Assembly (NCBI GenBank): GCA_017455205.1
Contig: JAFTBM010000014.1
Location: 1-37,147, forward strand
Length of the DNA: 37,147 nucleotides
Reading direction: 5' to 3'
From: Bacteroidales bacterium
GTDB taxonomy: Bacteria; Bacteroidota; Bacteroidia; Bacteroidales; P3
Shown here: positions 1-37,147 of the stretch, in pieces
How positions within the stretch are numbered: the stretch's first letter is position 1
Layout: each line of letters begins with the position of its first letter
Notes under the pieces: model-generated
Told to the model about the DNA's origin: nothing
Database searches by the model: none
The model's input: only the letters and a program-made list of their open reading frames with translations
Made by a program: the position numbers and the translations under genes

Positions 1-24
1 ATGATGATATCTTCTCCTTCCATA

Positions 25-576
25 TTATATTCGAGGTCTTATTTGTAACACCATCGATTTTGAGGGGTTTGTCATTCTAAAGTGGTCGAATTCGATCACT
101 TTAAAGTTGGGATCGATTAATTGCAGTCGTTGGTTAATCCACCCTTCGCTGTAGCCTTTGGCACGGTAGAAGTCGGCACCACGAGCGATAGCTTTCTCAG
201 GGTCGGCTATCTCATCCAGCCGTTCTGCTCCGACCTGCGCCATCCATTGCTTGAATGGCTCAACTTTAGGTGAGGGGATGGATTGGATAATGCGCAGAAG
301 CTGTTTTGTATCAGCCACATCCGTAAGCCTGTGCTTCCCATCGGTTGAGACCATTTTCAACTGCTTACAATTTGTAAGCAGTTCATCAGCACCCTCAGCT
401 TTGAGGCGTTTTTTAAGCACAGCCCAATAGGTGCTGGCATTTCTGGCAGTGGGTTGGTCTGTCAGCACCGCCACTACATCCACCACCGAGAAGTACCACT
501 CCTCGTGCTCCGCATCCCAATGTGTGCGCACCTTCTTATCTTGGAATATCTGGATCTTCTGCATATTATTTGTCAT
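25..576 (-). CDS. BRO-N domain protein (phage antirepressor-like), apparently truncated
   Basis: Residues ~5-100 carry the BRO-N pattern: an EEWYFSVVDVVAVLT stretch, then YWAVLKKRLKAEG, the block TNCKQLKM, and later LLRIIQSIPSPKVEPFKQWMAQVG. Such proteins occur in prophages and mobile elements of Bacteroidales and are thought to be DNA-binding antirepressor-type proteins. From memory, full-length relatives run to roughly 270 residues, while this one ends after ~183. The tail after WINQRLQL reads DPNFKVIEFDHF, which resembles the NPNFKVIEFDGF stretch of Bacteroidales KilA-N proteins rather than the usual BRO-N continuation, so the gene may be a recombinant or frameshifted remnant. I chose ATG at 576; the longer reading from 594 needs a TTG. 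It lies 19 bp beyond the end of the nifJ remnant. Confidence 0.7.
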   Translation of the reverse strand: MTNNMQKIQIFQDKKVRTHWDAEHEEWYFSVVDVVAVLTDQPTARNASTYWAVLKKRLKAEGADELLTNCKQLKMVSTDGKHRLTDVADTKQLLRIIQSIPSPKVEPFKQWMAQVGAERLDEIADPEKAIARGADFYRAKGYSEGWINQRLQLIDPNFKVIEFDHFRMTNPSKSMVLQIRPRI

Positions 577-595
577 TATAAGGCAAAATGGCAAA

Positions 596-790
596 TCAAG
601 ACATGCACCCCGCCATCGGGTTCAACGGCATGATGGAATAGATTGTCGCAACCTCGCTGTGGTGTGCCGTTGGCTCGGTCGACAACATATAGGCCACATG
701 AGCCGCCGCATAGTTACCATCGCAAGTCATTAACCCGTTCTCCGCTTCGCTATCAAAACATCCACTGGGTGTTCTTTCATCTTTTGCCAT
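596..790 (-). pseudogene. nifJ: N-terminal remnant of pyruvate:ferredoxin (flavodoxin) oxidoreductase
   Basis: This 64-codon frame starts with ATG at 790. Its segment GLMTCDGNYAAAHVAYMLS followed by SEVATIYSIMPLNPMAG matches the conserved start of NifJ/PFOR, where the family has TCDGN-AAAH-AY-FSEVAAIYPITPSSPMAE. About seven extra residues (TEPTAHH) split the motif, the PITPSS core is altered to SIMPLNP, and a stop follows. The intact enzyme is ~1,180 residues, so under 5% remains and it cannot be functional. The match is by recognition of the motif, not by alignment. It may still be transcribed from the box at 853-860. Confidence 0.6.
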
Positions 791-852
791 AATTGCTTAA
801 CCATTTACGGATTAATATTTTCGATGTCTACTTTTTATTTCTTTGCGAAGTG

Positions 853-860
853 CAAATATA
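853..860 (-). promoter_or_regulatory. Bacteroidales -7 box upstream of the nifJ remnant
   Basis: On the minus strand the octamer TATATTTG fits the TAnnTTTG consensus and lies ~63 bp upstream of the remnant's ATG. I see no good TTTG/TTG element 18-20 bp further upstream, so support rests on one box. Confidence 0.35.
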
Positions 861-1365
861 CGAAATATCTGCCATTCTTTGCTGCTTTTTATTGTTAATA
901 TGTTATATCCTTGTGCTATCTGTTTGGCATTCATTGAAGAAACGACGGATTCGTCAATCTCCTTCTCCGCAGCCTCTCGTGCCACAAGAGTAGTTGCAAC
1001 GCCACAACGGGCGTCGTTGGCACTCGCTACCATTCCTCAAAGACCTTTGTTCTTGGAGATTTGTGAGTGTTCTCCATTTCGCTATCGTGCTCTTACTTAC
1101 AGTCGAGCCATACACCTCATAGCCAATGCCCCCCCCCCCACCCTCACACAATGTTCTTGTTTTTTGTTTTCAGTGGTGTAATGTAATGATAGATGAGATA
1201 AGAAAGGCCGCCCGCAAACACTGCACAGCCAAGCATTCCAAGGGCTGCGGCACCTGAAGGCACCTTATGAAAATGATATTCTACCAGTTTGCCGACGGTG
1301 TGCCTCTGCGCTATTTTGCATATGTGATGCAGTCGGCATCGTGAACCTAAATCAACAAATCACAC
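861..1365. other. Gene-poor accessory gap with an 11-C homopolymer
   Basis: No convincing gene is seen here. Both strands carry short open frames with no family resemblance I can support, including a 23-codon frame at 1183 with an AKHSKGCG stretch. A run of 11 C residues at 1129-1139 is the most slippage-prone tract in the window. Composition is more AT-rich than the flanking core genes, which fits decayed mobile DNA next to the BRO-N and nifJ remnants. Confidence 0.5.
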
Positions 1366-1534
1366 ACCCAATTCTCAATTCTCAATTAAGTGAATTGTGA
1401 TTTGTGATAAGAGAGAGGGCAGCGACCCAATTCTCAATTCTCAATTCTCAATTAAGTGAATTGTGATTTGTGATTTGTGATAAGAGAGAGGGCAGCGACC
1501 CAATTTTCAATTCTCAATTCTCAATTCTCAATTA
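1366..1534. repeat. Nested direct repeat built from 7-bp units (CAATTCT and GTGATTT)
   Basis: Three direct copies of a longer unit begin ACCCAATT at 1366, 1425 and 1498. Each starts with a run of CAATTCT heptamers; the first two continue into GTGATTT heptamers and an AGAGAGAGGGCAGCG segment. Copies one and two are 59 and 73 bp long; the 14-bp difference equals one extra heptamer of each kind, the mark of slipped-strand expansion. The tract ends 8 bp before the 11-bp-phased array at 1543. Confidence 0.85.
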
Positions 1535-1542
1535 CCACCATC

Positions 1543-1646
1543 TCCGTGTCATCTCCGTGTCAACTCCGTGTCAGGTCCGTGTCACCTCCGACTCGATACG
1601 GACCTGACACGGATCAAACACGGCCCATGCACGACCCAAACACGGG
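1543..1646 (+). repeat. 11-bp-phased dyad array, copy 1 (five octamers each side)
   Basis: TCCGTGTC-type octamers start at 1543, 1554, 1565, 1576 and 1587, exactly 11 bp apart. At the centre the orientation flips (TCCGACTC abutting GATACGGA around a TCGA), and inverted octamers start at 1595, 1606, 1617, 1628 and 1639, again 11 bp apart. Three-base spacers separate the octamers. The spacing is about one helical turn, so every octamer would face the same side of the DNA. A near-identical copy in opposite orientation lies at 34168-34271, and a related one at 17189-17270. Function is unknown. Confidence 0.9.
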
Positions 1647-1757
1647 GGAAGTCCCTATCCGACTTTTGGCAAATTCTGCCTTTGTTGAAGTCGCTTTTTG
1701 GCTTGCACGGCTGTGGGGGCGACGCTGTGGGCCGTTGGAACTCGGCGGGGAAGGAAC

Positions 1758-1804
1758 ATTGCACGGCAGATATAGCGGTGTGATGGGAAAATTGCACGGC
1801 AGAT
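1758..1804 (+). repeat. 14-bp direct repeat upstream of tamB, 33 bp apart
   Basis: ATTGCACGGCAGAT occurs at 1758-1771 and again at 1791-1804, exactly 33 bp apart (three turns). A shorter relative, TTGCACGGC, lies at 1703-1711. Position just before the tamB start suggests an operator pair or a remnant duplication. No promoter box of the TAnnTTTG type is seen between here and the gene. Confidence 0.6.
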
Positions 1805-1883
1805 GTAATAAATGCGTGCAAATAACGTTAAAGGGGGAAGTTATTGCGTGGCTTACGCGATTGTATCCTATTGGGATGCCGAA

Positions 1884-4800
1884 GTGAAAAAGGGATTGAA
1901 CATAGCGGCTAAGGTGGGCGCTGGCGTGTTGCTGGTGCTCTATGTGGCTGTGGCTGCGATGAATTACTCGCTGGTGCAGACCTATGTGGGGCATTTGTCG
2001 GGGAGCTATTTCTCGCGGCAGTGGGGTGGCGAGGTGAGCGTCGGGTCGCTCGGGTTGAGGCCGCTGAGCGGCTTTGTGGCTCACGATTTGCTGCTGGTCT
2101 CGCCCGAGGGCGATACGATATTGCGAGCCGAGGCACTGCGCCTGCATTTCAAGCAGTTCCCGTTCAAAAAGGGAGGCGCGGAAGGTGAGTATGTGATAGG
2201 CACACAGCTGCGTTTCGGCCGTGTGGCACTGGAGAATGTGTATTTCCACTTGGAGAAGTACAGCAAGGAGGATTCGCTCGGGCGCAGCGGCATTAACTTG
2301 CAGTATATCATTGACTATTTCAATCGAGATCGCGAGCGGAAGAGCAGCGGGAAGAAGTTCGTGCTTGAGATGGGGACGCTGACTTTGAAGCACATGCATT
2401 TCCGACTGGATTTGCCGTCGAAGCGGGCGGAGATGGCTGGGAGAGTGAACACGGCCCACATGGAGTTTGCCGACATTTCGGGTAAGTTTAAGGATTTCAA
2501 GTTGGTGAACGACGATGTGTCGATGCGGATAGTGCGCATGGCTACCGAGGAGCGGAGTGGCTTCCGAGTGGAGGAGATGAGCGGACGGATGCGTGTGGCA
2601 CGCACAGGAATTGAGCTTGAAGGCTTTGAAGTGCTGACGCCGCAGAGCCACCTTTGCGCCGATGGCTATATGCACTATGGGCATTGGCGTGAGCTGGGCG
2701 ACATCTACCATTCGGTCGAGTGCCGATTGGCGTTGGGCGAGGGTACGCGCTTGGCGATGCGCGATGTGGCCTACTGGATGCGGCGGTTGCCAGAGTGGGA
2801 TTTGCAGTTGGAGGTGTCGGGCGAGGGGAGCGGACGGATAGACAGCCTGCAGCTGGACGGCCTGCGGGTGGGCTACGGTGGCGGCACGCAGATCGAGGCC
2901 GACGGACTGCTGGTGGGGTTGCCTTCGATCAAGGGACTTTCGTGGGATATTGACCAGCTGCGCGTGCGAAGCCGCGAGGCCGATGTCGGGGCACTAATGG
3001 CGAGTGTGGGAGGGCGCCTACCTTCGGGGTTGGCCACTTGGCTGCGCCAGGCTGGACGGATGGAGCTGACGGCCTCGGGTCGTGGCACGTGGGAGGGCAC
3101 GGCTTGGACTGACGCGAGGGTGGCAAGCCAGCTGGGAAGCCTTCATGCACGGGGTAGCTGGAGGCTTGCCGATGGGCGGCGACAGTTGCTATTGGAAGCG
3201 CAGAGCGGTGGGCTGAACTTCGGGTCGCTGAAGAGCGATTGGCTGACGCAAAGCGGCCTGACACTGAAGGCCGAGGCGAGTATGCCCAAAGGGAAAGTTC
3301 GCCCCGCGCAGGTGAAAGGCAGGGCCGAGGTGGAGCTGCACGAGAGCGTGGTGAAGGGGCAACGGCTGGCACCGATAGGTGTAACTGCGGGGTTGGATGG
3401 CGGCACGGTGGAGGTCGCGGCTCGCTGTGCCGACAGCTTGGCACGATTTACCCTCGAGGGGAAGGCGAAGTTGGCCGACACGGTGCGCGGCTACTATGCG
3501 AGCCTTGATGTGCAGCGGCTGCGTGCCGATGCCTTTGGGCTGCTCAAAGAGCGGTTTGGCGAAGTGAAAGGGCAGTTGGTGGCCAACTTCAAAGGCAATA
3601 CGCCCGATGAGATGAGTGGTGCACTGGTGGTGCAGGGTGCGCAGATGGGTGAGGCAAGGATAGAGGAGGCCACGCTCACCGTGCGCTCGGACGGGCGGCG
3701 AAAGGAGGTGCGGCTGGAGAGCGAGGCGGTTGAGGCCTCGGCCAGTGGTAATTTTGCCTATGCCGACCTGCCGCTGATGGCACGGCGGACGGCGGAGAAG
3801 ATAGTGCCCGCAGCACTGCACGGCGAGAGAGCCGATGGTGAGGGGACAGACTACGCTGCCATCGAGAGCAGCACGGTGGCCTTCAACGTGCAATGGCTGG
3901 ATGGTGGACGATTGCTTCAGGCACTGGCACCGACGGTGGCGGTAGCCGCTGGCACTCGGCTCAGCGGCAGCTACAACCACTACGAGCTGCTGAAGGTGGC
4001 CATGCGCAGTGAGCGGTTGCGAGTGGGGAGTGTGGAGATGAAAGCCGTGGGTGCCACAGGGCAGATGGAGGGCGATGCCTACCGGCTGGCGGTGGAGAGC
4101 CCCTCGGTGGCTGTCGGGCAACGCGAGTGGCTGCAGAATGTGGAGGCGACGCTCCTCAACGGCGGGGAGCATGCCGAGGCGGGTCTTGCCTGGGGCAACG
4201 GCGAGGCAGAAAGCGAGGGCGACCTGCGGCTGGCGCTGGATAGCCACCGCGTGAGCGTGGTGCACCCAGGGTTTCGGGTGGGGAGACATCGATGGGAGGT
4301 GGGGATAGACAGCCTGCTGGTCTACCGCCGCCCGAGGCTTTCGCTCTGTGGAAGCGGCATCAGGCTGACGGGCGGCGAGCAGGGCATCAACGCCACGGTG
4401 CAGCTGCTGGGTGGCGAGGAGGACTACGTGGAGCTTGATTTCGAGCGGTTCAACTTGGCCAGCGTGGGCAGTGTGCTGCTGAAGCGGAGCCAGGTGGAGG
4501 TGGCAGGGCGAGTGGATGGGAGGTTCAGCATGTTCGGTTTCGGCCGGGTACCCTACTTCAACGCAAGCCTTGCGGTGGACAGCTGCGTGGTGAACAGCCA
4601 GCAGCTGGGCGACATGGGCATTCACTCCGACTGGAATGCCGAGCAAGGGGCGCTCAACCTGCAGGTGGAGGGCAAACGGCTGAACGCACAGGGATGGATG
4701 GGTCTGGGGCAGGAAGAGAAGCCGCTGCACTTCACGGTGGGGTTCGACAAGTTTGAGTTGGCGATGGCTGCCCCGTTCCTCAAAGCTTTTGCCAGCAACT

Positions 4801-6320
4801 TTGGCGGGCAACTTCACGGCAGTTTCGACATCGGCGGGACGCTGAAATCGCCTGTGATAAAGGGCGAGGCCAAAGTGGAGGAGGGTGTGATAAGGGTGGA
4901 GGCCACGGGCGTTAGCTACCAATTTGCCGACAGCCTCCACTTCCGCGACAACTATATCACACTCCAAGGCTTCCGAGTGGCCGACCACCAGGGGCATGTG
5001 GCCTTGCTGGATGGCACCATACGCTACGGTGGGACGGACTTGGTGGAACTCGACCTCGGGGTGCAGGCCGACAGCCTGCTGCTGCTCGACCGCCCACGGG
5101 GCAACAACTACCGCGGGCGGTTGCTCGCTGGGCTGCGGGGGGGGGTGAAGGGCAACATGGGCAATATGCGCCTGACAGGTGCGGCTACCACCCTCCAGGG
5201 ATCTACGCTGGCAGTCCCCATCAGCAGCCAGCGGCAGGTAAAGTCGCAAAGCTTCATCACCTTTGTGGAAGACCATCCGCTGCCGGCTGCCGAGGAAGAA
5301 AAGCCTCGGTCGGGGAGCAAGGTGCCATTCAACATTGAGCTTGACATCACGCTTACGCCCGATTTGGAGCTACAATTGCCCATAGACTTTTCCGAGGTGG
5401 GAGCCAACATCAGCGGCAGTGGCTACGGTGCGCTGCATGTCAGCATGGTGCCAGGCGAGACCCCAAGGGTGGTGGGCAACTACGAGGTTACCTCGGGAGG
5501 GTTGAAGTTGAGTATGCTCTCGCTGTTTACCAAGAACTTCACGATAGAGAGCGGCAGCAGCATCGCCTTCCCCGGGGGGATAAGCGACGCTCGGTTCGAC
5601 ATCAAGGCCGTCCACTCGCAGCGAGTAAACCTATCCACACTGACGGGGAGTCTCTCCTCGCTCGACAACACCCAGAAATACCTGCAGGTGGAGAACATCA
5701 TAGCCATTGCAGGCACACTGCGCGAACCCACGGTAGGCTTCGACCTACGCCTGCCCGGGGCCGATGCCAGCGTGGAAGAGGAGGTGTTTGCCTACATCGA
5801 CCGCAGTAGTGAAAGGGATATGATCAACCAGACGATGTCGCTCCTGCTGCGCGGCCAGTTCTATAACACCTCGCAGGCCGACAACTCGGGGTCGGGCAAC
5901 AACAGCTTGGCTGGGGGATACTCTGTGCTGGCCTCGTCGGTGAGCAGCATTGTGAGCGATATGGTGCAGTTTGTGAATGTGGACGTCAATTATCAAGCTG
6001 GCGACGACCTGACCCACGACCAGCTCGACGTCAATATCAGCAAAGACTGGGGCAAATGGTATATCGAAAGCACCGTGGGCTACGGCGGCGAGAGTCGCGA
6101 AATCGAGGCAAGCACTGCCAACGGCACCATCATCGATGCACTGATAGGCTACCGCCTCAACCCGCTGGTTCACCTGTTTGTCTACAACCGCACCAACACC
6201 AACGACTACACGCGAACCGAGATGCCCTACAAGCAGGGGGCTGGGGTGAAGCTGACCAAGGACTTCGACCGCTGGGGCGACCTCTTCGGCAGACGGAGCA
6301 AAAAAGGCAGCGGAAAGTGA
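1884..6320 (+). CDS. tamB: TamB-like translocation and assembly module protein (DUF490)
   Basis: This is a ~1,478-residue protein with one N-terminal membrane anchor (AAKVGAGVLLVLYVAVAAM) and a very long repetitive beta-rich body, typical of the TamB/AsmA-like inner-membrane proteins that span the periplasm and help build the outer membrane. The C-terminal ~400 residues fit the TamB C-terminal domain, with blocks such as GGLKLSMLSLFTKNFTIESGSS and YLQVENIIAIAGTLREPTVGFDL. I prefer GTG at 1884 because it gives a MKKG-plus-anchor start like relatives; GTG 1848 (after AGGGGGAAG) and ATG 1812 are in frame and possible. The coding strand is unusually G-rich compared with other plus-strand genes here. 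rsmG follows after 106 bp. The family call is firm; the specific partner is not visible. Confidence 0.88.
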   Translation: MKKGLNIAAKVGAGVLLVLYVAVAAMNYSLVQTYVGHLSGSYFSRQWGGEVSVGSLGLRPLSGFVAHDLLLVSPEGDTILRAEALRLHFKQFPFKKGGAEGEYVIGTQLRFGRVALENVYFHLEKYSKEDSLGRSGINLQYIIDYFNRDRERKSSGKKFVLEMGTLTLKHMHFRLDLPSKRAEMAGRVNTAHMEFADISGKFKDFKLVNDDVSMRIVRMATEERSGFRVEEMSGRMRVARTGIELEGFEVLTPQSHLCADGYMHYGHWRELGDIYHSVECRLALGEGTRLAMRDVAYWMRRLPEWDLQLEVSGEGSGRIDSLQLDGLRVGYGGGTQIEADGLLVGLPSIKGLSWDIDQLRVRSREADVGALMASVGGRLPSGLATWLRQAGRMELTASGRGTWEGTAWTDARVASQLGSLHARGSWRLADGRRQLLLEAQSGGLNFGSLKSDWLTQSGLTLKAEASMPKGKVRPAQVKGRAEVELHESVVKGQRLAPIGVTAGLDGGTVEVAARCADSLARFTLEGKAKLADTVRGYYASLDVQRLRADAFGLLKERFGEVKGQLVANFKGNTPDEMSGALVVQGAQMGEARIEEATLTVRSDGRRKEVRLESEAVEASASGNFAYADLPLMARRTAEKIVPAALHGERADGEGTDYAAIESSTVAFNVQWLDGGRLLQALAPTVAVAAGTRLSGSYNHYELLKVAMRSERLRVGSVEMKAVGATGQMEGDAYRLAVESPSVAVGQREWLQNVEATLLNGGEHAEAGLAWGNGEAESEGDLRLALDSHRVSVVHPGFRVGRHRWEVGIDSLLVYRRPRLSLCGSGIRLTGGEQGINATVQLLGGEEDYVELDFERFNLASVGSVLLKRSQVEVAGRVDGRFSMFGFGRVPYFNASLAVDSCVVNSQQLGDMGIHSDWNAEQGALNLQVEGKRLNAQGWMGLGQEEKPLHFTVGFDKFELAMAAPFLKAFASNFGGQLHGSFDIGGTLKSPVIKGEAKVEEGVIRVEATGVSYQFADSLHFRDNYITLQGFRVADHQGHVALLDGTIRYGGTDLVELDLGVQADSLLLLDRPRGNNYRGRLLAGLRGGVKGNMGNMRLTGAATTLQGSTLAVPISSQRQVKSQSFITFVEDHPLPAAEEEKPRSGSKVPFNIELDITLTPDLELQLPIDFSEVGANISGSGYGALHVSMVPGETPRVVGNYEVTSGGLKLSMLSLFTKNFTIESGSSIAFPGGISDARFDIKAVHSQRVNLSTLTGSLSSLDNTQKYLQVENIIAIAGTLREPTVGFDLRLPGADASVEEEVFAYIDRSSERDMINQTMSLLLRGQFYNTSQADNSGSGNNSLAGGYSVLASSVSSIVSDMVQFVNVDVNYQAGDDLTHDQLDVNISKDWGKWYIESTVGYGGESREIEASTANGTIIDALIGYRLNPLVHLFVYNRTNTNDYTRTEMPYKQGAGVKLTKDFDRWGDLFGRRSKKGSGK

Positions 6321-6426
6321 GGTGCAGAGGCCGAGGCAACAGTGAGGCTGGGTGGGTGTGACGCGGAGGTTTTTCCCCTCGCAGCACGGCAATATTAGCA
6401 CCAGCATTGCGTTATAGCGACTGAAT

Positions 6427-7047
6427 ATGGACATAATCATCAAGTATTTCCCCGAGCTGACCGACCGCCAGCGTGAGCAACTGGCAGCCATGCTGCCGCT
6501 CTACGAGGAGTGGAACTCCCAGATCAACGTCATCTCCCGCAAGGACATGGAGCATTTCTACGAGCACCACGTGCTGCACTCGCTGGCCATTGCCAAGGTG
6601 GTGCGTTTCAAGCCCATGTGCGAGGTGCTTGATGTCGGCACGGGTGGCGGCTTCCCTGGAGTGCCGCTGGCGGTGATGTTTCCCGAGAGCAGGTTCACCC
6701 TCGTGGACTCGGTGGGAAAGAAAATCAAGGTGGTAGGCGACGTCATAGCCCAGTTGGGACTGGCCAATGCCACGGCTCGGCAGACGAGGGCAGAGCAGGT
6801 GGAGGGCGAGTTCGACTTTGTGGTGTCGAGGGCGGTAACTGCACTGGGCGAGTTTGTGCCGTGGGTTAGGGGAAAAATCTCCAAGTCGCAATACCACGAC
6901 CTGCACAACGGCATCCTCTACCTAAAGGGTGGCGACCTCGACAGCGAACTTTACCCTTTCCGCCACAAGGTGCGCACATGGGATATATCCAACTGGTTCG
7001 CAGAGGAATACTTCTCCACCAAGAAGGTCATCCACCTGCCGCTCTGA
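6427..7047 (+). CDS. rsmG: 16S rRNA (guanine527-N7)-methyltransferase RsmG (GidB)
   Basis: The 206-residue length is normal for RsmG. The start resembles the family pattern (LTDRQREQLAAMLPLYEEWNSQINVISRKD), the SAM-binding motif is LDVGTGGGFPGVPLA at ~69-83, and VVSRAVT and the LKGGDL segment near the C terminus are family blocks. It methylates N7 of G527 in 16S rRNA using SAM, in the cytoplasm. It follows tamB in the same direction and ends 4 bp from the end of the convergent DUF486 gene, leaving no room for a separate terminator. Confidence 0.95.
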   Translation: MDIIIKYFPELTDRQREQLAAMLPLYEEWNSQINVISRKDMEHFYEHHVLHSLAIAKVVRFKPMCEVLDVGTGGGFPGVPLAVMFPESRFTLVDSVGKKIKVVGDVIAQLGLANATARQTRAEQVEGEFDFVVSRAVTALGEFVPWVRGKISKSQYHDLHNGILYLKGGDLDSELYPFRHKVRTWDISNWFAEEYFSTKKVIHLPL

Positions 7048-7051
7048 CGCA

Positions 7052-7429
7052 CTACTCCGTCTTCAGAAAAGCGAAAACCACGGCGGCGATAATGAATGCA
7101 AAGCTGACGAGGTGGTTCCAGCGTATGGGTTCGCCCTTGAAGATTGTTGCCACTACGACGGTGAAGACCGTCAGCGATACGGCTTCTTGAATGATTTTCA
7201 GCTGCATCAGAGAGAATGGCCCGCCAGTTATCTGCGAGCCTATGCGGTTGGCTGGTATCATCACGAGGTATTCCAGCAGTGCCACTCCCCACGAGAGGAG
7301 GATGATGGCAATCAAAGGCCAGTCGCGGGTGATGTTCATCTGCTCCAGCTTGAGGTTGCCATACCAGGCGAGCGTCATAAAGACGTTGCTGACTACCAGC
7401 AGCAAAATGGCAAAGATTCCACGTGTCAT
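7052..7429 (-). CDS. DUF486 / DMT-type small membrane protein
   Basis: A 125-residue protein with four predicted membrane helices: FAILLLVVSNVFMTLAWYG, LIAIILLSWGVALLEYLVM, LTVFTVVVATIFKG and FAFIIAAVVFAFL. The ALLEYLVMIPANRIG and FSLMQLKIIQE blocks are characteristic of the DUF486 branch of the drug/metabolite transporter superfamily. No substrate is known. The ATG at 7429 overlaps the cinA stop in an ATGA tetranucleotide, so translation is probably coupled to cinA. A longer frame reaching 7552 lies inside cinA and is not needed. Confidence 0.85.
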   Translation of the reverse strand: MTRGIFAILLLVVSNVFMTLAWYGNLKLEQMNITRDWPLIAIILLSWGVALLEYLVMIPANRIGSQITGGPFSLMQLKIIQEAVSLTVFTVVVATIFKGEPIRWNHLVSFAFIIAAVVFAFLKTE

Positions 7430-8652
7430 AGCATACGGATTAGCATGGCCAAGGCATGGTTGGCCGCACGGTCGATATTCTGCTGCCTGCGGTTGGAGCC
7501 GAGCTGCAGCAATTGAGCCTCGGTACGCGAGCGGGAGCTGACGGCCACCCAAATGGTGCCGACTGGCTTGTCCGCCGTGCCGCCCGTGGGGCCTGCAATG
7601 CCGGTGGTGGCGATGGCATAGTCGGAGCAGAAGCGTGCGCGGACGCCATCGGACATTTCGCGGGCAGTCGCTTCACTGACTGCCCCATGAGTCAGCAGCG
7701 TGGCATGGCTTACACCTAATGCAGCCTCCTTCACCTCGTTGCTGTAGGCCACCACACCACCACGGAAATAGGCCGAGGCTCCTGCCTGCGAGGTCAGCCG
7801 ACTGGCGATGGTGCCACCAGTGCAGCTTTCGGCAGTGGCGAGGGTTGCCTGCATAGCGATAAGGCGTTTATGTGCCAGTTCGGCAAGGGTCTCACAGTCT
7901 TCGCCCACGATATACTTGCCAGCCAGTTCGTACAATCCAGGCAGGTATTGTGGCGTGGGGTCAAGTTCGCCTGCGCCGCCACGAAAAGTCAGCCTCAACT
8001 TGACCATGCCCGCCGCCGGCAGGTAGGCTAGGCGTAGGCTGGGCGGAAGGGAAAGTTCCCAGGGTTCGATCAAGTCGGAGAGGAAACTCTCTCCGATACC
8101 CTGCACCAGCAGGTTCTTGTGGCGTACAACGCCCGTCTGGAAAGTGGCTTGCAGCTTGGGAATAACGCGGTTGCGCATCAGCCATTCCATCTCGAATGGT
8201 ACCCCAGGCAGCGCCACCAGCACATGCTCGCCACCGAACCACATGCAGGGAGCGGTGCCGAGGTCGTTGTTGAGCACCTCGCAGCAACGAGGCACAAGGG
8301 CTTGTGCTCGATTGACCTCGGTCAGCGGATAGCCACGCTGGGCAAAGATACGCCTGACGTTGTCAAGAGCTTCATTGCTCTCCACCAATTCGCTGCCGAA
8401 GTAGTCGCACAGCACTTTCTTGGTAATATCGTCCTTTGTGGGGCCGAGGCCACCAGTAACCAGCACGGCATCAGTGCCAGCCAGTGTACCTCCTATGGCC
8501 TCGCGGATGGCGGCATAGTCATCGGCCACCACCTGCACATGTTTCACCTCCATTCCTGCCTCCACCAGCATACGACTCATGGTTGAGGCATTGGTATTGA
8601 CCACCTGCCCGAGGAGCAGTTCGTCGCCGATATTGATGATGCTAACGTCCAT
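7426..8652 (-). CDS. cinA: CinA: competence/damage-inducible protein A, NMN deamidase-type
   Basis: The N-terminal half is the MoaB/MogA-like domain (IINIGDELLLGQVVNTNAS at the start; VLVTGGLGPTKDD). The C-terminal half is the CinA/PncC domain with ATAESCTGG, FRGGVVAYSNEVK and TTGIAGPTGG, which in relatives deamidates nicotinamide mononucleotide for NAD recycling. The ~408-residue length is normal for the full two-domain protein. I chose ATG at 8652, matching the family start MDVSIINIGDELL; it overlaps the end of folA by 11 bp. The gene is third in the hydF-folA-cinA-DUF486 operon. Confidence 0.94.
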   Translation of the reverse strand: MDVSIINIGDELLLGQVVNTNASTMSRMLVEAGMEVKHVQVVADDYAAIREAIGGTLAGTDAVLVTGGLGPTKDDITKKVLCDYFGSELVESNEALDNVRRIFAQRGYPLTEVNRAQALVPRCCEVLNNDLGTAPCMWFGGEHVLVALPGVPFEMEWLMRNRVIPKLQATFQTGVVRHKNLLVQGIGESFLSDLIEPWELSLPPSLRLAYLPAAGMVKLRLTFRGGAGELDPTPQYLPGLYELAGKYIVGEDCETLAELAHKRLIAMQATLATAESCTGGTIASRLTSQAGASAYFRGGVVAYSNEVKEAALGVSHATLLTHGAVSEATAREMSDGVRARFCSDYAIATTGIAGPTGGTADKPVGTIWVAVSSRSRTEAQLLQLGSNRRQQNIDRAANHALAMLIRML

Positions 8653-9163
8653 ATTTCCTGCTATATTCTGCAAAACTATATTCCAGTCCGCTACGTTCAT
8701 CGACCTTCCGCTCGCTTTGGTTCACGAGGGCAAATGTCGAGCGGTCGATGACAGGGAAAAAGGTGTCGGCCTCTGGAAACTGGCGGTGTACCCAGGTAAC
8801 ATACAGCCTGTCCACCCACGGCATCAGCAGCGCATAGAGCTGACCTCCGCCGATGATGAAAGCCTCTTCTTCGTCCGCAATCCGCGCGAACAGGTCATTG
8901 ACGCTGCGCACCACCTCCGCTCCCTCGGGCGAAAAGCCTTCGCTCTGCGAGAGGACGATGTTGCGCCTCCCAGCGAGAGGCTTCACTGGTAGGCTCTCCC
9001 ACGTGTGCCGCCCCATGACCACAGGATGCCCCATGGTGATGGATTTGAAGTGCTTAAGGTCGGCACTGAGATGCCACGGCATATCGCCGCCAATACCGAT
9101 GGCCTGGTCCTCGGCCTGCGCCACCACTATCGAAAGCCGTGGCCTGTGATTGATGTCGGTCAT
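8642..9163 (-). CDS. folA: Dihydrofolate reductase
   Basis: The enzyme reduces dihydrofolate to tetrahydrofolate with NADPH in the cytoplasm. Visible family blocks are LSIVVAQAEDQAIGIGGDMPWHLSADLKHFK at the N terminus, VVMGRHTWESLP, RNIVLSQ, and the conserved FIIGGGQLYALLMPWVDRLYVT. At 173 residues it has the usual size for a bacterial chromosomal enzyme. Its ATG overlaps the hydF stop as ATGA and its end overlaps the start of cinA, so it sits in a translationally coupled operon. Confidence 0.95.
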   Translation of the reverse strand: MTDINHRPRLSIVVAQAEDQAIGIGGDMPWHLSADLKHFKSITMGHPVVMGRHTWESLPVKPLAGRRNIVLSQSEGFSPEGAEVVRSVNDLFARIADEEEAFIIGGGQLYALLMPWVDRLYVTWVHRQFPEADTFFPVIDRSTFALVNQSERKVDERSGLEYSFAEYSRKYGR

Positions 9164-10329
9164 TGCCTAAATATTTTTGTTGCACGCTCGAATATGCCGC
9201 TGCACCATGCCAGGGCGAGTCCGTAGTTACTCACCGCCACCCCCGCCTCGATGGCGGGTAGCAGACGGGCTTTGAGCTGTTGCGGTGTGATGACACACCC
9301 TCCACACTGCACCACCAAAGCATAGTCGGCCATGTTGCTGGGCAAAGGCGATTGCCCCCCGATGACGGTGCAATCCAGCCGCTTTCCTGTGGCTTTACGC
9401 AACGCAGCTGGCAGCTTCACGCGGCCGATGTCCTCGCAGGTAACATTGTGGGTGCAACTCTCGAGCAGCAACACACGGTCGCCGTCGGAGAGGCTTCCGA
9501 TGGCTCTTGTCCCTTTGAGATATTCAGCGAAGAGACCCTTTTGGCGAGCCAGCACCACGCTGAACGAGGTGAGCGACACCTCCTCTGGCACCACTTGTGC
9601 CACCTGCTGAAAAGCCTGGCTGTCGGTAACCACCAGCTGCGGCTGCGGAAGCATGGCCAACGTGGACGGCAGCTCATTAGGCTGGCACACCACTGCACGT
9701 GCATGGCAGTCCAACACATTGCGTAGCACCTGCACTTGTGGCAGTATCATTCTCCCCTCGGGAGCCGAGCTGTCAATTGGGGTAACCAGCACCACCGTGT
9801 CGCCCTCGGCCACGATGTCCTCGAGCAGCACCGCCTGCCTGTATGCACTCTCGGGCATGGCCTTTCTGATGGCCTCAATCAAGCGGTCGTGGCCAACGTT
9901 ATGCACTACGCTAATGCCCAGCACATCCCTATCGGCTGCGATGGTAGGACGTGGGGAGATATCCTCCTTGGTGTGGATACGAAGCAGGGCTGTGCCATGT
10001 GCTATGCACCAATCCTCCACCTGCTGCTCAAGAGTGCCCCACTCGGTGAAGCAAATCAGCGCAAGGTCAACCTCGGCCAGTGCAGCCATGCTTTTCTCCA
10101 CCCGCTGCTGCCCCAGTGGACCTTCATCGTCAAGGCCAGCGGTATCGATAATCACCACAGGGCCTATCCCACCTATTTCCATGCTCTTGCGGACGGGGTC
10201 GGTGGTGGTGCCAGCCGTATTGTCCACAATGGCCACCTGCTGCCCAGTCAGGTAGTTTACCAGTGCACTCTTGCCTACATTGCGCCTACCAAAGATGCCA
10301 ATGCGAGGCTTCAGTTCATTGCCTTTCAT
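9160..10329 (-). CDS. hydF: [FeFe]-hydrogenase H-cluster maturation GTPase HydF
   Basis: HydF is the scaffold GTPase on which the 2Fe subcluster is assembled before transfer to hydrogenase. The 389-residue protein has an N-terminal GTPase domain (GRRNVGKSALVN at 14-25; TAGTTTDP at 38-45; DTAG at 62-65) and a C-terminal cluster domain with C292-T-H294 and C342-G-G-C345. In relatives the second motif is HCGGC; here residue 341 is Gln instead of His. The GTPase NKxD motif reads HTKED. No hydE or hydG is in the window. The gene heads a four-gene operon and probably starts essentially at its transcription start. Confidence 0.93.
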   Translation of the reverse strand: MKGNELKPRIGIFGRRNVGKSALVNYLTGQQVAIVDNTAGTTTDPVRKSMEIGGIGPVVIIDTAGLDDEGPLGQQRVEKSMAALAEVDLALICFTEWGTLEQQVEDWCIAHGTALLRIHTKEDISPRPTIAADRDVLGISVVHNVGHDRLIEAIRKAMPESAYRQAVLLEDIVAEGDTVVLVTPIDSSAPEGRMILPQVQVLRNVLDCHARAVVCQPNELPSTLAMLPQPQLVVTDSQAFQQVAQVVPEEVSLTSFSVVLARQKGLFAEYLKGTRAIGSLSDGDRVLLLESCTHNVTCEDIGRVKLPAALRKATGKRLDCTVIGGQSPLPSNMADYALVVQCGGCVITPQQLKARLLPAIEAGVAVSNYGLALAWCSGIFERATKIFRQ

Positions 10330-10333
10330 GCTG

Positions 10334-10341
10334 CAAAGTTA
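10334..10341 (-). promoter_or_regulatory. -7 box of hydF, abutting the start codon
   Basis: The minus strand reads TAACTTTG, a perfect TAnnTTTG box, only 4 nt before the hydF ATG. With the usual spacing, transcription would start at or within a few bases of the ATG, giving a leaderless or near-leaderless mRNA. No clear -33 TTTG is seen at the expected 18-20 bp distance. Confidence 0.6.
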
Positions 10342-10407
10342 CACAAAAAATATCAATTCTCTGCCGATAATTTCCCGCCAGCGATGGAGGCCGCTTGCCA
10401 AATAACA

Positions 10408-10438
10408 AGGGTGGAAGCTGCATGCCTGCCTCCACCCT
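10408..10438 (-). terminator. Hairpin after the lipoprotein gene
   Basis: AGGGTGGA (10408-10415) pairs perfectly with TCCACCCT (10431-10438). Read on the minus strand it lies ~30 bp after the lipoprotein stop and is followed by TGTTATTT, a weak U-rich run. It also separates this gene from the hydF promoter. Confidence 0.55.
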
Positions 10439-10467
10439 GAAGTTAAACGCCTATTTGACAACCACGC

Positions 10468-11445
10468 CTATTTGGATGACCTGATTGCCACATACTCGGC
10501 ATCTCCATCATCCAAATACATTCGGTTTCCTGAAATGGTAAAGGTAATTGGTTCGTCATCCAGATTAATGCTGCCGCTACCGTTACTATAAGTATAAGTA
10601 CCCGATTTGGAGCCTTCATACCCTCCTTCGTAGAAATAGTAGGAGAAGTCGACTGTGCGACTGGTCTCAAAGGTTATCATCGTGTACTCATACGGATAAG
10701 TATCATCTATTCTCCATTGCGTGCCAACAAGCGATGTAAGCACTGTAGTGCCGCCACCTTGGTCACCGTCGTTTTGCTTCTTATACCGAAACGTGCTCTC
10801 TCCGCCTATCCTCTCCACATCCATATAGGAACCCGAGACTGTAAATCTGTAATTATAAACGACATCCCCATCAGTGATGGTCATTGTCCCTCGACCATTA
10901 TTGTAGGTATAGGTACCATATTCTGGGTCTCCATCAGGTGTGCCGTAGTGATACCATAACATATAAAACCTACTGCTGCTTTCAAAGACGATAACCGATG
11001 TCCATTCTAAATCATCATCGTCATAGGCAAAGTACCAAGAAGTACCGGCCATACTAATGGTAGTGCCGCCACCTTGGCCACCGTCATTTGAGCTGCCCAC
11101 CTTGGTTAGCTGAAGTGAATCTCCATCCTCATCAACGATGACCATATTGTTCCCCGATACAGTGAATGTGAAATTCTCAATATCCCCATCATCGTTGAAC
11201 TTCATCGTACCAGCACCATTAGCGTAGGTGTAGGTGCCATCAAGCGAGTACTTGGCATCACTTACTGTCATCCTCACCGTAGTAGCCGTGAGAAAACTGA
11301 AGGTATACGTCTTATTGCTATAATCATAAGACCCTGTCCATTGTGTACCGGCAAGCGATGTTTCTGCTTGAGCGTTTTGGTTGGTGGAATTATTGTCTTT
11401 TTCACACGAGGCAAAGAACAACAATCCGCACGCCATCGCAATCAA
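10468..11445 (-). CDS. Surface lipoprotein with three tandem lipocalin-like repeats; start codon region interrupted by TAG
   Basis: Residues ~1-14 form a lipoprotein signal ending in LFFASC. The rest is three repeats of ~85 residues, each opening with a LxGTxW block and containing GTYTY-N-G-G and FT(V/I)SGN motifs, joined by GGQGGGTT-type linkers. This layout suggests an exported lipid-anchored beta-barrel or calycin-like protein; the function is unknown. The natural start appears to be ATG at 11463, reading M-K-H-stop-I-S-L-I-A-M-A-C; the amber codon at 11452-11454 cuts the signal peptide. The open frame then begins at TTG 11445. It is either a recent nonsense mutation, a sequencing error, or is rescued by a downstream start. 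It has its own promoter and a long leader. Confidence 0.75.
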   Translation of the reverse strand: MIAMACGLLFFASCEKDNNSTNQNAQAETSLAGTQWTGSYDYSNKTYTFSFLTATTVRMTVSDAKYSLDGTYTYANGAGTMKFNDDGDIENFTFTVSGNNMVIVDEDGDSLQLTKVGSSNDGGQGGGTTISMAGTSWYFAYDDDDLEWTSVIVFESSSRFYMLWYHYGTPDGDPEYGTYTYNNGRGTMTITDGDVVYNYRFTVSGSYMDVERIGGESTFRYKKQNDGDQGGGTTVLTSLVGTQWRIDDTYPYEYTMITFETSRTVDFSYYFYEGGYEGSKSGTYTYSNGSGSINLDDEPITFTISGNRMYLDDGDAEYVAIRSSK

Positions 11446-11463
11446 TGAAATCTAGTGTTTCAT

Positions 11464-11852
11464 CTGTGTGTTGATTAATTTCGCCAGCCCCGATACCACA
11501 AGCCAGCCCTGTTTTCTTCTGTTTTTCTATAATGTTTCAATCAAGCAGGGCAGAAAAAAGAAGCGCGGGTATCACAGCTCATCGCTTATCCCGCCTTTGA
11601 GGCTCTCGCATCGCCTGTATCCGAGAATAAGCAATGCCGAAGCACACGCTGACCGTATACATTCGCCCGTGGGTTGCATGCTATCCCACAGGCAATATAC
11701 AAGTCGCAAGGACGCTGCCGGCTGCTTTACCGTGCGGATACATTAGGTTTGAACTTGCGAGATTCAAAGGCCGCAGATAAAACGTTGGCTCAACGTCTTT
11801 TTTATGTCCTGTCCCCCACCCTCTTACCCGTCAAGGTCTCGGATGGTTGACG
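11464..11852 (-). promoter_or_regulatory. Long structured 5' leader RNA candidate upstream of the lipoprotein gene
   Basis: About 385 nt separate a strong promoter (11856-11886) from the lipoprotein start, with no open frame of note. The minus strand can form several hairpins: a 9-bp stem with one G-U pair at 11665-11673/11685-11693; a 6-bp TTTGAA/TTCAAA stem at 11748-11753/11763-11768; GCGGG/CCCGC at 11575-11579/11590-11594; GCCCTG/CAGGGC at 11506-11511/11546-11551; and ACGTTG/CAACGT near 11782-11796. I cannot assign it to a known riboswitch or ncRNA family. Confidence 0.45.
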
Positions 11853-11855
11853 ATG

Positions 11856-11886
11856 CAAAGTTACAACATTTTCCCCTACCACCAAA
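11856..11886 (-). promoter_or_regulatory. Strong Bacteroidales promoter for the leader and lipoprotein
   Basis: On the minus strand TTTG (11883-11886) is followed after exactly 19 bp by TAACTTTG (11856-11863). This is the best match to the -33/-7 consensus in the window. It begins ~36 bp after the gcvH terminator. Confidence 0.8.
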
Positions 11887-11921
11887 ATTATTTTGCCCGA
11901 GTGCGTCAATACCACCTCGTT

Positions 11922-11963
11922 GAAAAAAGCAGCGAGAACAAGGCACGTACACCTTGCTCTCGC
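11922..11963 (-). terminator. Rho-independent terminator of gcvH
   Basis: On the minus strand a stem of GCGAGA paired with TCTCGC, extended by CAAGG/CCTTG, spans 11932-11963 and is followed by GCTTTTTT (11923-11930). It sits ~25 bp after the gcvH stop. Confidence 0.8.
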
Positions 11964-11988
11964 TTACAATGCTGCTTACAACGACTTG

Positions 11989-12366
11989 TTATGCACCAAT
12001 CTTTGCCTTGTAGGCCTCGGCATCCATCAAGCCATTGATGTCGGCCATATTGGCGGGCTTTACCTTGATGATCCAACCGGCACCATAGGGGTCGTTGTTG
12101 ATGGCACTGGCATCCTCCAAGGCGGCGTTGAACTCCACCACCTCGCCCTTGACGGGCATCAGCAGGTCGGCCACAGTCTTCACTGCCTCCACGCTGCCGA
12201 AAGGCTCACCAGCTTCGATGGTCTCGCCCTCGGTGGTCACATCCACAAACACGATGTCGCCAAGCTCGTGCTGAGCGTAATCGGTGATACCAACAAAGGC
12301 GAATTCGCCTTCCACACGCACCCATTCATCGTCATGGGTGTACTTCAAATTTGCAGGAATATTCAT
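11989..12366 (-). CDS. gcvH: Glycine cleavage system H protein
   Basis: The H protein carries the aminomethyl group on a lipoyl arm between the P, T and L proteins of glycine cleavage. The 125-residue length is standard. Family blocks are YTHDDEWV near the N terminus, [19 protein letters not shown], and the lipoylation motif [12 protein letters not shown] with the acceptor Lys at residue 63. It is a lone gene here (no gcvP or gcvT nearby), with its own promoter and terminator, divergent from rho. Confidence 0.96.
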
Positions 12367-12411
12367 ATTCTTACGTTATTAGGTGAATAATTACTCTATC
12401 ATTCTACGCAG

Positions 12412-12441
12412 CAAATGTACACTTTTTTTTTGAAATGCAAG
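12412..12441 (-). promoter_or_regulatory. Promoter of gcvH
   Basis: The minus strand shows CTTG (12438-12441), an 18-bp spacer rich in A, and TACATTTG (12412-12419), ~45 bp before the ATG. The sequence from the -33 box to past the -7 box is nearly the same as that of the divergent rho promoter. Confidence 0.65.
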
Positions 12442-12513
12442 CCCTATGCAATATTTTTTTTCTTTTCCCCACCTGTCGCATCCTCAAAAGGGGGAAACTT
12501 TTTTTGCCAATAT

Positions 12514-12543
12514 CTTGCATTTTCAAAAAAAAGTGTAAATTTG
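12514..12543 (+). promoter_or_regulatory. Promoter of rho
   Basis: CTTG (12514-12517), an 18-bp A-rich spacer and TAAATTTG (12536-12543) fit the Bacteroidales consensus. The start codon is ~160 bp downstream, leaving a long untranslated leader. The element is an inverted near-copy of the gcvH promoter. Confidence 0.7.
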
Positions 12544-12704
12544 CTACATCAAAAAACCGAGAGGCGGCTGGCCGAGAAGTCAATTTCTCGCTGCAAATCA
12601 GTGAGAAAGCCGTTTGACAAGAAAGGCCTGCCAGATGTTAGACCTCTCAAAATTCCCACAAAAAAAGACAAACAAACCATCATCTCAACCAACTGCATTA
12701 CAAC

Positions 12705-14636
12705 ATGTATAGCAAGACAGAATTGGAAGCCAAAGCCCACGTGGAGCTCATGACCATTGCCGAGCAGATGGGCATTCCCAGAGCCAAGCGCCTGGAAGCA
12801 CAGGACCTCGTCTACCGCATCCTCGACCACCAGGCGGCTAACCCGCAGCAGGGCGACGAATCCCCTGCCTCCGACCCCGAAGCTCGCCACCGGCGCAACC
12901 GCCTCAAACCCCAGCTACTGGCCGAATCCTCGCTGAAAAATCCCAGTGTGCACCGTCGCACCAACCGCCGCGATGCTACCAATGCCAACCAACCCTCTGC
13001 ACCTGCTCCCTCGCGCCCAGCTGCACCCGCTGAGCCTCCGACGCTCAACTTCAACATCGGCGACTTGGAGATGCCCACCGTACCCACCGTACCCGATATC
13101 CTCAGTCCCGACGGACGCTTCCTCGTGCGCAACACCCCTGCGGCCACCGCCGAGCCGTCCCCCACACCTGCTACCACACCTGCTCCTGCCCCCGTACCCG
13201 AAAAACGCAAACGCGGACGCCCTCGCAAAGTAGTACCCACCGAGGCTACCCCTGCTCCCGCTACCCCCACCCTCGATAACGCTCCCACACCAGCACAGCC
13301 CGCCCCTGCCGCACCACTCCCCTCCCCTGCCACCACTGCCAATGCTCCCCAGCAACCCGCAGCACCTAACCAATCCAACCCCACGGCCGACACCCCCACC
13401 CTCCCCCCCCACCCCCAGCAATCCCAACTGCCAACCAGCCAGCCAGCCAAACCACAACCACCAGCCAAACAGCAACCCACCTCCAGTGCGGCACGGCACT
13501 CCAACTACGCTTTCGACCGTGAAGGCGTGGTCGAAACCGAAGGCGTACTCGAAATCGTATCCGACGGCTATGGCTTCCTCCGCAGCAGCGACTACAACTA
13601 CCTCTCCAGTCCCGACGACATCTACATCTCGCCGCAGCAAATCCGCAACTACGGCCTCAAGACGGGCGACACCATCCGCGGCACCGTCCGCCCCCCACGC
13701 GAGACCGACAAGTTCTTCCCCCTCGTGCGCCTGATTGAAATCAACGGCCTCACACCCGAGCGTGTCCGCGACCGCATCCCCTTCGAGAGCATGACCCCCC
13801 TCTTCCCCAACCAGAAAATCAAGCTCACAGGCCATCCCCACGAGACCCTCTCCACCCGCATCATCGACCTCTTCACCCCCATCGGCAAAGGTCAGCGCGG
13901 CCTCATCGTGGCCCAGCCCAAAACGGGTAAAACCACCCTGCTCAAAGAGATAGCCAACGCCGTGGCCTACAACCACCCCGAAATCTACCTCATGGTGCTC
14001 CTCATCGACGAGCGTCCCGAGGAGGTAACCGACATGCAGCGCTCGGTCAAAGCCGAGGTGATAGCCTCCACCTTCGACGAACCCGCCGACCGCCACGTGC
14101 GCATCGCCAACATCGTGCTCGAAAAAGCCAAGCGCCTCACCGAATGTGGCCACGACGTGATGATAGTGCTTGACTCCATCACCCGCCTGGCACGCGCCTA
14201 CAACACTGTGCAACCCGCCAGCGGCAAAGTGCTCAGCGGAGGCGTGGAGGCCAACGCCCTGCAAAAACCCAAGCGCTTCTTCGGTGCCGCACGCAACATC
14301 GAAGGCGGCGGAAGCCTCACCATCATCGCCACCGCCCTGACCGACACTGGCTCGAAAATGGACGACGTCATCTTCGAAGAATTTAAGGGCACCGGCAATA
14401 TGGAACTCCAACTCGACCGCCGCCTATCCAACAAGCGCATCTACCCCGCCATCGACCTCACCGCCAGCAGCACCCGACGCGACGACCTGCTTGTCCCGCC
14501 CGACATCCTTGCCCGCAGCGTAGTGCTCCGCAACCACCTGACCGACCTCACCCCTCAAGAAGCCATGGAATTCCTGCAGAAAACCATCCGCAACACGCGC
14601 ACCAACGAGGAGTTCCTCTACACGATGGATAAATAA
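12705..14636 (+). CDS. rho: Transcription termination factor Rho with a long low-complexity insertion
   Basis: Rho is the hexameric RNA-dependent ATPase that ends transcription. The 643-residue protein is much longer than the ~420-residue E. coli form. Residues 1-45 are a Rho N-terminal helical domain; ~50-270 are Pro/Ala/Thr-rich and probably disordered, with an AT-hook-like KRKRGRPRK patch; the primary RNA-binding domain follows ([20 protein letters not shown]). The ATPase core has Walker [13 protein letters not shown], Walker [17 protein letters not shown], and [10 protein letters not shown]. Insertions of this type are known in Bacteroidetes Rho. The coding strand of the insertion is very C-rich and G-poor, like a rut site. 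A hairpin at 14670 follows the gene. Confidence 0.96.
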
Positions 14637-14669
14637 CTCCGACCTGCCATGTAGGCCGCACCACACAAA

Positions 14670-14699
14670 GGGGGCAAGGCATCGAAATGCCTTGCCCCC
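14670..14699. terminator. Bidirectional hairpin between convergent rho and DUF6266 genes
   Basis: A perfect 13-bp stem (GGGGGCAAGGCAT) closes on a CGAA tetraloop, 33 bp after the rho stop. No long T-run follows on the plus strand; the minus strand has a short TTTG. It may act as a terminator in both directions. Confidence 0.75.
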
Positions 14700-14725
14700 T
14701 GCACATTCACCCTCAAATCCTCGGC

Positions 14726-15379
14726 TCAACCGATGGTGCCGCTGCCGAGATAAGCGGTGCTGCTGCGCATGCCAGCATTCTCCTCGCCGTCGCCGATGGC
14801 GAAACCATAGACGTGCACATCCAGGCCCACCCACTCCGAAGGGACAAGCAGGCTGATGCTACCCGTCGAGCGGCTCACCGCCGGGCTGAGCAGCCCCATG
14901 TTGCTCTCGGGCTGGTAGACGAAGAGGTAGACCAAGTCGTCGTCCGAGGTCTTCGGCAAGTCGGAGTGCGTAGGGAACTCCACACTCACGCTCTGGCTCT
15001 GCGCAAACGAAGCCTGCGAGAACGAAGGCTGCGGCAGATGCCCCTCGGAAAGCTGCAGCGAGGCATAGTCCACCTCCACAGCAGCCGGTGTGGCACCAGT
15101 GGCATTGACCCAGTTGAGGTGCATAAAGGTGTTGGAGGGCGTGTTGCCGTGCCGGCGTGGTGCCTCCGCCAAGCCTACCTGCAAGGCCGTCAGCATACCG
15201 CTACCGACCAAGCTCAGCAGCCGAAACCTAGCACGCACCAGCAGCTGTTCCCCCGAGCGCCTGTCGCTCACCTCGTCCGTATAGGCACGCATCCAATCCT
15301 TTCCGTAGCGGCTGTAGCCAACCACCGTGCCCACTTTACCATTGAACCCATCGAGGATTCCTAAATTTACCTTTGCCAT
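14726..15379 (-). CDS. DUF6266 family protein
   Basis: The 217-residue protein opens with MAKVNLGILDGFNGKVGTVVG and then GKDWMRAY, the signature start of DUF6266 proteins, which are common and often multicopy in Bacteroidales and have no established function. No signal peptide is visible. The rest is beta-rich with a VYLFVYQPE core. I chose ATG at 15379 because it matches the family start; an upstream open frame reaching 15589 has no such support. It lies 212 bp downstream of the HTH gene on the same strand, with a hairpin-containing gap between them. Confidence 0.8.
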   Translation of the reverse strand: MAKVNLGILDGFNGKVGTVVGYSRYGKDWMRAYTDEVSDRRSGEQLLVRARFRLLSLVGSGMLTALQVGLAEAPRRHGNTPSNTFMHLNWVNATGATPAAVEVDYASLQLSEGHLPQPSFSQASFAQSQSVSVEFPTHSDLPKTSDDDLVYLFVYQPESNMGLLSPAVSRSTGSISLLVPSEWVGLDVHVYGFAIGDGEENAGMRSSTAYLGSGTIG

Positions 15380-15497
15380 GTTGTTGAATGTTTTAGTTTG
15401 TTTGACATTGAATTTTGTTTTTCCCGCGACTGCCTGCCGTGCTGAACCGATGGTCTGCAGCCCATCGCTCCTCGCGGCTCGCAGTTGGAAGGCGCCC

Positions 15498-15520
15498 TGT
15501 CGGCATCGCGGCTGCCGACA
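15498..15520. other. Perfect hairpin in the gap between the HTH and DUF6266 genes
   Basis: TGTCGGCA (15498-15505) and TGCCGACA (15513-15520) form an 8-bp stem with a 7-nt loop, ~120 bp before the DUF6266 start. It lacks a T-run, so it reads as a leader structure or attenuator rather than a plain terminator. The remaining 200 bp of this gap holds no gene I can support. Confidence 0.5.
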
Positions 15521-15591
15521 TAGAGCAATATAAGCCCTATCCGAGCAAAGCCTCAATTCTGTCGGCACGTGTCGTACACTGGCGGCCACTG

Positions 15592-16020
15592 TCAGTCGCT
15601 GACGTTCTGCTTCACTCTGCCTTCGATCAGTGCACGGTCAACCTCGCTGCGCGAGAAATAAAGGCGACCACCCATGCGGTAGCCCTTAATCAGGCCGCGG
15701 CTCATCCAGCGCTCCACCGTCCGCCGACTCACCTTGAGCCACTGGCAAAGGTCGGCCGTATCGACCCACTCCGTCGGCAACCACCTCACCCCTTCGGGGC
15801 GCTCCACCGCCAACGGCGCAGCCTCCCGCGTGGCGGGATATTCTCGCCTCATCAGCTCCACCACCTCCTCATCGCTCATCCGCTCCCCCTCGCGCAGCGA
15901 AAGGCTGAAATTGCTGACCCATCCATCGGGCATCCGATAAAACACATACAGCACCGTAGGCTCACACTCTGCATCGAGCCCAAGCGTGTGCAAAATCGAT
16001 TTTAATTCCTGCTTGTTCAT
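15592..16020 (-). CDS. Helix-turn-helix (excisionase/MerR-like) DNA-binding protein
   Basis: A 142-residue protein. The C-terminal ~50 residues (WVDTADLCQWLKVSRRTVERWMSRGLIKGYRMGGRLYFSRSEVDRAL) form a winged HTH of the HTH_17 type used by excisionases and small regulators: a helix pair, then a GGRLYFSRSEV wing. The N-terminal ~85 residues contain a short beta-rich segment (VLYVFYRMPDGWVSNFSLSL) that I do not recognise. ATG at 16020 gives a MNKQEL start and lies after a promoter box and a perfect 12-bp palindrome, which suggests autoregulation. It precedes DUF6266 and may regulate it; this is inference. Confidence 0.75.
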   Translation of the reverse strand: MNKQELKSILHTLGLDAECEPTVLYVFYRMPDGWVSNFSLSLREGERMSDEEVVELMRREYPATREAAPLAVERPEGVRWLPTEWVDTADLCQWLKVSRRTVERWMSRGLIKGYRMGGRLYFSRSEVDRALIEGRVKQNVSD

Positions 16021-16059
16021 AATAGTATTGTACACTTTAATTGTTAAACAAAAAATTTT

Positions 16060-16071
16060 ATGAACGTTCAT
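16060..16071. promoter_or_regulatory. Palindromic operator candidate of the HTH gene
   Basis: ATGAACGTTCAT is a perfect 12-bp palindrome just downstream of the -7 box at 16076-16083, so it would overlap the transcription start. A bound repressor here would block initiation. Confidence 0.45.
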
Positions 16072-16075
16072 GGTG

Positions 16076-16083
16076 CAAAAGTA
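16076..16083 (-). promoter_or_regulatory. -7 box of the HTH gene
   Basis: The minus strand reads TACTTTTG, matching TAnnTTTG, ~55 bp before the ATG. The nearest upstream TTG is 22 bp away, slightly long. Confidence 0.5.
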
Positions 16084-16231
16084 AAGACAAATACAACAGC
16101 CAGTGCAACAATCTTTTAGACGTGAAAATCACGCACATCTTATGCACCATCCTCGCACCCTTTCCGCTCTATCCTCGCACTTGGTAGCACCATTTCCGCA
16201 CATAGACCGCACCACTGTTGATAAATTTTCA

Positions 16232-16239
16232 TAACTTTG
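16232..16239 (+). promoter_or_regulatory. -7 box upstream of the unrecognised gene at 16327
   Basis: TAACTTTG matches the consensus exactly and lies 87 bp before the proposed GTG start. No well-spaced -33 element is evident. Confidence 0.5.
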
Positions 16240-16326
16240 CAGCAACAATTCGCGTGAAATTTATAAGTTTGTACTATTAATAAAAATAGTTCATATAAGG
16301 ATACGCACAATGATAATCAGCCATTT

Positions 16327-17076
16327 GTGGTTGTCGGCAACAAGTCGATAGCCCCCACTATCGAAAATGTCAAGGCCGAGATTATTGCGCAGCGTATTAT
16401 TCCCGCACGGCAGCTTGACCTATATCTCAACCTTTGGGAGCAGTACCCCGACCTGGAATGGGGTCGCCAGTGCGCAGAAGAGGCTCGAAAAGTGAAAGCC
16501 TTGATGCAGGAGTTCGAAGCCATCTCTGGGCACCCCTCGCAGCCACCATCCGCTGCCAACCATGGCCTACCCTCCAACTTCACCACCACCGCCACCAGCC
16601 CCACACCCGATGCCGCTGCGGGCCACCTCCCCACAGCCATCGACTATCAAAAGATGCACTTCGTTTGGGCCGACACCAAAGAGAAAATCAAGGCCGAACA
16701 GCTGCGCGAATGCATCGGCAACCTGGCTGATATGGGGCTTATCAGCCGCGAACGCACGCAGCAAGAGGCGCTCCGCCGCGGCCTTGGCTACACCTGCAAC
16801 GAGGCCGAACGCAACAGCGAAGCCCCACGGGTGATCTGGCTGGGGCCGACCGACATGCTCTGGATGCTCGTCGATGGTCTGTGGCGCCTCAACCTCATCT
16901 ACAGCAACGGTGGCTCGCAACAAAAATGGAACACCGCCTGCGGCGTATTCCTCCACGCCGACCGCACGCCCTACACCAACAACCTGCGCAACGCACGCTG
17001 CACCAACGCCAAGAAAAAGGAGGAAATGAACCTCAAATTCCTCGGCCCGCTCGCCCGTATGGCTCAAAGCAAATAG
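16327..17076 (+). CDS. Unrecognised hypothetical protein, atypical start
   Basis: I do not recognise this 249-residue protein. Residues 1-70 are helical with many charged residues (QLDLYLNLWEQYPDLEWGRQ, then AEEARKVKALMQEFEA). A Pro/Ser/Thr-rich linker follows at ~70-100. The C-terminal ~140 residues hold a helical segment (KEKIKAEQLRECIGNLADMGLI) and a compact part with several aromatic residues, a CGVFLHADRTPY block and RNARCTNAKKKEE. The only in-frame start candidates are GTG 16327 and non-standard codons. The frame is open back to 16267 but an ATG at 16310 is one base out of register, so the true N terminus may have been lost by a one-base deletion. No signal peptide or membrane segment. 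Confidence 0.6.
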   Translation: MVVGNKSIAPTIENVKAEIIAQRIIPARQLDLYLNLWEQYPDLEWGRQCAEEARKVKALMQEFEAISGHPSQPPSAANHGLPSNFTTTATSPTPDAAAGHLPTAIDYQKMHFVWADTKEKIKAEQLRECIGNLADMGLISRERTQQEALRRGLGYTCNEAERNSEAPRVIWLGPTDMLWMLVDGLWRLNLIYSNGGSQQKWNTACGVFLHADRTPYTNNLRNARCTNAKKKEEMNLKFLGPLARMAQSK

Positions 17077-17188
17077 CCTAAAGTTCTTCCTACTCTTCCA
17101 CCCACCCCCTTCACCTCGCATCACGGCACCCCTCACCATCGTCTAAAAAACGCTTCTTCATCCCCCCAGCCACCCTCCCTGCAGCCTC

Positions 17189-17270
17189 CGCCTATCCGAC
17201 CCGTATCCGCACCGCCCGGATACGGACTTGATACGGAGTGGATACGGAGCGGATACGGAGCGGATACGGA
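17189..17270 (-). repeat. 11-bp-phased dyad array, copy 2 (GATACGGA octamers)
   Basis: GATACGGA occurs at 17219, 17230, 17241, 17252 and 17263, exactly 11 bp apart, with spacers CTT, GTG, GCG and GCG. On the other side of the centre, weaker inverted octamers start at 17211, 17200 (CCCGTATC) and 17189. The 8-bp central step is the same as in copies 1 and 3, but the octamer is changed (GATACGGA rather than GACACGGA). It lies in the 510-bp gap before topA. The rest of that gap shows no gene I can support. Confidence 0.85.
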
Positions 17271-17283
17271 GCGGGTGGGTAGC

Positions 17284-17318
17284 GGAAATTGAGAATTGAG
17301 AACTGAGAATTGAGAATT
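17284..17318 (-). repeat. Five 7-bp repeats beside array copy 2
   Basis: Five consecutive heptamers: GGAAATT, GAGAATT, GAGAACT, GAGAATT, GAGAATT. This is the reverse complement of the CAATTCT family at 1366-1534. It lies 13 bp from the array, on the same relative side as in the other copies. Confidence 0.85.
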
Positions 17319-17587
17319 TTGCCAGCCAACTTGATGCCCGATAGGCGTCGGCTTCCACTTGCCATCCTCCTGGTATCCTACCGCCAACCTCCTGCCACCT
17401 TTCTAATGGCATGCCCCATTTCTCTTGCCATCCTCTCGCCCGCAGACGGCCTACTGCAGGAGGAGCTGTGGCGGCTGAAAAATATTTTTAACCATCGGGA
17501 CACAATAAAGCCGCCGTCGTGGAGTTAATAGAGCCAAAAGAGGGGAAAGCCCCACAGACTAAGACAACCTTAACGCAAAGCAAGCCC

Positions 17588-19942
17588 ATGAAGAATTTGG
17601 TGATAGTGGAGTCGCCTGCCAAGGCCAAGACCATCGAGAAGTTCCTCGGCAAGGACTACACCGTCAAGTCAAGCTACGGCCACATTAGGGATTTGGCCAA
17701 GAAGGAGATGAGCATCGATGTGGCGCACGGCTACGAGCCCCAATACCAGATAAGCGAGGAGAAGCGGTCGCTGGTCAGCGAGCTGAAAAAGGCGGTGTCG
17801 GGAGCCGAACAGGTGTGGTTGGCATCCGATGAGGACCGCGAGGGAGAAGCCATCGCTTGGCACCTGCAAGAGACGCTCAAGCTTGACCCTGCACGGACGC
17901 ACCGCATCGTCTTCAACGAGATCACTCGCACAGCCATCCTCCACGCCATTGAGCACCCGCGGCAGATAGACATGAACCTGGTGGACGCGCAGCAGGCACG
18001 TCGCGTACTCGACCGCCTTGTGGGCTACGAGATAAGTCCCATATTGTGGAGCAAAATCAAGCCTGCCCTCAGTGCGGGTCGCGTGCAGAGCGTGGCCGTC
18101 AGGCTGGTGGTGGACAGGGAGGAGGAAATCCGCCAGTTCGAGAGTGTAGCCTACTTCCGCGTGGTGGCCGACTTTCACCCGCTGGAGGGCGGAAAGGCCA
18201 TCCACGCCGAGCTCAGCCGCCACTTCTCCACCGAGGCCGAGGCACAAGGCTTCTTGGAATACATCGCCGAGGCAAGTTTTGGCGTCAGCAAAATAGAGAC
18301 CCGTCCGACACGGCGCAGCCCCGCTCCCCCCTTCACCACCAGCACCCTGCAGCAGGAGGCCAGCCGCAAGCTGGGCTTCAGCGTAGCGCGGACGATGCAG
18401 GTGGCGCAGCAGCTCTACGAGAGCGGGTACATCACCTACATGCGTACCGACAGCGTAAACCTCAGCGACTTGGCATTGGGCATGGCTCGCAAGGAGATAG
18501 CCTCGCTCTACGGCGAAGCCTACGTCAAGACGCGCCGCTACCAGACGCGCACCAAAGGTGCACAGGAGGCCCACGAGGCCATCCGCCCGACCAACCTCGC
18601 TGTGCAGAGCATCAACGCCGAGGCCAGCCAGCGGCGGCTCTACGAGCTGATATGGAAGCGGACGGTAGCTAGCCAGATGGCCGACGCCGAGATGGAGAAG
18701 ACGGAAATCAAGATAGACTTTACGCCCACGCCCCCAGTCTCGGCCTCAAGCCCATTCGCAGGGATGCACTTCGGATGCACGGGCGAGCAGGTGAAGTTCG
18801 ACGGCTTTTTGAAGGTCTACATCGAAGGGAGCGACGACGAGGGCGAGGACGAGAGCGAGCGACTGCTGCCGCGGATGCCCGAGGGAACACTTCTGGCACT
18901 CGACCGCTGCGAGGCCGCCGAGCACTACACGCAGCACCCCCCGCGCTACACCGAGGCCAGCCTCGTCAAAAAGATGGAAGAGCTGGGCATCGGTCGCCCG
19001 TCGACCTACGCACCCACCATCAGCACCATCCTCAAGCGGGAATACATCATCAAAGAAGACCGCGAAGCCCCCTCGCGCCAATGCACGCAACTTCTCCTGC
19101 AGGAGGGGAAAATCAGCCGCACCACCAAGCAAGAGAAAGGCCACAGCGAGAAAGGGAAACTGGTGCCAACCGACATTGGGCGGGTGGTGAACGACTTCCT
19201 GATGGCTCACTTCACCGACATTATGGACTACAACTTCACGGCCACCGTGGAGAAAGACTTCGACGAGATAGCCGACGGCAAAAAGGAGTGGCGCACGGTG
19301 ATAGAGCAGTTCTATGTACCCTTCCACCGCAACATCGAGCTCACGCAGCAGACCTCGCACCGCACCACGGGCAGCCGCCTGCTGGGCGTCGACCCCAAGA
19401 GCGGCAAGAACGTCTACGCCAAGATAGGGCGCTACGGCACGCTGGTGCAAATCGGCGACACCAATTCCGACGAGAAGCCGCTGTTTGCCTCCATGAAAAA
19501 GAATCAGAGCATAGAGACCATCACCCTCGACGAAGCACTGGCTCTGTTCGCACTGCCACGCAACGTGGGTACGTTTGAAGGCGAGGAGGTGTTGGTCTCG
19601 GTAGGCAAATTTGGCCCTTACGTGCGCCATGCAGGCAAGTTCTATTCGCTCGGCAAGAACGACGACCCCTACGAGATAGCACTCGACAGAGCCATCGATA
19701 TCATCACCACCAAGCGTGCCGCCGAGGCCAAAAAAGAGGAGATGAAGAAGGTCTTCCCGCGCGAAGTGGGCGAATATGAGGGGGCACCCGTCACCGCCAA
19801 CATCGGCAAATACGGCCCTTACCTGACCTACCGTGGCGAGAACTTCCGCGTCCCCAAAGGCACCGACCCGCTGACGCTCAGCATCGACCAGGCCTCAAGC
19901 CTCATCAAAACCACTGCCCAAAAGAATAAAAAGAAAAAATAG
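17588..19942 (+). CDS. topA: DNA topoisomerase I (type IA)
   Basis: This enzyme relaxes negative supercoils through a covalent tyrosine intermediate. The Toprim domain opens with KNLVIVESPAKAKTIEKFLG and carries the acidic triad DEDRE (D81, D83, E85). The catalytic tyrosine is Y284 in GYITYMRTDS. Other family blocks are LSAGRVQSVAVRLVVDRE and GIGRPSTYAPTI. The C terminus has repeated GKFGPYVR / GKYGPYL modules instead of zinc fingers, usual in Bacteroidetes. At 784 residues it has the expected size. I chose ATG 17588 (MKNLVIVES); an extension to 17519 lacks support. It heads the plus-strand cluster to mltG, with GT2 27 bp after. Confidence 0.96.
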   Translation: MKNLVIVESPAKAKTIEKFLGKDYTVKSSYGHIRDLAKKEMSIDVAHGYEPQYQISEEKRSLVSELKKAVSGAEQVWLASDEDREGEAIAWHLQETLKLDPARTHRIVFNEITRTAILHAIEHPRQIDMNLVDAQQARRVLDRLVGYEISPILWSKIKPALSAGRVQSVAVRLVVDREEEIRQFESVAYFRVVADFHPLEGGKAIHAELSRHFSTEAEAQGFLEYIAEASFGVSKIETRPTRRSPAPPFTTSTLQQEASRKLGFSVARTMQVAQQLYESGYITYMRTDSVNLSDLALGMARKEIASLYGEAYVKTRRYQTRTKGAQEAHEAIRPTNLAVQSINAEASQRRLYELIWKRTVASQMADAEMEKTEIKIDFTPTPPVSASSPFAGMHFGCTGEQVKFDGFLKVYIEGSDDEGEDESERLLPRMPEGTLLALDRCEAAEHYTQHPPRYTEASLVKKMEELGIGRPSTYAPTISTILKREYIIKEDREAPSRQCTQLLLQEGKISRTTKQEKGHSEKGKLVPTDIGRVVNDFLMAHFTDIMDYNFTATVEKDFDEIADGKKEWRTVIEQFYVPFHRNIELTQQTSHRTTGSRLLGVDPKSGKNVYAKIGRYGTLVQIGDTNSDEKPLFASMKKNQSIETITLDEALALFALPRNVGTFEGEEVLVSVGKFGPYVRHAGKFYSLGKNDDPYEIALDRAIDIITTKRAAEAKKEEMKKVFPREVGEYEGAPVTANIGKYGPYLTYRGENFRVPKGTDPLTLSIDQASSLIKTTAQKNKKKK

Positions 19943-19969
19943 CACCACCACAGGGCAACCGCAGGGAAG

Positions 19970-21871
19970 ATGAAGTTAGGCGTAGTCATAGTCAACTACA
20001 ACGTCAAATACTATCTCAAGCAGTGCCTGCAATCGGTACTTGGAGCCAACCGACGGCTCGCTGATGGCAGCTCGCTGGAGGTAGAGGTGTGGGTGGCGGA
20101 CAACGACTCCATTGACGGTAGCAGTGCAATGGTCCGTCAGTGCTACCCCAGCGTCCACCTAATCGAAAACCACACCAACGTAGGCTTCGCCCGAGCCAAC
20201 AACCAAGCACTTTCCCAGATTGAGGAGGCCGACTTGCTGCTGCTGCTCAACCCCGACACGGTGGTCTCGGCAGACACCTTCGTGTGCTGTGCCGACTTCA
20301 TGCAATCGCACCCCGACTGCGGTGGGCTGGGAGTGAAAATGGTCGATGGCAACGGGCACTACCTCAAAGAAAGCAAACGTGGCTTCCCCACACCGTCAGC
20401 CGCATTCTTCAAAATCAGCGGCTTGATACACCTCTTTCCCCACTCGCACCGCATCGCAGCCTACTACCTCGGCCACCTCGACCCCGACACCGTGCAACCC
20501 ATAGACATACTCTGCGGCGCCTTTATGATGTTCCGCCAGGAAGTCTACCGCACCATCGGCCCACTGGATGAAAGCTACTTCATGTACGGCGAGGACATCG
20601 ACTACTCGCACCGCATCCTGCAAGCTGGCTACCGCAACTACTACCTCCCCACCACCAGCATCATCCACTACAAAGGCGAAAGCACCCGCAAAGGGTCGTT
20701 CAACTACGTCTACACCTTCTACAACGCCATGGCCATCTTCGTCAGCAAGTACTACACCGCCCGCCGAGCAAAAGCCTACTCGCTGCTGCTGCACATAGCC
20801 ATCTGGCTGCGAGCCACACTGGCTTGGGTTGAACGCATAGCCAACCGAATCGTCATTCCACTACTTGAATTTGCCCTTGCCTACAGCGGCTTCCTACTGC
20901 TGAAAACCCTTTGGCAACACTTCAACGGCTTCCCACCCACCTACTACCCCGAGGTCTACACCACACTCATCGTCCCCCTCTACATCCTGCTGCTGATGGG
21001 GGTCACCTGGCTCACTGGCGGCTACGACCGCCCCATCCGCCTCGGACGCATCGCCCGCGGCATGGGCATCGGCCTACTGCTGCTGCTGGCCTTCTATTCC
21101 CTGCTCGACGAAGATATGCGCTACTCGCGAATGCTGCTCCTACTGGGTTCGACCTGGACACTCCTCTCCACCCTCGCGCTCCGACTGCTGCTCCATCGCC
21201 TGCACGTCAAAGGCCACACCCTTGCATCGAGCAACCAAGGTCGTACCCTCATCGTAGGCTCGGCGGAAGAGACTTCACGCCTTCAGGCACTCCTCCTCTC
21301 GCTCGGTTCGTCCGCCCCCGACATCGAAACCACCACCGACCCCAACCCCGCCCACATCCAATCCCTCCTTCGCCTCAACCATGCCGACAAAGTAATCTTC
21401 TGCGGACGCGACCTCAACCTACGCCACATCATCGAGCTTATGGCCGCGCTCCCCACCCGAGGGGTAAGCTACCTCATCTCCCCCGCCGATTCCGACTACG
21501 CCATAGGTACCGACAGCATCTACTCGCCCGAGCACCTCTACCTCGAAGAGCTTGACACCATCTCCACCCTTGCCAACCAGCGAGCCAAGCGCACTTTCGA
21601 CCTCACCACCGCCCTCCTTGCCCTGCTCCTCTCTCCACTGCTCTTCTGGGTGCAGCGACGCAAACGCACCTACTTCGGCCATTGCCTCGGAGTGCTCTCG
21701 GGCGAACTGACCTGGGTGGGATACACTGGCCACCGTGGTGTATTCACCCCGGCCGACCACTATCGCGGCCTCGCACCCGACCAGCTGCCTAACATCACCC
21801 TGCGCTACATGCGCAACTACTCGGTGAGCATCGACCTCAACATCATCCTTCGCAACTGGAACAACCTATGA
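19970..21871 (+). CDS. GT2 glycosyltransferase fused to a sugar-transferase-like membrane region
   Basis: Residues 1-~270 are a GT-A family 2 glycosyltransferase of the rhamnosyltransferase type: VVIVNYNVKYYLKQCLQSV, VADNDSIDGS, NVGFARANNQAL, LLLNPDTVV, then DESYFMYGEDIDYSHRI. Membrane helices follow at ~290-310, 330-350 and 365-405. A C-terminal part has a Rossmann-like stretch (RTLIVGSAEE) and RAKRTFDLTTALLALLLSPLLFW, which resembles the membrane hairpin of WcaJ/PglC-type initiating phosphoglycosyl transferases. The expected catalytic Asp-Glu pair is not seen, so that half may be degenerate. It likely works at the inner membrane on surface polysaccharide or glycoprotein. It overlaps the next gene by ATGA. 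Confidence 0.82.
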   Translation: MKLGVVIVNYNVKYYLKQCLQSVLGANRRLADGSSLEVEVWVADNDSIDGSSAMVRQCYPSVHLIENHTNVGFARANNQALSQIEEADLLLLLNPDTVVSADTFVCCADFMQSHPDCGGLGVKMVDGNGHYLKESKRGFPTPSAAFFKISGLIHLFPHSHRIAAYYLGHLDPDTVQPIDILCGAFMMFRQEVYRTIGPLDESYFMYGEDIDYSHRILQAGYRNYYLPTTSIIHYKGESTRKGSFNYVYTFYNAMAIFVSKYYTARRAKAYSLLLHIAIWLRATLAWVERIANRIVIPLLEFALAYSGFLLLKTLWQHFNGFPPTYYPEVYTTLIVPLYILLLMGVTWLTGGYDRPIRLGRIARGMGIGLLLLLAFYSLLDEDMRYSRMLLLLGSTWTLLSTLALRLLLHRLHVKGHTLASSNQGRTLIVGSAEETSRLQALLLSLGSSAPDIETTTDPNPAHIQSLLRLNHADKVIFCGRDLNLRHIIELMAALPTRGVSYLISPADSDYAIGTDSIYSPEHLYLEELDTISTLANQRAKRTFDLTTALLALLLSPLLFWVQRRKRTYFGHCLGVLSGELTWVGYTGHRGVFTPADHYRGLAPDQLPNITLRYMRNYSVSIDLNIILRNWNNL

Positions 21872-22509
21872 ACCGCCTTGCCACACTCCTGCTCAGCCTG
21901 CTGCTGCTACCCCTCACTGCCACAGCTCAACGCATTCATGCCTTTGTCAGCTCGGGAGCGGCCATCAGCCAAATCGAAGGCGACGAACTCAAAGGCTTCA
22001 ACCACTTCGGCTACACTGGCGGCGTGGGGGCACTCGTCTCCCTCTCGCAGAGCAACCGCTGGGGAGCCAGCATCGAAGCCGCCTTCTCGCAACGCGGATC
22101 GTACAACAATACGGGCGACCCCTACAGCCTCAAGCTCAACCTCAACTACATCGACATCCCCCTCCTGCTCCACTACCAGGATCCCTACGGCGGCATGCTC
22201 GTTGGCCTTGGCCTCGAGTACAGTCGCCTCGTGCAGCAACCTCACAGCACGATGAAATACAACCCCGCCTACTTCATCCCCGACACCACCGACCTCACCT
22301 TCCTCGCCAACGACCTCTCCGTCGTGGCCGATGCCCGCTTCACCATCTGGCGTGGCCTGCAATTCAACCTCCGCTGGCAATACTCCCTCATCCCCATCAA
22401 AGACCCTTGGGTCTTCACCGAATACAAAAACAACGGCCTCACCACCTACACCTATACCAACCGCTGCCGCAACCACGCCATCTTCCTCCGACTCATCTGG
22501 CAATTCTAA
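21868..22509 (+). CDS. PorT-like outer-membrane beta-barrel protein
   Basis: A 213-residue protein with a Sec signal peptide (ATLLLSLLLLPLTATAQ, cleavage after AQ). Alternating amphipathic strands follow, ending in an aromatic F (LRLIWQF), typical of an outer-membrane barrel. The NLNYIDIPLLLHY block is the hallmark of the PorT / outer-membrane-protein beta-barrel family of Bacteroidetes, some of which support type IX secretion. I cannot tell whether this is true PorT or a paralogue, so no symbol is given. ATG overlaps the glycosyltransferase stop; coaD follows after 11 bp. Confidence 0.75.
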   Translation: MNRLATLLLSLLLLPLTATAQRIHAFVSSGAAISQIEGDELKGFNHFGYTGGVGALVSLSQSNRWGASIEAAFSQRGSYNNTGDPYSLKLNLNYIDIPLLLHYQDPYGGMLVGLGLEYSRLVQQPHSTMKYNPAYFIPDTTDLTFLANDLSVVADARFTIWRGLQFNLRWQYSLIPIKDPWVFTEYKNNGLTTYTYTNRCRNHAIFLRLIWQF

Positions 22510-22520
22510 TCCCCGATGCC

Positions 22521-22937
22521 ATGCCCACCGCCCTCTTCCCTGGATCATTTGACCCCTTCACCGCAGGCCACGAGGCCATCGTGCGCCGCGTGCTGCCCCT
22601 CTTCGACCGCGTGGTGGTGGCCGTGGGTCAAAACAGCGACAAACACTGCATGTTCACCCCCGAAGAGCGTGCCGACCTCATCCGCAGCCGCCTCGCCGAC
22701 TGCCCCACCGTAGTGGTAACCACCTACAACGGCATGACCATCGACCTCTGCCACCGCCTCGGGGCGCAATGCATCATCCGTGGCATCCGCACCGCTGCCG
22801 ACTTCGACTACGAGCAGCTCGTGGCCTCGGTCAATCGGGCGCAGGACCCCACCATCGAGACCCTCCTCGTCCCAGCCGATGCCGACCACCGACACATCAG
22901 TAGCACCCTCGAACGCGAAAAACTACGCCACCGATGA
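22521..22937 (+). CDS. coaD: Pantetheine-phosphate adenylyltransferase, short C terminus
   Basis: CoaD makes dephospho-CoA from 4'-phosphopantetheine and ATP. The nucleotidyltransferase motif is visible as FPGSFDPFTAGHE, together with VAVGQNSDKH, CIIRGIRTAADFDYE and the ISSTLERE block. At 138 residues it is shorter than the usual ~150-160: it ends directly after ISSTLEREKLRHR, without the family's final G-DVS-F-P helix. The ATG at 22521 gives the standard start; a longer frame to 22407 lies inside the upstream gene. Its stop overlaps the recG ATG as ATGA. Confidence 0.88.
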   Translation: MPTALFPGSFDPFTAGHEAIVRRVLPLFDRVVVAVGQNSDKHCMFTPEERADLIRSRLADCPTVVVTTYNGMTIDLCHRLGAQCIIRGIRTAADFDYEQLVASVNRAQDPTIETLLVPADADHRHISSTLEREKLRHR

Positions 22938-25015
22938 ATGCCACCGACGACATAGTCTACCTCAAAGGCGTAGGTCCTGCACGAGCCAAAGTCCTCGCTA
23001 CCGAGCTCCACATCCACACCGCTGCCGACCTCCTGCTGCACTTCCCCTTCCGCCACATCGACCTCTCGCAATCAGCCACCATCGCCACCCTCACCGCCGA
23101 GACCAACTACGTCCTGCTGCGAGGCACAGTCTCCAACCTCCAAACCGTCAGCATGGGCAAATTCCGCGAGCGACTGACCGCCGACTTCACCGACGGCACT
23201 GGGTTGATACAGCTCGTCTGGTTTGCCGGCACCCGTTGGGTACGCGAGCGCCTTCGCCCCAACACCCCATTCCTCATCATGGGGAAACCCACCCTCTTCA
23301 ACGGCCAATGGCAGATGACCCATCCCGAGCTGGAACCCGCCACCGCCGATGCCACGCCTATGAAGTTCCTCCCCGTCTACTCCACCACCGAACGCATGAA
23401 GCAGGCTGGCCTCGGCACCCGCAACCTCGCCCGACTCACCGAGCACCTTGTCGGCTCCATCACAGGCATCGAAGAGAACCTGCCAGCCGACATCATCGCC
23501 AAATACCAGCTCCTACCCCGCATCGACGCCCTGCGTGCCATCCACTACCCCGACAGCCTCGCCCAGCTCGATGCCGCCCGCCAGCGCCTCAAATTCGAAG
23601 AGCTCTTCTTCTTCCAACTCGACTACCAATACGCCCGCATCGACCGCCACATGCGCTCGCAAGGACGCATCTTCGCCACCGTCGGGCCTCTGTTCAACCG
23701 CTTCTATCGTGAAAAGATACCCTTCCCCCTCACCGATGCTCAAAAGCGCGTCATCCGCGAAGTGCGCAACGACATGCGCACTGGTCATCAGATGAACCGC
23801 CTGCTGCAAGGCGATGTGGGCAGCGGCAAGACCCTCGTGGCACTGATGTGTATGCTCCTATCGCTCGACGGCGGCTGCCAAGCCTGCCTCATGGCTCCCA
23901 CCGAGATCCTCGCCACCCAGCACTACCACACCTTCCTCCGCCTCCTCGAAGGCCTCGGCATCCAAGTAGAGCTCCTCATCGGCAGCCTTAAACCCGCCGA
24001 CAAGAGGAAAATCAAGCAGCACATCGCCTCGGGGCAGACCCACATCATCGTCGGCACCCACGCCCTGATTGAAGACAGCGTCTCCTTCGCCAACCTCGGC
24101 CTCGTGGTCATCGACGAGCAGCACCGCTTCGGCGTGCAGCAGCGCGCCCGCCTGTGGGCCAAATCCTCGCCCCCGCCCCACATCCTCGTCATGACCGCTA
24201 CCCCCATCCCACGCACCCTCGCCATGACCCTCTACGGCGACCTCGACTGCTCCATCATCGACGAACTGCCCCCTGGCCGCTCGCCAGTGCGTACTTTCCA
24301 CCGCACCGAACCTCGCCGCCCACTCGTCTTCTCCTTCCTCAAAAAGCAAATCGACGCTGGCCGTCAAGCCTACATCGTCTACCCCCTCATCCACGAAAGC
24401 GAAAAACTCGACATCAAAGACCTCGAAGACGGCCTCGAAATGGTGCAGAGCTACTTCCCCCGCCCGCAATACCAAGTCTCCATGATGCACGGCCAACTCA
24501 CCGCCGAGGAGAAAGCCTTCGAGATGGAACGCTTCAAACAGGGCAAGACCCACATCATGGTGGCCACCACGGTCATCGAAGTGGGCGTCGACGTACCCAA
24601 CGCCACCGTCATGGTCATCGAAAACGCCGAGCGCTTCGGCCTCTCGCAGCTCCACCAGCTGCGCGGGCGCGTAGGGCGCGGCGGCGAACAGAGCTACTGC
24701 ATCCTTATGACCAAGGACAACCTCGCCAACACCTCGCGACAGCGCATCGACACCATGTGTGCCACCACCGACGGCTTCAAGATAGCCGAGGCCGACCTCC
24801 GCCTGCGGGGGCCAGGCGACATCCAAGGGCTGCAACAAAGCGGTCTCCTCGAACTCAAACTGGCATCCATCGTCGACGACGAGCCGATGGTAGCCACCAC
24901 CCGCACCGAAGTGCAAGAACTCCTACTCTCCGACCCCACCCTCCAGCTCCACCCCCACTTGAAGCAATACATCCTCCGCTCCAAAAACAACATGCTATGG
25001 GGAAAGATCAGCTGA
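22934..25015 (+). CDS. recG: ATP-dependent DNA helicase RecG
   Basis: RecG remodels branched DNA such as stalled forks and Holliday junctions. The 693-residue protein starts with the wedge/OB region (YLKGVGPARAKVLATEL; DFTDGTGLIQLVWF) and continues into an SF2 helicase core: Walker A LLQGDVGSGKTLVAL, DEQH box VVIDEQHRFGVQQR, motif III VMTATPIPRTLAMTLYGDLD, motif VI QLRGRVGRGGEQSYCIL, and the RecG-specific end LRLRGPGDIQGLQQSG. Its length is normal. It is translationally coupled to coaD and overlaps the GNAT gene by 19 bp. Confidence 0.97.
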   Translation: MNATDDIVYLKGVGPARAKVLATELHIHTAADLLLHFPFRHIDLSQSATIATLTAETNYVLLRGTVSNLQTVSMGKFRERLTADFTDGTGLIQLVWFAGTRWVRERLRPNTPFLIMGKPTLFNGQWQMTHPELEPATADATPMKFLPVYSTTERMKQAGLGTRNLARLTEHLVGSITGIEENLPADIIAKYQLLPRIDALRAIHYPDSLAQLDAARQRLKFEELFFFQLDYQYARIDRHMRSQGRIFATVGPLFNRFYREKIPFPLTDAQKRVIREVRNDMRTGHQMNRLLQGDVGSGKTLVALMCMLLSLDGGCQACLMAPTEILATQHYHTFLRLLEGLGIQVELLIGSLKPADKRKIKQHIASGQTHIIVGTHALIEDSVSFANLGLVVIDEQHRFGVQQRARLWAKSSPPPHILVMTATPIPRTLAMTLYGDLDCSIIDELPPGRSPVRTFHRTEPRRPLVFSFLKKQIDAGRQAYIVYPLIHESEKLDIKDLEDGLEMVQSYFPRPQYQVSMMHGQLTAEEKAFEMERFKQGKTHIMVATTVIEVGVDVPNATVMVIENAERFGLSQLHQLRGRVGRGGEQSYCILMTKDNLANTSRQRIDTMCATTDGFKIAEADLRLRGPGDIQGLQQSGLLELKLASIVDDEPMVATTRTEVQELLLSDPTLQLHPHLKQYILRSKNNMLWGKIS

Positions 25016-25428
25016 CCCACCCAACCCCCAACCCCGAGCTCGGCATCCGCCTCATGGCCGAACCCGAAGCCGCCCTCTCCTCGGGCAGCCTACGCCTCTA
25101 CGCCATGCTTCAAAATAGCACCACCCCCGTCGGGGCACTCGACCTCTACGCCTACGACCCCCTCAACCGCCGCTGTGCCGTGGGCATCATGGTGGCCAAT
25201 AACTACCGCCGCCAGGGCATCGCACTCGCTATGCTGCACCAGGCAGCCGACATCGCCCGCACCACCTACCACCTCCACCAGCTCTACGCCGACGTTGCCG
25301 CCCCCAATACCGCCAGCCTCGCCCTCTTCCAAAAGGCAGGCTACACCCCCTGCGGCCACTTCGCCCAATGGCTGGCCACCGACGACACCTATACCGACAC
25401 CATCCGCCTCCAACACCTCCTGCCATGA
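24997..25428 (+). CDS. GNAT-family N-acetyltransferase, short N terminus
   Basis: The 143-residue protein has the RimI/SpeG-like GNAT core: GALDLYAYDPLNRRCAVGIMV, the acetyl-CoA loop YRRQGIALAML, and HQLYADVAAPNTASLALFQKAGY. Related Bacteroidales proteins are ~170-180 residues and begin with a LRAPEPEDLDLLYRWEND-like segment, which is missing here; the frame starts at MGKDQLT inside the end of recG. It could be a shortened functional enzyme or a gene that lost its 5' end. The substrate is unknown. Its stop overlaps the mltG start (ATGA). Confidence 0.75.
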   Translation: MGKDQLTHPTPNPELGIRLMAEPEAALSSGSLRLYAMLQNSTTPVGALDLYAYDPLNRRCAVGIMVANNYRRQGIALAMLHQAADIARTTYHLHQLYADVAAPNTASLALFQKAGYTPCGHFAQWLATDDTYTDTIRLQHLLP

Positions 25429-26423
25429 CCCTACGCCACACACTCATCCTCCTCGCAACCAGCGCCGCACTCGCCCTATCCGCCGCAGCCGTGTTCACCC
25501 TCACGGCTCGAACCACCAACCCCACCCCCGAGCGCATCTACCTCCCAAGCCCCACCTCCTACCAAGCCCTCACCGACAGCCTCCATGCCCACCACCTCAT
25601 CGACCGCCACCAAGCAGCCCTCTCTCTCCTCGCTCGCACCGCTGGTCTGCACAGCCACATCGCGCCCGGCAGCTACCTCGTCGCGCCCCGCACCCCCCTA
25701 CCCGCCCTCGCACGCACCCTCGCCCGCGGCCAACAGACCCCCATCCGCCTCACCCTCGGCAAATTCCGCACCCCCGACCAGCTAAACCACTACCTCAACC
25801 TCCACCTCATGGCCGACTCCTTCGCCATCCCACTTGACAGCCTCCACCTCATCCGCCCCGACACCTACGAACTCTACTGGACCACCGCCCCCGAAGTCTT
25901 CCTCCGCCGCATGCACCGCGAATACGACCGCTTCTGGAGCCGACCCGCTGCTGGCACCTCCACTCCCCGAGCCGACCTCCTCAAATCGCTCCACCCCGCA
26001 CTCACCGCCGAGCAGGCCATCATCCTTGCCTCCATCATCGAGGAGGAAACCAACAACGCCCAAGAAAAACCGCTCATCGCCAGCGTCTACCTCAACCGCC
26101 TCTCGCACGGCATACCCCTACAGGCTGACCCCACAGTGAAATACGCCGTTGGCGACTTCACCCTCCGCCGCATCCTCGCCGCTCACCTGCACACCCCCTC
26201 GCCCTTCAACACCTACCTCCACCCTGGCCTCCCCCCTGCCCCCATCTGCACCCCCTCGGCCTCCTCGGTCGATGCCCTGCTCGCCGCCCCTGCAACCCCC
26301 TACCTCTACTTCTGCGCCTCGCCCGCGATGGACGGCACCCACCGCTTCGCCGCCACCCTCACCCAGCACCAGCACAACGCAGCCCTCTTCCATGCCGCCC
26401 TCAATCGCCGCGGTATCCACTAA
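25425..26423 (+). CDS. mltG: Endolytic murein transglycosylase MltG (YceG-like)
   Basis: MltG cleaves nascent glycan strands at the inner membrane and is thought to set strand length. The 332-residue protein has an N-terminal anchor (ILLATSAALALSAAAVFTLTA), a LysM-like region, and the YceG catalytic domain: ILASIIEEETNN with the catalytic Glu, IPLQADPTVKYAVG, and SPFNTYLHPGLPPAPICTPS. ATG 25425 gives a start just before the anchor. The coding strand is strongly C-rich, with Leu mostly CTC. It is the last gene of the topA-mltG cluster. Confidence 0.92.
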   Translation: MTLRHTLILLATSAALALSAAAVFTLTARTTNPTPERIYLPSPTSYQALTDSLHAHHLIDRHQAALSLLARTAGLHSHIAPGSYLVAPRTPLPALARTLARGQQTPIRLTLGKFRTPDQLNHYLNLHLMADSFAIPLDSLHLIRPDTYELYWTTAPEVFLRRMHREYDRFWSRPAAGTSTPRADLLKSLHPALTAEQAIILASIIEEETNNAQEKPLIASVYLNRLSHGIPLQADPTVKYAVGDFTLRRILAAHLHTPSPFNTYLHPGLPPAPICTPSASSVDALLAAPATPYLYFCASPAMDGTHRFAATLTQHQHNAALFHAALNRRGIH

Positions 26424-26494
26424 TTTTTTTCTACTCCTCCCTCCCACTTTTTCTTTTTTTTCACCAGCGATGTTATTCAACAGATAATCAATCG

Positions 26495-26561
26495 TTTCTC
26501 AATAGTTCTTCAATAGTTTATTGAAGAACTATTGAAGAACTATTGAAGAACTATTGAAGAA
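26495..26561 (+). repeat. 11-bp-phased array with TTGAAGAA octamers and an inverted left arm
   Basis: TTGAAGAA starts at 26521, 26532, 26543 and 26554, exactly 11 bp apart, separated by CTA. To the left, inverted octamers TTCTTCAA (26506) and TTTCTCAA (26495) are also 11 bp apart with a TAG spacer. A perfect 16-bp hairpin (26500-26515 with 26519-26534, 3-nt loop) results. It lies in the 282-bp gap after mltG; the preceding 26424-26460 is pyrimidine-rich (T-runs) and may help terminate mltG transcription. The remaining sequence to 26680 shows nothing clear. Confidence 0.9.
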
Positions 26562-26680
26562 CACTCAAGGAAATAGCTGACCGACAGCCGATTGCAGCGA
26601 CTGCGAATTTCCACCGCTTCGGACGCCGCCGTTTGCCACACTTCGGCAGGTTGCAGTTTGCCTATTATCAGGTTCTTATA

Positions 26681-26698
26681 AGCAGTCCTTCGACTGCT
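26681..26698 (-). terminator. Small hairpin downstream of apt
   Basis: AGCAGTC and GACTGCT form a 7-bp stem around a 4-nt loop, starting ~8 bp after the apt stop on the minus strand and followed by TATAAG. The U-run is poor, so terminator activity is uncertain. Confidence 0.4.
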
Positions 26699-26705
26699 GA
26701 AGGGG

Positions 26706-27269
26706 CTACTCCACGCCTTCGAGGCTCATCAGCGAGCGTACGGGAGCCACTGCCTCGAGCAGGCCGCGACCCTTGAGGGCGGGCAGCTCGACGAGGAAGA
26801 CCATCTCCTTGACCACTACACGGCGGCCATTTATTACCTCGCGGTTGAGCGCTTGGGCGATGCCGAGGGCAGTGCCGCCGGTGGCGAGGAGGTCGTCGAA
26901 GAGCGTCAGCTCAATCACATCGCCAGTGGGCTGGCAGGCCGCAAGGTCGGAGCGGCGGAAGTAGACCTCGTCGTGGCCGTATTCCTTCTCGATCTCCACG
27001 CAGACGAGGTCGCCTTCGGCGAAGGGGAGTTTGCCCTGCTTGCGGATGGGGATGAGGGTCTGCACATGCTGGCTCACCGAAAGCAGTGGCGAGGCGAAGA
27101 GGAATCCGCGGGCTTCGACGGTGGCCAAATTGGGGGCGGTGCAGAGGCGGTCAAGCTCGGCTATGGCCTCGGCGAAGACCTTCTTGTCGTGCAGGAAGGG
27201 GATGACGTCGATGAAGTCGATGCCAGGCTTGGGGAAATCGGGATAGTGCTTGATGACTTGTTCGAACAT
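26706..27269 (-). CDS. apt: Adenine phosphoribosyltransferase
   Basis: Apt makes AMP from adenine and PRPP (purine salvage). The 187-residue protein has YPDFPKPGIDFIDVIPFL near the start, VEARGFLFASPL, IRKQGKLPF, and the PRPP loop LTLFDDLLATGGTALG. The acidic pair DD and the GG-T loop are intact. It is the last gene of the minus-strand run, 23 bp after the phosphatase gene. Confidence 0.93.
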   Translation of the reverse strand: MFEQVIKHYPDFPKPGIDFIDVIPFLHDKKVFAEAIAELDRLCTAPNLATVEARGFLFASPLLSVSQHVQTLIPIRKQGKLPFAEGDLVCVEIEKEYGHDEVYFRRSDLAACQPTGDVIELTLFDDLLATGGTALGIAQALNREVINGRRVVVKEMVFLVELPALKGRGLLEAVAPVRSLMSLEGVE

Positions 27270-27292
27270 AAATGATGGGTGTTAAAGGGTTG

Positions 27293-28375
27293 TTAATCGG
27301 TTTCATTCCAGTGCATCAGGTGGCGGATGCGGGTGGGGATGTCGGTGTTCTGCTGGATGCCCGTGAACGCCTCGGCTCCTGGGCCGAAGGCGAAGACGGG
27401 GACCATGCAGCCTGTGTGGTCGCCCCCGAGGAAGTGGAGGTCGTTGCTGCCAGAGGCGATGTCGCCCTCGGGGAGGGTGAGGCCGCCTGTCTCGTGGTCG
27501 GCTGTGAGGACGACGAGTGTGTGGCCGTCGCGCTCGGCATAGTCCAGCACGGCGTGGAGCATCAGCTCGAAGTCTGATAGTTCGGCTCGGAGGTAGGCGG
27601 AGTCCATATTGTGGCAGGCCCAGTCGATTTGCGAGCCTTCAATCATCAGGGCGAAGCCTTGGGGATTGCGGTCGAGCAGGGAGATGGCTTTCTGGGTGCA
27701 GCGGCGGAGGAGGTCGCCGCGGGCTGGGGCGGTCAGGGGGTCGCCCTCGTAGAGGAGGGAGACAAGCCGCGAGCCGGAGAAGGCAAGGGTGGAGTCGAGG
27801 TCGAAACTGATGGTGTAGCCTCGGGAGGCGAGGGTGTCGAGCGGGGCGGTGCCATCGCGGCGGTTGGCAGGGCGGAAATACTTGCGTCCGCCGCCAATCA
27901 TCACGCTGTGGGAGCATTGGGCGAGCTGGAGGCTGAGGGTGTCGTACATCTTGCGGTAGGGCACATGGCCGTAGGTGGAGGCGGGTGTGGCATCGACTAC
28001 GCTGCTGGTAACCACAAAGCCTGTGGTGCGTCCCGAGGCTACGGCATCGTCGAAGAGGGTGCGGTAGCGCGCGGAGTCGGGTGCCCAATTGACGTGGTAG
28101 TTCTCCACCTTGTGGCCAGTGGTGAGGGCGGTGCCGCCAGCCGAGGAGTCGGTGCGGTAGCGGTTGAGCGAATAGGTGCGCGAAAAGCCGGTGACTGGGA
28201 AACGCAAGAAGGCCGAATTGTCGGCCTGCTGGGTCACTATCGAGGCATAGACTTGCGGCACTCCCATGCCATCGCCGATGATGAGGATGACATTGCGCGG
28301 CTCGGTGGCGTGGCGCGAGGTGCATCCTGCCAGCAGGAGGGTGGATAGGAGAAGAGGAATGAGCGTGTGCTTCAT
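27293..28375 (-). CDS. Alkaline phosphatase lipoprotein
   Basis: A 360-residue alkaline phosphatase. A lipoprotein signal (LIPLLLSTLLLAGC, lipidated C18) puts it at the periplasmic or outer face. Metal and catalytic motifs are IIGDGMG (D35), TDSSAGGTALTTG (nucleophile Ser in 77-78), MIEGSQIDWACHNMD and LTADHETGG. Typical size is 400-480 residues, so this is a compact member. ATG 28375 overlaps the tatC stop (ATGA). Export by Sec is predicted, as the signal has no RR motif. Confidence 0.9.
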   Translation of the reverse strand: MKHTLIPLLLSTLLLAGCTSRHATEPRNVILIIGDGMGVPQVYASIVTQQADNSAFLRFPVTGFSRTYSLNRYRTDSSAGGTALTTGHKVENYHVNWAPDSARYRTLFDDAVASGRTTGFVVTSSVVDATPASTYGHVPYRKMYDTLSLQLAQCSHSVMIGGGRKYFRPANRRDGTAPLDTLASRGYTISFDLDSTLAFSGSRLVSLLYEGDPLTAPARGDLLRRCTQKAISLLDRNPQGFALMIEGSQIDWACHNMDSAYLRAELSDFELMLHAVLDYAERDGHTLVVLTADHETGGLTLPEGDIASGSNDLHFLGGDHTGCMVPVFAFGPGAEAFTGIQQNTDIPTRIRHLMHWNETD

Positions 28376-29100
28376 GATGCGATAGGGTTGAGGGGTTGAT
28401 TTCGGTCGGCCTTCGCTGTACGCTTCACCACGAGGATGCTCAACTCCCAAAGCAGGTAGATGGGGAGGCTGGCGAGGGCGAGGGTGAAGGGGTCGGCGGT
28501 GGGTGTGATGACAGCGGCCAGGATGAGGATGACCACCAGGGCGTGGCGACGGAAGCGGCGCATGGTGGCTGCCGAGAGCAGTCCCAACCGAGCCAGCAGC
28601 CAGCAGAGGACGGGCAGCTCGAAGACGAGCCCAATGATGAGGCTCATCGTGCCCAGCAAGGCGAGGTAGTTGGTCAAGGTGATGGTGTTGGCGACCTCTG
28701 TGCCTATGTCGTAGGAATAGAGGAAGCGAACGGTGAAGGGGAAGAGAACGAAATAGTTGAGCAGCACACCGAGGGCGAAGAGGAGGTAGGCTGTGGCTAT
28801 GGCCATGGCCACTGCTCTACGCTCGGCGCGGTAGAGGCCAGGGGCGATGAAGGCAAAGAGCTGGTAGAGGAGGTAGGGCGAGGCGAGGAGTAGGCCAGCC
28901 CAGAGGGCGAGCTGCATGTGGACGAGCAGCGGCTGGGCGAGGTCGGTGTTGATGAGGTGCATCGCCTCGGGCTTGGGTGCGAAGACGATGGCGAAGAGCT
29001 GGCGTTTGAAGCAAAAGCAAGCCACCATGCCCACGGCTGCCACTGCAAGCATACGCCAGAGGCGATTGCGCAGCTCATCGAGGTGATCCCAAAAGGTCAT
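28372..29100 (-). CDS. tatC: Twin-arginine translocase subunit TatC
   Basis: TatC is the polytopic receptor for twin-arginine signal peptides. The 242-residue protein begins MTFWDHLDELRNRLWRM, the conserved cytosolic signal-recognition segment, and has six predicted membrane helices, with the internal blocks LFAFIAPGLYRAERRAV and RFLYSYDIGTEVANTITLTNYL. It is preceded by tatA (45 bp gap) and followed by the phosphatase gene. No tatB is present, so this looks like a minimal TatAC system. Confidence 0.95.
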   Translation of the reverse strand: MTFWDHLDELRNRLWRMLAVAAVGMVACFCFKRQLFAIVFAPKPEAMHLINTDLAQPLLVHMQLALWAGLLLASPYLLYQLFAFIAPGLYRAERRAVAMAIATAYLLFALGVLLNYFVLFPFTVRFLYSYDIGTEVANTITLTNYLALLGTMSLIIGLVFELPVLCWLLARLGLLSAATMRRFRRHALVVILILAAVITPTADPFTLALASLPIYLLWELSILVVKRTAKADRNQPLNPIAS

Positions 29101-29145
29101 GCGTGGCGAGGGTGAATAGCGGGTGGTAAAAGGCTAGGCCGACGG

Positions 29146-29319
29146 CTATTCCTTGGGGGCGTCAGTCTTATCCTTATCGGATTCGAGGCCGTTCATACCG
29201 TCTTTGAAATTCTTCACCCCCTTGCCCAAGCCTTGCATCAACTCGGGTATCTTTTTGCCACCGAAGAGGAGCAGGACGACGAGGGCGATGATGATGATTT
29301 CCCAAATACCAAGTCTCAT
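29146..29319 (-). CDS. tatA: Twin-arginine translocase subunit TatA
   Basis: This 57-residue frame reads [20 protein letters not shown], then [21 protein letters not shown] and an acidic/lysine tail. One membrane helix, the FGGKK-P hinge and an amphipathic helix are diagnostic of TatA, the pore-forming subunit. Its ATG overlaps the stop of the upstream aldo-keto reductase gene (ATGA), coupling the Tat component to a Tat substrate. Confidence 0.93.
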
Positions 29320-30692
29320 ACCAGTGTATCTTTTAATTGGTTAGTATAGTCTTCGATTTTGTGCATCTGGCGAGGGATAGCGATAGCCTGCGGGCAGTGC
29401 CTGAGGCACTCGCCGCAGCCGATGCAGTGGTCGGCCTGGCGCAGGCGTGCAATGCTTTGGTCGTAGGCGGTGAGGTAGGCACGGCGGGCACGGCGGAACT
29501 CGCGCTGCTCGACCGTCCCTTGGCTGGCGATGTTGCCTTCCGAGAGGCTCTTGTTGTAGAAGGAGAAGATGCCAGGGATGTCGAGGCCATAGGGGCAGGG
29601 CATGCAGTATTGGCAACCAGTGCAAGGGATGGCAGGGAAGTGGGCAAACTCGTCGGCCACGCGCTCAAGCAGTTGCATCTCGGCTTCACCGAGGGGTTGC
29701 ATAGGCGAATGGGTACGCACATTGTCCTCGAGGTGTTCGAGGTAGGACATGCCGCTGAGCGAGGTCAGCACACGGGGGTACATGCCGAGGTAGCGGAAGG
29801 CCCACGAGGCGAGACTGCGCTCGGGGGCCATCGCTTTGAGTTGCGAGGCAGTATGCTCGTTGAGCGTAGCCAGTCGCCCACCGAGCAGCGGCTCCATGAT
29901 GATCACAGGGATGGCACGGCGGTCGAGCTCGGTATAGAGGTACTCGGCATTGACGTTGCGGCTGTTAAGCTCGTGAGCATAGCGCCAATCGACGTAGTTC
30001 ATCTGTATCTGCACAAAGTCCCAGTGGCACTGCTCGTGCATCGAAAGCACAAGGTCGAACTCCTCTTGCACGCCGTGGAACGACCATCCGAGGTTGCGTA
30101 TGCGACCTTTCTCGCGTTCTTCGAGGAGGAAATCAAGCATGCCATTGTCGAGAAAGCGCTCCTTAAAGCCGCCAGGTGAGCCAAGCGAGTGGAGGAGGTA
30201 GTAGTCGATGGTATCTACCTGCAGGCTCCGAAACGATTGCTCATACATCTGCAAGCTGGCTTCGCGGGTGAAGGTCTGGAAATTAGACATCTTGGTAGCG
30301 ATGTTCCACTTGCTGCGCGGGTGCCTCGCAAGGGCGATGCCAGTGGCCGCTTCGGAGCGACCTTGGCAGTAGACTGGGCTGGTGTCGAAATAGTTTACCC
30401 CATGCTCAATGGCATAGTCCACCTGGCGGTTGATCATCGTCTGGTCAAGCGGGGATTCGGGATGTTCGCGCCCGCTACCACCGCCCTCAACGGGGAGGCG
30501 CATCATACCGAATCCCAGCAGCGAGACAGGGTCGCCGTGGGTATCCTGCCGGTAGGTCATACTGCCAGTCGGCACTTCGCTGGCCGCGAAGCCCTCGGCC
30601 TGCACAGCGTTGGGGTTGCGGCAGCCAGCAGCGATGGCTGCACCCGCAGCCAACCCACCAGCCATACTCTTGAGAAATTCCCTGCGTTCCAT
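29316..30692 (-). CDS. Tat-signal aldo/keto reductase with two C-terminal [4Fe-4S] clusters
   Basis: A 458-residue protein. The N terminus [24 protein letters not shown] is a canonical twin-arginine signal (RR-E-F-L-K) ending in a lipobox-like AAGC, so export in folded form and perhaps lipidation are predicted. An aldo/keto reductase barrel follows, with [16 protein letters not shown] and YYLLHSLG supplying the usual Asp, Tyr, Lys and His. The C-terminal ~100 residues carry C357-x2-C360-x2-C363-x3-C367 and C423-x2-C426-x2-C429-x3-C433. Fusions of this kind occur in anaerobes; substrate unknown. The longer frame to 30794 runs into the YitT gene. It is coupled to tatA and lies 4 bp from the YitT gene. 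Confidence 0.88.
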
Positions 30693-30696
30693 TGGT

Positions 30697-31653
30697 CTAC
30701 CGCTTGTTGATCTGTTCTTGCAACTGTTTGCGCTTTTTGCCACTTGCCCAGAGGCCATAGACCTCGCTGACGTTGTTGGCTGTGGTGAACGCATCGATTT
30801 GCTCGTTCTTCATCCAGTTCATCAGGCTGCTGAATTCGTCCTTGCCAAGCAGCACCTCAAGCTCAATACTCTTCTCGCCGCTGTAGCCGCCCGTAACTTC
30901 ATAGAGGGTGCATCCGCGATGCAAGGTGCCAACGATGTAGTGCCGAATGCGGTCGTAGTCGTGCGAGACGATGCACACTCGCTTGCGGCGGTTGAGCGAT
31001 GCGGTGAAATAATCGACCACCAAGCCGTTAATCCACGTGCCGATAAGGCCGATGACCACCATTCGGAAGGGGTTGATGAAGAATGCTGTGCAGCAGATAA
31101 CCGCCCCAGCTATCGACACCGAGGCACCTATGTCGAAATGGAGGTACTTATTGACAATCTTGGCCAAGATGTCGAGGCCACCAGTGGAGGCATTGATGCT
31201 GAACATCAGAGCTTGCGAGGCCGAAAGCAGCAAGACGAAGCAGCAGAGGTCGAGCCAGGGATCGCCCATCACCGAGGGGGTGCCAGTTACTAAATTGTCG
31301 TTGGCCAGCCGCTCCCATGGGAGGACCCAAGCCCAAAAATCTGTGAGTGGGCCAAGAATCAAGGCAGTATACACTGTCTTGAAGCCGAATTCGTGGTCGA
31401 TAAGCAGAAAGGCCAGCACCAGCAGCACGATGTTGATGCAAGTGATCCACACACCGAGTCCCTGCCCAGAGGTGAAGATATTGCTTAACACAATGGAGAG
31501 ACCCGATATGGTGCCGATAATCAGTTTGCTGGGGACGAGGAAGTAGTAGACGGCGGCGGCAGTTACCAACATGCCGAGCGTCATAATCACCAGTTCTTTC
31601 CAGAACTTGAAGGTGCCCACATAGCGGATAGCTTCGGATAGTTTGTTGTTCAT
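30697..31653 (-). CDS. YitT-family membrane protein with DUF2179 domain
   Basis: A 318-residue protein with five to six N-terminal membrane helices (ELVIMTLGMLVTAAAVYYFLVP, then LVPSKLIIGTISGLSIVL; FSINASTGGLDILAKIVN) and a C-terminal soluble DUF2179 domain (VGTLHRGCTLYEVTGGYSG). This matches the YitT/YebE group, function unknown, possibly transport. ATG 31653 gives MNNKLSE. It lies between the polyferredoxin and AKR genes and is probably cotranscribed. Confidence 0.88.
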   Translation of the reverse strand: MNNKLSEAIRYVGTFKFWKELVIMTLGMLVTAAAVYYFLVPSKLIIGTISGLSIVLSNIFTSGQGLGVWITCINIVLLVLAFLLIDHEFGFKTVYTALILGPLTDFWAWVLPWERLANDNLVTGTPSVMGDPWLDLCCFVLLLSASQALMFSINASTGGLDILAKIVNKYLHFDIGASVSIAGAVICCTAFFINPFRMVVIGLIGTWINGLVVDYFTASLNRRKRVCIVSHDYDRIRHYIVGTLHRGCTLYEVTGGYSGEKSIELEVLLGKDEFSSLMNWMKNEQIDAFTTANNVSEVYGLWASGKKRKQLQEQINKR

Positions 31654-31690
31654 ATTTGGTAGCATTATATTGTTTGCTTGCTAATTATGG

Positions 31691-33106
31691 CTATACCTCG
31701 GTGTGGACTTCGCGCCCCTCGACGTAGATGGCCGCCTGCGGACGTGCAGGGCAGTAGTATTCGCACTTGCCGCAACCGATGCAGCGGCTTTCATTGACCG
31801 AGGGGATAAGATGGCCACCGAAGTCTTCCATCGTGATGGCCTCGGCAGGGCAATGGCGTGCACAAGCACCGCATTTTTCGCCCTGACCCGAGAGGCAGTT
31901 CCAATGCACCACCACGGCACGGCCTACGGAGATGGCTGTCTTCTGCTCCTTGCTGACGGGCTGTATGGCACCCGCTGGGCAGACTTCGCTGCAGCGTGTG
32001 CAGGCTGGACGGCAGTAGCCTGCGCTATAGTCCATCTCGGGCTGCATAAGGCGGTCAAGCTTGGTCGAAGGACGCAGCACATGCTCGAAACACTGGCTGA
32101 CGCAGAGCTGACAGGCAGTGCATCGCGAGGAGAAGTTGGCGAGGCTCAAAGCGCCTGCGGGCTTGACTGGCACCTTGCGAGTGGGCACTTGCCTATCGAC
32201 CAGTGCTGCCATGCCGCCGTCGAACTTCTGCTGCTGCGCCGAGGCCCACATGGAGGCTCCCACGGCGGCTGTGCCAGCGATAAATTGGCGGCGGTGGTTG
32301 TCCACCCCATCCGAATCGGTGGCCATGCGCCTACGGCCAAAACTGATAGCCCCCACCTTGCACTTGCCGAGGCAATTGAAGCAATCCACACAGCGGCTGC
32401 CATCAACGCTTGGCACTGGTTCTTGCCCCTTGCCATCGGATTTAATCTTGATGCACATCGACTTGCACGCGTGTTCGCAGCGGCGGCAGCCGACACACTT
32501 GGCGCTGTCTATCCTGACACCGAAGAGCGAGTAGCGGCTGACGCTGCCCAGTAGCGTCCCCACTGGGCAGATGGCGTTGCACCATAGGCGCCCGCCAAGG
32601 AGGGCGGTGGTGCCGATGACTATGAGGGTGGCAATGGCTATCCACATCGGCAGGCCGCTCCCGCCAAGGTGCACCACCATGCGAGCAAAGGCACTATATG
32701 GGGCAATCAGGGCTGCAATCTGACCCAACCCCAGCAGCATCAGCAGCACAAACAGGCCGAACACCACATAGCGCAACCAGCACAACTCTGCGTGCCACAG
32801 CCACTTGTGTTTGCGGAAAAGCAGCTTGCGAATGCCGATAAAAAGGTCTTGAAAGATGCCCATCGGGCACAGCACCGAGCAGTAGAGCCGCCCGACCAGC
32901 CAAGTGATGGCCAACAGGGCGGCGACTACCACCACATTCAGTGCCAAAGCGGCTGGCAACAGCTGTAGCTTGGGCAGCCAACCTGCATAGTGCCTCACCA
33001 CGCCCGTAGCATCGAGCAGCAGAGCCAAAAAGGAGAGCAAGACCAGTGCAGCCAGCGCAATGCGCACACCTCGCAGCCATCCCCAGCGGTTATTGTGTTT
33101 AGCCAT
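31691..33106 (-). CDS. NapH/MauN-like polyferredoxin membrane protein with an internal Tat-like motif
   Basis: A 471-residue protein. Residues 1-185 hold several membrane helices and the two CxxxCP motifs (C76-C80, C176-C180) of the NapH/CcoG group, which pass electrons across the membrane. Two ferredoxin motifs follow (C204/207/210/214 and C239/242/245/249). At 271-289 the stretch HRRQFIAGTAAVGASMWAS resembles a twin-arginine signal (RR-Q-F plus hydrophobic segment). After it come four more Cys-rich clusters (329-339, 365-376, 404-419, 442-452). The protein looks like NapH joined to a NapG-like Tat-exported ferredoxin. The second half would then lie outside the membrane. It follows the regulator by 11 bp. 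Confidence 0.85.
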   Translation of the reverse strand: MAKHNNRWGWLRGVRIALAALVLLSFLALLLDATGVVRHYAGWLPKLQLLPAALALNVVVVAALLAITWLVGRLYCSVLCPMGIFQDLFIGIRKLLFRKHKWLWHAELCWLRYVVFGLFVLLMLLGLGQIAALIAPYSAFARMVVHLGGSGLPMWIAIATLIVIGTTALLGGRLWCNAICPVGTLLGSVSRYSLFGVRIDSAKCVGCRRCEHACKSMCIKIKSDGKGQEPVPSVDGSRCVDCFNCLGKCKVGAISFGRRRMATDSDGVDNHRRQFIAGTAAVGASMWASAQQQKFDGGMAALVDRQVPTRKVPVKPAGALSLANFSSRCTACQLCVSQCFEHVLRPSTKLDRLMQPEMDYSAGYCRPACTRCSEVCPAGAIQPVSKEQKTAISVGRAVVVHWNCLSGQGEKCGACARHCPAEAITMEDFGGHLIPSVNESRCIGCGKCEYYCPARPQAAIYVEGREVHTEV

Positions 33107-33117
33107 GACAATCCGTT

Positions 33118-33975
33118 TTATCTTTTTTTCAGCATCACGTAGACGGCCAATCCAGCCACACTCTTGATGCCCGTCTTCTTGACGATGCTTTTGCGGTGAG
33201 TGTTCACCGTATTGACGGCGATATTGAGGCGGTCTGCCACCTCCTTGCTACTAAACCCCTTGGCCACCAGTTCAAGCACCTCTTGCTCGCGGTCGCTGAG
33301 CTGATAATCCTCCACCGGCGAAAGCAGCAGCTCCTCAATCATAGCGTGCCGTTCAAGGTCGCGGCTGAGCTGGAGGATGTCGAAGACAAGCTCCATCATC
33401 TCCTCGGTCATGCGTCCACCGGGGAGGTACTTGTAGATGATTTGGGTAAGGTCGTTGAGGCGGTCGCGGATGTTGTCGTGGCTCTTCATATATTGCTCGC
33501 CGAAGGTGCGGCTCAAAGGCTCACCATCGCGCAATTCACTACGCATCGCGGCCAATGTGCGTTCTTCACGCCGCACGTGCTCCTTCACCTCGCGGCAATA
33601 GTCGGCGAAATACTTACTCAATATGGCGCCAATTTGCTCATCGCTCTCGGCTGCGATATGGTCGAGGTGGTGCTTGAGATGGGGCAGGCGCTCTTCGATA
33701 TAGTAGCGGTGGCTGGTCTGCAAGTGAGCCATCACCATCTCGGGGGTGATTTGAGCCAGCTCATCATCGTCGGGCGTATAGTCGTCGAAAGTGTAGATAT
33801 TGCAGACGGTAAGGAAAAAGTTCTCGTCCACGCCGTTGTCGCGACAGACCTCCTTGACGCTCTTTTCGCCGAAGCCCAGCGGAATGCCGAAACGCGGGAG
33901 CATCAAGATAAGGGCATAGTTGGAGGCAATCATATCGGCCATCTTCATACGGCCAGTGAAAATGGTATGTTTCAT
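33118..33975 (-). CDS. LuxR-type regulator with ScdA-N-like and hemerythrin-like sensor region
   Basis: A 285-residue regulator. Residues ~28-65 (RFGIPLGFGEKSVKEVCRDNGVDENFFL) resemble the DUF542/ScdA N-terminal segment of iron-sulfur repair proteins. Residues ~80-215 are helical and histidine-rich, with H84, H89, H103/H106, H133, H166 and H210 plus acidic partners, which suits a diiron hemerythrin-like domain (oxygen, NO or redox sensing). The C-terminal ~60 residues form a LuxR HTH: LSDREQEVLELVAKGFSSKEVADRLNIAVNTVNTHRKSI. No phospho-receiver is present. ATG 33975 is chosen; TTG 33987 is upstream. It heads the minus-strand operon and likely controls it. Confidence 0.82.
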   Translation of the reverse strand: MKHTIFTGRMKMADMIASNYALILMLPRFGIPLGFGEKSVKEVCRDNGVDENFFLTVCNIYTFDDYTPDDDELAQITPEMVMAHLQTSHRYYIEERLPHLKHHLDHIAAESDEQIGAILSKYFADYCREVKEHVRREERTLAAMRSELRDGEPLSRTFGEQYMKSHDNIRDRLNDLTQIIYKYLPGGRMTEEMMELVFDILQLSRDLERHAMIEELLLSPVEDYQLSDREQEVLELVAKGFSSKEVADRLNIAVNTVNTHRKSIVKKTGIKSVAGLAVYVMLKKR

Positions 33976-34000
33976 CTTGAGGTGCAAAAAAAATATGTTG

Positions 34001-34008
34001 CAAAATTA
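34001..34008 (-). promoter_or_regulatory. -7 box of the regulator-led operon
   Basis: The minus strand reads TAATTTTG, matching TAnnTTTG, 25 bp before the ATG. The nearest TTTG lies 24 bp upstream, longer than usual, so an activator may be needed. Confidence 0.5.
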
Positions 34009-34167
34009 CAAAATAAAAATGAACTTCACTGGCAAAAAGTGAATTTGAGCCATAGAAGCGGAAAAGAGGCTACCAAATCCAACGAAGGAGGCCAATTTTG
34101 GCAGATGAGCTGATGCGGAGTGAATGCACGAGGGCGAATGCCCGAAGTGCTGGCGGTAGGGACTTGG

Positions 34168-34271
34168 GGCGTGTTTGGTCTGTGTATGGTTCGTGTTTGA
34201 TCCGTGTTAAGTCCGTATCGAGTCGGACGTGACACGGACCTGACACGGAGATGACACGGAGATGACACGGA
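34168..34271 (-). repeat. 11-bp-phased dyad array, copy 3 (inverse orientation of copy 1)
   Basis: Octamers start at 34168, 34179, 34190, 34201 and 34212, then 34220, 34231, 34242, 34253 and 34264: five and five with a strict 11-bp step and an 8-bp central step. Four on the right are GACACGGA. Read on the minus strand it matches copy 1 almost base for base, including the central TCCGACTC/GATACGGA pair and most 3-bp spacers. It lies in the divergent gap between the regulator-led operon and kamD. The rest of this ~640-bp gap holds no supported gene. Confidence 0.9.
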
Positions 34272-34289
34272 CCAAGTGGGAGGAGAAAA

Positions 34290-34345
34290 GGTTATAGGTT
34301 ATGGGGTATAGGTTATAGAAAATTGAATGTTGAGAATTGAAAATT
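34290..34345 (-). repeat. Eight 7-bp repeats beside array copy 3
   Basis: Four GGTTATA-type heptamers (34290-34317) run directly into four GAAAATT/GAATGTT/GAGAATT/GAAAATT heptamers (34318-34345), with no interruption of the 7-bp step. The second set belongs to the same family as the tracts at 1366 and 17284. Confidence 0.85.
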
Positions 34346-34564
34346 ATCCCTCCACAAGAAAAAAATCTTCCCATTGCGAAGTCTCTAATAAGCCGTTTCG
34401 GACACCGTCGCTATGAAGGGCAATGTTTGAAGCAGAGAGAGGATATTGCATTTGTAAAGTAATCATTTAATAGAGCAGAGCAATAGGCTTGATATTTAAT
34501 TATATAACACGAAGCACACTTGTAGTGTACGTGGGGGGCATCAAAGGGGGATGCGAAAGGTTTT

Positions 34565-34596
34565 TTTGCGGGAAAGATAAAAAAGTTGTAACTTTG
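34565..34596 (+). promoter_or_regulatory. Promoter of kamDE
   Basis: TTTG (34565-34568), a 20-bp spacer and TAACTTTG (34589-34596) fit the Bacteroidales consensus, 20 bp before the kamD ATG. Confidence 0.75.
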
Positions 34597-34616
34597 CAAA
34601 TTGGATTTGTTGTGTC

Positions 34617-36203
34617 ATGAACAGAGAAGATGTGAAACAGAGTGATATGCAAAAGAGTAAAGTAGGACTGGATTTTGAGCAGGTGGCTCATGCCCGTGGG
34701 GTAGCTCGCCGCATCGCGCAGCAGGTGCAGGATTTTGTGGAGGGCTATACCACAGTGGCCGTGGAACGCACAATATGCCGTTTTTTGGGTATCGATGGTG
34801 TGGATGAGAATGAGGTGCCGATGCCAAATGTGGTGGTTGATGAGTTGAAAAGCAAGGGGCAGCTGGGTAATGGTGCTATGTTTTTCATCGGCAACGCAAT
34901 GGTAGAGACGGGGAAAAGCCCTCAAGAGATAGCCGATGCCATCAGTCAAGGCACCCTCGACATCACGCGCTTATCCATTCACCCCGAGGCAGAGATTGAA
35001 GCTGCATTGCGACCTGTCATTGGGCAGACCATCGAGCGGGTACGCTCCAACCGGCTACGCCGCGAACGCTACATCGCCACCCTTGGCGAGGGCAAACGTC
35101 CCTACCTCTACATCATCGTGGCCACGGGCAACATCTACGAGGACGTGGTGCAAGCCCAGGCAGGTGCGAGGCAGGGAGCCGACATCATTGCCGTCATCCG
35201 TACCACTGGCCAGAGCCTGCTCGACTATGTGCCCTATGGGGCCACCACCGAGGGCTTCGGCGGCACCTATGCCACGCAGGAAAACTTCCGCATCATGCGC
35301 AAAGCCCTCGACGAGGTGGGCGAAGAGGTGGGGCGCTACATCCGCCTCTGCAACTACTGCTCGGGGCTCTGCATGCCCGAGATAGCCGCCATGGGGGCCC
35401 TCGAAGGGCTCGACGTGATGCTCAACGATGCCCTCTACGGCATCCTCTTCCGCGACATCAACATGCAGAGGACGCTGATAGATCAGTACTTCAGCCGCAT
35501 CATCAACGGCTTTGCAGGTGTCATCATCAACACTGGCGAGGACAACTACCTGACCACAGCCGACGCATTCGAGGAGGCCCACACCGTGCTGGCATCCGAC
35601 TTCATCAACGAGCAGCTTGCCCTCATGGCTGGCCTGCCCGAGGAGCAGCAGGGACTCGGCCATGCCTTTGAGATGGATCCTGCACTGGAGAATGGTTTTC
35701 TCTACGAGCTGGCTCAAGCCCAGATGCTGCGCGAGATATTCCCCAACGCCCCCTTGAAGTATATGCCGCCCACCAAGTTCATGACTGGCAACATCTTCCG
35801 CGGGCACATACAGGATGCCCTCTTCAACATCATCGGCCAGTGGACCCACCAGGGGCTGCAGCTGCTGGGCATGCCCACCGAGGCCATCCACACCCCTTTC
35901 ATGAGCGACCGCTACTTGAGCATCGAGAACGCCAAATACATCTTCGGCAACATGAAGGACATCGGCGAGGAGGTGGAATTCCGCGAGGGCGGCATCATAC
36001 GCCAGAGGGCGCAGAAGGTGCTGGGCGATGCCACCCGCCTGCTGGAAGAGATGGAGAGCGAGGGCCTCTTCAGTGCACTGGAGAAAGGCATCTTTGCCAA
36101 CGTCAAGCGCCCGCGCAACGGAGGCAAAGGCCTCGACGGCGTAACGCTCAAGGGCGAGCACTACCGCAACCCGTTTGTCGAACTGATGAAAGGTAAGAAA
36201 TAG
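34617..36203 (+). CDS. kamD: Lysine 5,6-aminomutase alpha subunit
   Basis: With KamE it forms the adenosylcobalamin- and PLP-dependent mutase that moves the terminal amino group of D-lysine or L-beta-lysine in lysine fermentation. The 528-residue length and blocks such as ERVRSNRLRRERYIATLGEG, YLYIIVATGNIYEDVVQAQAGARQGADIIAVIRTTGQSLLDYVPYG and TTEGFGGTYATQENFRIMRKALD are characteristic. The start has alternative Met codons (residues 1 and 11); ATG 34617 is 20 bp from the promoter. kamE follows after 2 bp. The usual neighbour for lysine 2,3-aminomutase (kamA) is not upstream. Confidence 0.95.
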   Translation: MNREDVKQSDMQKSKVGLDFEQVAHARGVARRIAQQVQDFVEGYTTVAVERTICRFLGIDGVDENEVPMPNVVVDELKSKGQLGNGAMFFIGNAMVETGKSPQEIADAISQGTLDITRLSIHPEAEIEAALRPVIGQTIERVRSNRLRRERYIATLGEGKRPYLYIIVATGNIYEDVVQAQAGARQGADIIAVIRTTGQSLLDYVPYGATTEGFGGTYATQENFRIMRKALDEVGEEVGRYIRLCNYCSGLCMPEIAAMGALEGLDVMLNDALYGILFRDINMQRTLIDQYFSRIINGFAGVIINTGEDNYLTTADAFEEAHTVLASDFINEQLALMAGLPEEQQGLGHAFEMDPALENGFLYELAQAQMLREIFPNAPLKYMPPTKFMTGNIFRGHIQDALFNIIGQWTHQGLQLLGMPTEAIHTPFMSDRYLSIENAKYIFGNMKDIGEEVEFREGGIIRQRAQKVLGDATRLLEEMESEGLFSALEKGIFANVKRPRNGGKGLDGVTLKGEHYRNPFVELMKGKK

Positions 36204-36205
36204 AG

Positions 36206-36994
36206 ATGAGCGAAGGATTGTATTCGATGGAGGCGAAGGACTACGACAAAACCCTCGACCTCACCAAGATAAAGCCCTACGGAGACACCATGAACGATGG
36301 CAAGGTGCAGCTCAGTTTCACCCTGCCCGTCCCCGCTGGTGCCGAGGCCGAAGAGGCCGCCAAGCAACTGCTGCGCAAGATGGGGCTGGAAAACCCGCTG
36401 GTGGTCTACCAAAAAGAGCTTACCGCAGGCTTTTGCTTCATGAACTGCTACGGGTCGCTGACGCACACGGTGGATTACACCACGATACACGTGCCGAAAG
36501 TGGAAAGCACCACGATGGAGATGAAGGAGTGCGATGAGTACATCAAGGAACACATCGGGAGGCAGATAGTGTGCGTGGGAGCCTCGACTGGGACGGATGC
36601 CCACACAGTGGGCATTGACGCCATCATGAACATGAAAGGCTATGCTGGCCACTACGGACTGGAGCGCTACGACATGATAGATGCCTACAACCTCGGTTCG
36701 CAAGTACCCAATGAAGAGTTTATTGCCAAAGCCATAGAGTTGAAAGCCGATGCCCTGCTGGTGTCGCAGACGGTTACACAGAAAGATGTGCATATCAAGA
36801 ACATGACCGAACTGGTAGAGATGCTGGAAGCCGAGGGATTGAGGGATAAAATCATCCTGGTATGTGGTGGGCCTCGCATCAGCCACGAATTGGCCAAAGA
36901 GCTTGGCTACGATGCAGGGTTTGGTGCCAACACGTATGCCGATGATGTGGCTTCCTACATTGCGCAAGAGATGGTGGCTCGAGGAAAGAGATAA
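36206..36994 (+). CDS. kamE: Lysine 5,6-aminomutase beta subunit, B12-binding
   Basis: The 262-residue subunit carries the base-off cobalamin motif DAHTVG, with H133 as the axial ligand, and downstream LLVSQTVTQ and CGGPR of the Rossmann fold. K144, in MNMKGYAGH, sits at the position known to bind PLP in the characterised enzyme. Both cofactor residues are therefore intact. It is cotranscribed with kamD. The end of an IS begins within ~30 bp of its stop codon. Confidence 0.95.
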   Translation: MSEGLYSMEAKDYDKTLDLTKIKPYGDTMNDGKVQLSFTLPVPAGAEAEEAAKQLLRKMGLENPLVVYQKELTAGFCFMNCYGSLTHTVDYTTIHVPKVESTTMEMKECDEYIKEHIGRQIVCVGASTGTDAHTVGIDAIMNMKGYAGHYGLERYDMIDAYNLGSQVPNEEFIAKAIELKADALLVSQTVTQKDVHIKNMTELVEMLEAEGLRDKIILVCGGPRISHELAKELGYDAGFGANTYADDVASYIAQEMVARGKR

Positions 36995-37026
36995 ACAATA
37001 AAAAACTATAAGAAACTGTTTTGATT

Positions 37027-37147
37027 TTATACAATAAATCTGTTAAGCATAAGCCTGATGAAAGCCAGTTGTACCATAGCCTGTAGAGAATTAGAGAAGA
37101 ACTCGAAATCCGATGTGAGTCTTCTGCACTTCTCAAGCCAGGAGAAA
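37027..37147 (-). mobile_element. 3' end of an IS5-type transposase gene (cut by window edge)
   Basis: The minus strand encodes 39 residues and a TAA stop: FSWLEKCRRLTSDFEFFSNS followed by LQAMVQLAFIRLMLNRF. This is the C-terminal signature of DDE transposases of the IS5 family (W-E-CRRL then a Q-LAFI-LMLNR helix) common in Bacteroidales. The start lies beyond 37147. The IS end should lie in the AT-rich 36995-37026 stretch, immediately downstream of kamE; a terminal inverted repeat cannot be confirmed without the other end. Confidence 0.75.

Follow-up and report, generated by a model that had tools for sequence, protein, structure and literature searches.

The closest described systems are plasmid centromeres. 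At the parC site of plasmid R1 the repeats form two groups of five, and two iterons fit into 22 bp (PMC4949242), while parS of pSM19035 requires at least four contiguous 7-bp repeats, in which direct and inverted order are mixed (PMC9499535). As far as the available parts of these reports describe the sites, both resemble the arrays presented here in being contiguous short words set at a fixed step; however, they occur as one or a few plasmid sites with their own par genes, whereas we find well over 150 chromosomal sites belonging to several families. The four or more contiguous short words at a fixed step that characterise ParR/ParB-type sites are present in the family we call A, with 4–6 units. 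Among chromosomal sites, matS and the sites of SlmA and Noc also recur many times per chromosome, for one architectural or division job, but these are single palindromes of one sequence and not arrays of exchanged words.

Dispersed repeats offer a second comparison. REPs are single hairpins with a short conserved palindrome, often in genomes where a RAYT gene carries the same palindromes, and even spacing is to our knowledge no feature of theirs. REP/BIME and RAYT-associated repeats are likewise dispersed, intergenic and dyad-bearing and form species-specific families, but their hairpins differ from 11-bp arrays, and the palindromes next to the two stand-alone Y1 genes of the genome studied here are other ones. 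CRISPR loci have longer repeats, unique spacers between them and cas genes, whereas the present words are contiguous, 11 bp long and have only two variable columns per unit. The original prediction had likewise matched the locus to no repeat class known to it (REP, BIME, CRISPR, ERIC). Porphyromonas gingivalis, a member of the Bacteroidales like our host, carries the BrickBuilt element, which like the arrays has tandem words enclosed by a repeat whose ends are inverted. BrickBuilt is a minisatellite within a MITE, built of 23-nt words, with 19 elements in strain ATCC 33277 and ends matching insertion sequences (PMC4596501); its 23-nt repeat AGAYCATARTATCCTCTCRTRTG differs from the 11-bp words found here in length and in sequence, and the available part of that report makes no mention of even spacing. 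The ~11-bp periodicity of bacterial genomes has the identical period and in E. coli is concentrated in intergenic DNA, but is described in the sections available as a statistical AA/TT signal (PMC4132750, PMC516772), whereas here we see discrete arrays of near-identical words. Dispersed intergenic satellites in prokaryotes (PMC6749651, partial text) and a minisatellite-bearing MITE in Porphyromonas are already known.

The locus lies in a 37,147-nucleotide stretch of DNA from an uncultured Bacteroidales bacterium, the whole of which we refer to as the window (Table 1). The lysine aminomutase gene led to the closest named loci, which belong to uncultured Bacteroidales, often of rumen or hindgut origin. 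A BRO-N domain gene (Pfam PF02498; positions 25–594, minus strand) lies upstream of the first array.

Table 1. Positions of the arrays and their parts in the window.
Feature	Position	Strand	Remarks
Companion 7-bp array, (CAATTCT)n	1501..1533	+	left side of family A element
Family A left arm	1543..1586	+	four exact TCCGTGTCANN units, one every 11 bp; hardly varies among unselected copies
Family A dyad centre, TCCGACTC then GATACGGA (TCCG-N8-CGGA)	1587..1602	+	
Family A right arm	1603..1646	+	inverted, degenerate units, 11-bp steps kept; variable in unselected copies
Right end of element, GAAGTCCCTATC	1648..1659	+	variant of consensus CCAAGTCCCTACC
Family B array	~17196..17286	-	TCCGTATCCRC units, dyad, degenerate right arm; upstream of DNA topoisomerase gene
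Family C array	~26488..26572	-	GTTCTTCAATA units followed by inverted units
Second family A array	34155..34278	-	flanked by LuxR-type regulator gene and lysine aminomutase gene

The array at 1.5 kb had been read as ten octamers at exact 11-bp steps, all on one face of the DNA, in an 8+3 layout too regular for chance. Inside each arm the step is indeed exact, with five octamers starting at 1543, 1554, 1565, 1576 and 1587 on the left and five inverted ones at 1595, 1606, 1617, 1628 and 1639 on the right, although the fifth left octamer is the variant TCCGACTC and those of the right arm are degenerate. Across the centre it breaks down: the dyad cores TCCG (-8 to -5) and CGGA (+5 to +8) are 13 bp apart from centre to centre, which places the two arms off any common 11-bp grid, so a common face exists within an arm but not between arms, where orientation also flips. 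Against chance, the two-unit pattern TCCGTGTCANNTCCGTGTCA with up to 3 mismatches occurs 13 times in the window, where 0.01 occurrences would be expected, and the 11-bp unit is also detected by TRF and by a repeat search of the window; its true division, judged from 32 copies, is 9+2 and not 8+3. The second copy claimed near 34 kb is real (Table 1).

In the window's own genome (G000, a draft of 2.17 Mb in 69 contigs) the same two-unit pattern, again with up to 3 mismatches, gave 460 matches compared to 3 for a reversed control. Family A comprises at least 76 arrays there, counted with a pattern of the last left unit plus centre (77 exact rows, one array being found on both strands). Its consensus runs from the end (GGTA)GGGACTTGG through four TCCGTGTCANN units, the TCCG-N8-CGGA centre and right-arm units of ACACGG type to the end CCAAGTCCCTACC. 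The ends are inverted-repeat-like (GGTAGGGACTTGG / CCAAGTCCCTACC), the left one varying, and the copies are dispersed, with flanks that differ from copy to copy. Scanning the genome and its relatives, the check originally proposed, shows the 11-bp period kept in the other copies examined, while relatives keep the period and change the letters. Among 57 fetched family A copies, a biased set collected from BLAST hits and exact matches to two units, CAATT repeats occur within 60 bp of the left flank in 34 and ATAACC-type repeats in 7 more (41/57 in total), compared with CAATT repeats in none of the 57 right flanks; of the 27 regions that carry 7-bp arrays, 23 have an 11-bp array as well. The 7-bp repeats CAATTYT and CCTATAA (window 1390–1533; left flanks in L009–L065) are found left of family A arrays in many cases and of family B arrays in some, and a TGTGATT 7-bp repeat in window 1390–1533 is similar to the heptad WATCACW of omega protein. 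By eye, some family A arrays (L014, L029, L051 and others) are nested in a larger repeat, possibly a MITE, with ends like CAATAGTG..CACTATTG and CAATAGTGYCCTAAACGTTTT / AAACGTTTAGGGCACTATTG.

Sequence constancy, measured in family A only, was determined anew on 32 copies from stretches picked regardless of arrays; these copies were retrieved by a profile derived from the biased set, and their scores drop from 95 to 44 with the gap between empty. The left unit consists of nine near-constant columns and two variable ones: 1 of 1152 cells deviates in the left-arm nonamers, 55 of 256 in the left spacers, 51 of 512 in the dyad centre and 283 of 1408 in the right arm. Because gene conversion alone would homogenise the spacers too, we read the constancy of the left nonamers as selection, and infer from it that the left arm is selected for sequence-specific binding; the invariance favours a putative bound protein.

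Family A is one of several. The array detector works with a threshold, and genes were called with a home-made codon model that gave plausible genes in the window. A first sample of G000, 437 kb made up of the window and 20 stretches of 20 kb each, had 54 period-11 and 20 period-7 arrays in its intergenic DNA but no period-10 or period-12 ones; over the same 437 kb, shuffled intergenic DNA gave no arrays and coding DNA none of period 11. In 810 kb, 71 intergenic regions carry period-11 or period-22 arrays, assigned to families A (30), B (20), C (12), D (5) and E (1), with three left unassigned. The words of families B, C and D are TCCGTATCCRC, GTTCTTCAATM and GAAGAAGRGGG, and all three show, in register, runs of near-identical units beside the dyad followed by a less regular continuation. 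Consecutive units number 4–6 per array in family A (the 57 fetched copies), 4–5 in B and 2–4 in C. Families A and B, which share a TCCG core, may be related, whereas C and D look unrelated to them; by eye, the TCCG-N8-CGGA centre recurs in family B and in a family of the relative G047. Genome-wide, family B has at least 56 arrays (exact rows) and family C about 25 (50 rows from both arms). Overall, the G000 samples hold about one intergenic 11-bp-phased array per 11 kb, and period-11 and period-22 arrays together reach 12.7 per 100 kb.

Other repeats of this genome were noted alongside. Arrays of 9 bp occur in intergenic DNA at L189:441-496, where direct units pass into inverted ones, and, alike but less clearly, at L201:2992-3095. 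Two loci (L066 and L067, on contigs C62 and C39) hold IS200-like Y1 transposase genes amid clusters of REP-like palindromes (CCCAGGGCAACGCCCTGGG, and GTGCCGAAGGCACG with repeated hairpins), and a third (L068, contig C6, ~176–2572) has a Y1/RAYT-like transposase domain in frame within an open frame of ~800 aa that appears, by eye, DNA methylase/restriction-like with repeated peptides EAKIVSSPKEYIHGEVGNFASL.

The arrays are evenly spaced and keep apart. With families pooled, the first sample has 39 regions and 30 gaps with a CV of 0.35 and a single gap below 4 kb, against a CV of 0.82–0.87 and 8–11 such gaps when positions are drawn at random from intergenic DNA of the same genome. A repeat of the measurement on five further contigs (373 kb), with 32 regions and 27 gaps, yielded a CV of 0.44 and no gap below 4 kb, compared to 0.76–0.85 and 7–8 under the null (P 0.0005 or less). 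A third set, searched with family A, B and C patterns and excluding families D and E, covers 44 contigs outside the earlier samples, bar the first 20 kb of C40, and consists of the matches listed. It holds at least 98 sites (counts of 46, 38 and 14 among the matches listed) and 54 gaps with a median of 9.5 kb; among the matches listed the CV is 0.41, the range 4.8–29 kb and no gap is below 4 kb, while uniform placement gives 17–21 such gaps and a CV of 0.84–0.86, varying with the length assumed for 22 contigs. Again among the matches listed, the 22 contigs of known length have 0 of 30 gaps below 4 kb against 11.3 expected and a CV of 0.31 against 0.86, and leaving out C40 gives 0 of 25 against 9.6.

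Avoidance extends across families, measured in G000 only. No family C array out of 12 lies within 4 kb of an A or B array where 4.2–4.7 are expected (P 0.001–0.006), all 12 being at least 6.9 kb from any A or B on their own contigs, and families A and B have 0 of 20 within 4 kb against about 4 expected. The exclusion zone between families is about 4–5 kb, with one exception, a pair 1.5 kb apart on C39 formed by family A and the odd family E. The spacing is repulsive, without a strict period, and in nine gaps of at least 15.5 kb no weaker array was found in intergenic regions at least 4 kb from both ends. Arrays of 7 bp show no even spacing in G000. An apparent alternation of neighbouring families (8 same-family neighbours against 16.1 expected in the first 57 gaps, P 0.0046) was discarded after the next 54 gaps, in which, among the matches listed, 23 were same-family and ~21 expected. 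An assembly artefact, in which contig breaks at repeats hide close pairs, was also set aside, as the relative G047, including 200 kb of one contig, has 0 of 28 gaps below 4 kb.

Related genomes keep the step and the spacing with other words. In 600 kb of G047, where the main words are TCCGTCTCACC and GACCTAGTATT, 32 regions leave 28 gaps with a median of 14.6 kb and a CV of 0.52 against 0.87–0.90 at random; no gap is below 4 kb where about 5 would be expected (P 0.0015 or less with each null). In 200 kb of G050, 12 regions and 10 gaps give a CV of 0.43 (P 0.0035–0.016), and the 0 of 10 gaps below 4 kb is not significant alone (P 0.06–0.10). Even spacing is therefore clear in G047 and weaker in G050, and both use words different from those of G000; by eye, the inverted arm seems absent or weak in some relatives (G024 and G050). 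The family A two-unit pattern, with up to 2 mismatches, is found in 13 of 59 genus genomes, while TCCGTNTCANNTCCGTNTCA, with up to 1 mismatch, matches 21 of 121 family genomes, namely 17 of the window's genus (its own included) and four others with one match each. Among ten genus species without or nearly without TCCGTNTCANNTCCGTNTCA, four have period-11 arrays of other words (one stretch of 6–20 kb each, 184 kb), compared with no period-11 and two period-22 arrays in ten other genera (one stretch of 3–20 kb each, 154 kb) and one period-11 array in 594 kb of more distant loci (L082–L148), against the 12.7 per 100 kb of G000 for periods 11 and 22. Conservation of array positions between species was not supported (0/19, 0/17 and 1/24 syntenic pairs, not length-matched; the first figure is for arrays in G000/G047 intergenic pairs). 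G050 (L214–L223) contains in addition thirteen 8-bp intergenic arrays in 200 kb, such as AACGCAAT, AACATATC and GTGAAGAT, with 10 of 11 regions between co-directional genes and different 8-bp words joined at L217 10051-10157.

Even spacing together with cross-family exclusion favours an architectural role. The most likely reading, though at slightly less than even odds, is that the window array belongs as one node to a set of putative architectural binding sites spread over the whole chromosome. A sequence-specific DNA-binding protein would load onto each arm head to tail and with cooperativity, occupying one site every 11 bp along one helix face per arm, with the two runs meeting at the dyad. 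Arrays bound in this manner would serve as evenly placed anchors or barriers in nucleoid folding, the partition of supercoils or segregation, each covering its own stretch of ~10 kb, and arrays too close together, being useless or harmful, would be lost. The mode of action could be like that of plasmid centromere iterons or like that of a topological barrier. The presence of several different words in one genome counts against architectural sites, as several specificities would be needed; our guess is that different words are made equivalent by paralogous proteins, or by one protein family with easily changed specificity. Further points against such sites are the lack of a strict period, the long gaps without a weaker array, the close pair on C39, the weak or absent inverted arm of some relatives, the lack of support for conserved positions and the weak tendency of A and B arrays to follow the local gene strand. 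In their favour are the absence of a preference relative to GC skew, the lack of even spacing among 7-bp arrays and the resemblance in layout to parC and parS. Of the roles first proposed for the locus, a nucleoid-protein platform, a boundary or supercoiling element and a non-coding mobile unit, an architectural one is favoured by the even spacing and the exclusion, and a bound protein by the invariant nonamers; the supercoiling one is without support in its bend-based form, and the mobile one has dispersed copies and inverted-repeat-like ends in its favour but no target-site duplication.

Mobility is the main rival, though an unlikely explanation overall. The arrays would be MITE-like non-coding families moved by enzymes encoded elsewhere in the genome, with a target immunity that reads the 11-bp architecture and bars nearby insertion. 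The many dispersed copies with differing flanks, the ends GGTAGGGACTTGG / CCAAGTCCCTACC and the larger repeat CAATAGTG..CACTATTG seen by eye around some copies would all be accommodated, and an exclusion zone without a strict period suits immunity. Against this, a target-site duplication signal is absent from the 32 copies, with no clear excess over mispaired flanks, exclusion operates also between families of unlike words, and near-invariant left nonamers next to a variable right arm are a misfit with simple spread and decay. Carriage by phages, plasmids or viruses was rejected, as one 31-base pattern matched nothing in viral contigs and one 201-base query each matched nothing in plasmids or phages. 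RAYT/REP mobilisation was rejected too, the palindromes around the Y1 transposase genes of C62 and C39 being different, REP-like ones.

Head-to-tail 11-bp sites are typical of PhoB-type regulators, and the arrays could in principle be operators for a global regulator of 11-bp direct repeats, of OmpR/PhoB or ribbon-helix-helix type. Their intergenic position, with 14 of 39 array regions of the first sample between divergent genes, and a weak tendency of A and B arrays to follow the local gene-strand majority (32/50, P 0.065) would agree with this. We nevertheless think it improbable: in the first sample 37 of the 69 long intergenic regions contain an array, with all three gene contexts represented, and regulators leave mutual exclusion, even spacing and exchanged words all unexplained. 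The distribution over divergent, co-directional and convergent regions and the lack of an orientation preference of A and B arrays relative to GC skew (24/50, P 0.89) led us to reject a Rho/rut or terminator role.

Strong gyrase or plectoneme-pinning sites, acting through the bendability of ~110–130 bp of phased DNA, would permit differing words. Some BIME-2 elements bind gyrase, and the ~126-bp element with its two phased arms resembles the E. coli gyrase motif, whose flanks from -63 to -17 and from 20 to 66 are periodic at 10.75 bp (PMC6379681, partial text); a period near 11 bp is moreover commonly tied to negative supercoiling in the portion available of another report (PMC4132750). However, when 26 unit words were set against permuted words, their 11-bp amplitude was not raised (mean percentile 0.45–0.48) in bendability, roll, GC, AT steps or purines, using a DNase I trinucleotide table and roll values, on which basis intrinsic curvature and GC-periodic gyrase wrapping were rejected. 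Invariant nonamers would also not be expected of such sites, and we regard this explanation as quite improbable.

Neutral minisatellites, functionless products of replication slippage, would account for tandem units that vary between arrays and species and for the 7-, 8- and 9-bp arrays that occur too, but are very hard to reconcile with the evenly spaced arrays of three species, the exclusion between families seen in G000, the same families at tens of loci, near-invariant nonamers alongside variable spacers and the near absence of intergenic periods 10 and 12. Hardest of all to credit, we find, is an element acting at the RNA level, be it a hairpin terminator, a Rho site or a structured transcript. 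One strand of the left arm is rich in C and has TCC every 11 nt, the window copy when treated as single-stranded DNA folds well (z -6.4) and mirror pairing of the arms in 32 copies (0.65) exceeds register slides of 1 to 5 (0.18–0.44), yet a whole-unit slide pairs nearly equally (0.59–0.65) and 4 of 11 positions per unit are mostly unpaired (14–30% paired), so that pairing follows from the shared cores and selection for a hairpin or cruciform is rejected, the relation to gene orientation is not fixed, a clear inverted arm is missing by eye in some relatives and an Rfam search gave no matches at gathering scores.

Extending the architectural reading from the window to the genus, we propose, somewhat more tentatively, a period-coded lattice, in which the genus would organise its chromosome by intergenic arrays that act as centromere-like or topological anchors, the 11-bp step and a spacing of ~10–15 kb being conserved while the word is exchanged within and between species. 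A full-text literature search, with subscription journals mostly outside it, returned no description of a lattice of evenly spaced 11-bp arrays. Bacterial topological or folding domains are usually assumed to have few sequence-fixed boundaries. For comparison of scale, a modelling paper takes a 21-kb domain as consistent with reported E. coli sizes (PMC12622846, in the part available). If the lattice is real, an array roughly every 10 kb, in families that avoid each other, would provide domain markers that are mapped, countable and testable. If the arrays are instead mobile, insertion exclusion between unlike sequences would also be unusual. As evenly placed anchors, they would raise a new question, namely how step and spacing persist while the sequence changes.
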